Both the position numbers and the translations under genes were made by a program. Positions 1 to 64,000 of a stretch of DNA of 64,000 bases are shown here, one piece after another. This stretch comes from Chryseolinea soli. Lineage in GTDB: Bacteria > Bacteroidota > Bacteroidia > Cytophagales > Cyclobacteriaceae. The stretch covers positions 5,456,001 to 5,520,000 of the forward strand of contig NZ_CP032382.1 of assembly GCF_003589925.1 (NCBI RefSeq). The letters run 5' to 3'. The notes beneath the pieces are model-generated. The model saw nothing but the letters and a program-made list of their open reading frames with translations, was not told the origin of the DNA and did no database searches. Position 1 is the first letter of the stretch; each line of letters opens with the position of its first letter.

Positions 1-2
1 CA

Positions 3-416
3 CAGGAAGACGGGTTCTTCATGGTGGGCACAAGCACCAGCGGTTCCAACAGCAACATTTACATCACCAAGTTCAGCAAGGATCTGACCGCCGCCAAAAA
101 ACTCGATCAGAAGCTACTGTATGGTCAAAAATTGGAAGGCGTCGCCGCAGCGGCCGCCGTGCAGGACGAAGGCTATTTTGTGCTGGCCAACGAGATCCAG
201 GACAACAACAACAGCAACATCTTCCTGGTCCATATCCGCTTTGACGGGTCGGAAGTGTGGAATTCCACCTTTGGCACCGACGATGGAGACGACAAGGCCG
301 GGGCGGTAGCCGCATTGAAAGATGGCCGGGTTGCGGTTTTGGGAACCATGGACCTGGAAACCCAGAAGAAAATGGCCTTGATCATTGTCACCCCGAAGGG
401 CGGCTTTTCGAATTAA
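3..416 (+). CDS. C-terminal part of a propeller-like protein (5' truncated)
   Basis: The reading frame is open from the left edge of the window (first whole codon at 3) to a TAA at 414-416, so the gene starts outside. The visible 137 residues contain two or three degenerate repeats of the kind seen in bacterial beta-propellers: a 'GFFMVGTSTSG' blade, an 'EGYFVLANEIQD' blade and a 'GRVAVLGTMD' blade, each with a following strand ending in 'K' or 'D'. No T9SS sorting domain follows; the protein stops at 'PKGGFSN'. It is probably an exported or periplasmic repeat protein. The ATG at 21 is internal and not a real start. The precise family is not recognised. Confidence 0.7.
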   Translation, partial: QEDGFFMVGTSTSGSNSNIYITKFSKDLTAAKKLDQKLLYGQKLEGVAAAAAVQDEGYFVLANEIQDNNNSNIFLVHIRFDGSEVWNSTFGTDDGDDKAGAVAALKDGRVAVLGTMDLETQKKMALIIVTPKGGFSN

Positions 417-491
417 TGGAAGTAGAAGTATATTAAGTGGTTACATTTTTTGATTTAAAAAAATTAAGTCATATCCTTTATCCAGACCTAA

Positions 492-3400
492 ATGGTTAGA
501 CTTTACAAGTCAGGGCTTCGTTTTCTAACAGTAATAGGGATAGCCTTATTCACGCCCTTCTTGGCGTGGTCACAATGCAATTTCACAAACCTCAATCCGG
601 CTTATTGCACCACTGACGCCGCTTTTACCCTAACCGGCGGCACAACATACTATGGCCCTGGCGTCAGCGGTTCCACGTTTAGTCCTTCGGTGGCCGGTGC
701 AGGAACGCACACGCTATACACGACCAATGGTGCCACGACATCTTATACCGTAAACACAACCAGCAGCTATTACAACCCCGATGCTACCGCAGGCACAACC
801 GTTTCGTTCCCTTCTTTGCCCGGCGACGAAAGCAGCCCCAGCACCTCAATCGGCTTCAATTTTTCATTCTACGGCAATACTTACAGCGCATTGACCATCA
901 ATGCCAACGGTTATCTCATTTTCGGAGCACCGACCAATTCAGGAACGAATCAGACCCTGCCCTCTGCTACCGCGCCCAACAACCTGATCGCTGCAGCCTG
1001 GGACAATCTCGATATTTCCACGGGGGGAACCGTTACAACAGCGTTGGTAGGCACAGCACCCCGGCGCAGGTTTATTGTCAACTTTATCGGCGTGCGACAC
1101 TCCGGCGCGCCGCAGTCGGTGACCGTGCAGGTGCAGCTTCACGAATCGACAAACATCATCGAGTTACACTGCCAGAACATCCAATTCGATGGGGGAGCGG
1201 GGATGACCCAAGGTATTGAAAACTCGGGAGGCACTGCCGCCACGGTGGTGACCGGACGAAACAATACCAACTGGACCACCGCCGCCAGCTACGTAGCATT
1301 TATTCCTTCGTGTACAAGTCAACAATCGGTCGTGATCACCGCGCCGCCCACAGCGTTGGTCCCTACCAACATCACCTCGACCATTTGCAACGGACAAAAA
1401 GCGCAGTTCACCATTCCCGCACAGGCCAACGTCATCTATCAACTGCTGCGCGTCTCCGACAACAGTCCGATGAGTCCGACCTATACATTTACTGCGGGTT
1501 CCAACATCATCGAGAGCAACGCACTCACGACCACTACCGACATAAAGATCCACGCCACCAACACCGCTGCTCCAGGTTGTCAGGCCGACGTCTACAGCTT
1601 TGCGACCATCACGGTTTTGCAACCGGCAGCCATCACCGTGCAGCCGGTGGCCTCACAGACGATTTGCGAAGGAGGTAACGCCAATTTCAGCGTAACCGCT
1701 ACGGGCAGCAGTCTGTCTTATCAATGGCGTAAGAACGGTGTCGACATCCCCAGCGCAACCGCGAATACTTATTCTATAACCGGCGTTGCTGCAGCCGACA
1801 ATGCCACGTATACCGTCGTGGTCAGCAACGGGTGCACACCCGGCATCAATAGCTCGGCCTCTGTTTTGACGGTTCAGGAGAATGCTGAAATAACCTCACC
1901 GCCGGCTAACGTGACCGTATGCGCAGGAGGTCCGGCCACGTTCACCGTAAACCCCGGCGTCACCACGACCCCGAGCTATCAATGGTTCAAGGGAGCGACA
2001 CCCGTCGGTACGAACAGTGCGACCTATACCATACCCTCTACCGTAGTAGGCGATGCAGGAAGTTATAGCGTTCGGGTAAGCGGAGTCTGTGGCACACCCG
2101 TGAACAGCGCGGCAGTGACCTTGACCGTGAACACGGCTCCGGCCATCAGCGCGCAGCCGGTAGCAAGCCAGGCGTTGTGCGAAGGTGTGTCGGCCTCATT
2201 TAGTGTAACGGCAACCGGAACAGCTCCAACCTATCAATGGAAAAAGAATGGCGTTAGCATAGGAGGGGCAACCGCAGCAACGTATACCATTCCGAGTATT
2301 GCTACAGCGGACGGGGCAATATATACCGTAGAAGTATCGGGCACCTGTACGCCGCCTGTGACCAGTACGGGTTCTGTTTTAACCGTACGAGAGTTGCCGG
2401 AAGTGTTAGCTGATCCCGCCAGTCAAACGGTATGTGTAGGCAGCCCTGTGACATTCAGCGTGAACGTTGGAGCAACAACCAACCCCACCTATCAATGGCG
2501 CAAAAACGGTGCGATCATCGTTGGAGCAACCAACCCGACCTACACCATCGCGAGTGTCGCCACCGGCGATGCCGCCAACTATAGCGTGACCGTCAATGGC
2601 ATTTGCGGCACTCCCGTTACCAGCGGCAACGGACTCTTGACCGTAGACACGGCTCCGGCCATCACCGCGCAGCCGGTAGCCAGCCAGGCGCTGTGCGAAG
2701 GGGTGTCTGCATCGTTTAGCGTAACCGCCACCGGAACGGCGCTCACGTATCAATGGAAAAAGAACGGCGTTAACATCGGAGGAGCGACCTCGTCAACCTA
2801 TACCATCCCTAGTATTGTTACGGCAGATGGAGCAACGTACACCGTAATGGTCAGCGGTACGTGTACGCCTCCTGTGACCAGCACGGGTTCTGTTTTGACC
2901 GTGCGAGAGTTGCCGGAGATCCTTGCCGACCCCGCCAGCCAAACGGTATGTGCAGGTAGCCCGGTGACGTTCAGCGTGAACGTTGGAGTAACAACCAATC
3001 CCACCTATCAATGGCGCAAAAACGGTGCGATCATCGTTGGGGCAACCAACCCGACCTACACCATCGCGAGTGTTGTCACCGGCGATGCTGCCAACTATAG
3101 CGTGACCGTCAATGGCATTTGCAGCACTCCCGTGACCAGCGGCAACGGACTGTTGACAGTAGACACGGCCCCGGCCATCAGCGCGCAGCCGGTAGCCAGC
3201 CAGGCGTTGTGCGAAGGGGTGTCTGTATCGTTTAGCGTAACGGCAACGGGAACGGCGCTCACGTATCAATGGAAAAAGAATGGCGTCAATATTGGTGGCG
3301 CGACCTCATCGACCTATACCATCCCCAGCATTGTTACAGCAGATGGAGCCACGTACACCGTAATGGTCAGTGGTACGTGTACGCCTCCCGTGACCAGCAC

Positions 3401-6400
3401 CGGTTCTGTTTTGACTGTGCGAGAGTTGCCGGAGATCCTTGCCGACCCCGCCAGTCAGACCCTATGCGCCGGCAGCCCGGTGACCTTTAGCGTGAATGTT
3501 GGTGCAACGACCACCCCAAGTTATCAATGGCTTAAAAACGGTTCACCCATCGGTGGTGCGACCAACCCAACCTACAGCATTGCGAGTGTTGCCACCGGCG
3601 ACGCAGGCAACTATAGTGTGACCGTCAACGGCATCTGCGGCACTCCGGTGACCAGTGGAAATGCGCTTTTGACCGTGAATACATCACCGGCTATCACCGC
3701 GCAGCCCGTAGCGAGTCAGGCGTTGTGCGAAGGGGTGTCTGCATCGTTTAGTGTAACGGCAACGGGGACGGCGCTTACGTATCAATGGAGAAAGAATGGC
3801 GTCAATATCGGAGGGGCGACGGCATCAACCTATACCATCCCTAGTATTGTTACAGCAGATGGCGCAACGTACACCGTAGTAATCAGTGGTACCTGTACGC
3901 CTCCCGTGACCAGCACGGGTTCTGTTTTGACCGTACGAGAGTTACCGGAAGTGCTTGCTGATCCCGCCAGTCAAACGGTTTGTGCCGGCAGCCCGGTGAC
4001 GTTCACCGTGAACGTTGGCGTAACGACCAGCCCAACCTATCAATGGCTTAAAAACGGTTCGCCGATCGGTGGCGCGACCAATCCAACCTATAGTATCGCG
4101 AGTGTGGCAACAACCGACGCAGGCAACTATAGTGTAACGGTCAATGGTATCTGCGGCACTCCCGTCACGAGCGGCAACGCGGTCTTGACCGTGGACACCG
4201 CTCCGGCCATCACGGCACAGCCCGTCGCCAGTCAGGCATTGTGCGAAGGCGTTCCGGCATCGTTTAGTGTAACAGCCACAGGAACGTCACTTACGTATCA
4301 ATGGAAAAAGAATGGTGTCAACATAGGAGGGGCAACCTCGTCAACGTATACCATCCCTAGTATTGCTACTGCGGACGGAGCCACCTACACGGTTACCATT
4401 AGCGGTACGTGTACACCAGCCGTAACCAGCACAGGTTCTGTTTTAACCGTACGCGAGTTGCCGGAGATCCTTGCCGACCCCGCCAGTCAGACCTTATGCG
4501 CCGGCAGCCCGGTGACGTTCAGCGTGAATGTTGGTGTAACAACAAACCCTACGTATCAATGGCGTAAAAACGGTTCACCCATCGGTGGAGCGACCAACCC
4601 GACGTATAGCATACCTAGTGTAGCGACCACTGATGCAGGCAACTACAGTGTAATCGTCAACGGCATCTGCGGTACTCCTGTCACCAGCGGCAATGCAGTA
4701 TTGACCGTAGACACCGCACCGGCCATCACGGCACAGCCCGTCGCCAGTCAGGCGTTGTGCGAAGGTGTTCCCGCATCGTTTAGTGTAACGGCCACCGGAA
4801 CCGCGCTCACGTATCAATGGAGAAAGAACGGCATCAATATTGGCGGAGCGACGTCATCAACCTATACCATTCCCAGCATTGTTACGGCGGATGGAGCAAC
4901 GTACACCGTAGTCATAAGTGGCACGTGCACACCACCCGTGACCAGTACCGGTTCAGTGTTGACCGTGCGCGAGTTACCTGAGATCCTGGCCGACCCGGTG
5001 AGCCAAACCTTATGCGCGGGCAGCCCGGTGACCTTCAGCGTGAATGTTGGTGTAACGACCAATCCAAGCTATCAGTGGCGTAAAAACGGTTCACCCATCG
5101 GTGGGGCAACCAATCCTACCTACACCATAGCCAGCATTGCGACAACCGATGCCGGCAACTATAGCGTGACCGTCAACGGCATCTGTGGCACTCCGGTCAC
5201 CAGCGGCAATGCAGTATTGACCGTAGACACCGCACCGGCCATCACGGCACAGCCCGTCGCCAGTCAGGCGTTGTGCGAAGGTGTTCCCGCATCGTTTAGT
5301 GTGACGGCCACCGGAACAGCACTAACCTATCAATGGAGAAAGAACGGCGTCAATATTGGCGGAGCGACGTCATCAACCTATACCATCCCCAGCATTGTTA
5401 CAGCGGATGGAGCAACGTATACGGTGATGATTAGTGGTACGTGTACCCCTCCTGTAACCAGCACCGGTTCTGTTTTGACCGTCCGAGAATTGCCCGAGAT
5501 CCTTGCCGATCCGGTGAGCCAAACCTTATGCGCCGGCAGCCCGGTGACGTTCAGTGTGAACGTTGGCGTAACGACCAACCCAACCTATCAGTGGCTTAAA
5601 AACGGTTCACCCATCGGCGGTGCGACCAACCCGACCTACACCATAGCCAGTGTTGCGACCACTGATGCCGGCAACTATAGCGTAACCGTCAACGGCATCT
5701 GTGGCACTCCGGTCACCAGCGGCGATGCCGTATTGACCGTGAACACCGCACCGGCCATCACCGCACAGCCGGTAGCGAGCCAGGCATTGTGTGAGGGTGT
5801 TCCGGCATCCTTTAGTGTAACGGCAACGGGGACAGCACTCACGTATCAATGGAAAAAGAATGGTGTCAATATAGGAGGCGCAACCGCTGCGACCTACACT
5901 ATCCCAAGCCTGGTAACGGCAGATGGAGGTACCTACACGGTCATGATAAGTGGTACGTGTACGCCGACTGTGACCAGCAATGCTTCTGTTTTAACCGTGC
6001 AAGAATTGCCGGAAGTGCTCACCGGTCCCGCCAGCCAAACGGTGTGCGAAGGTTCCCCGGTGACGTTCAGCGTGAACGTTGGCGCGACCACCAACCCGAC
6101 CTATCAGTGGCTTAAAAATGGCTCACCCATCGGTGGTGCGACCAACCCGACTTATAGCATTGCGAATGTCACCACGAGCGATGCGGGCAACTATAGCGTG
6201 ACCGTCAACGGCATCTGTGGTAGCCCGGTCACCAGCGGTACGGCCGCCTTAACGGTGAACACGTCACCCGTGATCACCGCGCAGCCTATCGCAAGCCAGT
6301 CATTGTGCGAAGGTGTTCCGGCTTCTTTTAGCGTAACGGCCACCGGAACGGCACTCACGTATCAGTGGAGAAAGAATGGCGTGAACATTGGAGGGGCAAC

Positions 6401-9400
6401 GTCATCGACCTACACCATCCCGAGCATTGTTACTGCTGATGGCGGCACATACACCGTGGTAATAACCGGTACTTGTACGCCTGCAGTAACCAGCAACGCG
6501 TCCGTTCTGACGATTCGGGAGTTGCCTGAGATCCTGGCCGGCCCTGTCAGCCAAACATTATGTGCCGGTAACCCGGTGACCTTCAGCGTGAATGTTGGTG
6601 TAACGACCAACCCGACCTATCAGTGGCTTAAAAACGGTTCACCGATCGGCGGTGCAACCAACCCAACCTACACGATCGCCAGTGTTGCTACCACTGACGC
6701 CGGCAACTACAGCGTGACCGTCAACGGTATCTGTGGTAGTCCGGTTACTAGTGCCACGGCGACCTTGACGGTGGACACGTCACCCGTCATCACGGTACAG
6801 CCCGTTGCCAGTCAGGCATTGTGCGAAGGTGTTCCGGCTTCGTTTAGTGTAACAGCAACCGGAACCGCGCTCACGTATCAATGGAGAAAAAATGGCGTCA
6901 ACATAGGAGGAGCAACCTCATCGACCTATACGATCCCCAGCCTTGTTACGGCAGACGGCGCGACGTACACGGTCGTAATCAGTGGCACATGTACACCGCC
7001 GGTGACCAGCAATGCATCTGTTCTAACGGTGCAGGAATTGCCCGAAGTGCTGGCGAATCCCGCCAGCCAAACGGTGTGCGAAGGCTCCCCGGTGACCTTC
7101 AGTGTGAACGTTGGTGTCACGACCAACCCAACCTATCAGTGGCTTAAAAACGGTTCGCCTATTGGCGGTGCCACCAACCCTACCTACAGCATCGCCAGCG
7201 TCACCACGAGCGATGCGGGCAACTATAGCGTGACCGTCAATGGCATTTGTGGTAGTCCGGTCACCAGTGGCAATGCCGTTTTGACGGTGAACACTTCCCC
7301 TGTAATCACTGTGCAGCCTGTCGCAACGCAATCATTGTGCGAAGGAGTCCCGGCGTCGTTTAGTGTAACAGCAACCGGAACGGCGCTCACGTATCAGTGG
7401 AAAAAGAACGGGGTCAACATAGGAGGGGCCACGGCCTCTACGTACACGATCCCTGCAATTGCCACTGCCGATGGAGCAACCTACACCGTAGCCGTAACGG
7501 GCACTTGTGTGCCCCCGGTAACCAGCACCGCGTCGGTATTGATCGTTCAAGAGCACCCCGAAATCATTACGGGCCCGGTCGGCAGGACGGTCTGCGAAGG
7601 AAGCCCGGTTACATTCACGGTGGATGCAGGGGTCACCACGTCGCCTACCTACCAGTGGAACAAAGGCGGTTCTCCCATTGGCGGCGCTATTGCATCCACG
7701 TTCACCATACCGGCTGCCGCGTTGACGGATGCTGGTAATTACACGGTAACGGTAAGTGGCATTTGCGCGCCTCCCATCACCAGCGCGATTGCTACCCTGA
7801 ACGTCAATAAAAATCCCAACGCCACCGCGGCCGACGCTGCTATCTGCAGCGGTCAAACCACGAGCATTGCCATCACCAATCCTAACGGGGTTCCCGGAAC
7901 ATCCTTTACCTGGACGGTTCAGAGTGCTACGAATGTGTCCGGCGCTTCGGCCGGAAGCGGCAACCTGATCGGCCAGTTGCTCACGGCGACAGATGGCGTG
8001 AACCCTGGCTATGTAACATACTTGATCCTTCCCACCAGCGGCGCCGGTTGCAACGGAGCAACCTACGCTGTGAACGTTACGGTGAAGCCGGTACCTACCG
8101 TAGCCGCTTCGCCGCAAAGCATTTGCTCGGGTTCCAGCACCAGCGTCCTCATCACCAACCCCAACGGAGTTTCGGGTACAACGTTTAGCTGGACCGTGCT
8201 AACCACGACCAATGTCACCGGGGCAGTGGCCGGCAACGGTTCTACGATCAGCCAGATATTAACGTCGACCAACGGTGTCACACCGGGAAGCGCCACCTAC
8301 CGCATTGTCCCTAGCGCCGCAGGTTGCGACGGAAGCTTTGTCGATGTAACGGTGACGGTGAACCCGAAACCTGTCATCACCAATTCGCCCACGTCGCTGG
8401 TACAAGAAATTTGCAGTGGTACTCCGCTCAACTTTTTGCCGACCTCCACGATTGGAGGAACCACCTTCACCTGGACATCCACCGTTGTGGGTGCGCTGAC
8501 CGGCGTGTCGGCCAGTGGAAACAGCGCGATTACCGATACTCCGATAAACACTTCGAACGCCACGGGATTCATCATCTATGACATCACGCCTGCCTACTCA
8601 GGCTGCAGCGGTACCAAGGTGTCTTACGTGGTGATGGTGAAACCCATACCGAACGTCTTTGCCTCGCCTCAAACCATTTGCTCCGGATCGTCGACCTCCA
8701 TCGCGATCACCAATCCAAACGGGGTTACGGGCACAACATTTACGTGGACCGTATTGTCCAGTACAAATGTTACGGGCGCCGCCGCGGGTTCGGGCAACCT
8801 GATCTCGCAGGTGCTCACCAGCACCGACGGCATCAACACCGGATCGGTCACCTATCGGATTACACCCATGGCCAACGGCTGTCCGGGTACACCATTCGAC
8901 GTCACGGCGACCGTGAAGCCCGTGCCGGTAATGACAAACCCGGTGGCCAGCTTATCGAAACAAATATGCAGCATACAGCCCCTGAGCTTTGTGCCGACGT
9001 CGACCATCGCGGGAACCACCTTTAGCTGGACCGCCACCATCACAGGTCCGATCGACCCGTCGACCGTGACGGCAACCGGCGCAGGCAATATCACCGACGC
9101 CCCGAAAAACACCGGTAATGTCGCCGGTACCGTCATTTACCGGATCGTGCCCAACAACAATGGTTGCGCCGGAACGCCGGTCGATTTTATTGTAACCGTG
9201 AATCCGCTGCCTTCGGCCACCGCGACGGACGTTGTGATCTGCAGTGGCGGAACAGCCGTGATTACCATTACCCCCGCGCCTCAGAATGTGGCGGGAACAA
9301 CTTTCCAATGGACCGCTTCGGCAACGGCCAACGTGACGGGCGCAGTCAACGGCAATGGCTCCGTGATCAGTCAGATGTTAAGCACAACCAATGCTTTGCA

Positions 9401-12400
9401 AGGAACCGTAACGTATACCATCACGCCGTCCGCTAACACGTGTGCCGGCCCTGTTAAAATCGTGACCGCAACGGTCAACCCGGTGGCTACGGTCAGCGCC
9501 GGAACGGATTTTGAAGTTTGTGAGCCGGTCACAATTCCCGTAACCGGAACCTTAGGAGGAAGCGCAACGAGTGGTACCTGGACTATTGTCGGGGGCGGTG
9601 GAACGATCTCTTCTTCGACCGTGAGTGGAACAACCGTGACGGCTACCTATACCGTTGTTGCTGGCGATATCGGAAATAACGTTGTATTGCGATTGACGAC
9701 CAACGATCCGGACGGCCCCGGCGCCACGGGACCTTGCACTACGGTATCGGATGACGTTACCATTGGCGTGCACCGCAAGGCCCGCCTGACGTTACCCCCG
9801 AACTATACTGTTTGTGAACCTGCGATGATCAACCTCACGGGAACGCTGAGCGGAAGTGCCACATCGGGTCTTTGGAGCAGCGTCAGCTCGAACGGAACCT
9901 TATCCGCTACCAGCGTCACCGGAACCACCGTCGCCTCGAACTATAGCGTCGTGCTCGCCGACGTGACCAACACGTTGACTTTCCGCCTTACCACGAATGA
10001 CCCCGATGGCCTCGGACCTTGTTTAGCGGAATCTGCCGACATCAATATTCATGTCAACGAATCAGCGAAGGTCAACGCCGGTGTTGACTTCCCCGTTTGC
10101 GAGGACAAGATCGTGAACCTCGCCGGGTCTTATAGTGGTACCACATCGATGGTGACCTGGAGCGGGGGCAGCGGTGCTTCGCGGTTCTCGAACGTGAATA
10201 GCCCTACGTCAACCTATTCGCTGACACCTGCAGATATCGCTGCCGGTGGCATCACACTGACCCTGACCACCAATGATCCGGATGGTGCCGGTCCTTCAGG
10301 GCCTTGCGGACCATCTTCTGACCAGGTGTTTATCAAGATCAACAAACTGCCGGAGGTTAGCTTTGCAAACCTGAAAGCGCAATACGCCGAAAATAATCCC
10401 ATCGAAGTGTTAGAGGGCTTCCCGAAAACAGGCGGTGTAGGCATCTTCACAGGACCCGGTATCATCGCCGGCACCGACCAGTTCAACCCGGCTAACGCAG
10501 GCTATGGCTTGATCACCATCACCTATACCTTCACAGACGCCAACACCTGCCAGAATTCGTTCTCACGGAACACCATTGTGAACCCCGTGACCACCATCGA
10601 CTTCAGCATCGAGAACCAGACCACAGACGTGAATGGATTGCCGCAGATCTGTGCAGAGTCGGGTTCGCCACGATTGATCGGCTATCCGTCGGTAAACGAT
10701 CCGTCCGCCAAGAGTCCTACGTTTTTCTCCAGCACCATTCCGATGATCCAGAGTCGGATCAGTTCGGTGACCACGGGCTCTACCACAGAGTTTATGCTCA
10801 ATACGGTGGGGCTCCCGGCCGGCAGCTATACCATCGACTACACCTTTACCAATACGCTGAACGCCACCACTACATTGACCAAGTCTTTCACCGTGTTCTC
10901 GGCGCCCGTAGCGGACATCACGATTTCCAGCATCTGTATCGAATCTCAGGTAACGTTTTCCGATAACTCCAGCATCCCCAACAACACTTCCGGGGGCACC
11001 ATCATTTCCTATGAGTGGATCTATGGTGAGGCTGGAAATGGAAACGACGGGGTTACACGCGATCCGGTGTACAAGTATCAAACGCCAGGACTGAAGGCCG
11101 TGACCTTAACGGTGACTACCGATCAGGGATGTTCCAATACAGACGCGCAGGATCTTCGCGTAGGTCCCGTGCCGATCGTGGACTTTACCTCGACAAAATT
11201 CTGTAGCGGACTAGAAACCACCGAGTTCAGAGATGCGACCCAAACCGGTGGCTTCAGTTCCATTGTCCACTACGATTGGGATTTTGGCGACGGCGATGTG
11301 ATCAGCGGTCCAACGGGCGACCCTGTGCCTACCGGAGGAAAGAACTCCGGTACCTATACCGACCCCAACCACCGCTACGACCTCTTTAAAGTCTATGACG
11401 TGCAACTGACCGTGCAAACCAACGACGGCTGTACGAGCGCCAAGAAAAAGAAAATATTTATTCTCGACTATAACATTCCCAGTCCGATCGCAGGCTATAG
11501 CACCGACTTTGCCAACGGTCCCGGTTCATGGGTAGCGGTGACCAGCGGCGCGCAAGCGGCCTCCGACACGAGCTGGATCTTTGGCCCTCCAAACGGTAAC
11601 GTGATCGTTCCCTCATCACCCGGACATAACGCGTGGTGGACCGGTAAAAACAATCAAACGGCCACCGACAACAGTACCTATTTCAACAATGAGAACTCGC
11701 AGGTGATTGGCCCTTGCCTCAACTTGGAGAAACTGAAACGCCCGATGATCTCTCTCAACTATTGGGTCGATACCCAAGAAGGTTTTGACGGTGCCGTGGT
11801 ACAATACAGCGTCGATGGCGGAAACTCGTGGGAAACCGTGGGCAATGCGGATGGCTATGGCATTGAATGGTACAACAAGCGTGACGTTTCCAGCGAACCC
11901 GGCGGACAAGATAACTTTGCCTGGTCGCAGTCCGATGACACAAAACAATGGCGCAATGCCCGCTTCAATCTCGACAAGATCCCGTTGGACAAACGGTCGC
12001 TGGTTGTTTTCCGCATAGCCTTTGCCAGCAACGACGACAACCCTGGTAGCAGTGACCATGCCGTGTTTAATGGATTTGCTTTCGACGAGATCTACATCGG
12101 AGAGAAGACCCGGAACGTGCTGGTCGAACATTTCACAAACGACAACTATGGCCCGGCCAACGTGGCGGATCAAACACTGCAGGATCTGTATGACGCGGAG
12201 ATGGCCGAAAGAGATTCTTCCGACTTTATTCTCGTGCAATATCACATGTCCTCACCGGTGTTTGACCAATTGAACAAAGACAACCCGGGCGATCAGCAGG
12301 CACGTGCTCGCTTCTATGGCGTATCTCAACCGCCGACCACCATTATGGATGGTATCCAGGGACAATACTTCAACACCTACTTCACCGGCGGCTACGATAA

Positions 12401-13112
12401 GATCTCCCGCGACGAGATCGATCGCCGCGCGCTGGAAGACGCATTGTTCGATATCAACATCGACAGCGTGCACGATAGCGGCGGGAACGATACCCATATG
12501 CGTCCACGCATCACCTATACATATTCCAACGCGAAGACTGCTTTGTCGGAGCCGGTGATCCTGCAGGCTGCCTTATTGGAACGCGGCGTGGCGGGCAATG
12601 GAAACGTATTGCGGAAGTTGCTGCTGCAAAGCGAGGGCGTCACGGTAACAAAAACCTGGAACAAAGGCGATCTCGAATTGGCGTCGCCCGAATATACGCT
12701 CGACGTCCCCATCGTGGACCCCGATAGTTTATTCATCCTGGCCTGGGTTCAACAGAAGAACGCGCCACAGCGAATTTTGCAATCCAAGATTGTCGCCACC
12801 AAACGCAAAAAGGGAATTGTTGTAGTGGGTGTGGATGATCCGGTGATGGCCGAGTTGAACGGATTGAACATCTATCCCAACCCTGCCAAACATCGCCTGA
12901 ACATCAGCACGGACATTGTCCTGAAGAAAACCTACACTTGGAAGATGATCGACCAACGCGGCGTCACCGTTCTTTCCGGTGATCTGCAACGCAATTTCTC
13001 GGATGGCCCGCAACAGGTCGACGTGAGTGGATTGCCCAACGCCATCTATATCATGTCTATCCAAACGGGTGACACGTCGGTGATCTACAGAAAAATTGCC
13101 GTGATGAATTGA
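492..13112 (+). CDS. Giant secreted Ig-like repeat protein with T9SS C-terminal sorting domain
   Basis: 4206 aa. Residues 1-27 form a signal peptide ending near 'FLAWSQC'. An N-terminal beta-sandwich follows (about 110-270, with 'GFNFSFYGNTYSALTINANG'-type pattern). Then come 24 Ig-like domains (about 377-2440), each with two conserved Cys (LCEG ... GTCTPP). Next are PKD-like modules carrying 'ICSGSSTSIAITNPNGV' motifs (about 2440-3000), three repeats with 'VCEP..' and 'TTNDPDG' (about 3000-3280), and a PKD with 'WDFGDG' (about 3596). The last parts are a sandwich domain ('VQYSVDGGNSWETVG', about 3720-3870), an Omp28-like segment ('VLVEHFTN', about 3873-4090) and a type A sorting domain ('LNIYPNPAKHRLNIS', 4120-4206). 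Family knowledge: such proteins cross the outer membrane by T9SS and are attached or released; adhesion or matrix function is an inference. Confidence 0.93.
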   Translation: MVRLYKSGLRFLTVIGIALFTPFLAWSQCNFTNLNPAYCTTDAAFTLTGGTTYYGPGVSGSTFSPSVAGAGTHTLYTTNGATTSYTVNTTSSYYNPDATAGTTVSFPSLPGDESSPSTSIGFNFSFYGNTYSALTINANGYLIFGAPTNSGTNQTLPSATAPNNLIAAAWDNLDISTGGTVTTALVGTAPRRRFIVNFIGVRHSGAPQSVTVQVQLHESTNIIELHCQNIQFDGGAGMTQGIENSGGTAATVVTGRNNTNWTTAASYVAFIPSCTSQQSVVITAPPTALVPTNITSTICNGQKAQFTIPAQANVIYQLLRVSDNSPMSPTYTFTAGSNIIESNALTTTTDIKIHATNTAAPGCQADVYSFATITVLQPAAITVQPVASQTICEGGNANFSVTATGSSLSYQWRKNGVDIPSATANTYSITGVAAADNATYTVVVSNGCTPGINSSASVLTVQENAEITSPPANVTVCAGGPATFTVNPGVTTTPSYQWFKGATPVGTNSATYTIPSTVVGDAGSYSVRVSGVCGTPVNSAAVTLTVNTAPAISAQPVASQALCEGVSASFSVTATGTAPTYQWKKNGVSIGGATAATYTIPSIATADGAIYTVEVSGTCTPPVTSTGSVLTVRELPEVLADPASQTVCVGSPVTFSVNVGATTNPTYQWRKNGAIIVGATNPTYTIASVATGDAANYSVTVNGICGTPVTSGNGLLTVDTAPAITAQPVASQALCEGVSASFSVTATGTALTYQWKKNGVNIGGATSSTYTIPSIVTADGATYTVMVSGTCTPPVTSTGSVLTVRELPEILADPASQTVCAGSPVTFSVNVGVTTNPTYQWRKNGAIIVGATNPTYTIASVVTGDAANYSVTVNGICSTPVTSGNGLLTVDTAPAISAQPVASQALCEGVSVSFSVTATGTALTYQWKKNGVNIGGATSSTYTIPSIVTADGATYTVMVSGTCTPPVTSTGSVLTVRELPEILADPASQTLCAGSPVTFSVNVGATTTPSYQWLKNGSPIGGATNPTYSIASVATGDAGNYSVTVNGICGTPVTSGNALLTVNTSPAITAQPVASQALCEGVSASFSVTATGTALTYQWRKNGVNIGGATASTYTIPSIVTADGATYTVVISGTCTPPVTSTGSVLTVRELPEVLADPASQTVCAGSPVTFTVNVGVTTSPTYQWLKNGSPIGGATNPTYSIASVATTDAGNYSVTVNGICGTPVTSGNAVLTVDTAPAITAQPVASQALCEGVPASFSVTATGTSLTYQWKKNGVNIGGATSSTYTIPSIATADGATYTVTISGTCTPAVTSTGSVLTVRELPEILADPASQTLCAGSPVTFSVNVGVTTNPTYQWRKNGSPIGGATNPTYSIPSVATTDAGNYSVIVNGICGTPVTSGNAVLTVDTAPAITAQPVASQALCEGVPASFSVTATGTALTYQWRKNGINIGGATSSTYTIPSIVTADGATYTVVISGTCTPPVTSTGSVLTVRELPEILADPVSQTLCAGSPVTFSVNVGVTTNPSYQWRKNGSPIGGATNPTYTIASIATTDAGNYSVTVNGICGTPVTSGNAVLTVDTAPAITAQPVASQALCEGVPASFSVTATGTALTYQWRKNGVNIGGATSSTYTIPSIVTADGATYTVMISGTCTPPVTSTGSVLTVRELPEILADPVSQTLCAGSPVTFSVNVGVTTNPTYQWLKNGSPIGGATNPTYTIASVATTDAGNYSVTVNGICGTPVTSGDAVLTVNTAPAITAQPVASQALCEGVPASFSVTATGTALTYQWKKNGVNIGGATAATYTIPSLVTADGGTYTVMISGTCTPTVTSNASVLTVQELPEVLTGPASQTVCEGSPVTFSVNVGATTNPTYQWLKNGSPIGGATNPTYSIANVTTSDAGNYSVTVNGICGSPVTSGTAALTVNTSPVITAQPIASQSLCEGVPASFSVTATGTALTYQWRKNGVNIGGATSSTYTIPSIVTADGGTYTVVITGTCTPAVTSNASVLTIRELPEILAGPVSQTLCAGNPVTFSVNVGVTTNPTYQWLKNGSPIGGATNPTYTIASVATTDAGNYSVTVNGICGSPVTSATATLTVDTSPVITVQPVASQALCEGVPASFSVTATGTALTYQWRKNGVNIGGATSSTYTIPSLVTADGATYTVVISGTCTPPVTSNASVLTVQELPEVLANPASQTVCEGSPVTFSVNVGVTTNPTYQWLKNGSPIGGATNPTYSIASVTTSDAGNYSVTVNGICGSPVTSGNAVLTVNTSPVITVQPVATQSLCEGVPASFSVTATGTALTYQWKKNGVNIGGATASTYTIPAIATADGATYTVAVTGTCVPPVTSTASVLIVQEHPEIITGPVGRTVCEGSPVTFTVDAGVTTSPTYQWNKGGSPIGGAIASTFTIPAAALTDAGNYTVTVSGICAPPITSAIATLNVNKNPNATAADAAICSGQTTSIAITNPNGVPGTSFTWTVQSATNVSGASAGSGNLIGQLLTATDGVNPGYVTYLILPTSGAGCNGATYAVNVTVKPVPTVAASPQSICSGSSTSVLITNPNGVSGTTFSWTVLTTTNVTGAVAGNGSTISQILTSTNGVTPGSATYRIVPSAAGCDGSFVDVTVTVNPKPVITNSPTSLVQEICSGTPLNFLPTSTIGGTTFTWTSTVVGALTGVSASGNSAITDTPINTSNATGFIIYDITPAYSGCSGTKVSYVVMVKPIPNVFASPQTICSGSSTSIAITNPNGVTGTTFTWTVLSSTNVTGAAAGSGNLISQVLTSTDGINTGSVTYRITPMANGCPGTPFDVTATVKPVPVMTNPVASLSKQICSIQPLSFVPTSTIAGTTFSWTATITGPIDPSTVTATGAGNITDAPKNTGNVAGTVIYRIVPNNNGCAGTPVDFIVTVNPLPSATATDVVICSGGTAVITITPAPQNVAGTTFQWTASATANVTGAVNGNGSVISQMLSTTNALQGTVTYTITPSANTCAGPVKIVTATVNPVATVSAGTDFEVCEPVTIPVTGTLGGSATSGTWTIVGGGGTISSSTVSGTTVTATYTVVAGDIGNNVVLRLTTNDPDGPGATGPCTTVSDDVTIGVHRKARLTLPPNYTVCEPAMINLTGTLSGSATSGLWSSVSSNGTLSATSVTGTTVASNYSVVLADVTNTLTFRLTTNDPDGLGPCLAESADINIHVNESAKVNAGVDFPVCEDKIVNLAGSYSGTTSMVTWSGGSGASRFSNVNSPTSTYSLTPADIAAGGITLTLTTNDPDGAGPSGPCGPSSDQVFIKINKLPEVSFANLKAQYAENNPIEVLEGFPKTGGVGIFTGPGIIAGTDQFNPANAGYGLITITYTFTDANTCQNSFSRNTIVNPVTTIDFSIENQTTDVNGLPQICAESGSPRLIGYPSVNDPSAKSPTFFSSTIPMIQSRISSVTTGSTTEFMLNTVGLPAGSYTIDYTFTNTLNATTTLTKSFTVFSAPVADITISSICIESQVTFSDNSSIPNNTSGGTIISYEWIYGEAGNGNDGVTRDPVYKYQTPGLKAVTLTVTTDQGCSNTDAQDLRVGPVPIVDFTSTKFCSGLETTEFRDATQTGGFSSIVHYDWDFGDGDVISGPTGDPVPTGGKNSGTYTDPNHRYDLFKVYDVQLTVQTNDGCTSAKKKKIFILDYNIPSPIAGYSTDFANGPGSWVAVTSGAQAASDTSWIFGPPNGNVIVPSSPGHNAWWTGKNNQTATDNSTYFNNENSQVIGPCLNLEKLKRPMISLNYWVDTQEGFDGAVVQYSVDGGNSWETVGNADGYGIEWYNKRDVSSEPGGQDNFAWSQSDDTKQWRNARFNLDKIPLDKRSLVVFRIAFASNDDNPGSSDHAVFNGFAFDEIYIGEKTRNVLVEHFTNDNYGPANVADQTLQDLYDAEMAERDSSDFILVQYHMSSPVFDQLNKDNPGDQQARARFYGVSQPPTTIMDGIQGQYFNTYFTGGYDKISRDEIDRRALEDALFDINIDSVHDSGGNDTHMRPRITYTYSNAKTALSEPVILQAALLERGVAGNGNVLRKLLLQSEGVTVTKTWNKGDLELASPEYTLDVPIVDPDSLFILAWVQQKNAPQRILQSKIVATKRKKGIVVVGVDDPVMAELNGLNIYPNPAKHRLNISTDIVLKKTYTWKMIDQRGVTVLSGDLQRNFSDGPQQVDVSGLPNAIYIMSIQTGDTSVIYRKIAVMN
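1620..7806 (+). repeat. Coding tandem array of 12 two-domain Ig units, 516-bp period
   Basis: The Cys codon of the 'ALCEG'-type motif starts at 1665, 2178, 2694, 3210, 3726, 4242, 4758, 5274, 5790, 6306, 6822 and 7338. The first interval is 513 bp and the ten following are exactly 516 bp (172 codons, two Ig domains of about 86 aa). Units alternate an A-type domain (QPVASQALCEG) and a B-type domain (SQTVCAGSPVTFSVNVG). The outer units are more diverged than the inner ones. No indel has accumulated across 5.2 kb. Confidence 0.95.
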
Positions 13113-13150
13113 GATCCGGAAGCGTGAGCGGGGAGGGCGTGATCGACAAC

Positions 13151-15064
13151 CTATCCCGGTAGCGCTTCCCGCGCCAGTTCGGGAAGGATGAGGTCGCATT
13201 GCCGGATAAAGTCGGCAACCACCTGTGGCAATTCGTCCAGCTTGGTCAATTGCTTGCTGTTCTCTTCAATGAACAAAATGTTGGTACGCAGCGCATTCAA
13301 TCCCATCAGCGTAAACGACGGTTTGATCTGGTGAGCCAACCGGGCAAGCTTCTCCCAATCCGAACTTTCGACGGCCGATTTCATGTCCACCAGCACGGGC
13401 GGGATGGTTTGGGTGAAGGTGAGCACCATCTCGCGGATAAACTCCTCATTGTTACCGGAGACCGAACGCAGGTATTCCAGGTTATAGGCCTTGGGCTTGC
13501 TAGTGGTCTTCTTTTTGGTTTTCTGAAGGGGCTGGATCTTCAGTTCTTTGAACAATTTCCGGTAAAGGTCATCTGGGGTGAAAGGCTTAGGCAAATAGTC
13601 ATTCATGCCGGCCGCGATGCATTTCTCTACATCGGCTTTCGTGGCATTGGCCGTGAGCGCCAGGATAGGAATGTTGCTGACGGGCGGGTCCATCATGCGG
13701 ATGGCTTTGGTGGTCTCGTAGCCATCCATGACCGGCATCTGGATGTCCATCAGCACCACGTCATATTCCTGGTTCTTGATCTTTTCCAAGGCCACCAGCC
13801 CGTTCTCGGCGGTGTCGGTAAAACACTGCCAGTTCTTCAAAATGCTTTTCGCATAGAGGCGGTTGATGTCGTTGTCTTCCACCAGTAGCACATAGAGCTG
13901 CGACGCGTTTACTTCTTTTAATGCTTTTTCATTTTTTGGTGAGGTCACCGAAAAGGAGTTCACTTTCCCCACAGCATAGGGCACGAGCACAATGAATGCT
14001 GAGCCGACGTGTTCCTTACTCTTCACCGTGATGCTCCCGTTCTGAAGCTCTACCAACTGCTTCACGATGGTGAGCCCGAGCCCGGTGCCGCCATATTTGC
14101 GGGTCACGCTGGCATCGGCCTGGCTGAAGCTTTCAAAGATGGTGTTCAGCTTTTCGTCAGGAATGCCCACGCCGGTATCGATCACTTCGGTACGCACCCA
14201 GCAAATGCCTTTCTGCTCGCGCTCCAGGGAACAAATGACTTGTATGGAGCCGTTGTGCGTAAATTTTACTGCATTGCTGATGAGGTTGATCAACACTTGA
14301 TTCAATCGCACCGGGTCACCGAGGAGGATCTTGTTGAGTTTTTCGTCGATCTTATGTTCCAGGGAGATCCGCTTTTCGCGCGCCTGGTAGGTGAACGTGC
14401 TCAGCAGGGAGGGCACGAGATCGTTGAGGTTGAACGCGATTTTCTCCAGCCGCAATTTGCCGGATTCGATGGCCGCCAGGTCGAGGATGTCGTTGATGAT
14501 CACCTTCAGGTTTTCGGCGGAATGGCGTATAGCGTTGAGGTAGGTCTCGCGTTCCTCGGGGCTTGGATTCTGGCTCAGCAGGTTGGCCATCCCGGCAATG
14601 CCGTTGATGGGCGTACGGATCTCATGACTCATGTTGGCCAGGAATTGCTCCTTGGCCTTTTGAAGTCTCACCAGTTCCGCTTCGTCTTCCTTGCGCTGGG
14701 CAATGTCGCGGCAGTCCAGAATGAACCCATCGAGTCCTTCTTTGTGCTTCAGATTGATGGCGTTGAATTCCAGGTAGCGGTAGGAGAGGTCCTTGCAAAG
14801 AAATTGGAACTCCACATTTTCGGAATAGGCGCGCTTCTGGCTCTTTTTGAATTGCTCCTTCAAGTCCTGTACCGTCGAAGGCAGGATGTAATCGAAAAAA
14901 TTCTTTCCGATCAAACTCTTCGACCGGTAGCCCAGCGTCTCGTGAACCGACGCGTTGTGGTAGCGGATCTTTCCCGTGAAATCTACAATGAAGATGATAT
15001 CCGATCCATCTTCCACCACCGCCTCGTAGAAGGCGCCCTTGTTCACATAGTTCTGAAGCTTCAT
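13151..15064 (-). CDS. Cytosolic hybrid histidine kinase (PAS-HisKA-HATPase-REC-Hpt)
   Basis: 637 aa with no signal peptide or membrane segment. A PAS domain occupies about 10-125. The dimerisation domain has the phospho-acceptor H147 in 'NMSHEIRTPING'. The ATPase domain shows an N box ('LINLISNAVKF', about 258-268), a G1 box ('DTGVGIP', 296-302) and a G2 box ('GGTGLGL', 325-331). A receiver domain (about 391-505) has the phospho-acceptor D440 in 'VVLMDIQMP'. A C-terminal Hpt domain carries H578 in 'LAHQIKPSF'. All four relay residues are therefore present. The gene lies 9 bp downstream of a sigma-54 response regulator and is probably co-transcribed with it. The input signal is unknown; the PAS domain implies a cytoplasmic ligand or redox cue. 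Confidence 0.93.
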   Translation of the reverse strand: MKLQNYVNKGAFYEAVVEDGSDIIFIVDFTGKIRYHNASVHETLGYRSKSLIGKNFFDYILPSTVQDLKEQFKKSQKRAYSENVEFQFLCKDLSYRYLEFNAINLKHKEGLDGFILDCRDIAQRKEDEAELVRLQKAKEQFLANMSHEIRTPINGIAGMANLLSQNPSPEERETYLNAIRHSAENLKVIINDILDLAAIESGKLRLEKIAFNLNDLVPSLLSTFTYQAREKRISLEHKIDEKLNKILLGDPVRLNQVLINLISNAVKFTHNGSIQVICSLEREQKGICWVRTEVIDTGVGIPDEKLNTIFESFSQADASVTRKYGGTGLGLTIVKQLVELQNGSITVKSKEHVGSAFIVLVPYAVGKVNSFSVTSPKNEKALKEVNASQLYVLLVEDNDINRLYAKSILKNWQCFTDTAENGLVALEKIKNQEYDVVLMDIQMPVMDGYETTKAIRMMDPPVSNIPILALTANATKADVEKCIAAGMNDYLPKPFTPDDLYRKLFKELKIQPLQKTKKKTTSKPKAYNLEYLRSVSGNNEEFIREMVLTFTQTIPPVLVDMKSAVESSDWEKLARLAHQIKPSFTLMGLNALRTNILFIEENSKQLTKLDELPQVVADFIRQCDLILPELAREALPG

Positions 15065-15073
15065 GCCATAGGT

Positions 15074-16435
15074 CTAAATTCCTGCTTCCTCCATCTCTTT
15101 CAAATAGCGGTACAACGACGATTTTCCGATATCCAATTTCTTGGCTACTTCCAAAACGTTGTTGTCGTACTTGTTGAGAAAATGACGAATGATGCGGTAC
15201 ATGAACTCCTGCATGGTCATTTCCTGGTAGAGGAACGACTCCATGCGGGCCGTACTGTTAAAGCTGATGTCTTGTGGCCGTATCTCCTGGTCTTCGGCCA
15301 TCACGGCCGACAACTCGATAATGGATTTCAACTCGCGTATGTTTCCGGGGAAGGGATATTGCATCAGTTTCTCCTGGGCTTCGGGCGTGATCTTGAATTT
15401 GCGCATCTGGTTTTCGGTGGCAAACTGATCCAGGAAATGTTTGGCGACCAGCAGCACGTCGTTGCCGCGTTCGCGGAGGGGAGGGAGCATGATGGGCAAT
15501 CCCAGCAGGCGATAGTATAAGTCCTCCCTAAAACGTCCGCCCTTAACCTCTTCCGCCAGATCCTTGTGCGTGGCGGCGATGATGCGCACGTCGAGCTTGA
15601 TCACCTGGTTGCCCCCGATGCGGGTAACTTCGCGCTCTTGTAAAACGCGGAGCAGCTTTGCCTGGAGGTTCAGGTCCATTTCGCCGATCTCGTCCAAAAA
15701 GATGCTGCCACCTTCGGCTTCTTCGAACTTGCCGATCCGGCGCGTAACGGCCCCGGTGAAGGCCCCTTTCTCGTGGCCGAACAATTCGCTTTCGATCAGC
15801 TCGCGGGGAATCGCGGCAATGTTAACCGCGACAAAGGGTTTGCTTTTTCGCTTCGAATTATAGTGTATGGCCTTCGCTACCAGCTCCTTACCGGTCCCGG
15901 TTTCACCCGAAATGCTGACCGAGATATTGGTTTGGACTGCCTTTTCCAGCAATGCGAACGTACGCCGTATAGCCGGGCTGGTGCCCACAATGCTTTTTTC
16001 GAATTCGTATTTCTCTGAGATTTCCTTCTTGAGGTGGTCGATCTCCTTGATGAGGGAGGTCTTGTTCCGGGCGTTGTTGATCGAGTTGAGCAGGCGCTCT
16101 TTGGTCTCGTGATCTTTGGAGATGTAATCGTATGCGCCGGATTTTAACAACTCCACGGCTGTGTGGATCTTCTCCTGCGCCGACACGATAATGACGTTGA
16201 TGTTGGGATCATGACCACGGATCTGGCCCAACACTTTTTCACCCGGCATATCCGGCAAGGAATAGTCCAGTGTGATGATCGCGGGGTTTTTATACAAGTT
16301 TGCCAGGCAGTCCTTGCCGGTTGTATAATATTCCACCTCGTAATCCGGATTTAGTCCCAGAACGTATTTGAGGAATTTCGTGTAGGCGGGGTCATCTTCA
16401 ACAACAAAGATCTTAACAGGGTCTTTTTCGTACAT
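15074..16435 (-). CDS. Sigma-54-dependent response regulator (NtrC family)
   Basis: 453 aa. The N-terminal receiver has D57 in 'PAIITLDYSLP'. The AAA+ domain has Walker A 'GETGTGKE' (177-184), the sigma-54-contacting loop 'GAFTGA' (224-229) and Walker B 'GGSIFLDEIG' (242-251). A Fis-type helix-turn-helix is at about 415-447 ('VAKKLDIGKSSLYRYLKEM'). Family role: phosphorylation-dependent activation of promoters served by RpoN. It is the first gene of a two-gene operon with the hybrid kinase. I found no convincing -24/-12 promoter in the window that would identify its target. The start at 16435 places the receiver directly at the N-terminus, as usual. Confidence 0.95.
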   Translation of the reverse strand: MYEKDPVKIFVVEDDPAYTKFLKYVLGLNPDYEVEYYTTGKDCLANLYKNPAIITLDYSLPDMPGEKVLGQIRGHDPNINVIIVSAQEKIHTAVELLKSGAYDYISKDHETKERLLNSINNARNKTSLIKEIDHLKKEISEKYEFEKSIVGTSPAIRRTFALLEKAVQTNISVSISGETGTGKELVAKAIHYNSKRKSKPFVAVNIAAIPRELIESELFGHEKGAFTGAVTRRIGKFEEAEGGSIFLDEIGEMDLNLQAKLLRVLQEREVTRIGGNQVIKLDVRIIAATHKDLAEEVKGGRFREDLYYRLLGLPIMLPPLRERGNDVLLVAKHFLDQFATENQMRKFKITPEAQEKLMQYPFPGNIRELKSIIELSAVMAEDQEIRPQDISFNSTARMESFLYQEMTMQEFMYRIIRHFLNKYDNNVLEVAKKLDIGKSSLYRYLKEMEEAGI

Positions 16436-16617
16436 GATCTACGCTAAGGTTAAATAGTACATTCTCCGCTCATGGCTAGGGCCTGGTTCATTTCCTAGCC
16501 AAGCCTTATAAAAAAATGGAAATCCATACAATATATGTCATTGGAGATAAACCGGGGCAATTCGTGAAAAGAAAAATTTGGAAATCGCCTTGCTTTGGGA
16601 AATTTTGATTAGCTTTT

Positions 16618-17094
16618 ATGGTAGGTGTTATGGTAAAAGGATTCTCCGGTCTGAACGACGCAGAAATGGAGCTCATGCTAAAAGCTCCCCTCTTGGTATG
16701 CATACTCATTGCAGGAGCCGATGGCGATATTGACCGCAAGGAAATCCGGGAGGCCATCAACCTAACCCAGGCCCGTCAAAAGGGCGACACGGAACTGACC
16801 GGCTATTTCAAAGAAGTTTCCCAGGATTTTGAAGATAAACTCAAGATCCTCATCCAAAGCTATCCCTACGAGTCCACACAACGCACCCCCTTGCTCGTCC
16901 AGGAATTGGGGCAGATCAGCACCCTGTGGAAGAAGATCGACAACGCTTTTGCCATCCAGCTATACAAAGTCCTGAAAGAGCTTGCCGCAAAAATAGCCTC
17001 CTCGTCCGGCGGGCTGTGGGGCATGAACAAGGTGAACGCCGAGGAGGCCAAACTCCTGCAGCTGACCATGATCAGCGACCCTGCCAAAAATTAA
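16618..17094 (+). CDS. TerB-like protein
   Basis: 158 aa, all-helical in appearance, no signal peptide. The segment 'VCILIAGADGDIDRKEIREAI' (residues about 26-46) matches the acidic 'ADG.ID..E' signature of the TerB/tellurite-resistance helical fold, where the acidic residues can bind metal. Only one copy of the motif is present. An alternative start lies at 16630, and neither candidate has a clear ribosome-binding site. The gene is transcribed divergently from the sigma-54 regulator operon with about 180 bp between them. Tellurite resistance itself is not implied; TerB-like domains occur in many stress-related proteins. Confidence 0.6.
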   Translation: MVGVMVKGFSGLNDAEMELMLKAPLLVCILIAGADGDIDRKEIREAINLTQARQKGDTELTGYFKEVSQDFEDKLKILIQSYPYESTQRTPLLVQELGQISTLWKKIDNAFAIQLYKVLKELAAKIASSSGGLWGMNKVNAEEAKLLQLTMISDPAKN

Positions 17095-17173
17095 TTTTCG
17101 CCTTCCCGGCCTTTTTTTTATTTTCATTTCGAAGCAATTTTCATCTTTGCAGTTGGTGAAAAGCCGGTTGCAT

Positions 17174-17737
17174 ATGGCGTCAGATACTTCGGTGATTGGT
17201 AGTTCGGTAGTTCCGATTCGACTGGTTTTTCTGATGTGGGCTGCTTTTTATGTAGAGGTGATGTTCGGATTACCCTTGAGGCAATTTGGCATCGTACCCC
17301 GCACATTCCAGGGCTTGCTTGGCATTTTCTTGGGACCGTTGCTTCATGGCAGCATCCTCCACTTGATCTCCAACACCATCCCGCTCCTGTTCCTGGGCGC
17401 GGTGCTTTTCTTCTTTTATAACCGCATCGGCGCGCAGGTATTCTTTCGCGGCTATTTCTGGACCAACATCCTGGTGTGGCTCTTTGCCCGGCCGGCCAAC
17501 CACATCGGCGCGAGCGGGTTGGTCTATGCCCTGGCGTTCTTCCTGATCTTCTTCGGCATCTTCCGGCGCGATTTCCTGTCCATCTTCGTTTCCGTGGTCG
17601 TGCTGATCCTCTATGGCAGCGTCTTCTATGGCGTGTTGCCGACCGATCCGGAGATTTCGTGGGAATCGCATTTTGCCGGAGCGTTGGTGGGTATCGGTTC
17701 GGCCATTACCTTTAGCAAGAAAAAGAACGTGAGTTGA
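17174..17737 (+). CDS. Rhomboid family intramembrane serine protease
   Basis: 187 aa from the ATG at 17174; a TTG at 17147 in the same frame is less likely because it overlaps a promoter-like CAnnTTTG at 17142-17149. The catalytic dyad is visible: S114 in 'HIGASGLVYA' (GxSG motif) and H166 in 'SWESHFAGALVG'. The upstream 'HGSILHLISNT' (H58, H63, N67) is the family's oxyanion-helix signature. About six hydrophobic segments make a minimal six-helix core. The stop is followed after one base by the holA start, so the two genes are probably co-transcribed. The substrate is unknown. Confidence 0.9.
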   Translation: MASDTSVIGSSVVPIRLVFLMWAAFYVEVMFGLPLRQFGIVPRTFQGLLGIFLGPLLHGSILHLISNTIPLLFLGAVLFFFYNRIGAQVFFRGYFWTNILVWLFARPANHIGASGLVYALAFFLIFFGIFRRDFLSIFVSVVVLILYGSVFYGVLPTDPEISWESHFAGALVGIGSAITFSKKKNVS

Positions 17738-17738
17738 T

Positions 17739-18773
17739 ATGGATGCCAGTGTTAAGAAAGTATTAACCGACCTCAAGGCCCGCAAATATGCGCCGGTCTA
17801 TTTCCTGCAAGGGGAGGAGACCTTCTACATCGACCTGCTCTCCGACTACGTCGAGCAGCACGCGTTGTCGGAAGCGGAAAAAGGATTTAACCAGGTGATC
17901 GTCTATGGCAAGGACGTGACCATGGCGACCATCCTCACCCATGCCCGCCGCTTTCCCATGATGGCCGAGCGGCAGGTGGTGATCGTGAAAGAAGCGCAAG
18001 ACATCCAGGACCTCAACAAAGAGATCGGCGCCAAATTGTTGCTGGACTACCTGGCCAAGCAAGTGCCCAGCACTGTGTTGGTCTTCTGCCACAAACACAA
18101 ATCGCTCGACAAACGGCGCGAATTGGGCAAGAAGATCGATCAACTGGCCGTCACCATCACCACGAAAAAGATCTACGAGAACCAGCTTCCCGAATTTGTG
18201 CTGGAATACACCAAGGAGAAGAAGATATCGATCGACGATCGCGCCGTCCAAAGCCTCTGCGAGTTTGTGGGCAACGACCTCCATCGCCTGGCCAACGAGA
18301 TCGACAAGATCATCATCTCCCTTCCGGCAGGGGAGAGCATTTCCGCCGAGCGCGTGATGAGCCAGGTGGGCGTGAGCAAAGAGTATAATATCTTTGAACT
18401 TCAAAAAGCCATCCTTCACCGCGACACCTTGCTGGCCAACAAGATCGTGAACTACTTCGAAAGCAACTCCAAAAAGAATCCCATGATCCCCGTGGTGGCC
18501 TATCTTTACTCGTTCTTCAGCAAGCTGCTCATCGCTACGCAAGCTCCAGATAAGAGTGAGAAGGGACTAGCTAGTGAACTGAAAGTGAGTCCTTATGCCG
18601 TGCGTGATTACAGTTTGGCTTTACGTCAATATCCACCCCAAAGCATCATCGACAACATCGCATCGTTGAAAGATGCCGATCTGAAGTTGAAAGGCGTGAA
18701 CACGGGGTCAGCTGACGAGGGACAAATTTTCAGAGAGCTGGTATGGCGCCTCATGCACGGGGCAAGTGCATAA
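17739..18773 (+). CDS. holA: DNA polymerase III subunit delta
   Basis: 344 aa, the usual size for the delta subunit of the clamp loader, which opens the sliding clamp during replication. The N-terminal part shows the family's 'APVYFLQGEETFYIDLL' start, and the central part 'FVGNDLHRLANEIDKI' is the typical 'G.D...L.NELEKL' segment of this AAA-like fold; the delta subunit lacks Walker motifs, as here. Further matches are 'EYNIFELQKAIL' and the C-terminal 'VSPYAVRDYSLA' collar region. The start lies 1 bp after the rhomboid stop. The protein is cytoplasmic. Confidence 0.92.
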   Translation: MDASVKKVLTDLKARKYAPVYFLQGEETFYIDLLSDYVEQHALSEAEKGFNQVIVYGKDVTMATILTHARRFPMMAERQVVIVKEAQDIQDLNKEIGAKLLLDYLAKQVPSTVLVFCHKHKSLDKRRELGKKIDQLAVTITTKKIYENQLPEFVLEYTKEKKISIDDRAVQSLCEFVGNDLHRLANEIDKIIISLPAGESISAERVMSQVGVSKEYNIFELQKAILHRDTLLANKIVNYFESNSKKNPMIPVVAYLYSFFSKLLIATQAPDKSEKGLASELKVSPYAVRDYSLALRQYPPQSIIDNIASLKDADLKLKGVNTGSADEGQIFRELVWRLMHGASA

Positions 18774-18928
18774 TTGCACCACAAATTTGGACAATCACAC
18801 CTTCGCGCATTACCTTTAAGTCCATGCAATTTGGGCAGCGGACAATTTTTTCAACTTATTTTTTTGGTTCTTTATTTGCAATAATTTTTTTGCAACGCTG
18901 TTTTACTCACAACTCATACACACGTGTA

Positions 18929-21900
18929 ATGTACAGATTTACGATTCTCTCTGTTTTTGTCTTTGGCAGTTATGGACTCTTCGCGCAGGATCAGCTCTCT
19001 CAAAACAAAGTGGAGAAGCTCTACCGCCGCGGCACCGAATTGGTGAACCACTCCAATTATGGAGCCGCCCGCCAGGTGTTCACCGACTTTCTCGCCCAGG
19101 CGTCGCCCACCGATTCGCGCAGGAGCGAGGCTGAATACTACGTCGCCTTCAGTGCCCTCAGCTTGGGGCATCGCGATGGTGAGAAACTCATCGACGATTT
19201 CATCGATCATAACCCCTCCAGCCCCAAAGCCTCGACCGCTTTTTACGACCTGGCCAATTTCTTTTATGGGGAAGGCAACTATATAAAGGCCTCGACCTAT
19301 TTCAAAAAAGTGGACTTCCCCGCGCTCACCCTGGACCAGCAAAGCCAGGGACATTTTAAGTGGGGTTACAGCTATTTCAACCAAAAGAAACTCGACGAAG
19401 CGCTGGAACAATTCAACTTTGTGAAGCGCCTCAGCAATGCCTACACACCGGCCTCCAATTATTATGCAGGTTTTATCGAATACTCCCGCGGCAAATACGA
19501 AGAGGCCCTCTTCGATCTGAAGAAGGCGGAGAGCAGCCCATCCTATGCCAACATTGTGCCTTACCTGATCGCGAATATTTATTATAAGCAAGGACGCTAT
19601 GACACCGTGATCGAATATGCCAACAGTTTGAAAGGACGCTCCGACTTGGGCAATGCCAACGAGATTGCCATGCTCGTAGCAGAAGCCCAATACTATAAAG
19701 GAGACTACAAAAAAGCGCTGGACTCCTATCAAAAATACCTAGACAACAATGCCAAGCCCGAGACCGGAGTCCTCTTCCGTGCCGGCTATGCCAACTATGC
19801 GGCGGGCAACACCGCCAAAGGCATCGAGTATTTGGATAAGGCCGCCGCGGCCAAAGATACCGTGAGCTACTATGCCTCCTATTACCTGGGCATTCTCTAT
19901 CTCAAACAAGGCAACAAGCCTTATGCACTGAACGCCTTTAGCTATGCCCGTAAAAACCCGAAAGACGAAAAGCTGGCCGAAGAGAGCTCGTTCCAATATG
20001 CAAAAGTATCCTACGATGCCGGCAAGCCCGACCAGGCCATCGACGAGTTTGAACGCTACCTCAAGGCGTATCCGTCCAGTAACCATACCGTGGAGGTGAA
20101 GGAGTTGCTGGCGCAAGCCTATGTGAACGGGAATAATTTCAACAAAGCCATCGAGTACATTGATGCATTGCCCACCCGCAACCAATACATCAACCAAGCA
20201 TACCAGAAGGCGGCCTACCTCAAAGGCTCCGAGCTGTTCAATAAAGAAGAATATGAAGAAGCGGTGACGTATTTCAAAAAGTCACTGGAGTTCCCCATCG
20301 ACCCCAACTACGTGGCGTTGGCAAGCTTTTGGTGTGGAGAGGCATTTTCCATTGGAAAGCAGTACGAGGAAGCCGCCACAAACTATTTGCGCGTTGTTGG
20401 ATTGGGAGGAGCGGTAGACCCCGACGTGTTGTTGAAGACCCGTTATGGATTGGGTTATGCCTACTTCAACCTTCAGACCTACGACAAAGCCCTGTTCAGC
20501 TTTAAAGAATTTGTGAACAAAGGCAATAAAGCCACCGTCAACTACGCCGACGGAGTGATCCGCCTGGGCGACTGCTACTATGTGAACCGTCAATACGACG
20601 ATGCACTGGCCAACTACAACAAGGCGCGCACCCTCGGCTCGACGGATAGCGACTACGTGCTGTTGCAGTCGGCCATGATCAACGGCATCCAACGCAAGTA
20701 TGGGGAGGCACGCAACCAGTTTGGCGACCTGATCAAAAACTATCCGAAGTCACAATACCGTGACGAGGCGGTTTTCCAACGGGCACAGTTTGAGATCGAA
20801 CAAGGTAACTACCAGGCCGCTGCCGATGGTCTTTCGCAGCTGATCCGCGAAGGCACCAACTCACGCTTCCTGCCCTATGCCTATATGCGCAGGGGAGCAT
20901 CCTACTTTAATCTGAAACAATACGATCGCACCATTTCGGACTACACGGCCGTGATCAATAAATTCCCGGGCCACCCGGCAGCCCAGGAAGCGCTGTTGCC
21001 CCTGCAAGAAGTGTTGAGCATTGCCGGCCGTTCGGCAGAGTTTGAGAAGTACCTCGCGCAGGTGAAACAATCCAGTCCCGACAACAAGGGTTTTGAGAAC
21101 ATCGAGTTTGAAACGGCGAAGAATTTTTACTTTGATCAGCAATATCAAAAGACTGTGAGCAGCTTCACCAGCTACCTGGCCGCCTATCCGCAAAGCACAA
21201 AAATTCCGGAAGCGCGCTACTACATGGCCGAGTCCTATTACCGGTTGAAGGACCTGGACAAAGCGCTGCCCATTTATCGTGAACTGAGCAATGATGCCAC
21301 GTTCACGCAAGCCAACAAAACCATCGCCCGGGTGGCCGATATTGAATTCAAGCAAGGCAAATACGATCAGGCGGTAAAATCCTTTCACCGGGTGGAACGG
21401 GTAGCGGCAAACAAGAAGGACCAATACAATGCCTGGTCGGGACTCATGGAGTCGTTCTACCTGCTCGGGCAATACGACTCGGCCGACGTGTATGCCAAGA
21501 TCATCATGGAACGGGGCAACGTGAATGCTGCCGCACAAAACAAAGCATCGCTGTACCTGGGTAAAACCGCCATGGCGCGGGGTGATCTGGAAGGTGCGAA
21601 AGATGAATTTTTGAATACCTTGAACTCAGCTCACGATGAATTCGGCGCGGAAGCCAAATATTCCCTGGCGCTCATCCTATATCAACAAAAGCAATACAAG
21701 GCGTCCTACGAAACACTGGTGAGCCTGAACAACGATTTCTCTTCCTATCAGGATTGGGTAGGGAAGTCCTTCCTCTTGCTGGCCGACAATTTTGTGGCCA
21801 TGGACGACCTGTTCCAGGCGAAAGCCACCTTGCAGTCGCTCATTGATAAATTCCCACTGCAAAGCGTGAAAGATGAAGCGCGTCGCCGGTTGACCGAACT

Positions 21901-21964
21901 GGACCAGAAAGAGGCCGAAAAACAAAAACAGCTCCAGGCCGATACCCTGGACAACAATCGTTAA
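18929..21964 (+). CDS. Exported tetratricopeptide repeat protein
   Basis: 1011 aa from the ATG at 18929, chosen because it begins a good signal peptide ('MYRFTILSVFVFGSYGLFAQ'). The frame is open further upstream to 18743, but that would overlap holA and place charged residues before the signal. Nearly the whole length consists of TPR/Sel1-like helical pairs with recurring 'YY.G.Y..A...F' patterns, for example 'AEYYVAFSALSLG', 'AEAQYYKGDYKKAL' and 'RLGDCYYVNRQYDDALANY'. The mature protein should be periplasmic and act as a scaffold. It is followed 12 bp later by an outer-membrane barrel gene, which suggests a common envelope function (inference). The C-terminus is rich in K/Q. Confidence 0.88.
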   Translation: MYRFTILSVFVFGSYGLFAQDQLSQNKVEKLYRRGTELVNHSNYGAARQVFTDFLAQASPTDSRRSEAEYYVAFSALSLGHRDGEKLIDDFIDHNPSSPKASTAFYDLANFFYGEGNYIKASTYFKKVDFPALTLDQQSQGHFKWGYSYFNQKKLDEALEQFNFVKRLSNAYTPASNYYAGFIEYSRGKYEEALFDLKKAESSPSYANIVPYLIANIYYKQGRYDTVIEYANSLKGRSDLGNANEIAMLVAEAQYYKGDYKKALDSYQKYLDNNAKPETGVLFRAGYANYAAGNTAKGIEYLDKAAAAKDTVSYYASYYLGILYLKQGNKPYALNAFSYARKNPKDEKLAEESSFQYAKVSYDAGKPDQAIDEFERYLKAYPSSNHTVEVKELLAQAYVNGNNFNKAIEYIDALPTRNQYINQAYQKAAYLKGSELFNKEEYEEAVTYFKKSLEFPIDPNYVALASFWCGEAFSIGKQYEEAATNYLRVVGLGGAVDPDVLLKTRYGLGYAYFNLQTYDKALFSFKEFVNKGNKATVNYADGVIRLGDCYYVNRQYDDALANYNKARTLGSTDSDYVLLQSAMINGIQRKYGEARNQFGDLIKNYPKSQYRDEAVFQRAQFEIEQGNYQAAADGLSQLIREGTNSRFLPYAYMRRGASYFNLKQYDRTISDYTAVINKFPGHPAAQEALLPLQEVLSIAGRSAEFEKYLAQVKQSSPDNKGFENIEFETAKNFYFDQQYQKTVSSFTSYLAAYPQSTKIPEARYYMAESYYRLKDLDKALPIYRELSNDATFTQANKTIARVADIEFKQGKYDQAVKSFHRVERVAANKKDQYNAWSGLMESFYLLGQYDSADVYAKIIMERGNVNAAAQNKASLYLGKTAMARGDLEGAKDEFLNTLNSAHDEFGAEAKYSLALILYQQKQYKASYETLVSLNNDFSSYQDWVGKSFLLLADNFVAMDDLFQAKATLQSLIDKFPLQSVKDEARRRLTELDQKEAEKQKQLQADTLDNNR

Positions 21965-21976
21965 TCATTTTTTGCG

Positions 21977-23692
21977 ATGAAGAGCAACAACATGCACGTA
22001 AGACATACAAAATCATTTTGGACCATACGCCTGGGAGTCCTCTTTGTGGCAGGACTTCTGGGGCACTATAGCGTGAGTGCGCAGCAAGGCACGACGCCAA
22101 AAAAGGATTGGGAAAAAGAGGGGGAGATCGAGGACGTAGAGATCGAGATCGTGAACAAACGCGAGATCACGTTGCCAAAGGCCAACCGGAATTTTGAAAA
22201 GATTCCTCCGCGTCCAGCCGAAACCATCAAGCCGCCGATCACCTACGACTTCCGGACCTTCAGTGTGCAGGCGCCTCCCATCAACCCGCCAATCAAACCC
22301 CTGAAGCTGAAAGTGGAAAGCCCCTCGAATGTTTATGGTGGCTATGTGCGGGCCGGATTTGGAAACTACGTTTCGCCATTGCTCGAAGCCTATTACAACA
22401 CGCGACGCGACAAGAACAAGCTCGTGGGCGCACACCTCTACCACAACAGCTCCGACAGGGGGCCGGTGGACGGACGCAATTCGGGTAGTGGCTCTACGGG
22501 TCTGTCGGTTTTTGGAAAGTCATTCAGCAATGCCATAGCCTTATCGGGCAATGCCGGATTTGAAAATCGAACCACACACTTCTACGGTTATAAGCCGGGC
22601 ACAGAGGTGGATGCAGCTTCGATAAAACAATCGTATAACCTCTTCAAACTTGGTGGCGAGCTGACCAATGCGACAAACGCTGATTTTGCCTACACCTTGG
22701 GTGCTACGTTCAGCCACATGGCCGACAAATACAAAGCCCGCGAAACAGAAGTAGACCTCAATTTCAGATCGGCCTATAAGCTGGACGAGGACTCGCGCAT
22801 CGCCATCAAAGCCGACTATTTTATGATCAGCCGCAAAGACGAGAAGGTGGAGGCAAAACCCCGCAGCTTGTTCCAGGTCACGCCGACCTATGAGTTCAAG
22901 GTCATCGACGACCTGAAGCTCAGCGTTGGGTTTGTGGCGGCCTTTGAGAACGATTCGATCGACAAGAAGAACACACACGTCTATCCCGACGTGAAGGCCT
23001 CCTATCCTTTGAGCCCTTCCGTGGAGGCTGTGGCCTACCTCAGTGGCGGCATGGAGAAGGTATCGCTGCAATCCCTGAGCAACGAAAACATCTGGCTGGC
23101 ACCGAACGTGCCGGTATTCCACACCAACAAAACGTTCGACTTTGGCGCCGGCCTTCGCGCCAAAGTAGGCAACAAGGTCTCGGCCCACGCCGGTCTGGCC
23201 TTCACCAACCTGAAGAACTGGTATTACTTTGTGAACACGACAACGGACGTCTCCAAGTTCACCACCGTGTATGACATCGACGGCACGAAGCGAACAAACT
23301 TCTATGCGGCCCTTAGCTATGCACAATCGGAAACGGCGAAGTTCATGGTGCGCGGAGACTATTACAGCTATGCAGCGGGAAGTGTTGCCGAAGCATGGCA
23401 TCGCCCCACGTATAAGCTTACGGCTAACGCTTCCATCAACGTGTATGATAAGATTCTCTTTAATGCCGACCTGATCGCGCAAGGTGGCATGAAGGCGCTG
23501 GATCCGGAAACCAGCAAGGCGGTATCCCTGAAAGGAGCGTTCGACCTGAACCTGAAGACGGAGTATTTGTTCTCGCAGAGCTTCTCGGCCTTTGTGCAGT
23601 TGAACAACATCACCTCGAGCAAGTATCCGTTGTTTCTCAACTATCCGGTGCGCGGGTTTCAGGTCATGGCAGGGATCACATGGAGCTTTTAG
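21977..23692 (+). CDS. Outer-membrane beta-barrel protein
   Basis: 571 aa. A signal peptide ends near 'HYSVSAQQG' (about 35). A short proline-rich periplasmic segment ('KIPPRPAETIKPPITYDF') precedes the barrel. From about 115 to the end the sequence alternates polar and hydrophobic residues in amphipathic strands and ends 'RGFQVMAGITWSF' with a terminal Phe, as required for BAM-dependent insertion. The pattern resembles the barrel of TonB-dependent receptors but without a plug domain, so a transport role is uncertain. It directly follows the TPR gene and is probably in the same operon. An in-frame ATG at 21992 is an alternative start. Confidence 0.82.
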   Translation: MKSNNMHVRHTKSFWTIRLGVLFVAGLLGHYSVSAQQGTTPKKDWEKEGEIEDVEIEIVNKREITLPKANRNFEKIPPRPAETIKPPITYDFRTFSVQAPPINPPIKPLKLKVESPSNVYGGYVRAGFGNYVSPLLEAYYNTRRDKNKLVGAHLYHNSSDRGPVDGRNSGSGSTGLSVFGKSFSNAIALSGNAGFENRTTHFYGYKPGTEVDAASIKQSYNLFKLGGELTNATNADFAYTLGATFSHMADKYKARETEVDLNFRSAYKLDEDSRIAIKADYFMISRKDEKVEAKPRSLFQVTPTYEFKVIDDLKLSVGFVAAFENDSIDKKNTHVYPDVKASYPLSPSVEAVAYLSGGMEKVSLQSLSNENIWLAPNVPVFHTNKTFDFGAGLRAKVGNKVSAHAGLAFTNLKNWYYFVNTTTDVSKFTTVYDIDGTKRTNFYAALSYAQSETAKFMVRGDYYSYAAGSVAEAWHRPTYKLTANASINVYDKILFNADLIAQGGMKALDPETSKAVSLKGAFDLNLKTEYLFSQSFSAFVQLNNITSSKYPLFLNYPVRGFQVMAGITWSF

Positions 23693-23737
23693 ACGGGGCG
23701 AAGGAGCGAAGGTAAGGGGTTGGCAAGCGGGGCATAT

Positions 23738-23768
23738 TTTGTAACCGTGAAATTTTCGTTTATTTTTG
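23738..23768 (+). promoter_or_regulatory. Bacteroidota-type promoter for the SPOR gene
   Basis: TTTG at 23738-23741 is followed by 19 bp and TATTTTTG at 23761-23768. This matches the -33 TTTG / -7 TAnnTTTG consensus. It shows that the in-frame TTG at 23766 cannot be the translation start and supports the ATG at 23808. Confidence 0.75.
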
Positions 23769-23807
23769 TATAATTACCCTGTTCCATCAACCCTTAACGC
23801 CCAGAAC

Positions 23808-24569
23808 ATGGCTAGAAGAAAAAAGACTACTGACGAACAAGTACCCGAGAATACAGATAATACCGACGATACCTTTGGCTTGCCCGAGGTGGACTACGAA
23901 CCTTTGAAGCGCGACACGCCTCCCGAACCCGAAGCGGTCGCCCCAGAACCTGAACCGATCACTCCCGAACCCGAGGCTCTTCCAGAAGGCGACTTGCAAG
24001 ACACGCCGCCGCGCTTTGAGGAATTTGAGCAACAGAAATTCAGCGACACCGAATATGAAGAAGAGCGCCCTGCAGTCTGGCCAAAAGTGCTGGGCATATT
24101 GTTATTACTGGCTGCCATAGGAGCGGGCGTATGGTATTTTGCCTATGAACAGCCGCGGGCGAAAGCATTAGCGGAAAAGATCGCACGCGAAAAACGGGAA
24201 GTCGAAGAAGCAAAGAGCAGACATATTGCCGACAGCATTGCCTCCGCCGAAGCAGAGGCTGCACGCCTAAAAGCAGAGGCTGAAAAGGCAGCTGCCAACC
24301 CGGCGCCAGGAACCATCGAAACCTTGAGTGGCCGCACAGGACGTTACTATGTTGTGATCGCAAGCTCGATCGACGGAGACCTGATCATGGATTTCGCAAA
24401 GAAACTCGCCGCCAAAGGCACGGGTTCCAAGATCATTCCACCGTTCGGTAAAACGAAATTTCACCGCCTGGCGGTGGCCGAAGCCGACACCTATGCCAAC
24501 GCCCAAGGCACCGCCGACGGCATGAAGGGTGGCGATTATGGCGATAAGGTCTGGGTTGTGAAATATTAA
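23808..24569 (+). CDS. SPOR domain-containing membrane protein
   Basis: 253 aa from the ATG at 23808, which lies 39 bp after a clear -7 box. Order: an acidic, proline-rich cytoplasmic N-terminus (about 1-85, many PEPE repeats), one membrane helix ('VLGILLLLAAIGAGVWYFAY', about 88-107), a charged Ala/Glu/Lys coiled-coil linker with 'AEAEAARLKAEAEKAA', and a C-terminal SPOR domain (about 175-253, 'GRYYVVIASSIDG' to 'DKVWVVKY'). SPOR domains bind denuded peptidoglycan, typically at division sites. Role in division or cell-wall remodelling is inferred from the family. A terminator follows the gene. Confidence 0.88.
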   Translation: MARRKKTTDEQVPENTDNTDDTFGLPEVDYEPLKRDTPPEPEAVAPEPEPITPEPEALPEGDLQDTPPRFEEFEQQKFSDTEYEEERPAVWPKVLGILLLLAAIGAGVWYFAYEQPRAKALAEKIAREKREVEEAKSRHIADSIASAEAEAARLKAEAEKAAANPAPGTIETLSGRTGRYYVVIASSIDGDLIMDFAKKLAAKGTGSKIIPPFGKTKFHRLAVAEADTYANAQGTADGMKGGDYGDKVWVVKY

Positions 24570-24576
24570 CAGCCGC

Positions 24577-24616
24577 TGCCGGAAGGTCCTCCAAAACCTG
24601 CCGGCAATGATTTTTT
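24577..24616 (+). terminator. Rho-independent terminator after SPOR gene
   Basis: TGCCGG at 24577-24582 can pair with CCGGCA at 24601-24606 (extended by GG/CC). The stem is followed by a run of six T at 24611-24616. Confidence 0.55.
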
Positions 24617-24677
24617 AAACTGGTTTCTAAACGGATCTGCCTCTCCGGAGCGTTATAGAAACACGATCGGTCTCACT

Positions 24678-25643
24678 ATGAAAGCACGAGAAGAAGAAAG
24701 CAAAAACCGGGTTATCGCCTTTTTCACCACGACGGGCATACAGGTGCTTTTGATCGTTTTGTCCTTTTTCATCATCGGATGGCGCGCTCCCGATCCCCCG
24801 TGGGAAGTGCTCGACCCGGGAGGCATCGAATTGAACTTTGGCACCGACAAGCAGGGCTACGGCGATGTGCAGCCGACCGAACCCATCGGCAACAACGGAG
24901 ACCAGCCCGAAGAAGCGAAGCAGCCTCAACCTCAACCCGAGGAGACCAAAGCCGAAGAAAAACAACCCGAAGTACGCGAGACAGCAAAACCGGTAGAGAC
25001 CAAAGCTGCCGACGAGAAGATCTTGGCTAGCAAAGACGAAGAAAGCCCGGTTGCTGTAAAGGAAAAGAAGGAAGAAGTCAAGGAGAAACCCAAGGAAAAA
25101 ACGGAGGAGAAAAAGCCAGAGGTGAAACCGGAGACCAAGCCCGAAGTGAAGGTCGAACCGGTTAAACCCAAAGTCGATTCAAAGGCCGTATACACACCGC
25201 CCAGCAACAGCAGTGCTCAAACAGAAGGAGACAATGCGGGCAAGAAAGAAGGCAAACCTGGCAACAATGGTGATGACCCCGGCAAGACGGGCGATAAAGG
25301 AAATCCGCAGGGAACATTAGATTCAAAAGCATTGTATGGCTCCCCGGGAAGTGGAGGAGGAACCGGTGGAGGAACCGGGATTGGCCTGGAGCTATCCGGG
25401 TGGGCCTGGGATGAGAAGCCCAACCCCAAAACGCCAAGCAACGAAACCGGCCGTCTCGTGTTTGAGATCGAGGTGGACCAGGATGGCAACGTGATAAAGG
25501 TGACGCGCCTGCAGAGTACCGTGAGTGCGGAAGCTGAACGGATCTGTCGCAATGCCGTACAGGATCTCACCTTTAGCAAGACGGGCGCTAACGTGCCCGA
25601 TAAGTCCGTGGGCAAGGTCACTTTCGTGTTCCGCTCCAGATAA
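24678..25643 (+). CDS. TonB-like energy transducer
   Basis: 321 aa. One N-terminal membrane helix ('GIQVLLIVLSFFIIGW', about 17-34) is followed by 'PPWEVLDPGGIELNFG', a motif common in Bacteroidota TonB-like proteins. A long Lys/Glu/Pro-rich periplasmic linker (about 75-190) and a Gly/Asn-rich stretch follow. The C-terminal domain (about 235-321) contains 'VFEIEVDQDGNVIKVT' and 'VGKVTFVFRSR', as in TonB C-terminal domains. Family role: passing proton-motive energy from ExbB/ExbD to outer-membrane receptors. No exbB or exbD is next to it here, so the partner must be elsewhere. Confidence 0.8.
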   Translation: MKAREEESKNRVIAFFTTTGIQVLLIVLSFFIIGWRAPDPPWEVLDPGGIELNFGTDKQGYGDVQPTEPIGNNGDQPEEAKQPQPQPEETKAEEKQPEVRETAKPVETKAADEKILASKDEESPVAVKEKKEEVKEKPKEKTEEKKPEVKPETKPEVKVEPVKPKVDSKAVYTPPSNSSAQTEGDNAGKKEGKPGNNGDDPGKTGDKGNPQGTLDSKALYGSPGSGGGTGGGTGIGLELSGWAWDEKPNPKTPSNETGRLVFEIEVDQDGNVIKVTRLQSTVSAEAERICRNAVQDLTFSKTGANVPDKSVGKVTFVFRSR

Positions 25644-25652
25644 GGTACGGGT

Positions 25653-25859
25653 ATGCAGCCCCGCTACATCGAATTTATCCACGACGTGCTCATCACGCTG
25701 CACCAAAACATCCGCGAGCTCAAGGAACGCCGGGGCTTTGCCGATCCCGAAGAACTTACCCACATCGAAGCGAAATTACTGGCCTACCAGGAAGTGCTGG
25801 CCATTCTTCAAGCCAGCGCCGACGAATTTCATATTCCCCGGGAAGAATCCGGGCTTTGA
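25653..25859 (+). CDS. Small helical protein between tonB-like gene and folC
   Basis: 68 aa, starting 9 bp after the preceding stop codon. The sequence looks like two amphipathic helices ('IEFIHDVLITLHQNIRELKER' split by 'GFADPEE', then 'LTHIEAKLLAYQEVLAIL'). There is no signal peptide, membrane segment or cysteine. Spacing and base composition fit a real gene co-transcribed with the transducer. The overlapping frame at 25525-25878 is a shadow. Function not recognised. Confidence 0.6.
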   Translation: MQPRYIEFIHDVLITLHQNIRELKERRGFADPEELTHIEAKLLAYQEVLAILQASADEFHIPREESGL

Positions 25860-25888
25860 AAATACTGGCGTTGCATAAAGGCAACGCT

Positions 25889-25896
25889 TACCTTTG
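25889..25896 (+). promoter_or_regulatory. -7 box (TACCTTTG) directly before folC
   Basis: A perfect TAnnTTTG lies only 6 bp before the ATG at 25903. A -33 element is weak (TTG at 25871-25873 with 15-bp spacing). If used, transcription would start at or within a few bases of the start codon. Confidence 0.45.
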
Positions 25897-25902
25897 TGCC
25901 CC

Positions 25903-27198
25903 ATGTCCCAAACGTACGCGGAGACGCTTCAATATCTCTACAGCAACCTGCCCATGTTCCAGCGCATCGGGGCAGCGGCGTTAAAGAACGACCTTAGCAA
26001 CACCCAGAAATTATGCGAGGCGCTGGGCAATCCCCAGAACAAATTCAAAAGCATTCACATCGCAGGAACCAATGGCAAAGGCAGCACGTCGCACATGCTG
26101 GCGTCGGTGTTTCAGTCGGCAGGCTATAAGACCGGGCTGTATACTTCGCCGCACCTGAAAGAGTTTACCGAGCGAATTCGTGTGAATGGAGCTGAGATTG
26201 AAAAGTCATTTGTGGTTGATTTCGCAGAGCGTGTAAAGCCGTTGATTGCAGAAATCGAGCCGTCGTTCTTTGAGATCACGGTGGTGATGGCGTTTGATTA
26301 TTTTGTGTTTTGCGGCGTAGACATTGCCATCGTGGAGGTGGGATTGGGAGGACGACTGGATTCCACCAACGTGATACGGCCCGAGTTGTCGGTCATCACG
26401 AATATCGGGTGGGATCACAAGGATATTTTGGGCGATACGTTGGAGAAGATCGCTGGCGAAAAGGCCGGCATCATCAAACCCAACGTGCCGGTGGTGATCA
26501 GCGAACGGCAACCGGGTATCGACAAGGTGTTTCTGGATCGCACAAAAAAACAAAAAGCTACCCTCTTCTTTGCTTCGGAGGAATATCATGTCGAGCAACA
26601 TGTGGTAGAGGGGCGAGTAACGCTTGAGGTTTTGCGCGATCGTGAAGTTCTATTGAATGAAATAACCCTGCCGTTGCAGGGGTTCTATCAACGCAAAAAT
26701 ATCGCGGGCGTTTTGAAGGCGGTAAACCTGATGCGGGGCATGGGATGGACGATCACCGGCCAGCAACTCCGTCAGGGCCTGGAACAGGTTGTCCAGCAAA
26801 CCGGATTGAAGGGACGCTGGCAAATACTCTCCACCCAACCGCTGACGGTATGCGATACTGGACACAATGTGGATGGCATGCACGAAGTGGTGCGCCAGAT
26901 TGAAGCGCAAGCCTACCAAAAGCTTTTTATGGTGATCGGCATGGTGAAAGACAAGGACATCCGCGATGTGCTGGCCCTTTTGCCAAAAGACGCGAACTAT
27001 TACTTTTGCCAGGCTAAAATCCCCCGGGCATTGGATGCTGAGTCGCTGTCGGCCATGGCGCTCGCAGCAGGGCTCCATGGAAAAGTAGTGTCCGATGTAA
27101 ACGAAGCCATCGGGGAGGCAAGGAAACAAGCCACAAAGGACGACATGATCTTCATTGGGGGGAGCACCTTTGTGGTGGCGGAAATAAACGATTTATGA
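25903..27198 (+). CDS. folC: Bifunctional folylpolyglutamate synthase/dihydrofolate synthase
   Basis: 431 aa from the ATG at 25903; a TTG at 25894 overlaps a -7 promoter box and is rejected. The ATP-binding loop 'IAGTNGKGSTSHML' (about 50-63), the 'GLYTSPHLKEFTERI' segment, 'IVEVGLGGRLDSTNV' and 'ITNIGWDHKDILGDT' are the defining Mur-ligase-family motifs of FolC; the C-terminal domain has 'VCDTGHNVDGMHEV'. The enzyme attaches glutamate to folates in the cytoplasm. The gene overlaps trmB by four bases (ATGA), so the two are translationally coupled. Confidence 0.95.
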   Translation: MSQTYAETLQYLYSNLPMFQRIGAAALKNDLSNTQKLCEALGNPQNKFKSIHIAGTNGKGSTSHMLASVFQSAGYKTGLYTSPHLKEFTERIRVNGAEIEKSFVVDFAERVKPLIAEIEPSFFEITVVMAFDYFVFCGVDIAIVEVGLGGRLDSTNVIRPELSVITNIGWDHKDILGDTLEKIAGEKAGIIKPNVPVVISERQPGIDKVFLDRTKKQKATLFFASEEYHVEQHVVEGRVTLEVLRDREVLLNEITLPLQGFYQRKNIAGVLKAVNLMRGMGWTITGQQLRQGLEQVVQQTGLKGRWQILSTQPLTVCDTGHNVDGMHEVVRQIEAQAYQKLFMVIGMVKDKDIRDVLALLPKDANYYFCQAKIPRALDAESLSAMALAAGLHGKVVSDVNEAIGEARKQATKDDMIFIGGSTFVVAEINDL

Positions 27199-27848
27199 AA
27201 CGAAAGCAGGAAAGATTTAGGATCATCGAAGCGCGCGAAAACGTCATCGAGCGCACCAAGGATATTTATGAGACCATCAAAGGGAACTGGCGCACCACCT
27301 ATTTCAAGAACGACAACCCCATCACGGTGGAACTGGCTTGTGGCCGTGGCGAATATACGGTGAGCCTGGCAAAACTTTTCCCCGAGAAGAATTTCATTGG
27401 TATCGACATAAAAGGCGAGCGCATTTGGAAAGGAAGCACGCTGGCCACCGAACAAAACCTGACCAACGTAGCCTTCTTGCGCACACCGATTTTATTGTTG
27501 GAGAATTTTTTCACACCCGGTGAGTTGGACGAAGTGTGGATCACGTTTCCCGACCCGCGGCCGCGCAAGCGCGACATCAAGCGAAGGCTCACCAGTCCTC
27601 GCTACATGGACATCTACAAAAAGCTGGTAAAACCCGGCAGCTACATCCGGCTGAAAACCGACAATACGCCACTCTACGAATACAGCCTGGAAGAAGCCCA
27701 AAATCGCACCGATATTTCCGATCTGCAGTTTACGGACGACATGTATAACTCCGCCTTGCGTCCCGAGTGTTTCGATATAAAAACACGTTATGAGGAACAT
27801 TTTGCGGCCCTGGGCGAGAAAATAAAATACCTGCGGTTTCATTTCTGA
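27195..27848 (+). CDS. trmB: tRNA (guanosine(46)-N7)-methyltransferase
   Basis: 217 aa. The SAM-binding motif is 'VELACGRGEYTVSLA' (about 49-63), followed by 'NFIGIDIKGERIWKG'. The RNA-binding and catalytic loop 'ITFPDPRPRKRDIKRRL' (about 115-131) is the family signature (usual form FPDPWPKKRH.KRR). 'YIRLKTDN' follows at about 155. It makes m7G46 in the variable loop of tRNA. The start overlaps the folC stop. Confidence 0.95.
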   Translation: MKRKQERFRIIEARENVIERTKDIYETIKGNWRTTYFKNDNPITVELACGRGEYTVSLAKLFPEKNFIGIDIKGERIWKGSTLATEQNLTNVAFLRTPILLLENFFTPGELDEVWITFPDPRPRKRDIKRRLTSPRYMDIYKKLVKPGSYIRLKTDNTPLYEYSLEEAQNRTDISDLQFTDDMYNSALRPECFDIKTRYEEHFAALGEKIKYLRFHF

Positions 27849-27913
27849 AATCAGCCTATATTTAGGTAACAATTTGATAACGGATCGTCCGCCGGGATGT
27901 CACACAACCTGTG

Positions 27914-27921
27914 TACTTTTG
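27914..27921 (+). promoter_or_regulatory. -7 box (TACTTTTG) upstream of phosphoesterase gene
   Basis: A consensus TAnnTTTG lies 72 bp before the ATG at 27994 in the only non-coding gap of this stretch. No clear TTTG occurs at the expected -33 distance. Confidence 0.45.
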
Positions 27922-27993
27922 TAGCGTAAGGTCAAGACATCATAGGTTTGAAGATTCCTTCGGATTCGTCTGAGGGAATCATTGTTTGCGAAA

Positions 27994-28848
27994 ATGGGTA
28001 AGAAAAGAAAACGGGACGTTGAGCTCGTTATATTGTCCGATATCCATCTTGGCACATACGGGTGCCATGCAGAAGACCTGCTGCGTTATCTCAAGACCAT
28101 CCGGCCCAAAAAACTCATTCTGAACGGCGACATCATCGATATGTGGCAATTTAGCAAACGCTATTGGCCCAAGTCGCACATGCAGGTGGTGAAGCACATC
28201 ACCGGGCTTCTCGCCAAAAACACCAAGATCATTTACCTCACCGGCAACCACGACGAGATGCTGCGCAAGTTTGCCAATTTCCGGATCGGCTCTTTCCAGA
28301 TCGACAATAAAGTGGTGCTGCGGCTGAACGGCAAACGCGCCTGGATCTTCCATGGCGACGTTTTTGACGTGACCATGCAATACTCAAAATGGCTGGCCAA
28401 ACTGGGGGCCATTGGCTACGACACGCTCATTCTCATAAACACCTTAGTGAATTGGATCGCGGTGAAACTGGGCAGGGAAAAAATATCCCTTTCCAAACGC
28501 GTGAAAGATAGCGTGAAATCCGCCGTGAAGTTCATCAATGATTTTGAGGTAACGGCCGCCGACATTGCCATCGAGAACCAATACGACTACGTTATTTGTG
28601 GCCATATTCACCATCCCGAAATGAAAAAGATCACCACCGAGAAAGGTGAAGTTATTTACTTAAATTCGGGTGACTGGATTGAAAATCTAACGTCCCTGGA
28701 GTACGACGCAGGCCAATGGCGCATCTACCGCTACAGCGAAGATGCCCAGGCGCAAGCGGTAAAGCTCCCCAAGCGTCTCAACGAGAACCTGGACAACGAA
28801 AAGATTTTCAAAGGACTGGTCAACGAATTCTTAAACCTGAAAAAGTGA
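27994..28848 (+). CDS. LpxH-like metallophosphoesterase
   Basis: 284 aa from the ATG at 27994; a TTG at 27982 is in frame but less likely. Calcineurin-like motifs appear in order: 'SDIHLG', 'NGDIIDMW', 'GNHDEM', 'FHGDVFD' and 'CGHIHHPE', giving the dinuclear metal ligands. This arrangement, including the 'ILNGDIIDMW' form, is typical of the UDP-2,3-diacylglucosamine diphosphatase group acting in lipid A synthesis at the inner membrane. In Bacteroidota several members exist and not all are LpxH. The stop overlaps the start of the next gene (GTGA). Confidence 0.85.
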   Translation: MGKKRKRDVELVILSDIHLGTYGCHAEDLLRYLKTIRPKKLILNGDIIDMWQFSKRYWPKSHMQVVKHITGLLAKNTKIIYLTGNHDEMLRKFANFRIGSFQIDNKVVLRLNGKRAWIFHGDVFDVTMQYSKWLAKLGAIGYDTLILINTLVNWIAVKLGREKISLSKRVKDSVKSAVKFINDFEVTAADIAIENQYDYVICGHIHHPEMKKITTEKGEVIYLNSGDWIENLTSLEYDAGQWRIYRYSEDAQAQAVKLPKRLNENLDNEKIFKGLVNEFLNLKK

Positions 28849-29837
28849 AGATCTTATACGCCATCCAAGGCACCGGCAACGGCCACCTCGCCCGCGCCGA
28901 AGACATCATCCCCGCCCTGAAGCAACATGGCGACCTCGACCTGTTTGTGAGCGGTTCCCAAGCGGATATCAAGCTGTCCTATCCCGTGAAATACAAATCG
29001 AAAGGACTGAGTTTTATTTTTGGCACCAATGGGGGGATAGACTTCGTGAAAACCTTCAAGCGAAACAGCTCGAAGGAAGTCTACAAAGAGATCAAGAAAT
29101 TCCCGGTTGAGAAATACGACTTGGTGATCAATGACTTCGAGCCCGTGTCGGCCTGGGCCTGTCGCAAGCGAGACATTCCTTGCGTCGGGTTGAGCCATCA
29201 GTCTGCTTTGCTGTCGTCTAAGATTCCAACGCCGCGAAAGATCGACCCGGTAGGGGAGTGGGTGCTTCACAATTATGCGCCTGTGGAGAAGTATGTTTCA
29301 TTTCATTTCGATCGCTACGACAACAACATGTTTACCCCGGTTATCCGTAGCGCGGTAAGGAAAAGCAAGGTCGAAACGAAAGATCACTACACCGTTTATT
29401 TGCCCGCTTACGACGATAAGAAACTCGTGCCGTTGCTCACACGCATTCCGCAGGTGCGCTGGCATATTTTCTCCAAACACGCAAAAAAGCCGTATCATGT
29501 GGGCAAGCTCTCCGTGTACCCTGTGAGCAAGGACGAGTTTGCGGCCAGCATGACCTCTGCTACGGGCGTTTTGTGCGGCGCTGGTTTTGAAACACCGGCG
29601 GAGGCACTTTACCTTGGAAAAAAATTGTTGGTGGTGCCGATGAAATCTCAATTGGAGCAACATTACAATGCCGCCTCGCTGAAGCAATTGGGCGTGCCCG
29701 TGCTGAAAAAAGTCAAGAAGAAAAGTCTCGAAAAGATCATCGAATGGCTCGATACCGACACCCGCGTGACGGTAAATTACAACGACAACACCGCCGAGGC
29801 TGTTGCGCTAGCCGTGTCGTTGGGCTCCCAAAAATAA
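28845..29837 (+). CDS. MurG-like glycosyltransferase family protein
   Basis: 330 aa from a GTG at 28845 that overlaps the preceding TGA (GTGA). This start gives the typical 'MKILYAIQGTGNGHLARA' N-terminus with a GT-B glycine-rich loop. The C-terminal half has 'GVLCGAGFETPAEALYLG' and 'KKLLVVPMKSQLEQHYNA', the nucleotide-sugar-binding pattern of MurG-like enzymes. A glycolipid or surface-polysaccharide role is inferred from the coupling to an LpxH-like gene. The frame is open upstream to 28716, but that lies inside the phosphoesterase gene. Confidence 0.82.
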   Translation: MKILYAIQGTGNGHLARAEDIIPALKQHGDLDLFVSGSQADIKLSYPVKYKSKGLSFIFGTNGGIDFVKTFKRNSSKEVYKEIKKFPVEKYDLVINDFEPVSAWACRKRDIPCVGLSHQSALLSSKIPTPRKIDPVGEWVLHNYAPVEKYVSFHFDRYDNNMFTPVIRSAVRKSKVETKDHYTVYLPAYDDKKLVPLLTRIPQVRWHIFSKHAKKPYHVGKLSVYPVSKDEFAASMTSATGVLCGAGFETPAEALYLGKKLLVVPMKSQLEQHYNAASLKQLGVPVLKKVKKKSLEKIIEWLDTDTRVTVNYNDNTAEAVALAVSLGSQK

Positions 29838-29913
29838 GAAACATTAAACTTTTCATAACTGCCTTGTAAAGGTGGGGTAATAACTGTTTCCTACTTTGTC
29901 GTTCGTTAAAGAT

Positions 29914-30603
29914 ATGAGCGACAAGAAATCATTTCGGGTATTGTTGGTAGACGACGACAGGGACATTCTGGAGCTGCTGGAATACAATCTCGAAAAGGAA
30001 GGATTCAAGGTAAGGTCCATCGACGACAGCCTCCAGGCCATCGACGTCGCCAAAGAATTCCGCCCCGACCTCATCATTCTCGACATCATGATGCCACACC
30101 CCAACGGCATAGAGATTTGCAAAGCTCTGCGCGCCCTCAAGCGTTTTGAAGAAACCTATATTTTTTTCCTCACCGCAAAGTCGGAAAGTTATTACCAGGA
30201 GGCCGCGCTCGATACGGGCGGTGATGACTACATTGAAAAAGTGATCGGACTTCGCGCCCTTACTTACAAAGTGAACACGGTGTTGAAACGCAATTTTGTG
30301 ATTCGCAAAAGCATCCGCGAGCTGAAGATCGGCGACCTGGTGATCAACCGGAAGCTGAGCTCTGTAAAAATGAAGGAGGCAGAGATCACGCTGAGCCGGC
30401 CCGAATTTGAATTGCTATTCTTCTTTGCGCAGAATCCCCGCAAAGCCATTTCTCACGAAAGTCTTCTCCGGAACATCTGGGGCTCTGAGATCTATTTGTT
30501 CGACACTTCCATCGACGTCTACATCGAAAACCTGCGCCAAAAACTTGGCCTCAACCTGATCCACCGGACCTCTGATAACCGTTACCGGTTGGATATTCGA
30601 TAG
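29914..30603 (+). CDS. OmpR/PhoB-family response regulator
   Basis: 229 aa from the ATG at 29914; a TTG at 29896 is in frame. The receiver shows the acidic pocket 'VDDDRDILELLEYNL', the phospho-acceptor in 'DLIILDIMMPHPNG' (D near residue 56) and Lys in the 'ATYKVN' region less clearly than usual. The C-terminal winged helix (about 135-229) has 'LSRPEFELLFFFAQNP' and 'IDVYIENLRQKLG'. No sensor kinase lies next to it, so it is an orphan in this window. It was possibly paired with a distant PhoR-like kinase. Confidence 0.9.
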   Translation: MSDKKSFRVLLVDDDRDILELLEYNLEKEGFKVRSIDDSLQAIDVAKEFRPDLIILDIMMPHPNGIEICKALRALKRFEETYIFFLTAKSESYYQEAALDTGGDDYIEKVIGLRALTYKVNTVLKRNFVIRKSIRELKIGDLVINRKLSSVKMKEAEITLSRPEFELLFFFAQNPRKAISHESLLRNIWGSEIYLFDTSIDVYIENLRQKLGLNLIHRTSDNRYRLDIR

Positions 30604-30637
30604 TACCCGTGAGATAAATTAAGCCGAAGGTGCAGAG

Positions 30638-30690
30638 GCGCAAAGTCAACGCAGAGAAATTCTTCGTACATTTTTGCGTTGACTTTGCGC
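30638..30690. repeat. 16-bp inverted repeat between convergent genes
   Basis: Arms GCGCAAAGTCAACGCA (30638-30653) and its exact reverse complement (30675-30690) are separated by 21 bp. It sits between two convergent genes and could act as a REP-like element or bidirectional transcription barrier. No T-run follows directly. Confidence 0.7.
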
Positions 30691-30745
30691 GTTAGCGCGC
30701 CTTTCTGTGCTCACCGAAGCTTAGCAAAGGAGATGTGGTTAAACT

Positions 30746-33700
30746 TTACTCCACAAATTCGATCGTATTGATCTTCGCGATATCCTCGTTGGGCTTCTCC
30801 GGCTTCACCACCACAAAGAATACGTTATGCATCCCAGACACAGGCTTCTCGAACGTTGCTGTGGTCGTTCCGGGTTTATCAAATCCGCCGGTCGATTTCA
30901 CGCTCGCTTTTCCAATCACAGGTCCGGCCTGCGAATCCATGCGCACTTCGATGAATCCCTCTTTGTCGGAGGCATATTCGAAAGAAACCTGGCGGATGCC
31001 AGTGAGGTCGATGTTTTTGAGGAGCATAAAGGCTTTGTGATCACCGGCGGTAAGATTATTGCCAAACCGTGAGAATCCCACCTGCACATCCGTATAGATC
31101 GTTTTCATTTTTGCGTGGCGTAGCGTCACCACATCGGTTTGAGAAACGGGTCCGATGCCGTGTGCGCCTTTGTCGGTATACACCGCTGTCAACCGGTAGA
31201 TGCCACGGGGCTCGTCTTCGCGATTGTCGGTCAAGGCCACGGTACCTTGAAGCGGCAGGTTGGACTTTTCTTTCTTCGTCCGCGAAAGCGACAAGATGTA
31301 TTTCACCATCTCGTTGACATCTTTTTCATCCAGCTGCGGGTGGGCCGCCATCACGTGTTCTGTTCCCCACACCCCGCCACCACCAGCAATGATCTTCTTG
31401 GTGAGTGTGGCCACGGCGTCCGGTTTATCGATGTAGCGTTGCGACACAGCTTGATAGGAGGGACCAACCGAAACCTTGTCCAAGGTATGACACGCCTTGC
31501 AGTCGCTTCCCGCGATCAATGAATAGCCGATCGGCACATTCCCAGTTGCCGCGATGCCTTCTGATTTTCCATTCGCATCCACGTTGACCGGCTCGGGAAT
31601 GTATTCGTAAGAAACGTGCACCGCTTTTGGGTCGATCTTGCCATCCTCGTGGTCGGTCACTTTCACAGCATAGCTGAAGGGCTTCTTGGGCCAGAAAAAC
31701 GACCGGTTATTATGTGACGTGATGGCTACCAGCGGACGGTCATCACCCGCCTTCACGATGATCGTGTCGGTGTCGGTCAGGCCGGCTTTGTCCTTGACGC
31801 GCAAGATGGCGGTGTAGGTGCCCGGTGTCGTATAGGTATATTTCGGGTTGGCCTCGGTCGAGCCGACGGTCTTGCCATCGAACAGCCATTCATAGCGGAT
31901 GGCATCGTCATCGTCAGGGTCGCTGGTGCCGGCGCTGCTAAAAAGAACCCGCAGCGGTGTCTCACCCACAGCCTCGCGTACAACGGGCAGGTTCCGAAGC
32001 TCGGAGGTAAGAAATACTTTTTTGCTCAATTCAGCTTGTGCTACCGAATCCGTGACGCGGGCACTGGCCTGGGGTGGTCTGTTGCCGGTATTGTATTCGA
32101 TCTTCACAAGCCGTGCGTCGTCGTTGTCGGCACCGTATACCGAACCATATTCCAGCATGTACATCACCCCATCGCTGCCAAAAGCCAGGTCGATGGGTCT
32201 CCTGAAGTCGCCGTTCGCCGACATGAAGGGTTCACTGCGCACATAATTTTCGTTCTTATCGAAACGCAGGGCCAGCACCCAGTTGCGCATCCAATCGAAA
32301 ACAAATAGTGCGCCGTCATAGTAGTCGGGGAATTTGTTTTTCGAAGGAGAATCTTTGTCGTAGGTATAAAACGATCCGGCCATGGCGCTGCGGCCACCCT
32401 GACCCAGCTCGGGAAACTCTTTGGAGGCCGCATAAGGATACCAGATCATGGCCGGTTGAGCGGGCGGCAGCTCCTGGAGGCCGGTATTGTTGGGGGAATT
32501 GTTTATGGGTTTTGCCGGATCGAAGCGCGGGCCTGCAGTTTGCTTGGCAAAATCCCAATCGGCGTAAGCATAATTGTTTCCCACAAAGTAGGGCCAGCCG
32601 AAATTACCAGCCTTCTTGGCCTGATTAAATTCGTCGTAACCACGGGGACCCTGTACACTGTCTTTGCCCGCATCGGGTCCGATCTCTCCCCAATACAAAA
32701 CAGAGGTCTTCGGATTGACAGCAATGCGATAAGGATTGCGGCAACCCATCACATAGATCTCGGGCAGGGTCTTTTCTTTTCCTTTGGGAAACAGATTGCC
32801 TTCGGGGATGGTGTACGTGCCATCGGCCTCGGGATGAATGCGAAGTACCTTGCCTTTTAAGTCGTTGGTGTTGGAGGGGCCGCGTTGGGCGTCCTGTGAA
32901 TAGTATTGCTTGTCCGGTCGTTCATCCAGCGGAGGGTAGCCATTGGCGGGGAAAGGGGTTGAGCTGTCGCCGGTGGACAAGTAGAGATTTCCATCCTTGT
33001 CCCAGGCCAGTGAACCGCCATGGTGAGAGCCGCTGTTTTCCTGTACGGGCACTTTTAACAGGACCTTTTCAGATGCCAGGTCGAGTGTATTATCCTCTTT
33101 CAAAACGAAGCGCGAAAGATTAAAAATGATCGGCTCTTTGTCGGTGGGAGGAGAGTAGTACAGGTAGATGTAAGGTTGTTTTGGGAAACCCGGATCCAAG
33201 GTCACGCCAATGAGGCCGGTGCCGCCCTTGATACACACGTCGAAGCGATGTACGATTTTATATTCGCCGGTTTTGGAATTATACAGGCTCAGGTTGGCGC
33301 TGCGCAATTCCGTAAAGAAGATGCGGCCGTCGTTGGCCACGGCGAGTTCCATCGGGGTGTTGAGGTCGTTGACCAGTGTGGTTTTGACAAACCGGTTTTC
33401 TTCGGGAGTGACCACCGAATATGACTTGCTGTAGTCCAGGACACCATTGCCCATGGCATATTTAATACCGCCCAGAAGATGCTCCACGTACAGGGGTTCG
33501 GTATAGCTGGAATCCACGTGGCCGCTGGCGGTATAGAACGCCCGGCCGCCGTCGAACTCGTGATACCAGGCGATGGGGTGGTTGGCGCCGTTGGTTCCAC
33601 CTTCATAGGTGTTTTCGTCCAGGTAGGCCAGCACTTTTATGCCCGGATAGAAGGAGCGGTAGTTATACCATTCGTCCTTGCGTTCCCAATGGTCGGGGAG

Positions 33701-34198
33701 GCCTTTGGTGGAAATATGGGTTTTGTCGGTCACATTGATGGTCGCCATGCGGATGTTGGAGTTGTGTGGATGGCTGGAGAAAAAGGCACCCATCAATTTT
33801 CCATACCAGGGCCATTCATACTCCGTATCAGCTGCAGAGTGAATGCCAACGTAGCCGCCACCCGCCTGAATGTAGCGTTCGAATGCAGCTTGCTGTTCGG
33901 CATTCAGCACGTTGCGCGTGGTGTTGTTGAACACGACGGCGTGATAGTTTTTCAGACTGTCGTCGATGAAGTATGCGGCGTTTTTAGTGGTGTCGACGGC
34001 AAATCCATTTTCTTTCCCCAACTTTTGGATCGCGGCGTCCGCAAAAGGGATGGACGAGTGTTTCCATCCTTTCGTTTTGGAAAACACCAGCACGCGCGGA
34101 GGCGTGGGTTTCCCGGTGTTGCAGGAATGGAGGACTAGCGAGGAGGCGACGAGAATAAGAAACGGACCGAGCCGTTTCAGAAATTTTGGTAAGAACAT
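30746..34198 (-). CDS. Lipoprotein fusing ThuA, sugar dehydrogenase, PKD, cytochrome c and a binding module
   Basis: 1150 aa from the ATG at 34198, which gives a lipoprotein signal ending 'SSLVLHSC'; an upstream ATG at 34243 is less likely. Order: a ThuA-like domain (about 30-265, 'RVLVFSKTKGWKH', 'GGYVGIHSAADTEYEWPWY'), a PQQ-type glucose/sorbosone dehydrogenase propeller (about 275-700, 'LIGVTLDPGFP', 'GGSLAWDKDGNLYLSTGD'), a PKD domain (about 740-820), a monohaem cytochrome c with 'CKACH' and a distal Met in 'HVMAAHP' (about 865-950), and a C-terminal carbohydrate-binding-like sandwich. Family inference: periplasmic or surface oxidation of sugars with electron transfer to the attached haem. 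Confidence 0.88.
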   Translation of the reverse strand: MFLPKFLKRLGPFLILVASSLVLHSCNTGKPTPPRVLVFSKTKGWKHSSIPFADAAIQKLGKENGFAVDTTKNAAYFIDDSLKNYHAVVFNNTTRNVLNAEQQAAFERYIQAGGGYVGIHSAADTEYEWPWYGKLMGAFFSSHPHNSNIRMATINVTDKTHISTKGLPDHWERKDEWYNYRSFYPGIKVLAYLDENTYEGGTNGANHPIAWYHEFDGGRAFYTASGHVDSSYTEPLYVEHLLGGIKYAMGNGVLDYSKSYSVVTPEENRFVKTTLVNDLNTPMELAVANDGRIFFTELRSANLSLYNSKTGEYKIVHRFDVCIKGGTGLIGVTLDPGFPKQPYIYLYYSPPTDKEPIIFNLSRFVLKEDNTLDLASEKVLLKVPVQENSGSHHGGSLAWDKDGNLYLSTGDSSTPFPANGYPPLDERPDKQYYSQDAQRGPSNTNDLKGKVLRIHPEADGTYTIPEGNLFPKGKEKTLPEIYVMGCRNPYRIAVNPKTSVLYWGEIGPDAGKDSVQGPRGYDEFNQAKKAGNFGWPYFVGNNYAYADWDFAKQTAGPRFDPAKPINNSPNNTGLQELPPAQPAMIWYPYAASKEFPELGQGGRSAMAGSFYTYDKDSPSKNKFPDYYDGALFVFDWMRNWVLALRFDKNENYVRSEPFMSANGDFRRPIDLAFGSDGVMYMLEYGSVYGADNDDARLVKIEYNTGNRPPQASARVTDSVAQAELSKKVFLTSELRNLPVVREAVGETPLRVLFSSAGTSDPDDDDAIRYEWLFDGKTVGSTEANPKYTYTTPGTYTAILRVKDKAGLTDTDTIIVKAGDDRPLVAITSHNNRSFFWPKKPFSYAVKVTDHEDGKIDPKAVHVSYEYIPEPVNVDANGKSEGIAATGNVPIGYSLIAGSDCKACHTLDKVSVGPSYQAVSQRYIDKPDAVATLTKKIIAGGGGVWGTEHVMAAHPQLDEKDVNEMVKYILSLSRTKKEKSNLPLQGTVALTDNREDEPRGIYRLTAVYTDKGAHGIGPVSQTDVVTLRHAKMKTIYTDVQVGFSRFGNNLTAGDHKAFMLLKNIDLTGIRQVSFEYASDKEGFIEVRMDSQAGPVIGKASVKSTGGFDKPGTTTATFEKPVSGMHNVFFVVVKPEKPNEDIAKINTIEFVE

Positions 34199-34823
34199 GG
34201 TGGTTTGGTTATCGTGCTGATAAAGTAGTGAAAAAACACACATTGCCCAGGAGATACTTTGCCGCTGGAGGGACTGGCTTTTAAAAGGAAATTAGGCCAG
34301 AGAGAAATGTGCGGCGAGTATTTTTTTCAGGACATCAAGCTTAAGCCCTTCACTATTTTTTGAATTCAGGTAGCCAAAAAGCCATCAAAGGATTTTTTAA
34401 CCTGAGTAAAATGCACCTGTTCGGCAGCTTTCCTTCAAAGAGAATAAACATGCCCACGTTCCAAGCAGTAGCAACCTTGGCCTTACCCCGCCGCTGGTAG
34501 CTGAAATTACCCGTTGCTGGAAGAGTGGCAGGGTCACAGGATAATGGACCTGAATTTCTTCGACAAATCCGGACCGAATGTTACATGAGCCATGTAATGT
34601 TTCAATCGCGTACCTGGGAGAAACTGCAAAATGGCTAGTTTTGGGGTGTTACTTAACACAGGTGTGGGTTATTAATCAGGTGAGGCTTGTTAATGGACGG
34701 GGCGATGTGCAGTGAATAGAATAACTTCATAATCGGGAAAAAGCATACCCTCGACATTCTCCTGCCATCGTTATAATTCTTATCTTTATCTTCGTAAACA
34801 ATAACGTCTATAGAAAGTTTTTT
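34199..34823. other. Divergent intergenic region without a gene
   Basis: 625 bp between two divergent genes. No credible coding frame is visible. It holds a short inverted repeat, TTACATG (34581-34587) and CATGTAA (34591-34597), of operator-like size. The plus-strand end is AT-rich (TATCTTTA at about 34790) and probably contains the promoter of the next gene, but no full consensus match is present. Confidence 0.5.
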
Positions 34824-37800
34824 ATGGTTACTTTATCAAAACAAGGGACGGCTACGCTTCGCGCCATTTTTTTAGCTGCTTTTTGCCTCATCGGCTCCCT
34901 GACTTTCGCACAAACCACTTATTACGCTCGCCAGAACGGTAACTGGGCTACCCCGTCAACATGGTCCACCGTGTCTTGTTCCGGTGCAGCTGCAACCACC
35001 GTACCGGGATCGACCTCCAATGTGGTGATCTGCGCGGGGCGCACGGTGACTGCGTCTTCTAATACGAGCACGACCGTGGCCAACGTGACCATCCAGGCTA
35101 CGGGTATTCTAACCCGGACGGGCAACGGTCATATTTACATGAATTCATTAGTGCTGGATGGCCTCGTGGACGGCAACGGTCAGGGCGATCTCCGGATGGG
35201 AAATACGGCAGGATCTACGCTTAGCGGAACCGGGGTTTACAGTGTCGACAATGGCAGCAGCGATATCCGCCTCCAAAGTAACGTAACCATTCTCGCAGGT
35301 ACCGACCTCACCTTCGACGATGATGGCACCTTTCGTATCAATGGAAAAACCGCAACCAACAACGGCAAAATTTCCATCATCACACCTTCGAACTTTTCCG
35401 GCAACGGAATCTTCCTGAATAATACAACAACATCCTATTTGCTGTACAGTCGGGGCGCTAATTTTGGCGGAACCACGCTCAATGCTGCCAACACAGGCAA
35501 CACAGTTGAATTCAAACCCACTTCAGGCTCCAGAACAATGGGTGGCGCAGGAAGTTTTTATCATTTGATCATCAGCGGGGCAACTTCCAACTGCAGCGCC
35601 GCCACAACCATTCGGGGCAACCTCACCATTAACGCCGGTGCTACCTTGAACTCCAACGGAAGGGACATTAGTATTGCCGGCAATTGGACCAATAACGGCT
35701 CGTTTACCGAGGGTACTAGAAAAGTAACTTTCAACGGCAGCGCGAACAACCAAACCGTTACAGCCGAAACATTCTACGACCTCACCATCAATAACACATT
35801 CGCTAGCGGTAAGGTTACGGCCACCGGGAATATCAGTATCACCAACGGCCGCACGTTGACGATGACCTCCGGTATTTTCGACATGCAAACCAATACGCTC
35901 ACGCAAACTGCTGGCTCGGCCAAACTGACTGCGAGCGGGGGGGATCTTCGCATGGCAAAGACGGGAGTGACGCTGCCTGAACTTACCGGAACCTACACGA
36001 TCACCGGGGGAACGATCACCTTCAGTGGATCGGGTGCCCAGACGGCAAGAGCCCTTAACACAGGCTCCAGTACGTATTATCACATTGCCTTCAGCGGTGG
36101 TGGTACCACTACACTTGCCGGGGACATTACGGTTAAGGGTAACTGGACGAATACAGGAAACACGGTGACAGGCAACGTGATCACGACCTTTGGTGGCACA
36201 GGGACGCAGACCATAACCAACACTGCGGGTCAGATCTTTTACACCCTTAAGACAAACACCACTGGGCCTTTGACCCTGGCGGCTTCAACGAATGCTACGG
36301 TTTCCAATACCCTCAACATGACGTCAGGTAATATCAATCTGAATGGTCAAACCCTTCAATTGGGTAATGGAAGTGGTGCGGCGCTTTCCCGCACTGCGGG
36401 AATTTGCTATGGTGGCTTCTTCAAGAGATATTTCCCTGCCGCTACGGCCATCAGCCCGACGGCAGGATCGTTGTATGGTTTGTTCCCGGTTGGAAGCTCA
36501 GTGAGCTATCGACCGGTTCAGGTGACCTCAACAGCCAACGCTACAACCGGCGGATATGTGATTGTTGAACACAACGATGCTTTAACCACTGTAGATGTTA
36601 GCTATAATGACAATGAGGGTACGGCGATCCAGCGGGTTACCGACATGAACGATTTGATCTCTACTTCGGGACTTGTAGGAGGAACATACACGCTAAGTGT
36701 GACCATGGGTTCACTCTCGAGTCAGGGCGTAGTTTCTGATTTGAAACTGGAGACACAGGATGGCCCCCCGTATGGCGTCGGTACACACGTTACCTCAACA
36801 GGCACGCCAGCTTCACCTGTGGTAGCCCGGTCTGGATTGGCCGCAGGTGATTTCAACCATACGTTCGTTCTGGGTACAAAAAACGCCAGTGCGACGCCCA
36901 TGGTAGCGTCTTATTACTCCAGAATAACCGGCACGTGGACAGGCACCTCGACATGGTCACTGACTAACGGTGGCCCGAGTTGCACTTGTGTTCCTTCATC
37001 GTCGTCAATTGTGTACATCACCTCCGGAACAGTGGTGACGATTACAACCGGTGCTCAGACAGTCGATTTTGTGTTTATCAAATCCGGAGGGACACTGAAC
37101 TCCTCATCCGGCTCCTTGACTGCTAACTACGACATGTCCACGGAAGGTAGCGGCAAATTTGGAGCGGGAGGAACTACTGCCTGGACAATCAAAAGAGATC
37201 TTACATTTTCCGGAACGGGTACATCTACATCAACTGTGGCCATAAACGTTACCGGTGACCTTGAAATTGATGCCGGTACTACTTTTAATACAACCAGTGC
37301 CTTATCCGTTGCTGGCGATGAGATTACCATCGATGGAACACTGGGTATTGGCTCGAGTACGCTGACCCTGTCAGGGGCCAACGCCACCATTTCCGGTTCT
37401 GCGGGAAGTATCACGGGGACATCTTCGGCTAATATAAATTTCACTACCTCTAAGAGCATTCTGTCGGGAAGCAGTTTGACAATTCAACCCAACATCAACT
37501 TGTCTTCTGGAGTTGTATTAACCAATTCGGGTACCGTTACCCATTCCGGAAACCTAACAGGCGCCGCCGCTTCATCCACATGGGTTAACGACGCCGGCTC
37601 CGTTTATAACGTCACCGGTGCCGTGCTCGCAACCGGCGTGCTCAACACCGATGCGATTCCCAACTTGGTAAACTACAATGGAAGTGGTGCCCAAACCGTC
37701 AAAGCGCCCAACACCACGTACTATGATCTTCAAATATCCAACGCAGGCACAAAGTCCCTCACCGGAAATTTGACAGTTGACAACTCACTGACGATCCAAG

Positions 37801-39554
37801 ATGCTGCCATTCTGGATGCGAGCACGTTCACACTCGGTGGCGGCGGGGATTTAAACATGACGGGAACGTCTCAACTTCTCATCGGCAGAACCAATACCGG
37901 AACCTATCCTGAAATGACCGGCGGCTATAACCTCGACGGCGGCACGATCACGTTCAACCAAGCCGGCACCGGAACCTATAGCGCGCTGGCGGTAGATTAC
38001 TACAACCTTTCGTTTGCCGGAAGCAGCTCAGCTACCTTTGATTTTCCTTCAGGAGGTAACGTCGTGAACAACTTGAGTGTGACCCTTGGTGGAACCGCCA
38101 AGATGAGCGTGGTGGTCGATCTTGTTGTAGGCAACACGTTTACATTCAACAGTCCCAGCTCAAACACGTCAACCCTGGGAGCGAACGTGACCGTGGGATC
38201 ATTTGCCATGTTGGCCGGAAAACTTTCAACAACTGGAACTTTTGTGTTCGAAATAAACGACGGCGACTGGACTTATAACACCGGTGCGACGTTCACCGAA
38301 GCCACTACAACCAGCGTGCTCTTCTCCAGTGTTAATGATCAAAACATTGGCGGAACTCAGGCTACTTCGTTAACGAACCTGGAACTTAACAACTCCGGCC
38401 CTACAGGCGTTACACTGGCAAAAGGTCTTAACCTGAGCGGTATATTAACGTTTACAGGAGGTAACCTGATCAGCTCCAGCGCAAACATGCTCGTCATGGC
38501 TGCCGGCTCGTCCGTTACCACGCCCTCCAACGACAGCTATGTTGACGGGCCGATGCAAAAAGTTGGTAATACAGACTTTACGTTCCCGGTGGGTAAGGAT
38601 GGCGAATATCGTCCCATTGCCATCACGGGGATAACGACGGCCAGCCCGACATTCCAGGCAGAGTATTTCCACAGCAACCCCGACGCCAGCTACAGCCTCG
38701 CCAGCAAAGATGCTACCCTGATCCGTATGCAAACCAGCGAATACTGGATCCTGGCCCCCACGATAGTGGGCCCTCAAGCCTTTGTTTGGCTCAGTTGGGA
38801 TGACTTTTCCGGATGGGTTAATGACTTGACCAGTATTCGTGTGGCCCGCTGGAATGGCACCACCTGGAAGGATCACGGCAACGGCGGAACCACGGGCAAC
38901 GTATCGCCCGCCACCGGCACGGTGAGAAGCTCAGCGATTGTGACATCGTTCAGTCCCTTTACCTTGGGCTCCGGAAACGGCAACAATCCCTTGCCCGTAG
39001 AGCTGCTCGCGTTCACAGCCAAGCTGGATGGAACCCAGGTGTTGTTGGATTGGAACACGGCTTCCGAGCTCGACAACGACTACTTCACCATCGACAAAAC
39101 CAAGGACACGAAAAAATTTGCCGAGGTCGCTCGCATCCAAGGTGCGGGCACTACCAACCTGCCTTCGGTTTATTCTACGATCGACAAAACACCTTATACA
39201 GGCGTGTCGTACTATCGTCTGCGTCAGACCGACTTTGAAGGACGCGTAACCGATATGGGTATGGTGGCGGTCAATAATACCGGCGGCACAGAAACACAGA
39301 CGTTGATCGTTTTCCCCAACCCGGCGCAAAACGTACCGCTCAATGTTAATCTCCGCGGTTATGGCTCGGGCGAACAGATTGCCCTGGATATGAGAGACGC
39401 CAAAGGACAAACGATGTTGTCCAAGGCGTTGGCGACGGAGAATACAGGCGAGTTGATCTATGCTGTGGATACCACAGTCCTGTCACCTGGCGTGTATATA
39501 CTGACGGTTCGCGGAAGCCTGGGACCCATCAGCGTTAAAGTCGTAATACAATAG
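34824..39554 (+). CDS. Large secreted beta-repeat protein with T9SS sorting domain
   Basis: 1576 aa. Residues 1-28 are a signal peptide ending 'GSLTFAQ'. Two blocks start with a 'NGNWATPSTWS'-type motif (residue about 36 and again near 700, 'GTWTGTSTWSLTNGG'). Each is followed by many Thr/Ser/Gly/Asn-rich beta-strand repeats ('NLTINAGATLNSNG', 'NISITNGRTLTMTSG') that look like a right-handed beta-helix. Near residue 1400 comes the Bacteroidota pre-CTD motif 'NPLPVELLAFTAKLDG', then a fibronectin-like segment, and the type A sorting domain ('LIVFPNPAQNVPLNV', about 1495-1576). Exported across the outer membrane by T9SS; adhesin or matrix role inferred. A strong terminator follows. Confidence 0.9.
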   Translation: MVTLSKQGTATLRAIFLAAFCLIGSLTFAQTTYYARQNGNWATPSTWSTVSCSGAAATTVPGSTSNVVICAGRTVTASSNTSTTVANVTIQATGILTRTGNGHIYMNSLVLDGLVDGNGQGDLRMGNTAGSTLSGTGVYSVDNGSSDIRLQSNVTILAGTDLTFDDDGTFRINGKTATNNGKISIITPSNFSGNGIFLNNTTTSYLLYSRGANFGGTTLNAANTGNTVEFKPTSGSRTMGGAGSFYHLIISGATSNCSAATTIRGNLTINAGATLNSNGRDISIAGNWTNNGSFTEGTRKVTFNGSANNQTVTAETFYDLTINNTFASGKVTATGNISITNGRTLTMTSGIFDMQTNTLTQTAGSAKLTASGGDLRMAKTGVTLPELTGTYTITGGTITFSGSGAQTARALNTGSSTYYHIAFSGGGTTTLAGDITVKGNWTNTGNTVTGNVITTFGGTGTQTITNTAGQIFYTLKTNTTGPLTLAASTNATVSNTLNMTSGNINLNGQTLQLGNGSGAALSRTAGICYGGFFKRYFPAATAISPTAGSLYGLFPVGSSVSYRPVQVTSTANATTGGYVIVEHNDALTTVDVSYNDNEGTAIQRVTDMNDLISTSGLVGGTYTLSVTMGSLSSQGVVSDLKLETQDGPPYGVGTHVTSTGTPASPVVARSGLAAGDFNHTFVLGTKNASATPMVASYYSRITGTWTGTSTWSLTNGGPSCTCVPSSSSIVYITSGTVVTITTGAQTVDFVFIKSGGTLNSSSGSLTANYDMSTEGSGKFGAGGTTAWTIKRDLTFSGTGTSTSTVAINVTGDLEIDAGTTFNTTSALSVAGDEITIDGTLGIGSSTLTLSGANATISGSAGSITGTSSANINFTTSKSILSGSSLTIQPNINLSSGVVLTNSGTVTHSGNLTGAAASSTWVNDAGSVYNVTGAVLATGVLNTDAIPNLVNYNGSGAQTVKAPNTTYYDLQISNAGTKSLTGNLTVDNSLTIQDAAILDASTFTLGGGGDLNMTGTSQLLIGRTNTGTYPEMTGGYNLDGGTITFNQAGTGTYSALAVDYYNLSFAGSSSATFDFPSGGNVVNNLSVTLGGTAKMSVVVDLVVGNTFTFNSPSSNTSTLGANVTVGSFAMLAGKLSTTGTFVFEINDGDWTYNTGATFTEATTTSVLFSSVNDQNIGGTQATSLTNLELNNSGPTGVTLAKGLNLSGILTFTGGNLISSSANMLVMAAGSSVTTPSNDSYVDGPMQKVGNTDFTFPVGKDGEYRPIAITGITTASPTFQAEYFHSNPDASYSLASKDATLIRMQTSEYWILAPTIVGPQAFVWLSWDDFSGWVNDLTSIRVARWNGTTWKDHGNGGTTGNVSPATGTVRSSAIVTSFSPFTLGSGNGNNPLPVELLAFTAKLDGTQVLLDWNTASELDNDYFTIDKTKDTKKFAEVARIQGAGTTNLPSVYSTIDKTPYTGVSYYRLRQTDFEGRVTDMGMVAVNNTGGTETQTLIVFPNPAQNVPLNVNLRGYGSGEQIALDMRDAKGQTMLSKALATENTGELIYAVDTTVLSPGVYILTVRGSLGPISVKVVIQ

Positions 39555-39572
39555 CATTGCTTCTCCATTTTG

Positions 39573-39602
39573 AAAAGGCAGGACATTAGTCCTGCCTTTT
39601 TT
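39573..39602 (+). terminator. Strong rho-independent terminator
   Basis: AAAAGGCAGGAC (39573-39584), loop ATTA, GTCCTGCCTTTT (39589-39600), then TT. The 12-bp stem is perfect and the A/T flanks make it bidirectional. It isolates the giant gene from the modification operon. Confidence 0.92.
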
Positions 39603-39766
39603 GTTGTGCGATACTTTAAAAGTGGGCGAAAAAATAGTCGGAAATGAAAAAAGATCGGGCTGCGGGTTTTTGAATAGTATTTTGATAGCCAGGCGCTTGA
39701 TGCCATGGTGTTTGAATCTGCAAATGAAGCCTGAATTACATCTTATCGATTATGCAGGAAAAAAAA

Positions 39767-39799
39767 TTTGCATAACCCTTTCGAATTAAATTTCCTTTG
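39767..39799 (+). promoter_or_regulatory. Promoter of the S-M-small protein operon
   Basis: TTTG at 39767-39770, 21 bp, then TTCCTTTG at 39792-39799 (one mismatch to TAnnTTTG). The ATG of the first gene is 18 bp further on. The in-frame TTG at 39797 lies inside the -7 box and is not a start. Confidence 0.6.
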
Positions 39800-39817
39800 T
39801 ACCATAGCTTCACCGTT

Positions 39818-40405
39818 ATGGTCACGAAAAAGAACATCAAAACCGTGGTCTTCAATATTTTCTCGGGATACTCTTTTCGGAAAAGGGTGACGGCCGAGCC
39901 GGGTGGCGACCTGCGGGTCATCCAAATGAAAGATCTTTCCAATCGCTACACGGCCATCAAGACCGACACGCTCACCCCTGTGCTTTCCCGAAAGATCAGT
40001 CCCAATTCCTTTCTTCAACCGGGCGATATTCTTTTCATTGCGAAAGGTGCGCATAACTATGCCATTGTGTTTGAACTGAACCTCCCGAAAGCAATCGCTT
40101 CGTCTGCATTTTTTGTATTGCGACCCGATCCTGAAAAAATTGTGCCGGCGTACCTGGCTTGGTATCTTAACCAATCTACCGTCCAGCGATTTTTTTTGAA
40201 CAATGCTTCGGGGGCTTATATGCCTAACGTCGCAAAGACAACCCTGGAGCGGGTCACGGTGATCATCCCTTCGGAAGATATTCAGCGCAAAATTGTGAGC
40301 ATCGATAAATTGGTGAAAAAAGAAGAACTTCTTTTGAAGCGAATCATGCAGAAGAAGCATCGCGTCGTTACCCAGGCACTGATGAAAATTGTTGAAACAA
40401 AATAA
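39818..40405 (+). CDS. Half-length type I specificity (S) subunit
   Basis: 195 aa, about half of a normal HsdS. There is one target-recognition domain (about 10-140, 'DLRVIQMKDLSNRY', 'FLQPGDILFIAKGAHNYAIV', 'VPAYLAWYLNQSTVQRFF') and one conserved helical spacer (about 150-190, 'IIPSEDIQRKIVSIDKLVKKEE'). A full S subunit has two of each. Known half-S proteins dimerise to recognise symmetric sites. It stands upstream of the M gene (9 bp apart), and no restriction (R) gene is present in the window. The start at 39818 is the first ATG after a promoter. Confidence 0.82.
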   Translation: MVTKKNIKTVVFNIFSGYSFRKRVTAEPGGDLRVIQMKDLSNRYTAIKTDTLTPVLSRKISPNSFLQPGDILFIAKGAHNYAIVFELNLPKAIASSAFFVLRPDPEKIVPAYLAWYLNQSTVQRFFLNNASGAYMPNVAKTTLERVTVIIPSEDIQRKIVSIDKLVKKEELLLKRIMQKKHRVVTQALMKIVETK

Positions 40406-40414
40406 GGAAAGACA

Positions 40415-42163
40415 ATGGAAGAAATGGCTCAGGAACGTATCAACAGGTTGGTGACCCTCGCGGGGAAATCATTTTTCGGCCACGCCCATTCGCGCGAGCA
40501 ACTTCACCAGGTTATGGCCGTGTTGCTGCTAAAGCACGCCAGTGATCGTTGGAATAAGACGCACAAGATGCTTCGCGAAAAACTTGGCGACGATGATGCA
40601 GCGATCGATCAACGAATGAAACGTCTCCGGTTTCCGCTGTTGTGGGAGAATAGGATCGAGCACTTGTTTGATCACCGAAATCATCCCGGATTTGTGGCAA
40701 GGATCGACAACGCATTTTCTGACATGGTGAGCGGGAGCCGTGGCGTGTTGGATGAGGTTTTCAAGGAGATCAATTTTAATGCGCCGGCATTGGGACAGCG
40801 AAACCGGAAGTTGAAAACGCTGATCGCCGATATTGCCAACCCAATGCTCGATCTGAGCGATGATTTTCGCCTTGGGGAGGCCGTTTCGTGTCTTCTGGAA
40901 AGTTTTTTTAACGGGTTGCCTACAGTTGGCGAGCACTACACGCAGCGCAAGGTTTCGATGTTGCTGGCCAGGTTGTTGGACCCGCAGGAAGGCATGCAGA
41001 TCTGTGATCCGTTTATGGGCACAGGATCGACGTTGATCGAAACAGCCAAACACGTGCGCGGCCCCAATGGAATGCGTTCAAGGAATGTTTCACTCTACGG
41101 CCAGGACAATAACCGGGAGGCCTGGACCACAGCGAAGCTCAATTTTCTTCTTCACCATTGGGATGATGTGCACCTGGGAGTGGGGGATATTTTTAATAAC
41201 CCCCTTCACCTTGAGCATGGTGGGTTGATGCGTTTTGACATCGTTGTCGGGGCGCCACCCATGGAGGCGGAAGGGCCGACGGCTGAAGAGGCGAGACGCG
41301 ATCCCTATCAGCGGTTTTTGAGGGGCTGTCCGCCAAAGGGCAGGGGAGATTTTGCATACATTCTGCATGCTGTCGAGACGCTTGGGCCGGGGGGAAGAGC
41401 GGGGCTTGTTGTTCCGCAAGGCGTGCTGTTCAGAGGCCAGCGGGAAGGGGTGATCCGGCGATCGCTAATCGAAGAGAACCTCATCGATGCCGTGATTGCT
41501 TTGCCGCAGCATCAGGTCTATGGCATGGGAGTTCCCGCCGCTATTATAATTTTCAATAAAGCGCGTAAAACAAAAAGCGTCGTGTTCATCGATGCGAGCA
41601 AGAAACAAACCATCGGCAGGAAAGCTATGAGATGGAGTGACGAAGACATTGACCGGATCGTTTCCATCTACCGCAAGCGGGAGAGCGTTGCAAAATATGC
41701 CTATGTGTCGTCGCAGGCTCAGATCCGGAATAATCAATTCAACCTAAGCGTTTCCCGTTACGTCGGTAGCGATAGAGGTGATGAGTTGTCGACAGCTATT
41801 ATTTTGAATGAAGACGACATCCTGAAATTGGAGTCCGAATTGGGGCAAGTCAGGAACGACATTCGGATAGAGCTGCGCAACCTGCTGGGCAGCGATGGAG
41901 ACGACATTCTATCGATCGTGAATGAACCCCTACCGCCATACGTACGCGAAATAGGTCTGGTAATGATATGGAAGAACGGGCAACTTGGAATTTTGATGGT
42001 GGATGTGGCCTCATTCTTCGACCGGAGAAACGATGAACAGACACGAGTGCCTCAGAAAATCTCCTACCTCAGGAAAAGCAACAAGAACAGGCAGCCCTTT
42101 AAAAAGGCTGCACGCTCAAAAAAGCCGAAGGAGGTTCTACAGGAAGAAGCAACAATGATTTAG
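40415..42163 (+). CDS. Type I-like DNA methyltransferase (M) subunit with degenerate motif IV
   Basis: 582 aa. The N-terminal helical domain (about 10-150) resembles HsdM_N. 'VGEHYTQRKVSMLLARLLDP' leads into the SAM-binding motif I 'DPFMGTGS' (198-205). Where active adenine methyltransferases have (N/D/S)PP(Y/F), this protein has 'FDIVVGAPPMEAEG' with A280-P-P-M283, so the catalytic Asn/Asp and the aromatic residue are both replaced. The remaining fold ('GRAGLVVPQGVLFRG', 'IDAVIALPQHQVYGMGVPAAIIIFNK') is intact. The Lys/Arg-rich C-terminus (about 545-575) could bind nucleic acid. A binding-only or regulatory protein is a reasonable inference; so is altered chemistry. Confidence 0.8.
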   Translation: MEEMAQERINRLVTLAGKSFFGHAHSREQLHQVMAVLLLKHASDRWNKTHKMLREKLGDDDAAIDQRMKRLRFPLLWENRIEHLFDHRNHPGFVARIDNAFSDMVSGSRGVLDEVFKEINFNAPALGQRNRKLKTLIADIANPMLDLSDDFRLGEAVSCLLESFFNGLPTVGEHYTQRKVSMLLARLLDPQEGMQICDPFMGTGSTLIETAKHVRGPNGMRSRNVSLYGQDNNREAWTTAKLNFLLHHWDDVHLGVGDIFNNPLHLEHGGLMRFDIVVGAPPMEAEGPTAEEARRDPYQRFLRGCPPKGRGDFAYILHAVETLGPGGRAGLVVPQGVLFRGQREGVIRRSLIEENLIDAVIALPQHQVYGMGVPAAIIIFNKARKTKSVVFIDASKKQTIGRKAMRWSDEDIDRIVSIYRKRESVAKYAYVSSQAQIRNNQFNLSVSRYVGSDRGDELSTAIILNEDDILKLESELGQVRNDIRIELRNLLGSDGDDILSIVNEPLPPYVREIGLVMIWKNGQLGILMVDVASFFDRRNDEQTRVPQKISYLRKSNKNRQPFKKAARSKKPKEVLQEEATMI

Positions 42164-42174
42164 ATTAAGCCTAT

Positions 42175-42447
42175 ATGCCGACCACGAATGAGCATGACCA
42201 CACCACTGTGATATTACCAAAATCTTCGCGATTGACGATGGAGATTGTAGAGCAATTGGATCAACTATTGAACTCGTCGACCGCCGAGGAATACCGGAAC
42301 ACCCTTTTAGAGGTGTATCACCTCTACATCTTGCACGAGCACGGTCATCTTCCGGTTCATTTTGACAGCATGGCGAACCATATGTACGCGCTGACCGAGT
42401 TTTTCAGAATAACGGAAGCTGAAATGCGTAAAAAGCCCGACCATTAG
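42175..42447 (+). CDS. 90-aa helical protein, third gene of the S-M operon
   Basis: 90 aa, 11 bp after the M gene stop and probably co-transcribed. Not a recognised family. It is mostly helical with a conserved core 'RNTLLEVYHLYILHEHGHLP' followed by 'FDSMANHMYALTEFF'. A clear paralogue is encoded at 57182-57496: about 32 of 68 aligned residues are identical, including RNTLLE, the HEH triplet, LP, FD and MA. No signal peptide or membrane helix is present. The His/Glu cluster could bind a metal, but this is speculative. Confidence 0.8.
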   Translation: MPTTNEHDHTTVILPKSSRLTMEIVEQLDQLLNSSTAEEYRNTLLEVYHLYILHEHGHLPVHFDSMANHMYALTEFFRITEAEMRKKPDH

Positions 42448-42480
42448 CCCACGCGTAGGGGCTGCGGCCACCAAAGCGAA

Positions 42481-44436
42481 TCACTTCACAAACCTGGTAA
42501 AAAACGCGATGGCTTCCGGATTCTTCAGCGCACCGGCATTCACCACCTCCTTCACGGCCTTTCCCATCAAGACCTTCTTCACCGGGGTCTCTGTTTTCTT
42601 GCCGCTGAGTGTATAAGGAATGTCCGGCACAGCGATGATCTCATCCGGCACATGCCGGGGGCTGTAGTCGTTGCGCAAGGTAGTGTTGATCTTTGTCTTA
42701 ATGGCATCGTTCAACGACGCGCCGTCTTGCATCACCACGAACAAGGGCATCCAAAATTGTCCGCCCTCTTTTTCCAGGCAAATGATCAGACTGTCCTTTA
42801 CTTCTTTCACTTTGTCGACTGCCCGGTAGATCTCGCTCGTTCCAATGCGCACGCCGCCGCGGTTGAGGGTGGCGTCCGACCGGCCATAGATCACCACACC
42901 CTGGCGCGGTGTGATCCGCGCCCAGTCACCATGCCGCCACACGCCGGGGAAGGTCTCGAAATAGCTTTCCGTATAGCGCTTGAAGGCGGAGTCGTTCCAA
43001 AAATAGATCGGCATCGAAGGCATGGCTTGGGTGATCACCATTTCGCCAACTTCGTCCTTGATCGCTTCCCCGTTCTCGTCAAAAGTTTCCAACGCACAAC
43101 CCAGGGCCCTGCACTGAATCTCCCCGGCATAGACCGGCCATATCGGGTTGCCCCCTACAAAAGCGCTGCACACATCCGTGCCCCCGCTCATAGACACCAA
43201 CCAGATCTCCGGTTTCACTTCTTTATATACCCACGTAAATCCTTCCGGTGGCAACGTGCTTCCGGTAGAACTGATCGAGCGCAGCTGCGAGAGATCAAAG
43301 TCACGCGCGGGAGCAATGCCGGCTTTCATGTTGGCCAATAGATAGCCCGCGCTTGTGCCGAAGTGATGAATGCCCACCTCCTCCGAAAACTGCCACAAGG
43401 CGTTCAAATCAGGGAATGCGGGGCTGCCGTCATAAAGCACCATCACGCCCCCGGCCAGCAGGCTGCCGTGAATGTAATTCCACATCATCCAGCCCGTGGT
43501 GGTATACCAGAAGCAGCGGTCGCCCGCGCGGAAGTCGTTGTGAAACGTACCGTACTTCAATTGTTCCAGGAGGATGCCGCCTTGCGAGTGTACGATGGCT
43601 TTTGGCAAACCAGTGGTCCCCGAAGAATAGAGCACCCACAACGGATGGCCAAAAGGCACCCGTTGAAAGATAAGGGGCAACGCCTTGTTGCGCGTCACCT
43701 CTTCCCAATGCACGATCGTTACTTTGGGATGGATGAACGCGGTGTTATTTTCCGCCAGCACGATCACGGTCTCCACCGTGGGCAATGCCTGCAGCAATTC
43801 TTGTATGGTTGTGGTCTTGTCAAACACCTTACCACCGTAGCGATAGTGGTCCACGGCAATCAGCACCTTGGGTTCGATCTGTGCAAAGCGGTCGATCACC
43901 GCCGGTGTGCCAAAGTCGGGCGAGCAACTGGACCAGGTAGCTCCCAATCCACTCGCGGCCAGAAAAGCGGCCGAAGCTTCAGGGATGCAAGGCATATAGG
44001 CCGCCACACGATCGCCTGCCTTCACCCCACGGCTCGCCAGGTAATGCTGCAAGGCCGCCACCTGTCCCTTCAACTCTTCCCACGACACTTCCCGCACATC
44101 GCCCGTTTCGCCTTTAAACACAATGGCCGGCTGCTTCGTCGTGGCCTTGCGAAAGATATGTTCCGCATAGTTCAACCGCGTGCCTTCAAACCACTGCGTG
44201 TGGGGCATAGGCTGGCCGTTGGTAACGGTCTTGTAGGAGCCGTCGTGGAGGATGTCGAAGTATTGCCACACGTGGTCCCAGAATTGATCGGGCTCTGTTG
44301 TGGACCATTCCCACAGTTGGCTGTAGTTGTTCACCTGCATGTGCTTCTTGCTTCCCAGCCAGCGCATGAAGGCCGTCAGGTTGGCTTGGTCGATAGCCGT
44401 TTGAGAGGGTGTCCAGAGTGGGGTCGGGGTCTTCAT
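42481..44436 (-). CDS. Acetoacetate-CoA ligase
   Basis: 651 aa, the usual size for acetoacetyl-CoA synthetase, an ANL-superfamily enzyme that activates acetoacetate with ATP and CoA in the cytoplasm. The AMP-binding loop is 'LYSSGTTGLPKAIVHSQGG' (about 270-288). The C-terminal hinge region is 'YGRSDATLNRGGVRIGTSE' and the catalytic Lys lies in 'YTLSGKKTETPVKKVL' (about 610). The N-terminus 'PLWTPSQTAIDQANLTAFM' is characteristic of this subfamily rather than acetyl-CoA synthetase. The gene starts 1 bp after the end of ribF, so they share a transcript. Confidence 0.93.
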   Translation of the reverse strand: MKTPTPLWTPSQTAIDQANLTAFMRWLGSKKHMQVNNYSQLWEWSTTEPDQFWDHVWQYFDILHDGSYKTVTNGQPMPHTQWFEGTRLNYAEHIFRKATTKQPAIVFKGETGDVREVSWEELKGQVAALQHYLASRGVKAGDRVAAYMPCIPEASAAFLAASGLGATWSSCSPDFGTPAVIDRFAQIEPKVLIAVDHYRYGGKVFDKTTTIQELLQALPTVETVIVLAENNTAFIHPKVTIVHWEEVTRNKALPLIFQRVPFGHPLWVLYSSGTTGLPKAIVHSQGGILLEQLKYGTFHNDFRAGDRCFWYTTTGWMMWNYIHGSLLAGGVMVLYDGSPAFPDLNALWQFSEEVGIHHFGTSAGYLLANMKAGIAPARDFDLSQLRSISSTGSTLPPEGFTWVYKEVKPEIWLVSMSGGTDVCSAFVGGNPIWPVYAGEIQCRALGCALETFDENGEAIKDEVGEMVITQAMPSMPIYFWNDSAFKRYTESYFETFPGVWRHGDWARITPRQGVVIYGRSDATLNRGGVRIGTSEIYRAVDKVKEVKDSLIICLEKEGGQFWMPLFVVMQDGASLNDAIKTKINTTLRNDYSPRHVPDEIIAVPDIPYTLSGKKTETPVKKVLMGKAVKEVVNAGALKNPEAIAFFTRFVK

Positions 44437-44437
44437 G

Positions 44438-45364
44438 CTAGCCTAATATCTTCATTGCCGCGATCTTATCTAAGTGGAGCTGTTCCTTCAAGGCTTCCAG
44501 GTCGTTGAACTTGATGTCGCCGCGGATCAGCTTGTGAAAGTGGACGGTGAGCGATTCGCCGTAAATGTCCTGGGCAAAGTCGAAGATATTCACTTCGATG
44601 TTGCGTTTCACACCGTTCACGGTCGGTCGGTTGCCGATGTAGAGCATGCCCTTGTAGCGTTTGTTGGCATGGTCCACCGTCACGGCGTAGATGCCATCGG
44701 CGGGGATCAGTTTGTAGGCGGTGTCCACTTCAATGTTGGCCGTGGGGTAGCCCAGCAAGCGACCCAGTTTGTCGCCCATCACCACGCGACCGGTCAGGCT
44801 GTAGAAGTTGCCCAGGAAGTGGGTAGCCGTGTCGATGTCGCCATCCTCCAGCGCTTGCCGGATCTTGGTCGAGCTCACCCCCACATGATCGATGTCCTGC
44901 CGCGGGATCTCTTCCACGGCAAAGCCATACTTCGGACCGTCGGCCAGCAGTTGCTCGAAGCTGCCTTCGCGGTTCTTTCCAAAGTGATGGTCGTGGCCGA
45001 TCACCAGCTTCCGGGTGCCGATCGTGTTCACAATAATTTGGGTAATAAACTCCTCCGACGACAACTGCGAAAACTCTTTCGTGAACGGTATCCGAACCAG
45101 GTGATGGATCCCCTGGGCCTTCAACAGGGCTGCCTTTTCCTCGAAGGTGTTCAACAATTTCAGCGACGTATGTTCCGGGTGCAACACCAACCGTGGGTGG
45201 GGCCAGAAGGTGATCACCACCGTTTCGCCCCCGTTTTTCCCTGCTGTTTCGCGCAGCCGCGACAAGATCTTCTGATGGCCCACGTGCACGCCGTCGAACG
45301 TCCCGCTGGTCACCACCGCATAGTTCAGCCGCACAAAATCATCGATACCGTGATAGATCTTCAT
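44438..45364 (-). CDS. ribF: Bifunctional riboflavin kinase/FMN adenylyltransferase
   Basis: 308 aa. The N-terminal adenylyltransferase has 'TSGTFDGVHVGHQKIL' (HxGH-type nucleotide site, about 20-35) and 'IGHDHHFGKNREG'. The C-terminal riboflavin kinase has 'GRLLGYPTANIEVD' (about 200-213) with the PTAN motif that binds Mg-ATP. It makes FMN and then FAD. It is upstream of the acetoacetate ligase in the same operon. Confidence 0.95.
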   Translation of the reverse strand: MKIYHGIDDFVRLNYAVVTSGTFDGVHVGHQKILSRLRETAGKNGGETVVITFWPHPRLVLHPEHTSLKLLNTFEEKAALLKAQGIHHLVRIPFTKEFSQLSSEEFITQIIVNTIGTRKLVIGHDHHFGKNREGSFEQLLADGPKYGFAVEEIPRQDIDHVGVSSTKIRQALEDGDIDTATHFLGNFYSLTGRVVMGDKLGRLLGYPTANIEVDTAYKLIPADGIYAVTVDHANKRYKGMLYIGNRPTVNGVKRNIEVNIFDFAQDIYGESLTVHFHKLIRGDIKFNDLEALKEQLHLDKIAAMKILG

Positions 45365-45484
45365 GAGTTTCCTCTTTTGGAAAGGTAAAGGTATACATTT
45401 TTAAAAAGCCCAAAACGCAGCCACCGCCAGGCCGTGTGCCCTCCGTTGGAAGATATTAAGAATCAAATGTATAGCATGGGGGCC

Positions 45485-45503
45485 TGCCCCCGAGGCGGGG
45501 GCA
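45485..45503. repeat. Hairpin with CCCGAGGCGGG core, short form
   Basis: TGCCCCC / GGGGGCA (7 bp) closes a GAGGC loop. It shares the 11-nt core with the hairpins at 45676-45709 and 57157-57190, but has no bulge and a shorter outer stem. Confidence 0.6.
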
Positions 45504-45675
45504 CCGGGCTCTCCGTTCCAAGTCCTCGCCCCGCGCACCGCCCGGCCCGTCGCTGTGGGCTTTCCACTGCGATCCCTGGCCCGGGTGTTCCCCTTGGTGG
45601 ATGGTGACAGGTGGCGGTCGAGTGTGTTGCCTTGGAGTTATGCTGTGTTTGGGGAGTGTGTTGTCCGGCTGTGAG

Positions 45676-45709
45676 AAAGCGAAGTCCCCGAGGCGGGAGA
45701 CTTCGCTTT
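45676..45709. repeat. 34-nt bulged hairpin with CCCGAGGCGGG core
   Basis: Outer stem AAAGCGAAGTC (45676-45686) pairs with GACTTCGCTTT (45699-45709). Inside is CCC-GAGGC-GGG (45687-45697), then one bulged A (45698). The hairpin at 57157-57190, read on the minus strand, has the same length, core and bulge but a different outer stem. Confidence 0.75.
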
Positions 45710-45843
45710 GGCGGAGGGTCGGCATATTAATGCCATCCTTTTGACGCATACCACCTCTACGATGTCGCAATTATAGCCATCATGTCACGCGCCGTCTGCA
45801 GACATTTGTGATAACAAAAACAATCACTTTAAATAATATCAAT

Positions 45844-46488
45844 ATGAGCAAAGTTAAAGTAACAGCATTTTCAGTTTCACTGGATGGTTATGGAGCTGGA
45901 CTTGATCAAAGCAAGGAGAACCCTTTAGGTAGGAGAGGCGAAGAACTTCATGAGTGGATCTTCCCAACCCGGATGTTTCAGAAAATGTATGGAGAAGAAG
46001 AAGGAACGAAAGGAGTGGATAATGACTTTGCGGAAAGATCATTTGACAACCTCGGTGCGTGGATCATGGGACGCAACATGTTCGGGCCCATTCGCGGACC
46101 CTGGCAGGATGATGAATGGAAAGGTTGGTGGGGCAAAAATCCTCCCTATCATGTTCCGGTATATGTTTTAACAAATCATGCCAGACCATCCATCCACATG
46201 GAGGGAGGAACGGTATTTCACTTTGTTACCGGCGGTATCGAATCCGCGCTTGAAGCAGCCATGAAATCCGCCAACGGAAAAGATATACGCATCGGTGGAG
46301 GAACATCAACCATTCATCAATTCTTGCAAGCCGGTTATATCGATGAAATGCATCTTGCTTTTGCGCCTGTATTTCTCGGCGCCGGAGAACACTTCTTTGC
46401 GGGAATTGACTTGCCGCGGCTGGGATTCACGGAAACAAAAGCCGTGTATGGCGAGCGGGCAACCCATGTGATTTTAAAGAAAGCATGA
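45844..46488 (+). CDS. Dihydrofolate reductase family protein (RibD C-terminal-like)
   Basis: 214 aa from the ATG at 45844; a GTG at 45808 is in frame but adds no conserved sequence. The fold signature is visible: 'KVTAFSVSLDGYGAG' at the N-terminus, 'LGAWIMGRNMFGPIRGPW' and, near the end, 'KDIRIGGGTSTIHQFLQAGYIDEMH' with the Gly-rich NADPH loop, then 'LAFAPVFLGAGEHFF'. These proteins belong to the RibD/DHFR superfamily and are NADPH-dependent reductases of mostly unknown substrate; they are not the essential FolA. Stand-alone gene with no obvious operon partner. Confidence 0.9.
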   Translation: MSKVKVTAFSVSLDGYGAGLDQSKENPLGRRGEELHEWIFPTRMFQKMYGEEEGTKGVDNDFAERSFDNLGAWIMGRNMFGPIRGPWQDDEWKGWWGKNPPYHVPVYVLTNHARPSIHMEGGTVFHFVTGGIESALEAAMKSANGKDIRIGGGTSTIHQFLQAGYIDEMHLAFAPVFLGAGEHFFAGIDLPRLGFTETKAVYGERATHVILKKA

Positions 46489-46657
46489 TGTCGCGATCAC
46501 CCTTCAATCTGTCGTTTTCTACCTCAGTGGATAACATTTTTTTTGTCACCTTTGTTTTGTTGAAGTTAACACAACATGCAGTGGAGCAGCACCACTTAAA
46601 AAACGGGCGCATCCGAAAAGCCTGACGAGTAGGAAAAAAAGAATAAATAAGTCTCTC

Positions 46658-47104
46658 ATGTCCAACAGTGTCTCCCTACATAGAATACTAAAAGCAGAAC
46701 CAGAAAAAGTATTCCGCGCCTTTACACAAGCTTCGGCCATCGCGTCGTGGTTGCCTCCCTACGGCTTTCTTTGCACAGTCCACCAAATGAGTGCCGAGAA
46801 AGGCGGTTCATTCCGGATGTCATTCGAAAACTTTTCAACCGGCCACAGTCACTCCTTCGGAGGCACATACCTGGAAGTAAAGCCCGGTGAATTTTTGAAG
46901 TATACCGATAAGTTTGACGATCCGAACCTCCCGGGAGAAATGATCACTTCGGTGTCGCTCCGGAAAACTATTGCCGGCACGGAAATAAAAATTGTTCAAG
47001 AAGGAATTCCCGCCGTAATACCGGCAGAGATGTGCTATTTGGGCTGGCAGGAATCGCTGGAAAAGCTGGCCAAGCTGGTAGAGCCGGTGATCCCCGATGC
47101 TTAA
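46658..47104 (+). CDS. SRPBCC/AHSA1-like protein
   Basis: 148 aa, cytoplasmic. The sequence 'LHRILKAEPEKVFRAFTQASAIASWLPPYGF' (cut here to its features: EKVFRAFT, A..SWLPP) is the N-terminal strand-helix of the AHSA1/START-like fold. 'YLEVKPGEFLKYTDKFDDP' and the C-terminal helix 'YLGWQESLEKLAKLVEP' complete it. Such proteins bind hydrophobic ligands in a deep cavity; the ligand here is unknown. It follows the DHFR-like gene in the same direction with a 169-bp gap. Confidence 0.85.
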   Translation: MSNSVSLHRILKAEPEKVFRAFTQASAIASWLPPYGFLCTVHQMSAEKGGSFRMSFENFSTGHSHSFGGTYLEVKPGEFLKYTDKFDDPNLPGEMITSVSLRKTIAGTEIKIVQEGIPAVIPAEMCYLGWQESLEKLAKLVEPVIPDA

Positions 47105-47230
47105 GACAAATTGCCGTCGGTTCGCCTAATGTAGTACGCAAATCAGGGTCAGCAACCTGGTCAAATGCAATTTGAATAATCCTGGCCTTTAGACCTGGTC
47201 TATGCACGCAAGTTTACAATGAATAGTGTA

Positions 47231-47514
47231 TAACCCCAGGCTTTAGCCTGGGGTTAGCGCAACTTATAGTAACTGCACCACGCTCACATTTCCTCGTAGC
47301 ACGAGCGGTCATGGCGCACCCTCACTACCTCTGGCTTCGAAGTGCCATTAGGATACTTCGCTCAAAGGATACGTCACTCTAGATGAAGGGGCTCGCCACG
47401 TCGGATCCAGAGGCCGCGTGTACGGGCGGTGCCATGAAACGTCAAGATCGATCCGGCTTTCCTATGGCACCTTTTTTCACCATAAGGATCAACCCCAGGC
47501 TAAAGCCTGGGGTT
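47231..47514. mobile_element. REP-bounded deletion element (RAYT-type remnant?)
   Basis: Two palindromes face each other: AACCCCAGGC-TTTA-GCCTGGGGTT (47232-47255) and the same arms with a TAAA loop (47491-47514), so each is the reverse complement of the other. The 235 bp between them have no open frame of note. Close to the right palindrome is the 14-mer GTGCCATAGGAAAG (minus strand, about 47457-47470), and a GGCAC lies about 22 nt beyond. The same order is found in the element at 57607-57874. Degenerate copies of the palindrome flank the unit (about 47170-47190 and 47573-47590). This resembles REP doublets left by REP-associated tyrosine (Y1) transposases. Confidence 0.45.
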
Positions 47515-47676
47515 AATTATGAATACCTTAGCGTGAAGGGTATACTATCCAATAAAGTGATGTGCTTAGACTAGGCCTAAAGCCGGGATTACCCGTCCCG
47601 TTGATACCTTGCCAGACGCGCTTTGACGGCGAGCGGCCAACTAATATCTTCACGCCACGGATCAAATCTACACACC

Positions 47677-48216
47677 TTGACACTGGTCAAAAAGAAAAGA
47701 TGGGGGAGAACAGTCTATCAATGTTCTTGCTGTGGCCGAACGTACGATGACGTACCCCTTACATTTGGAAGCGACCGTCCAGACTACTATCATTCCATTC
47801 CGCCCGATGAAAGAACGCAAAGAATCAGTCTGGCCGAAAGTCTTTGCGTTGTGGACGCACAGCACTTCTTTCACCGTGGAAGACTCACGATTCCCATCAT
47901 AGCTCACCACCAGAATTTGATCTTCGACGTCTGGACATCTATCAGCGAAGACAATTTCCGGACGCGAAATCAACTTTGGAACAGCCCAGAACGCATGAAT
48001 GAAGGGCCGTATTTTGGATGGCTGCAAACAACCGTACCCACCTATGGCAACACAATTAATATAAAGACTGTTGCCACAGAGAATGAAGTAGGTCTCATTC
48101 CCTCTATACATGTAATCGAAGAAGAACACCCTCTCGCCATCGCCCAGCAAAACGGGATCACTTTCGAGAAAGCCCTCCAAATTGCCGGCAGCATTCTGGC
48201 TGGTGAGCATCCCTGA
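47677..48216 (+). CDS. DUF2199 family protein with uncertain or frameshifted start
   Basis: About 179 aa from a TTG at 47677; another TTG at 47623 is in frame, and no ATG is available. Homology to DUF2199 starts at about 47700: 'CSCCGRTYDDVPLTFGSDRP' with a CxxC pair, 'SLCVVDAQHFFHRGRLTIP', 'DVWTSISEDNFRTRN', 'EGPYFGWLQTTVP' and 'HPLAIAQQNGITFEKALQIA'. An ATG at 47700 followed by a run of five G is out of frame by one base; with four G it would give the usual short N-terminus before the Cys motif. The gene is therefore either non-ATG-initiated or carries a one-base insertion. Function unknown. Confidence 0.75.
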   Translation: MTLVKKKRWGRTVYQCSCCGRTYDDVPLTFGSDRPDYYHSIPPDERTQRISLAESLCVVDAQHFFHRGRLTIPIIAHHQNLIFDVWTSISEDNFRTRNQLWNSPERMNEGPYFGWLQTTVPTYGNTINIKTVATENEVGLIPSIHVIEEEHPLAIAQQNGITFEKALQIAGSILAGEHP

Positions 48217-48267
48217 GCGGAAGGAGCTTTATGAGACCCTTCATTCCTTTAGCGGAATAATATTTTT

Positions 48268-48292
48268 GCCACTGCAAATTCTTTGCAGTGGC
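48268..48292. repeat. Perfect 11-bp hairpin
   Basis: GCCACTGCAAA (48268-48278), loop TTC, TTTGCAGTGGC (48282-48292). The T-run lies before, not after, the stem on the plus strand, so it is not a standard plus-strand terminator. A similar shorter hairpin, ACTGCAA...TTGCAGT, occurs at 57077-57095. Confidence 0.6.
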
Positions 48293-48342
48293 GGACGATA
48301 AATTTAGGTCTGTCAACTGAGACAGTTCGTTGTGTTTTAATG

Positions 48343-48367
48343 TGCCCGAATGAGCTTGGGCATTTTT
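48343..48367 (+). terminator. Terminator-like hairpin in the leader of the DUF6934 gene
   Basis: TGCCC (48343-48347) and GGGCA (48358-48362), extended by AA/TT pairing, are followed by five T. The structure ends only 11 bp before the ATG at 48379. It may end upstream transcription or act as an attenuator. Confidence 0.45.
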
Positions 48368-48378
48368 ACCCGTTAGCT

Positions 48379-48837
48379 ATGGATTTAAAATCTTATGAAT
48401 CACATCTGACCAGCAATCACTTGTGCTACACCTTCACCAGCAAGGGGCCACGCGGGGAAATTCAGAAGGTGGTTAAATTCAAGTTGATTCACACACAGCC
48501 GATTGTTGTATATAATTTGGCATTCGGCGATGCTAATGACAGTGAACTTGGGTTTGACGAGGACGTGATTTCGGATAATGGTGACCGGGTTAAAGTATTA
48601 CAGACAGTGGCTAACATCGCTATTCTATTTTGCCGCCGGTATCCGCAAGTGTATGTTATGGCCAAGGGGAGGTCGGCGGCCCGGAACAGATTGTACCAAA
48701 TGATGATCTCGAATCGACTAGCCGAAATCGAGGACCGCTGCGAAATTTTTGGTATCTTAGGATCAGCCGCCCTTGCATTTCGGAAGAATGTAAACTATGA
48801 AGGTTTCTTAGTCAAAGAAAAAAGGAACAAGCGATGA
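48379..48837 (+). CDS. DUF6934 family protein
   Basis: 152 aa from the ATG at 48379; the frame is open to 48283, but that segment forms a hairpin and looks non-coding. The protein resembles the Bacteroidota DUF6934 family: 'CYTFTSKGPRGEIQKVVKF' in the first half, then 'QTVANIAILFCRRYPQVYV' and the signature 'AKGRSAARNRLYQMMISN'. It is cytoplasmic, with a basic C-terminus. It overlaps the next gene by four bases (ATGA), a coupling that suggests a two-protein unit. Toxin-antitoxin behaviour has been neither shown nor excluded; function unknown. Confidence 0.8.
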   Translation: MDLKSYESHLTSNHLCYTFTSKGPRGEIQKVVKFKLIHTQPIVVYNLAFGDANDSELGFDEDVISDNGDRVKVLQTVANIAILFCRRYPQVYVMAKGRSAARNRLYQMMISNRLAEIEDRCEIFGILGSAALAFRKNVNYEGFLVKEKRNKR

Positions 48838-49067
48838 AATCAAAGACTACATCATCCAAAAAGTCGGTATCACAAACAACAGCCAAGAAAAGAAGTAGAA
48901 AAATCTATCTCAACGATGTAGCCTGGTACTACGAGGACGACCCGTTTGATAAACAAAAGACGGTAGAGGCTGTAGAGCTTTTGAGAAAACTTGATTTTTC
49001 CACTCTTCTGGAGAGCGATAGGAAAGCCGAGGAGCAATCCGAACAAGGCACAGCCCCTACAGAGTAG
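48834..49067 (+). CDS. Small basic partner of the DUF6934 protein
   Basis: 77 aa. A Lys/Ser/Thr-rich N-terminus (about 1-24) is followed by 'YLNDVAWYYEDDPFDKQKT' and a helix 'VEAVELLRKLDFSTLLES'. It overlaps the DUF6934 gene by ATGA. Base composition and phase fit a real gene. Not a recognised family; the disordered basic tail and single helix are of antitoxin-like size, which is only a suggestion. Confidence 0.72.
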   Translation: MKSKTTSSKKSVSQTTAKKRSRKIYLNDVAWYYEDDPFDKQKTVEAVELLRKLDFSTLLESDRKAEEQSEQGTAPTE

Positions 49068-49110
49068 GTGGATATCGCTCAAACGGCGTCCGCCGTGAAA
49101 ATTCGGGTGC

Positions 49111-49353
49111 CTATAGCCTTCCCCGCTTAAACGTTTTAATCCAACTCATCAAAAGAACCAAAGTCGGAATAAGAAAAATGACGGCCAGCAAACCATAGAG
49201 GCCCCCGTAATCACTATAGTTAGTTGACGTCGCTTCGTCAAAATGCCCATTCTCCTCATAGGTCCAAGTCAGTCTGCGGACGGCAATTTTTGTAAGCAAC
49301 AACGTGATGGTACCAAAAAATACTGCCCCTATAATTTTAAGCCATTGCTTCAT
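49111..49353 (-). CDS. Small two-helix membrane protein
   Basis: 80 aa. Helices are at about 5-24 ('LKIIGAVFFGTITLLLTKIA') and 50-69 ('GGLYGLLAVIFLIPTLVLLM'), with a polar loop 'TYEENGHFDEATSTNYSDY' between them and a basic C-terminus 'KTFKRGRL'. It is convergent with the DUF6934 pair. No family recognised. Confidence 0.65.
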   Translation of the reverse strand: MKQWLKIIGAVFFGTITLLLTKIAVRRLTWTYEENGHFDEATSTNYSDYGGLYGLLAVIFLIPTLVLLMSWIKTFKRGRL

Positions 49354-49656
49354 TTTAATTGTCTCGGTTATGTTTTGGGTCGACTGGTAGGAGATAATAA
49401 TCTCCCTCGTTCAGGGATAGGTAAGGAGAATAATCAAGCATCAGTTTGAAGCCAACGATTGTTAGATTCTTAATATGGATCATACTCATCAGATTTACGA
49501 CACCCCAATAGAACGTCAATTATTCTGCGCGTTGCGCTCACAGCCCAGCAGACCTAATAGTATTGTCAACATTATTATGATAGGTTTGCAGTATCTCATT
49601 CTTAAAGACGGCCAAACGTTGTGCGTGTGATATGTCCTTGGTGGCGGTGTTTATTC
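49354..49656. other. Intergenic, nothing recognised
   Basis: 303 bp between two minus-strand genes. I see no open frame, palindrome or promoter consensus that stands out. Confidence 0.5.
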
Positions 49657-50286
49657 CTAGTCCGTCACAAATTCCTTTATATTGCTCCTTATATATTTAA
49701 CCCTTAATTTGCTTAAGGTCCCATCTTCGTCTAACGCATAAAATTTATCATCCAGGTCGTTTAAAGGATTGTTATCATACGATTCGCTGAAACTCTCGGT
49801 TGTTCCGTCCTTATACTTCTCCAAGTCCTCCTTTATTCCTGCATAAACTGTGTTTGCCTGCTTCACCAGGTCGGCATACTGATTGGCTTCAATGATGTTG
49901 AAGGCGTCCTCCATCATGTCGGCAAACTGTCCGCTGGGATTATAGTAGAACTGATTGAATCCGCCGTTATCTACTTCTCCCTCCACGATCATGGTCACGT
50001 AGATCGCGCGTTGTCCGGGGGTTAACGATTTAACGATTCCCAGTTCGTCGCCATCGTCAGCTATTCTTGCGGCGATATTGTAAAGGATCACTTGTTCTAA
50101 TTCGTCGTCCTTAACTTTTGAGAGTATCTCCGGTGTCAAAGTCTTATGGACGAGTCCATTTTGAACGTCATCAACCGAATTGAGGGGCTCTTCATTTGTT
50201 GGGTCGGCTGTTTTCTTTGCCTGTCCGGTGCACCCGAATAGGTTTAGCAAAACTCCCATCGCGAGTATAATTGCTAGTCGTCTCAT
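49657..50286 (-). CDS. Lipoprotein with DMP19-like (DUF4375) domain
   Basis: 209 aa from the ATG at 50286, chosen because it begins a lipoprotein signal ending 'VLLNLFGC'; an ATG at 50316 adds ten residues ahead of it. The C-terminal two thirds carry 'LTPGQRAIYVTMIVEGEVDN' then 'GGFNQFYYNPSGQFADMME', the signature of the DMP19/DUF4375 fold. Related proteins include DNA-mimic proteins, and the sequence is very acidic here too. Location on the envelope argues against a DNA-mimic role. It is often found as an accessory or immunity-like gene. Confidence 0.78.
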   Translation of the reverse strand: MRRLAIILAMGVLLNLFGCTGQAKKTADPTNEEPLNSVDDVQNGLVHKTLTPEILSKVKDDELEQVILYNIAARIADDGDELGIVKSLTPGQRAIYVTMIVEGEVDNGGFNQFYYNPSGQFADMMEDAFNIIEANQYADLVKQANTVYAGIKEDLEKYKDGTTESFSESYDNNPLNDLDDKFYALDEDGTLSKLRVKYIRSNIKEFVTD

Positions 50287-50513
50287 TGTTCCAATAATTA
50301 CCGCCAACAATTTCAATATAGAACCATTATTCCTGTATCCCTATTGGCTTCCGCCAAGTTAGAGGCATCGTCTAAATTATCCAAAAGGGTTAATCATTTT
50401 ATCCGGACAAACAGGTAAACTCAAAGGTAGACGAAGTTTCGCAATGGTTTCCGAGTCTGATGCCCCGTGGCGTCGACAACTGCGAAAGCTCGTTTTCTCA
50501 TCATGCCCATGAT

Positions 50514-50921
50514 CTATTGCGCATCATCGTACCCATCAAAAGCTTCATCAACGCCCGCTCCGTCGAGCAGGCAGAATACGGCGTAAGAGATATTGTTAAT
50601 CCAAGCTTCCATTAAATCGACTTGCTCTTGTGAAATTAGATTGTTACTTCTAAGCATTCCATTCTTATCAATAGCCCAACTCCTCCCCAGATAACATATG
50701 GCCCACAACGAAGCGATGATTTCGCGGTCAATTTGTTCGCGCTCCAGCGAAACATGAAGAACTTTGATCGCTTCCATCACCTCATGATAATTTTCCTGAA
50801 CTAACTCCCCGTTGAAAGGCCTGAGCATGCCCAGGAAGCCCCGAGTTGATTTGGGATGAGAAGTATCTTCGTGTGCAAAGGAATGATGCAATAAAATATT
50901 TTTGGCTTCGTCTGGTGTCAT
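50514..50921 (-). CDS. Uncharacterised cytoplasmic protein
   Basis: 135 aa from the ATG at 50921 ('MTPDEAKNILLHHSF'). The frame is open to 50999, which would overlap the next gene. Predominantly helical: 'YHEVMEAIKVLHVSLE', 'DREIIASLWAICYLGRSWA' and 'EQVDLMEAWINNISYAVFCLL'; the C-terminus is acidic ('DEAFDGYDDAQ'). No signal peptide. It resembles small immunity-type or accessory proteins in length and layout but belongs to no family I can name. Confidence 0.7.
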   Translation of the reverse strand: MTPDEAKNILLHHSFAHEDTSHPKSTRGFLGMLRPFNGELVQENYHEVMEAIKVLHVSLEREQIDREIIASLWAICYLGRSWAIDKNGMLRSNNLISQEQVDLMEAWINNISYAVFCLLDGAGVDEAFDGYDDAQ

Positions 50922-50974
50922 GATTTTTTTAATAGTAAGAAAGCATTCCGTTTTAATAGCTAATAAGACAAAGT

Positions 50975-51577
50975 TCACTTCGCCCAATCCTTGACACACC
51001 GCACCGGAAACCCATGACTATTCTTCTGCTCCAAGATCGTCGCCTTGTGCAAAAAATTGAACACTAACGCGGGCGAAATTCTTTTGCCGGCGGGCGCGGT
51101 CCAAAACATGGTCGACCGGTTCATGGATTTAAATTCGCCAAATCTTTCGTTGTCGTAAACATAGAACCATCCCACCATAAGCGCATTAAAACCAGAATGG
51201 CCCTCGGGTTGTAGCTCGAAATAAGCCTCTTTTTTAGAGGAGAACATGTTCAGCAGTTTTTCACATTCATACCGGGTGGGCAGGTGCCAACCGGCAGGGC
51301 AGGATTTTTGGGCGGCTTCACAAGTGTAGTACAGGCCATACTTGTCGCCGAGGGCGAGGGAGTCGCCGTAAGATAAGATCCGTTCTTTTTTGTGGCGATC
51401 AAGCCTATGATCGAGCTCGTTGGCATAGGCCAGGTTTTGGGCCATCCAGATTTGGTCTCCGATCTTTACGGTTTTGTATTGTTTTCCGTCCCTGGCGTCG
51501 ACCAGCAGATCGGTTTGCGCATAGACGCCCGTTGCCAATAGGGAAATCAGCAAGGTAATGATTCTTCCTTTTGCCAT
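50975..51577 (-). CDS. Secreted FISUMP-domain protein
   Basis: 200 aa. A signal peptide ends near 'LATGVYAQ' (residue 21). The rest matches the Fibrobacter succinogenes major paralogous domain (TIGR02145): 'DGKQYKTVKIGDQIWMAQNL', 'YGLYYTCEAAQKSCPAGWHL' with paired Cys, 'PTRYECEKLL' and the C-terminal 'SHGFPVRCVKD'. Periplasmic or surface-exposed; function of the domain is unknown. No T9SS sorting domain follows. Confidence 0.88.
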   Translation of the reverse strand: MAKGRIITLLISLLATGVYAQTDLLVDARDGKQYKTVKIGDQIWMAQNLAYANELDHRLDRHKKERILSYGDSLALGDKYGLYYTCEAAQKSCPAGWHLPTRYECEKLLNMFSSKKEAYFELQPEGHSGFNALMVGWFYVYDNERFGEFKSMNRSTMFWTAPAGKRISPALVFNFLHKATILEQKNSHGFPVRCVKDWAK

Positions 51578-51686
51578 AATGATAAGGCCGCCAAGACCAA
51601 TGTAGCATTTTTTGGTATCAGAAAAAAAGCATTGAAAAAGATCATTCCAAGAAGGGAACGCGATTGGCTTTGGGAAAGCGCGGGTA

Positions 51687-52211
51687 CTATTTCACGATCT
51701 CGACCAATCTTAGTCCGTCCCTGGCGGGGTCGGGTGGTGCGCTGGCGTCGTAGACTACTTTGTTTTTATAAGTCACCTTGTTGACCGTCATCGAGCTGTA
51801 TTTGATGCGGGTCATCTCGGTGTAGATCGTGTCGATGTCGGTGTTGTCGCCGGCGCGCCATTGGAGGAGGGTGACGGTGGTTTCTTTGTCCGACCTGACG
51901 GCCCAGTCGGCAGAGAAGCGCAGGGTGGTTTCGCCGTCGGTTTGCAGGATGGAGAAATGGCGGGGAGCGTCCAAGTAGGGCTGGTAGACCTCATAGGCGC
52001 CGCCGTCTTTTAGGTAGTAAAGGCGTATGTCCTCGGCTACATAGTGATTGTCAGTGGCAGAGTCCAGTAAATTCTTCCCGGCTTTGTTTTTCACGATCAC
52101 ATCAACGTCAATGTCGATCACCGTGCAGCAGTCGTCTTTATCGTGAAGTATGCACGAAGTCACGAAGCCGGCACAGCTCAGCAGAAGGAGGAGTTTTATA
52201 ATAACGTTCAT
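51687..52211 (-). CDS. Lipoprotein, beta-rich
   Basis: 174 aa. A lipoprotein signal ends 'CAGFVTSC' (Cys20), followed by 'DDCCTVIDIDVDVIV'. The mature part looks like a beta sandwich ('DIRLYYLKDGGAYEVYQPYL', 'HFSILQTDGETTLRFSADWA', 'TVTLLQWRAGDNTDIDTIY'). It resembles fimbrillin-like or carboxypeptidase-regulatory sandwich domains only in general pattern. No family assigned. Solitary gene. Confidence 0.75.
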   Translation of the reverse strand: MNVIIKLLLLLSCAGFVTSCILHDKDDCCTVIDIDVDVIVKNKAGKNLLDSATDNHYVAEDIRLYYLKDGGAYEVYQPYLDAPRHFSILQTDGETTLRFSADWAVRSDKETTVTLLQWRAGDNTDIDTIYTEMTRIKYSSMTVNKVTYKNKVVYDASAPPDPARDGLRLVEIVK

Positions 52212-52953
52212 CGCACTAGGATTTAAGACAACTCATCATTTGGGTGCAGTAAGATACAACTGTATAGATGCATTGTCCAGGCCAAAGGTTGGAATGGGAA
52301 TGTTATAAGATTGTTAACCGACGCGTCCGGCTTTCTTGGCGCGAAGCCGGGCCTTTTGAATCGTAGTGACTGAATTAAAAACTCCGCCGGCGACGTTCCA
52401 AACGCTGGTCTTCGAGCTCAGCCTGCAACCGTCAAGGTTCGGAACGCGCGCACTGGAGTACAATACGCTTCCGTCGGAGGTCCGGATCCAGAGACTTGTG
52501 TTCTGAGCCCGGCCGCCTGGGTTCAGAACTCAGCGGTTGTCAGTATTTCGCGATTGCGTTAGGCAAATTAGTGCGACAATTCAGACCATAAGTCTACCGG
52601 TTAGTTTCGACGTTGCGACACTTGGCCGGCAACACGAAACATGCAAGCTTTTTTCCTGACCGATTGGATCCTTGGTCGCAACGTAAATAAAAAAGGGCCA
52701 GTCCGCTGACCCTAAAACTCCGGTAACGCACCGCATAGCTTCGACACCGTGTAGAACCCCGACGGTTCAGTTCAAAGCTGCGATAGTTCATCTCATCACT
52801 CGAATGACTGCCAGAATAGCCGTTCAAAGCCTGACACACGAGGTCGTGAAGTTCGGCATCGGCATGTCACAAAAAATGAGGCTCAGTCCATTCCGGGGCG
52901 CTCTTTGGTCGGATAGATTTTTTGGATAAGCATCTGATCCGTTCGCTTGGCTA
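52212..52953. other. Long gap without a convincing gene
   Basis: 742 bp. A minus-strand 81-codon frame (52594-52839) is Arg/Ser/Cys-rich and lacks any recognisable feature. A short imperfect palindrome lies at about 52693-52711 (GGGCCAGTCC..GACCC). It may contain decayed sequence, but I cannot name it. Confidence 0.4.
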
Positions 52954-53241
52954 CTACAGAATCGTTGCTGTTTTCCCGGGTATTTCGGGCACGACGATTA
53001 AATCTCTTTCAGCCCTCATCGCGAAGACGTCCTGGTGGTCGACCTGGAGTTTGTCTCCTTTGCCCTGGAAGTGATAGATCTTTCCGGTAACGCCCAGGAC
53101 TTTCAAAGAGGTCGCGCCAGTATATTCAAATACTTTGGATTGGCCCTGTTCTGCCGGGCGAGTTTGCACTTCGCTCGCCTGGTGAGGGGATGATTTGGTT
53201 TGTTGCCGCCATGCAGCCCTTTTGTTTCCGCAACAGCTCAT
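52954..53241 (-). CDS. Small 'MSCCG' protein, last gene of the overlapping module
   Basis: 95 aa. It starts with '[14 protein letters not shown]' (adjacent Cys and basic residues), a Gln/Ser/Pro-rich linker, and then a compact beta-rich part '[20 protein letters not shown]' followed by '[12 protein letters not shown]'. No signal peptide. The ATG overlaps the stop of the DUF1360-like gene by four bases. Family not named; its partner genes suggest a common structure or complex. Confidence 0.72.
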
Positions 53242-53543
53242 ATTTTTTCTTGTTTCTGATTTTTCTCCGATATCTTAAATAACAAACTGGCGGCACCCGA
53301 AAGTGCCAGCCAGGTTATCAGTCCGGAGATCCATTCGCCGCAAAGCCACCAGGCAAACGGCATGGCGATCCACAGACTGAGACAATAAAAGCAGTCGAGC
53401 AGGTTTCCGAAGAAACCATGCCCGAAAAGCTTTCTGAATTTTAGCACCAGGTCGAAGGGCCCATCCTCTTGTGAGAACAAATGGGTGAGGCGCCACACGG
53501 CCAGGGTGCAGAGTATGAAGGCTATGCCATCCACATTCATCAT
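53238..53543 (-). CDS. DUF1360-like membrane protein
   Basis: 101 aa with about three hydrophobic segments ('[18 protein letters not shown]', '[20 protein letters not shown]', '[13 protein letters not shown]'). The central '[15 protein letters not shown]' with CxxC matches DUF1360 (PF07098), where the motif is usually 'CxxCxxxW'. The family is found in sporulation and phage-like contexts, but its function is unclear. It overlaps both neighbours by four bases. Confidence 0.75.
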
Positions 53544-55816
53544 GGTGTCAGCCGTTCCATCAGGATTTGTCTATAGGCGGGGTAGGTGCTGGACAATCCT
53601 GTGTTGTAGCCGTTCGTCACCCGTTGGTTGGCGGTCAGGGCCAGGGAATAGATCGTGAAGTATTCGCCCGTCTTGATCCATCCTTCTCCCATCGCGAGCG
53701 GTTGCACTTGCACCGCCACGGGATTTCCCGTACTGTAGTCGTCGCCCGTGCCCTTGTAGCCAGGGCAAGCGTTGTGGACATTCGAGGCGTTGCTTCCTCC
53801 GGGGAAGGTGTGGCTTCCGGTGATCGTGAAATTGCCTTCGATGTTGGCATTGAGGTCCAGTGCCGTTCCGGGGCACCTCGACATGGTGAGGTTGTAGTGG
53901 TCGACAAATCCGTAGGGGTCGTTGGCCCTGAACGAAAACAGCATCGGCGTTTTCAATTGGGCGTCGGTGAGGCGGAACAACCCGCAGCCGGCGTTTACGA
54001 TGGTGGGATCATTCAACACCATGTCCGACAGCTCGAATTCCAGGCCGTTGTTGTGAATGAACAGGGCGATCAGGTCCGTAGCGCCGGGCACGTGATTTCC
54101 GGAAGCATCGTAACCGTCGACCCTGACATAGGTTTTTCCAGGTGTCCGTATGCCAACCACGATGTCATAGAGCGCCGTGTTCAAGCGCATGTAACGGTCC
54201 AGGTTCGAGAATTCCCAGTCAACGCCATCGACAAAGATCTCGCGCTGGATGTTGATGTAGGAGGGAACCGTCCCATTCAGCGTGCCCCCGACGACGGGAT
54301 AGAAAGGTCCCACATCATCGCCGTAGTAGTTGGCAAGATTGCGTTTTGAAAATTTGGGATGCTTATAGTTTTCGGTCACATAGCTCCATCCGATCGTCCC
54401 TGATCTTCTAACGCGAATGGTGTACCATTTAATTTTATTATCAGCAGCGCTCTTGGCTGCGTCATACATGCATCCCTTGATGTCGATCGTGCCGGCCCAT
54501 GCGGCGCACTCAATGCCGAAACCGGCCAGGGGACTGTTCACCGTGATCACGCCGGTGGATTCCAGGAAGTTCCCATATTGATACCGTTGGGTAGCAGCGG
54601 GTGCCGTGGATCCGCTGGCATTCTGATTGCCTCCAATAAAAATGTTACCGAGACTTCCGATCAGGTTGCCATTGAAGCATGCCGACGAAACGTGTACGGT
54701 AGATTCGGGCAAGCACAAATCGATTCTTTTGAGATTGGGGATGTTGTAGTACGGTGCACTTTCGAACCTTACTTGAAAAGGGACATAGTCCACGATCTTC
54801 ACGATCACATCCGGAAACATAACGACATCAACATTTTCACCGGCCGCGATATCGGCGGCATCTTCCAGGCCGGGGAAGGTCATGTCAAATCTGAATCTGA
54901 AAATGTAATTGCCATGCTGGTCTGTGATGGTATCGCCCAAGAGTCTCCGGTTGCCGGTGCCGGTGTAGGCTCCTCCGGCCAGTTCGGCGGACGTGCGGTC
55001 GTATTCCTCGAAGGTGAGCGTGAGGTTTGAGCCCGGTCCCGTGTGACAGGGATAATAGAGCCGTTCGATATCCTTGATCAACGCGATGGTGTCCAGGGCC
55101 GCCGTCGTCGATTCTGATCTTGCCGATGCTTCGCGAATCAATTCAAAGTTTGTGGCAGCAAATTCGGAGCCTCCTTCTTTCGCGGCTTTGGTTTCCTTTT
55201 TCTTTTCGTCTGTAGCGATGCGAGCGTACTTGAGCACCGTCTTCGGTTTCATAGCCTCTCCGGACAAATCAAAAACCAACGGTTTAAAATACGGGGGATC
55301 CGGCGGATTGGGATCGTCGATGAACGGCGGTTTTCTTTCCGCATAATACTGGCTGAGCCATTCGGCGATGCGTGGATTCTTGAGGGCCTTGCGCCACCCG
55401 GTGTAGGTGTCGATCACAAAGGGATTGCGACGGCAGGGATTGAAGATACAACCATCATACAGGCGCACATTGCCATAGATGAGAAATTCATTGATGCTCA
55501 CCGGTGTGGAGCACGTGAGAATGAGATCATCGTAGTCCTGGTCGCCACCGGCGTCGTTCGACTGGATGTCGAATTCATAGTGGCTTCCCACCTGGTGGGG
55601 AAATTTGAGTTGTGTGCCCGATGCTTGCCAGCCGGTGCCGGGATCGTTTTGAATAGAGATGCTCCATTGTGGTCCGGTCACGTTCACCGACGTGCCGGGG
55701 GTGCCGCTGTGGGCGCCGTTGCCTGACGAAGCTCCCAGCACAACGAAACGCTGCGGGAAGGAAGCGTTTTTGGACTTGACCGAAACGGTCCAGTTACCTT
55801 GCATTGAAATGATCAT
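53540..55816 (-). CDS. Large uncharacterised multidomain protein of the overlapping module
   Basis: 758 aa without signal peptide or membrane helix; an in-frame ATG at 55804 is an alternative start. The N-terminal ~105 residues form a separate beta-rich domain ('[20 protein letters not shown]', '[19 protein letters not shown]'). A charged helical section with '[17 protein letters not shown]' spans about 190-250. The C-terminal two thirds are strand-rich, with '[18 protein letters not shown]', '[17 protein letters not shown]', '[18 protein letters not shown]' and several Cys. The carbohydrate- or calcium-binding look of the domains suggests a structural or binding protein. Family not recognised. 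It is the first gene of a tightly overlapping three-gene unit. Confidence 0.8.
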
Positions 55817-56331
55817 AACATGAGAGGGTTAATTGTTGCCTACTCTATTGTGGATTTTCGGCTAACTCCATTTATCAGTTTAACATCAAACGAAATGGCA
55901 CAAAGTGATCCTAACCCGCAGCGCTTCTGGCACCCGGTGATCTTGATTCGAACATCGATCTAAAATGCTCCTGGTGGGCTTGCGGAAAATCGCGTCGAGG
56001 AGCTGAGTAAATTTACGACAGTTGTCAGAGTTTCGTTGACGTTTGCAACGTGTAAAAACGAAGATGTAACAAGATCGATAGCATTAGAAACAATTCGATC
56101 ATCCAACGCTTTCCGTTTCTTCGAGCGTGCTGCGCTGTCATCACGGTTTATCAGGAGAGAAATATTTTTTTTCAAACCATCATTCTTTCGCAGATCATCT
56201 GATGGTATCCCTGAAAATCATGACAGCGTTTATTAAAAAAGTTTGCGTTGACCGGTTTCAATTTTGAAACCGATGAATGATGTTCAAGCGCGCGAACCGA
56301 TTCGGAGGAGTGATGGTGGTAGAAGAAGGAG
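55817..56331. other. AT-rich gap upstream of the three-gene module
   Basis: About 515 bp. It should carry the promoter of the minus-strand module, but no consensus box is clear. A 71-codon minus-strand frame (55960-56175) has no recognisable feature. Confidence 0.4.
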
Positions 56332-56375
56332 AAAAAAATACAGGCAGCCGATAACGATGTTATCGCGCTGCCTGT
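56332..56375 (-). terminator. Rho-independent terminator of the 162-aa gene
   Basis: On the minus strand ACAGGCAGC pairs with GCTGCCTGT (56367-56375 and 56340-56348). Inside is a second perfect stem CGATAAC/GTTATCG (56349-56355 and 56359-56365). Seven T follow (56332-56338). Confidence 0.9.
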
Positions 56376-56417
56376 TCAGCAAATCCGTCAAGGCGGATAC
56401 CGGATAAGCGGAGTGCA

Positions 56418-56906
56418 CTACGCTTGCGGCTCGGGAGTTGGCTCGGGGCCTTTGCCTTGGCCGGCGAATCGCGCCGAGAGGTCGGAGGCGATCACCTTGG
56501 CACCGGCGGCGTTGGCCTTCGAGGCCGTCTTCACCGTAGCATAGTATGCCCGGGCGGCCAGGAAGGCCTCGCTTCCCGACAGCAACATGCTGTCGTCGAT
56601 CTGCGACACCAGTTGTGACAAAGACTGGAGCAGATTGTTCAGCATGCGGGCTGCCTTGAAGTCGGCCTCGAACTCCTCCACCTTTACAAACGGCGGAAGG
56701 AACTCCGGATTGGTTCTGGCATAGTCCGCTGCCTTTTCCGTAAAAGGTAACGAACCATCGCCCATCTTCGTGATCGTCTGCCGCTGTTTGGCGGTGAGAC
56801 TGACCAGCTGGCCCTCAAACAATTTCTTCAATGTTTGCACCGCTGTTTCAGCCTCCTGCCACTGGGCATCGGAAAGCGAAAGGGAAATCAGGTTTTCCAT
56901 CATCAT
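56418..56906 (-). CDS. Uncharacterised helical protein
   Basis: 162 aa, cytoplasmic, predicted all-helical: 'SDAQWQEAETAVQTLKKLFE', 'LTAKQRQTITKMGDGSLPFT', 'MLNNLLQSLSQLVSQIDDSM' and 'AARAYYATVKTASKANA'. The C-terminus is a Gly/Pro/Glu tail ('GKGPEPTPEPQA'). No recognised family. It has its own terminator 43 bp after the stop and an inverted repeat about 110 bp upstream, so it is an independent, perhaps regulated, unit. The first Met could also be one of the next two. Confidence 0.75.
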   Translation of the reverse strand: MMMENLISLSLSDAQWQEAETAVQTLKKLFEGQLVSLTAKQRQTITKMGDGSLPFTEKAADYARTNPEFLPPFVKVEEFEADFKAARMLNNLLQSLSQLVSQIDDSMLLSGSEAFLAARAYYATVKTASKANAAGAKVIASDLSARFAGQGKGPEPTPEPQA

Positions 56907-57017
56907 ACACCTCCTTTCTATGGCTCAATGTTTCCATGCCAACGCCTTAGCCAAAAGTCCAGCCAAAATTAATGTGGGCAAACACTACCAATTTGAGGAT
57001 AGGAGAGAAGACTACCG

Positions 57018-57048
57018 ACGATATTTCGTTGGCACGACGAAATATCGT
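57018..57048. promoter_or_regulatory. 12-bp inverted repeat upstream of the 162-aa gene
   Basis: ACGATATTTCGT (57018-57029) and ACGAAATATCGT (57037-57048) are exact reverse complements with a 7-bp spacer. The position, about 110 bp upstream of the minus-strand start at 56906, fits an operator. Confidence 0.5.
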
Positions 57049-57156
57049 TGGATAGGTTATCGGAAGGATGATGTGTACTGCAAGTTTTTTGCAGTATAAG
57101 AATAGAGCAATCCCCACAGCAGGATGCCACTCACACTTTCACCGCGACCACAGCCC

Positions 57157-57190
57157 GCAACATAGTCTCCCGCCTCGGGGACTATGTTGC
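57157..57190. repeat. 34-nt bulged hairpin at the 3' end of the 104-aa gene
   Basis: On the minus strand: GCAACATAGTC, core CCCGAGGCGGG, bulged A, GACTATGTTGC. It has the same architecture as 45676-45709, with eight of eleven outer base pairs changed and all still paired. It overlaps the TAG stop of the gene at 57182-57496. Confidence 0.78.
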
Positions 57191-57496
57191 CTCCAACCGA
57201 TCCCCCGCATCCAGGTTGGCAACAGAAGGTTTACCTTTCCCTCCATCGATCACACTCTTAAAGAAGTTATCCAAACAATAAAAGTGCGTCGCCATCTCAT
57301 CAAACTCCAACGGCAGGTTGTCGTGTTCATGCATGACATAGGACTGGTAGAACTCCAGCAGCGTGTTGCGCACATCCTGGGCCGGGAAGTTGCAGAGCAA
57401 ATCGTGAAGCTGGTTGAGGGCCGGCAAGCTGAGGGGCGTGTTAGACGGCAGCCGAAACGTTGTGTATTCGATCCGCGATGGGTTGGGAAGACTCAT
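57182..57496 (-). CDS. 104-aa paralogue of the S-M operon small protein
   Basis: 104 aa. The core 'RNTLLEFYQSYVMHEHDNLP' followed by 'FDEMATHFYCLDNFF' aligns without gaps with the protein at 42175-42447 (about 32 of 68 identities). The C-terminal ~20 residues ('GKGKPSVANLDAGDRLEA') are unrelated, and the last codons run into a palindromic hairpin. This suggests the original 3' end was replaced or extended by the repeat (inference). No methyltransferase or S gene is near this copy; a REP-bounded element and an XRE regulator lie upstream. Confidence 0.78.
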   Translation of the reverse strand: MSLPNPSRIEYTTFRLPSNTPLSLPALNQLHDLLCNFPAQDVRNTLLEFYQSYVMHEHDNLPLEFDEMATHFYCLDNFFKSVIDGGKGKPSVANLDAGDRLEAT

Positions 57497-57606
57497 ATTT
57501 CTTTTTTGATTGGTTTAGGTGAAGCCCTCAATCTCGCACCACGCCCAACCCGACACAAATCTGTTTTTAGCCGTTTGCAATCGGATAAAACTCTCTTGTA
57601 TTTCTG
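57497..57606. other. Short spacer before the REP element
   Basis: Start of a 428-bp gene-free stretch (57497-57924) that is largely occupied by the element at 57607-57874 and the promoter at 57890-57919. Nothing else is recognised here. Confidence 0.4.
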
Positions 57607-57874
57607 ATCCGCCAAGGCGGATCTCCGAACAATGGCCCCGGGTGAAACCCGGGGAGAAAAAAGCGATGATAAAGACGTGCCATAGGAAAGTCTTCATCAA
57701 GGCTTCAGGCTGTCTGGCACGCATTTGCGCACGGCATCCGGGCGCTGCGACGCATGCGCCAGGAACGCTCGCATGTCGATGTTCGTGCGCACGTGGCGCA
57801 TAGCCGTTTTTGATGCGTTCCTTTTCCCCGGGTTTCACCCGGGGCCATTGTTCGGGAATCCGCCTAAGGCGGAT
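57607..57874. mobile_element. REP-bounded inverted-repeat element
   Basis: The two ends are near-perfect inverted repeats of about 48 bp. Each consists of a palindrome ATCCGCC-AA-GGCGGAT (57607-57622; right copy 57858-57874 with TAA), an 11-nt CGAACAATGGC block and a second palindrome CCCCGGGTGAAACCCGGGG (57636-57654; right copy 57826-57844). The interior of about 170 bp has no gene. GTGCCATAGGAAAG lies 22 nt inside the left end and a TGGCAC 24 nt further on, as in the 47-kb element. A degenerate ATCCGtC-AA-GGCGGAT also occurs at 56383-56398. Probably a non-autonomous derivative mobilised by a Y1 (RAYT/IS200-like) transposase encoded elsewhere. Confidence 0.55.
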
Positions 57875-57889
57875 TGAATAGCGCAGGTC

Positions 57890-57919
57890 TTGGGTGGATT
57901 CCGAAATAATTTATATTTG
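57890..57919 (+). promoter_or_regulatory. Promoter of the XRE regulator
   Basis: TTG at 57890-57892, 19 bp, then TATATTTG at 57912-57919, a full TAnnTTTG match. Only five bases separate it from the ATG at 57925, so the mRNA would be leaderless or nearly so. Confidence 0.7.
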
Positions 57920-57924
57920 TAACC

Positions 57925-58365
57925 ATGACAACCGACCAAACACCCAAAGCCCACCTGGGCCGCAACGTTCGCCACTTCCGCCTGGAAAATAACCTCAGTC
58001 AAGAAGCGTTTGCCGATCTGCTCGGCGCGCCGTGGTCGCAGAAGAAAGTGTCTCAACTTGAAAACAAAGCTGACATAGAAGCTGACGTGCTGGAAGAAAT
58101 AGCCAGGGTATTGAATGTCTCTTCAGAGGTGATTAAAGAGTATAGTGAGGCGCCGGTGGTGAATAATATTCAGAACAATTATGAGGGGTCGAATAATCAG
58201 GCGACGGTGAGCAATCAGCAAGGGCCTAACTATGGTTGTACTTTCAATCCGTTGGATAAATTGATCGAAGCACATGAGGAGATAAAGAAATTACATGCTG
58301 CGTTGTTGAAAGAGAAAGACGATAAGATTGTGTTGTTGAATAGAATGTTGCAGGAGAAGCGATAA
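57925..58365 (+). CDS. XRE-family transcriptional regulator with C-terminal coiled coil
   Basis: 146 aa. A helix-turn-helix of the Cro/C1 type spans about 10-70 ('NVRHFRLENNLSQEAFADLL', 'WSQKKVSQLENKADIEADVL'). A polar linker 'NNIQNNYEGSNNQATVSNQQ' is followed by a C-terminal helix ('LIEAHEEIKKLHAALLKEKD') likely to dimerise. It has a consensus promoter directly at its start codon, a place where autorepression would be easy. No obvious partner toxin is adjacent. Confidence 0.88.
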   Translation: MTTDQTPKAHLGRNVRHFRLENNLSQEAFADLLGAPWSQKKVSQLENKADIEADVLEEIARVLNVSSEVIKEYSEAPVVNNIQNNYEGSNNQATVSNQQGPNYGCTFNPLDKLIEAHEEIKKLHAALLKEKDDKIVLLNRMLQEKR

Positions 58366-58445
58366 GCTTGTATAATACTCCACACCAAACGCTACCCGCC
58401 TTGAGAAGGTGCCCAATCTTGTCCATCAGATAACTTAGCTTGTTC

Positions 58446-59123
58446 ATGAAGAAGCATTTACTATTTATACTCTGCGTATGGCTCCTCGTTGCGTGTGCGG
58501 CGCAGCAAAAAGAATCCACGAAAAAAGATCGCCCCTCGTTAAAAGAGCGTTTCAAGACGGGTGTCATCAGTCTACGGCAGGCGGGCTTGTTTGAAGACTA
58601 CAAAAGCCTAAGCGACGATTCCCTCACACAACTGCTGTCTTCGATGGCGGCAGAGCAACACCTATGGGAAGTGTTTGAAACCTACGATTCCACTCAAGAC
58701 GGCGACTACATTAACTTGAAAATTGCCCAACTAGATCCCAAAAGAGTTTGGTGGCATGATCTGGAGGCAGACGTGTTAAATGGCAACATGGTCTATGCCA
58801 GCACCGTGAAGGAATTCGTCGAATTATCAGGAGGCTATCTGCGCGCCGAAAAAATCAAAGAGGAGTGGGAGACCGACAACGGGCCCGTCCATATTTCATT
58901 TCAGGATGGCGAGACCCTCCGTGCGTTCCAATTAAGGTCTATTGATGATTGGTATGACGAGGACTTTTTCAGTTACATGGAGAAGTTCATGACTGCCAAC
59001 GGGTCCCCTTATAATTTTTACATCTACGTTGGCACCGGCCAGGATGTATTCCTCATCAGGCTCACTAAAGCAGAGAAGGAAATGGTGGAGCAGAAAATGC
59101 GGTGGAAGCTGGAGAGGTTTTAG
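58446..59123 (+). CDS. Lipoprotein of unknown function
   Basis: 225 aa from the ATG at 58446; a TTG at 58440 is in frame. The lipoprotein signal ends 'CVWLLVAC'. The mature part is mixed alpha/beta ('SMAAEQHLWEVFETYDSTQ', 'KIAQLDPKRVWWHDLEADVL', 'GPVHISFQDGETLRAFQLRS') and ends with 'MVEQKMRWKLERF'. It looks like a globular immunity- or effector-type protein, without a named family. Solitary, 80 bp after the XRE gene. Confidence 0.72.
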   Translation: MKKHLLFILCVWLLVACAAQQKESTKKDRPSLKERFKTGVISLRQAGLFEDYKSLSDDSLTQLLSSMAAEQHLWEVFETYDSTQDGDYINLKIAQLDPKRVWWHDLEADVLNGNMVYASTVKEFVELSGGYLRAEKIKEEWETDNGPVHISFQDGETLRAFQLRSIDDWYDEDFFSYMEKFMTANGSPYNFYIYVGTGQDVFLIRLTKAEKEMVEQKMRWKLERF

Positions 59124-59182
59124 GATACGCAGGTTGTCGACGGCAGGTATAGGTTAAAAAAAACAGAAACATAAAAAATTAA

Positions 59183-59680
59183 ATGAGCGTGAGGGGATTG
59201 AGCGATTTGCTATTTAATGGTCATGTAAATGGCATTCAAGTAGGCGCAAGAATAGAGCCTCACAAGTCGGACAAAGATATAATCCTTTGGCAAGTGCAGG
59301 AGGGCGATATTCCTGCCGTATATGATTTTAGTTTTGAGGGGCTTAAATATGAAATCGCTTCCTTGCAAGGAACCGTTGTGGGTATAACAGTCAAACTTGA
59401 TTTTTATCCGGATGGATATTTCCGAATTCAAAGTGAGAAGAGTGAGCGCACAATCGATTTTGGGGTAAAGACGAATTTTATTGATTTTATTGAATTTTTA
59501 AATGAGTTAGGAGTCAATTGGCGTGTCGATGAGGATGACACTGGAGAGAAGGCTATTGGCGTGCTTCTGGATTCAAAAACAAAAGTGATGTACTCTTTTG
59601 AAAAGGATTTTTTTGGGTTTTATCGAGTGATAAATTTTAATCTAGACCTTTATCAGGAACTCCGAAAGGAGATATTATAA
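59183..59680 (+). CDS. Uncharacterised small protein, AT-rich
   Basis: 165 aa without signal peptide. Beta-rich N-terminal half ('VNGIQVGARIEPHKSDKDII', 'KYEIASLQGTVVGITVKLDF') and a helix 'FIDFIEFLNELGVNW' in the C-terminal half. Length, acidic charge and layout resemble polymorphic-toxin immunity proteins, but no family is recognised. The base composition is clearly more AT-rich than the core genes. A fragment of another gene follows it directly. Confidence 0.68.
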   Translation: MSVRGLSDLLFNGHVNGIQVGARIEPHKSDKDIILWQVQEGDIPAVYDFSFEGLKYEIASLQGTVVGITVKLDFYPDGYFRIQSEKSERTIDFGVKTNFIDFIEFLNELGVNWRVDEDDTGEKAIGVLLDSKTKVMYSFEKDFFGFYRVINFNLDLYQELRKEIL

Positions 59681-59708
59681 CCGGACTATACACATGCTGG
59701 ATTGCTAG

Positions 59709-59798
59709 TGTATTCCTGATTCACAGGAAACCCCAGAGTATCCGATCGATGAAGACTATATCGATTCTTTTACATTAGAGGAATTTAAATTGCAATAG
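59709..59798 (+). pseudogene. C-terminal remnant of a lost gene
   Basis: An open frame of 29 codons after a stop at 59706-59708, with no start codon, encodes 'PEYPIDEDYIDSFTLEEFKL' preceded by 'CIPDSQET' and ends with Q and TAG at 59796-59798. The acidic, well-formed tail looks like a genuine protein C-terminus, as in immunity-type proteins. It suggests a deletion that removed the rest of a gene in this variable zone. Confidence 0.4.
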
Positions 59799-59801
59799 GT
59801 T

Positions 59802-60239
59802 ATGAACGCACGGACAAAGTTGGCACTTACGTTATTTTCGACAATAATCCTCACCAGTTGTGACTATTACAACGACACAAGAGTATGCAATCAAACGGGC
59901 CAGGATATTACCTTGATCATAAGATTTGACACCGATGGTATCAAGAACGGGGGTTTAGAGCCGAGGAAATTCACAAAGACGTTCCATAACTGGCGAGAAA
60001 ATTTAACACCCATCCACTTCGATACTATTAATTTTATTTCGACCTATTTAATAAACCGGGACTCCTGTGGCCAAATTGAAGGGGGACCTAACCGTAGACC
60101 CAATTTCCGGTTCATAAAGGCGATGACCGTTGTCACAAAATCTGACACGATAGAATTGAAGACAAAAGGGGAGATGAGAAAGGCGTTTGGCGCCGATAGG
60201 GAAGAGCCTGAATATTATTTTGATTTGCTGATAAAGTAG
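59802..60239 (+). CDS. Small lipoprotein
   Basis: 145 aa. A lipoprotein signal ends 'STIILTSC' (Cys20). The mature part has 'DTRVCNQTGQDITLIIRFDT', two further Cys, and the C-terminal 'REEPEYYFDLLIK'. The pattern 'NQTGQDITLIIRF' is seen in small periplasmic beta-sandwich lipoproteins of unknown function. It begins 3 bp after the gene remnant stop. Confidence 0.7.
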   Translation: MNARTKLALTLFSTIILTSCDYYNDTRVCNQTGQDITLIIRFDTDGIKNGGLEPRKFTKTFHNWRENLTPIHFDTINFISTYLINRDSCGQIEGGPNRRPNFRFIKAMTVVTKSDTIELKTKGEMRKAFGADREEPEYYFDLLIK

Positions 60240-60543
60240 CAAATCGTTGCAATGCTCGGCATTATCTATTTGGAAAGTAAAATTCTCCAGGTCGGAAAAA
60301 AATAATTTGAGATATTGCTTTACTGAAGTAAAACCATAATTTAGAGAAACGATTCCTTGCCCCACCTGATCCAATCTGATCGCTAGCCCACATGGAATCG
60401 TCAGTTAAAATTTTCTTGATATCACTACTCTTGAAAGCTAGCGTGTCTATCGAAACAGGCATTTGTTATACTGAAATTGATGTCGTACGGATGACTGCTT
60501 TCGCTTTTTGAATTTTACATCTTGTTTAATTAATAGCTAGATC
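60240..60543. other. AT-rich gap before the ROCO gene
   Basis: 304 bp. A minus-strand frame of 66 codons (60262-60462) begins with the protein-like stretch 'MPVSIDTLAFKSSDIKKILT' but soon loses character. It may be another gene fragment; I cannot support it as intact. The plus-strand promoter of the ROCO gene must lie near 60490-60540, with only a poor TACATCTTG match. Confidence 0.4.
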
Positions 60544-62922
60544 ATGACCCCGATACAAATAATTCGTAAGATCGAAAGCCAAACCAGAACCAAGCTTCAA
60601 AATATTGATGATATAGAGGTGCCAAGAGAATTTCGCCCCTCACCAGGAGATTGGAATAGTACATTGTTTGAATTCTTAAAGGTTGCCTTTAGGGTTTCTG
60701 ATTCAGGCAAGAAATGGTATGACGTCGTGGATCACAAAATCGCTGCCTATCAGATCGAAGATGACGAATTAACCACGTTGGTTTTGATAAACGTAGGGTT
60801 GGCCGATATTCCCGATACAATCTTTGAGTGCAAGTATTTACACAGATTGGTTCTTAATAGTAACCATATTGCCAAAATTAATTCAAAACTTAGTTCTCTA
60901 TCGCGACTGCAATTTCTAGATATTAGCAATAATAGTATTGAAAAACTATCTGAGAATTTAGGGTTGCCCAATAGTCTATCGGTATTAGATCTCAGTTATA
61001 ATAGTATCGAAAAGATTCCGCAGAGTATCAACAGGCTTAAAAATCTTACCTCACTCTTTATTTCCGGGAATGACATTAGAGAGATGCCAACCACAGTTCT
61101 CGACATAGTCCCACTGTGTATGGCTCATGACAAGTTGCGAGAGGTAAAAAGCCAAAAAGACTTAATAATTAGAAGTCAAAAATATGAAGAAGCTGCTGGT
61201 CTAAGGGATATTGAATTGACCTTACTAGACAAAATGGAAGTTGGTTTATATGCATTTGATACCAATATTTCAAATTTGCCCCCTGAAATTTTGTCTCGAG
61301 GAATTGATTCAATCAAGGAATATTGGAAGTCTCTTGAGATAGGTAGCCGTCAACCACTTAATGAAGTCAAATTAATCCTTGTTGGCGAAGGGGGGTGCGG
61401 CAAGACATCTTTAATGAAAAGACTAACAAGAGATGAGTTCAATTCAAATGAAAGTCAAACTCACGGAATTAATATTCGCGAGTGGAGCATGATTAGGGAA
61501 AAGGATAGCAGCGTGATGGCTAGGATCTGGGATTTTGGCGGCCAAGAAATAATGCATTCGACACATCAGTTTTTTTTGTCCAAAAGAAGCATCTACCTGG
61601 TTGTTATTGATAGCAGAAAAGACGAGAAAGTTGAGTATTGGCTTAAGAATATTGAAAGCTTTGGCGGCGATTCTCCTGTGTTGCTTGTTATCAATAAAGT
61701 GGACGAGAATCCTGGATTCGACATTAATAGAAAATTTATTCAAAATAAATATAAATCTATAGCCGGTTTTTTTCGTGTCTCTTGTAGCAACGGGGAAGGA
61801 TTAAACGAATTGAAGCGGGGAATTGTCAGCTCTTTAATGAATGTTAAGCATTTAGACACGCTTTGGAGGAAGGAATGGTTTTTAATAAAGGAAGGCCTTC
61901 AGGAGGCAAACAAAAACTACATTTCATATGATAGTTTTATTGCGATTTGTGTAGAAAACAAAGTTGTAGATCCTGCTGAACAATCGGAGTTATTAAGTTT
62001 CCTTAGTGACCTGGGCATAATGCTGAATTATAGAGATTTAGCCTTGCAGGACACGAATGTGCTAAACCCACATTGGATCACCAATGCAGTCTATCAGATT
62101 ATTAATTCAAGATTGATAATTGAAGCACAGGGAGTGTTGAATTTTAAATCCCTTTCTTCTATTCTAGACAAAAAAAATTATCCTGAAAATAAGTTCAACT
62201 ATATAATTTCTTTGATGAAGAAGTTTGAACTTTGCTACGACTTAGACAACCAACGAGTACTGATTCCAGACTTGTTAGGCATTGAGGAACCTGAGTTGCA
62301 AATAACCCCACAGATAAAGTTCTACATTCAATACGCATTTCTCCCCAAATCAATTATTCCACGTTTTATAGTAAGAATGCACAGGGATATCAAGAAGAAC
62401 AATAGCTGGCGTACCGGTGCTATTCTTACAAATGCAAAATATGCGGCAAGGGCAATTGTAAAATCTGACGAGGAGGAAAAACGCATTTCTATATATGTTG
62501 AAGGAAAGCAGCCACGTGATTTTTTTGCAATCATTAGACATACGTTGGAGGATATTAATAACTCGTTCGAAAAACTGGTTTTTGAAGAGCGTGTTGCAAT
62601 TCCCAACTCTGAGCTATCAATCAGTTTTAATCATTTGTTGACCCTTGAGGGAAAGGGTATTCAAGATTATGTGCCAGAAGGATCATCGGAAGAAATAGAT
62701 GTAAGCGAGGTGTTGGGTACAGTAAGAAAGACTGCGAAGGAGGAATTTGAAGAAAAAATTATGGAGCAATTGTCCTTTTTGAGAAATAAGTTCGATGACA
62801 AAGATACGGTGCTAAGTGAGGCCAACAAAATCTTAGAACTTAAACCAAACATAGCCGGGATAGGGATAAATTTAAATGCCTTGGTGGATAAGGTCTTTAA
62901 AAGAAAGAGGAAGAAAACTTGA
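60544..62922 (+). CDS. LRR-Roc-COR (ROCO) GTPase with an embedded UVR-like motif
   Basis: 792 aa, cytoplasmic. Leucine-rich repeats span about 75-190 ('LHRLVLNSNHIAKI', 'LSVLDLSYNSIEKIP'). Residues about 198-232 ('LIIRSQKYEEAAGLRDIELT') match the UvrB/UvrC UVR helical hairpin. The Roc GTPase has P-loop 'GEGGCGKTS' (281-289), switch II 'DFGGQE' (330-335), G4 'NKVD' (384-387) and G5 'SCSNG'. A COR region follows (about 440-660). The C-terminal ~110 residues are helical and end in 'KVFKRKRKKT'. Bacterial ROCO proteins act as dimerising GTP switches; some are part of defence systems. The AT-rich composition suggests acquisition by transfer. No kinase or nuclease effector domain is visible. Confidence 0.9.
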   Translation: MTPIQIIRKIESQTRTKLQNIDDIEVPREFRPSPGDWNSTLFEFLKVAFRVSDSGKKWYDVVDHKIAAYQIEDDELTTLVLINVGLADIPDTIFECKYLHRLVLNSNHIAKINSKLSSLSRLQFLDISNNSIEKLSENLGLPNSLSVLDLSYNSIEKIPQSINRLKNLTSLFISGNDIREMPTTVLDIVPLCMAHDKLREVKSQKDLIIRSQKYEEAAGLRDIELTLLDKMEVGLYAFDTNISNLPPEILSRGIDSIKEYWKSLEIGSRQPLNEVKLILVGEGGCGKTSLMKRLTRDEFNSNESQTHGINIREWSMIREKDSSVMARIWDFGGQEIMHSTHQFFLSKRSIYLVVIDSRKDEKVEYWLKNIESFGGDSPVLLVINKVDENPGFDINRKFIQNKYKSIAGFFRVSCSNGEGLNELKRGIVSSLMNVKHLDTLWRKEWFLIKEGLQEANKNYISYDSFIAICVENKVVDPAEQSELLSFLSDLGIMLNYRDLALQDTNVLNPHWITNAVYQIINSRLIIEAQGVLNFKSLSSILDKKNYPENKFNYIISLMKKFELCYDLDNQRVLIPDLLGIEEPELQITPQIKFYIQYAFLPKSIIPRFIVRMHRDIKKNNSWRTGAILTNAKYAARAIVKSDEEEKRISIYVEGKQPRDFFAIIRHTLEDINNSFEKLVFEERVAIPNSELSISFNHLLTLEGKGIQDYVPEGSSEEIDVSEVLGTVRKTAKEEFEEKIMEQLSFLRNKFDDKDTVLSEANKILELKPNIAGIGINLNALVDKVFKRKRKKT

Positions 62923-63153
62923 CTGATGGTAGTGGCGAACTTTTAGAGGCATGTTCTGAATGGAGTCCGGCGATTTCAGATGCAAGAATGCGGTCAATGA
63001 AGAACAGATTCAACTGTCCTGATAACCAGCCCGTTATCTGATCTATGGCGCGTTTACAGAGAGAGATAAATTAGAGAATCCAGGGCATGAAAAACACGCC
63101 AAAATATCTATCTTTCGACTTCAATATTCCACCGGCTACTTTTTTCAATCTTC

Positions 63154-63522
63154 ATGGCGCAACGAAAGCCCATAAATATATTCTCCATATTTAACTGGGC
63201 TTTGCTCACCGTGGGTATTTCACAAATTGCCTTTAAAGTATTTGGTCCAATTCAGTTTGTTTTCGCGGTCGGCCTTTGTTCCTGTTTCTATGGATTTTTC
63301 CTGGTTAAATCTCCAGACACAAAAGGTTCGCCTCAGTCCATTTCCATCGCCCTTTTATGCTGCTCCGTAAAAATACTGATGGATAATCTCCTTTTCAGCT
63401 ACTTAATCTTTGTCGACTGGAATAATGGATGGATCGTCCTTCATTTGATGGCGTCCGGTTTGTTCTTCGGAGTGGGTTTGTTGTTGTCCTTGATGTTCTC
63501 AAAGATCTTCCATGTCGCCTGA
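63154..63522 (+). CDS. Small integral membrane protein
   Basis: 122 aa with about four hydrophobic segments ('IFNWALLTVGISQIAFKVFG', 'IQFVFAVGLCSCFYGFFLV', 'SIALLCCSVKILMDNLLFSY', 'LMASGLFFGVGLLLSLMFSK'). No family recognised. The stop overlaps the start of the next gene by 11 bases, so the two proteins are translationally coupled and probably interact. Confidence 0.72.
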   Translation: MAQRKPINIFSIFNWALLTVGISQIAFKVFGPIQFVFAVGLCSCFYGFFLVKSPDTKGSPQSISIALLCCSVKILMDNLLFSYLIFVDWNNGWIVLHLMASGLFFGVGLLLSLMFSKIFHVA

Positions 63523-64000
63523 TTATTTGTATCTCATCGTCGGGTTGATCTTTGTGACCGTTATTGGGTTCGATATCTATAATTGGTCGAGGGGGCATTC
63601 CTTTGTGGCGCCCGAGGTGCGGATCAAGCGTTTGTGGTCGAAACTCAATTATTCGGTTTTGATCCTGGGGGTCACGGCGCTGGTGACGGCAATCTTATTG
63701 AATGTGAATGTGCTGTCGTACCGCCGTCCAATGGCCTATGCGTTGGTGAAGACCATTACGTTGAAAGATTTCAGGGGATTCAAGATGCCGAATGAGACGC
63801 TGGATGGGGGCAACGAGTTTGCCTTTATTACGACTTCCATTGAATGGGATAGGGAAGGAGACCAGGTCGTTGTCAATGCGCTTTTTCATCCTTCGCGGTC
63901 TTATGTTTATAATAACCGGACAGGGGATGGGTTTCTGTTGCAGCACGAGCTATACCATTTTCATGTGACGGAATATTTTGCCAGGCTCTGCCGCCAGGAA
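63512..64000 (+). CDS. Membrane-anchored HExxH protein (DUF922-like), 3' truncated
   Basis: The frame is open from the ATG at 63512 to the window edge (163 codons visible). Two N-terminal membrane helices ('YLYLIVGLIFVTVIGFDIY', 'YSVLILGVTALVTAILL') are followed by a soluble part. Near the edge is 'LLQHELYHFHVTEYFARL', an HExxH metal-binding motif followed by E and AR, the pattern of DUF922 putative Zn-proteases (HEQ.HF.I.E..AR). The strand-rich part in front ('NEFAFITTSIEWDREGDQVV') also fits that family. The gene overlaps the preceding membrane protein by 11 bp. The C-terminal part is missing. Confidence 0.75.
   Translation, partial: MSPDYLYLIVGLIFVTVIGFDIYNWSRGHSFVAPEVRIKRLWSKLNYSVLILGVTALVTAILLNVNVLSYRRPMAYALVKTITLKDFRGFKMPNETLDGGNEFAFITTSIEWDREGDQVVVNALFHPSRSYVYNNRTGDGFLLQHELYHFHVTEYFARLCRQE

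Follow-up and report, generated by a model that had tools for sequence, protein, structure and literature searches.

SsoII-type methyltransferases reportedly bind their own promoter, that is, a methyltransferase serves as a site-specific regulator (cited in PMC3874152). They are active 5mC enzymes and regulate through an added N-terminal HTH. Among the titles and abstract openings listed by targeted literature searches, some of them capped and covering few subscription papers, there was no description of a conserved operon with an inactive HsdM. In type I systems, the S and M subunits bind DNA only together, and homodimers of half-length S subunits (half-S) that read interrupted palindromes are known (PMC3874165, excerpt). 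In the M1 subunit of PacII, the exchanges F171A and N276A/F279A affect catalysis (PMC9613975, excerpt). Here we compare these systems with a small operon of Chryseolinea soli whose M subunit lacks the catalytic motif.

Organization of the locus

The window, that is, the whole 64,000-nt stretch that we analyzed, lies in the single-contig 8.24 Mb genome of Chryseolinea soli (NZ_CP032382.1, positions 5,456,001 to 5,520,000), which belongs to the same genus as Chryseolinea serpens (C. serpens DSM 24574). An earlier note on this DNA had described a half-length S, an M and a 90-aa protein as one compact operon, and the reading frames bear this out: the three genes span 39818-42447, all on the + strand, with gaps of 9 bp between half-S and M and 11 bp between M and the small gene. 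The features of the operon and its upstream region are as follows.

39573..39600, + strand: terminator-like hairpin just past the surface-protein gene; perfect 12-bp inverted repeat, 4-nt loop, T run
39750..39775, no strand assigned: inverted repeat TTATGCA-N12-TGCATAA in the operon promoter; weak candidate for an autoregulatory site
39818..40405, + strand: half-HsdS, 195 aa, with a single target recognition domain (PF01420, 36.4 bits)
40415..42163, + strand: HsdM-like protein of 582 aa that retains the core SAM-motif residues but not the base pocket
42175..42447, + strand: small helical protein of an unnamed family, 90 aa

The S reading frame had originally been opened at a TTG at 39797 (39797-40405, 202 aa), but C. 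serpens and C. lacunae share the ATG start at 39818, which gives 195 aa. The first protein matches Methylase_S (PF01420) over residues 18-169 of the 202-aa frame (36.4 bits; cut-off 22) and the second matches N6_Mtase (233 bits; cut-off 20.4), while the third has no Pfam match above any cut-off.

The same note had placed the operon between a strong terminator and a convergent gene. The hairpin with its T run is there, as is a convergent AMP-binding/acetyl-CoA synthetase-like gene 33 bp from the operon end, followed by a riboflavin kinase/FAD synthetase gene; a consensus terminator scan gave no entry for 39573-39600. Because this terminator-like hairpin closes the surface-protein gene, the three-gene operon probably has its own transcript. 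By inspection of the sequence, a promoter-like TTTG-N21-TTCCTTTG lies 5′ of the operon, which we take to be close to the Bacteroidota promoter type. The inverted repeat at 39750-39775 has an 11-nt gap in C. serpens, and its left half alone is kept in C. lacunae. It lies within chance expectation, since shuffling the upstream 150 bp 200 times produced equally long arms in 29 cases, and it showed no enrichment in the genomes.

The M protein and its relatives have lost the base pocket

The window's M has the HsdM fold with SAM motif I of type I enzymes, and the following features bear on its activity.

41006..41029, + strand: motif I, DPFMGTGS (aa 198-205), core residues kept
41249..41263, + strand: degenerate motif IV, GAPPM (aa 279-283), with APPM exactly in the NPPF alignment columns
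41888..42160, + strand: C-terminal extension (about aa 492-582), absent from nine ordinary HsdMs aligned

We aligned 123 HsdMs, comprising the best 120 of 3964 search matches together with the C. serpens and C. lacunae proteins and the HsdM of a further locus. The alignment confirmed that M keeps motif I while GAPPM stands in place of NPPF/Y. NPPF is present in 112 of the 123 sequences, and the 11 without it are exactly the window's M, eight listed orthologues, C. serpens and C. lacunae (hereafter the dead clade). The eight further orthologues are 72-82% identical, and the next of the best 120 of 3964 matches drop to ≤44%. NPPF is replaced by APPV, APPM, ALPL, APPA, APPL, ALPV or SLPF, so that NPP(F/Y/W), the catalytic motif IV of type I enzymes, occurs in 0/11: the Asn is replaced in all 11 proteins and the Phe in 10, in which the aromatic position drifts among M, V, L and A. 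Loss of the catalytic motif, as first noticed for this copy, is thus a feature of the whole clade; orthologues with an intact NPPF, which would have marked the window's copy as merely decayed, were not among the close orthologues found.

Quick trees unite the dead M proteins in one clade (SH-aLRT 100), whose long stem arises amid active type I systems, inside the group containing active loci that bear a half-S. The clade comprises 10 rows in these trees, the partial P0009 having been left out and C. lacunae standing on a long branch, and it holds in a quick tree with the motif columns removed.

Motif I is preserved in part. Its D, P, G, G and S are kept in 11/11 dead-clade proteins. At its third and fourth positions, and at the Ser preceding the final Gly, active HsdMs have other residues. 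D198, G202, G204, S205, Q230 and D/E231 are likewise kept in 11/11. By contrast, leaving C. lacunae aside, none of the nine full or near-full members retains any of the PacII M1 base-pocket residues F171, N276, F279 and F364, the last derived by mapping from M2 F373. Judged from these alignments, the flipped-base pocket is lost across the clade. The M of C. lacunae keeps F at the motif IV aromatic position (SLPF) and at the F364 equivalent, so its inactivity is less certain. Among the PacII DNA-contact positions, S280 is changed in 11/11 and T367 in 7/11, while R336 is kept in 11/11. Across the protein, active HsdMs have 178 nearly invariant positions, of which the dead clade has lost 69. With divergence this wide, which extends to part of motif I, M has changed in more than its pocket, and SAM binding is not assured.

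The C-terminal extension is mostly of low confidence in the predicted model, and dN/dS is 0.21 for aa 461-582. The M of C. lacunae (L066:9078-11138) is about 100 aa longer at the C-terminus and has lost a different set of catalytic residues (SLPF); hence neither the tail of M nor the route of inactivation is fixed.

The half-S belongs to an old lineage shared with active loci

As a comparison set, we fetched 20 further HsdM loci in addition to L076. Each of the nine active loci that are intact and most closely related (L076 and L118-L125, from a 98-genome sample) encodes a half-S of 184-192 aa 5′ of HsdM, adjoining it in seven; a 232-bp gap intervenes in L121 and a 140-aa ORF in L120. All nine keep NPPF. 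Eight carry, besides the half-S, a full-length S of 399-441 aa downstream of M, and the remaining one, L122, sits at a contig end. In 12 more distant loci (L126-L137), full-length S is present and half-S absent.

The half-S of the window aligns with the active half-S along its whole length, and the C-terminal third aligns among all 12 half-S sequences. An unrooted quick tree groups these 12, nine from active and three from dead loci, in a single clade (SH-aLRT 100) separate from 40 halves of full-length S. We therefore rejected the view that the half-S is a truncated HsdS; on the tree, it is an old paralogue whose lineage predates the loss of catalysis. With one target recognition domain (TRD) in 195 aa, it has the one TRD per chain at about half length of NgoAV-type homodimeric half-S subunits and not the two TRDs of a type I S subunit. 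Within the Chryseolinea genus, a half-S was found in only three of six genomes.

No restriction partner found in the genome

An R subunit, whose absence from the operon was noted at the outset, was not found elsewhere in the genome either. HSDR_N had 0 matches in the window's genome and was matched in 9 of 14 control genomes, and no protein of the three operon-bearing genomes (the window's, C. serpens and C. lacunae) passed the cut-off of the hsdR model TIGR00348. The best TIGR00348 match in the window's genome (41.8 bits; cut-off 284.55) is a 743-aa ResIII/DEAD helicase and was rejected as hsdR. The genome thus contains no hsdR above cut-off that would supply the HsdR subunit of a type I restriction-modification system, and an hsdR acting in trans is not supported. 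The window's genome, C. serpens and C. lacunae each have one HsdM match and a single Methylase_S match; neither a second HsdM nor a full-length S was found in the window's genome. The locus also falls far below the curated cut-offs of the models for the methylation-associated defence system MADS (43.2 bits vs 720 for MAD2; 31 vs 400 for MAD5).

Selection on the operon

The order of conservation in the dead operon is the reverse of that in active loci. In 36/36 pairs of the nine active loci, conservation is higher for M than for half-S; in the 28 pairs where both S types are present, mean identity is 69% for M, 38% for half-S and 31% for full-length S. In the dead operon, half-S exceeds M in 3/3 pairs (90 vs 76%, 62 vs 36% and 61 vs 36%), although these pairs share lineages and are not independent. 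Between dead and active loci, identity is 34-38% for M and 26-35% for half-S.

Between the window and C. serpens, dN/dS is 0.09 for half-S, 0.11 for the small protein and 0.17 for M, compared with 0.13 for the surface-protein gene and 0.04 and 0.03 for two housekeeping neighbours. The reading frames are intact in all three species whose DNA was compared (the window, C. serpens and C. lacunae); the other eight orthologues are represented by protein sequences. Since half-S is conserved above M, recognition of one fixed DNA site would have been guarded while M drifted within its fold. Selection thus appears to have kept DNA recognition and not methylation, and the conservation of S above the other subunits is best explained by specific DNA binding with no methylation.

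The small protein belongs to an Xre-associated family

A search of 5.8 billion proteins yielded 10 further close relatives of the 90-aa protein. A profile search extended these to 45 proteins, all without Pfam domains and with uninformative names, one being labelled Lhr-like helicase. In the host family, at least 37 matches occur in at least 18 of 390 genomes, with at least six in the window's genome, up to 13 candidates having been scored per genome. Of 32 distinct genes of this unnamed family, 26 (two of them doubtful) are divergent from an Xre gene no more than 1.5 kb away, as detected with an Xre profile trained on 14 of the 26 neighbours that gave 0 matches in 380 kb of control sequence. 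No divergent Xre lies within 1.5 kb of the three dead-operon copies. We read this as the S-M complex possibly replacing Xre as the DNA-binding neighbour in dead operons.

The predicted model of the small protein consists of three helices (mean pLDDT 86) and has no convincing fold match; the protein gave 0 PADLOC matches and has no relative in viral contigs. A second family member lies in the same window (57182-57496, - strand), divergent from an Xre/HTH_3 gene (57925-58365, + strand). Xre-small pairs recur in other genomes of the host family beside unrelated genes, for example one for coproporphyrinogen oxidase. In the genome G031, about 1.5 kb separates such a pair (L076:4914-5243 and 3094-3495) from the hsdR gene of a half-S-bearing type I locus, a possible link between the small/Xre and half-S type I gene families.

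The operon travels with a surface-protein gene and its upstream DNA

The conserved unit reaches beyond the three genes first noticed and takes in the upstream gene at 34824-39554, together with non-coding DNA 5′ of it.

34581..34597, no strand assigned: palindrome TTACATG-N3-CATGTAA, 5′ of the surface-protein gene; candidate cis-site of the unit
34631..34653, no strand assigned: conserved non-coding element ATGGCTAGTTTTGGGGTGTTACT, without differences between the three operon-bearing Chryseolinea species
34824..39554, + strand: secreted surface protein with a Por secretion C-terminal signal, 1576 aa (PF18962, 30.3 bits; cut-off 27)

A full-length orthologue of the surface-protein gene lies directly 5′ of the operon in 3/3 genus genomes with the operon, so that surface gene and operon form one conserved four-gene unit in three species. 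In the other three genus genomes, half-S is absent and the surface-protein matches are partial only. Five genomes of other genera contain surface-protein homologues without the operon, one of them only partly similar.

The palindrome at 34581-34597 differs at one spacer base in C. serpens and by two mismatches in C. lacunae. It is the sole exact copy in the window's genome, and near copies showed no enrichment over a control pattern in the genomes. Conservation around 34631 extends to about 34680, with a 53-bp block 83% identical between the window and C. lacunae (E 2e-10). By eye, the block 34631-34680 carries a repeated GTG..TTA.TTAA pattern; it has no Rfam match. The exact core of the 34631-34653 element was not found within 450 bp upstream of the five operon-less homologues, nor were exact copies of the palindrome or the element present at these five genes of other genera. 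In C. lacunae, neither outer flank resembles the window, yet the surface gene, the operon and the upstream stretch are kept, which suggests that the operon may act on the adjacent surface gene.

A putative non-catalytic DNA-binding regulator

Taking these results together, we lean towards the view that the operon encodes a former type I modification complex that no longer methylates and instead regulates by binding DNA at specific sites. A dimer of half-S chains would join two HsdM-like chains to clamp an interrupted palindrome. Without the Asn-Pro-Pro-Phe pocket there would be no methyl transfer, and the complex would therefore stay on the DNA as a repressor or architectural block. As S and M bind DNA only together and a half-S can pair, a dead M would be retained if binding is the function. 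The 90-aa protein would be a partner or effector of the S-M complex. The likeliest target would be local (the promoter of the operon itself, the neighbouring surface-protein gene, or both), although we are less sure of this local version. We infer complex formation, DNA binding, target and regulation from sequence comparison. It is a doubtful, more far-reaching proposal that a SAM-bound dead M2-(half-S)2 clamp with an Xre-family third subunit, dedicated to one surface gene and carried as a four-gene unit, represents a new kind of regulator. Extended further, this proposal would have the half-S upstream of active HsdM already serve as a regulatory specificity subunit and as the source of the dead operon.

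Regulation, perhaps of the adjacent surface gene, is favoured over a decoy or defence role. The domain matches and trees derive the operon from a restriction system, and Ocr and ArdA bind the PacII methylase complex (PMC9613975, excerpt), which would fit a defence or counter-element that occupies sites on invading DNA, or decoys phage DNA mimics of the Ocr/ArdA type, with no cutting. We consider this unlikely: the operon contains no nuclease, helicase or toxin gene, the small protein lacks both PADLOC matches and viral-contig relatives, the recognition subunit is strongly conserved and not diversifying, and the operon travels with a surface gene, with no defence island seen at the locus. That the residues from D198 to D/E231 listed above are kept in 11/11 while the base pocket is lost could also mean that the complex senses methylation state or SAM level through its dead pocket and shifts its DNA affinity accordingly. 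These residues may merely hold the fold, however, other motif I residues have changed, and the HsdM search of the window's genome found no second HsdM to write a matching mark; such a reader seems decidedly unlikely.

Continued activity, with an unusual motif or on another base or substrate, is improbable given the replacement of the Asn in every member and the drift of the aromatic position in 10 of 11; the equivalent PacII mutations affect catalysis (PMC9613975, excerpt), and METTL14, which carries EPPL, offers an experimentally tested case of a dead site (PMC5023411, excerpt). The opposite extreme, a decaying remnant of a restriction system, would account for the missing R and full-length S, the loss of the catalytic motif and an M that drifts faster than S. 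We regard it as very improbable because NPPF is lost clade-wide, in ten further relatives, under clear purifying selection, with intact frames in three species and dN/dS of 0.09-0.17; moreover, a third gene has been added and the neighbour is conserved.

If the regulator reading is true, the recognition machinery of a restriction enzyme can be retained for binding alone, with methylation selected away, and bacteria gain a large DNA-binding regulator of bipartite sites. The finding makes a regulatory role of half-S subunits in type I systems testable. For annotators and methylome studies, 'type I M protein' genes of the dead clade would predict no methylation.

Comparison with known systems

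The nearest relatives are the active type I loci with a half-S (L076, L118-L125), which likewise have it 5′ of HsdM and whose HsdM and half-S are true relatives of those described here. Unlike the dead operon, they keep NPPF (9/9) and a full-length S (8/9); an hsdR was confirmed by Pfam for G031, and the 90-aa family is absent from their operons, with one member nearby in G031. The PacII M1M2S complex (PDB 7vru/7vs4) methylates with NPPF/NPPY and AGEF/AAEF pockets (PMC9613975, excerpt), both of which the dead operon has lost. The truncated S subunits of NgoAV, EcoR124I(delta50) and EcoDXXI also have one TRD per chain, and a homodimer on an interrupted palindrome is expected (PMC3874165, excerpt); those half-S proteins arose by truncation of full-length S and belong to active type IC enzymes, whereas the half-S here is a separate old lineage.

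METTL14, of the human m6A writer, likewise has a methyltransferase fold with a degenerate EPPL and is kept for complex integrity and substrate binding. Its partner is active, and METTL14 itself was observed without bound SAM (PMC5023411, excerpt), whereas here no active HsdM partner was found and the core SAM residues are kept. With the SsoII-type enzymes, the operon would have in common the use of a methyltransferase as a site-specific regulator; those are active 5mC enzymes with an N-terminal HTH, unlike the M described here.
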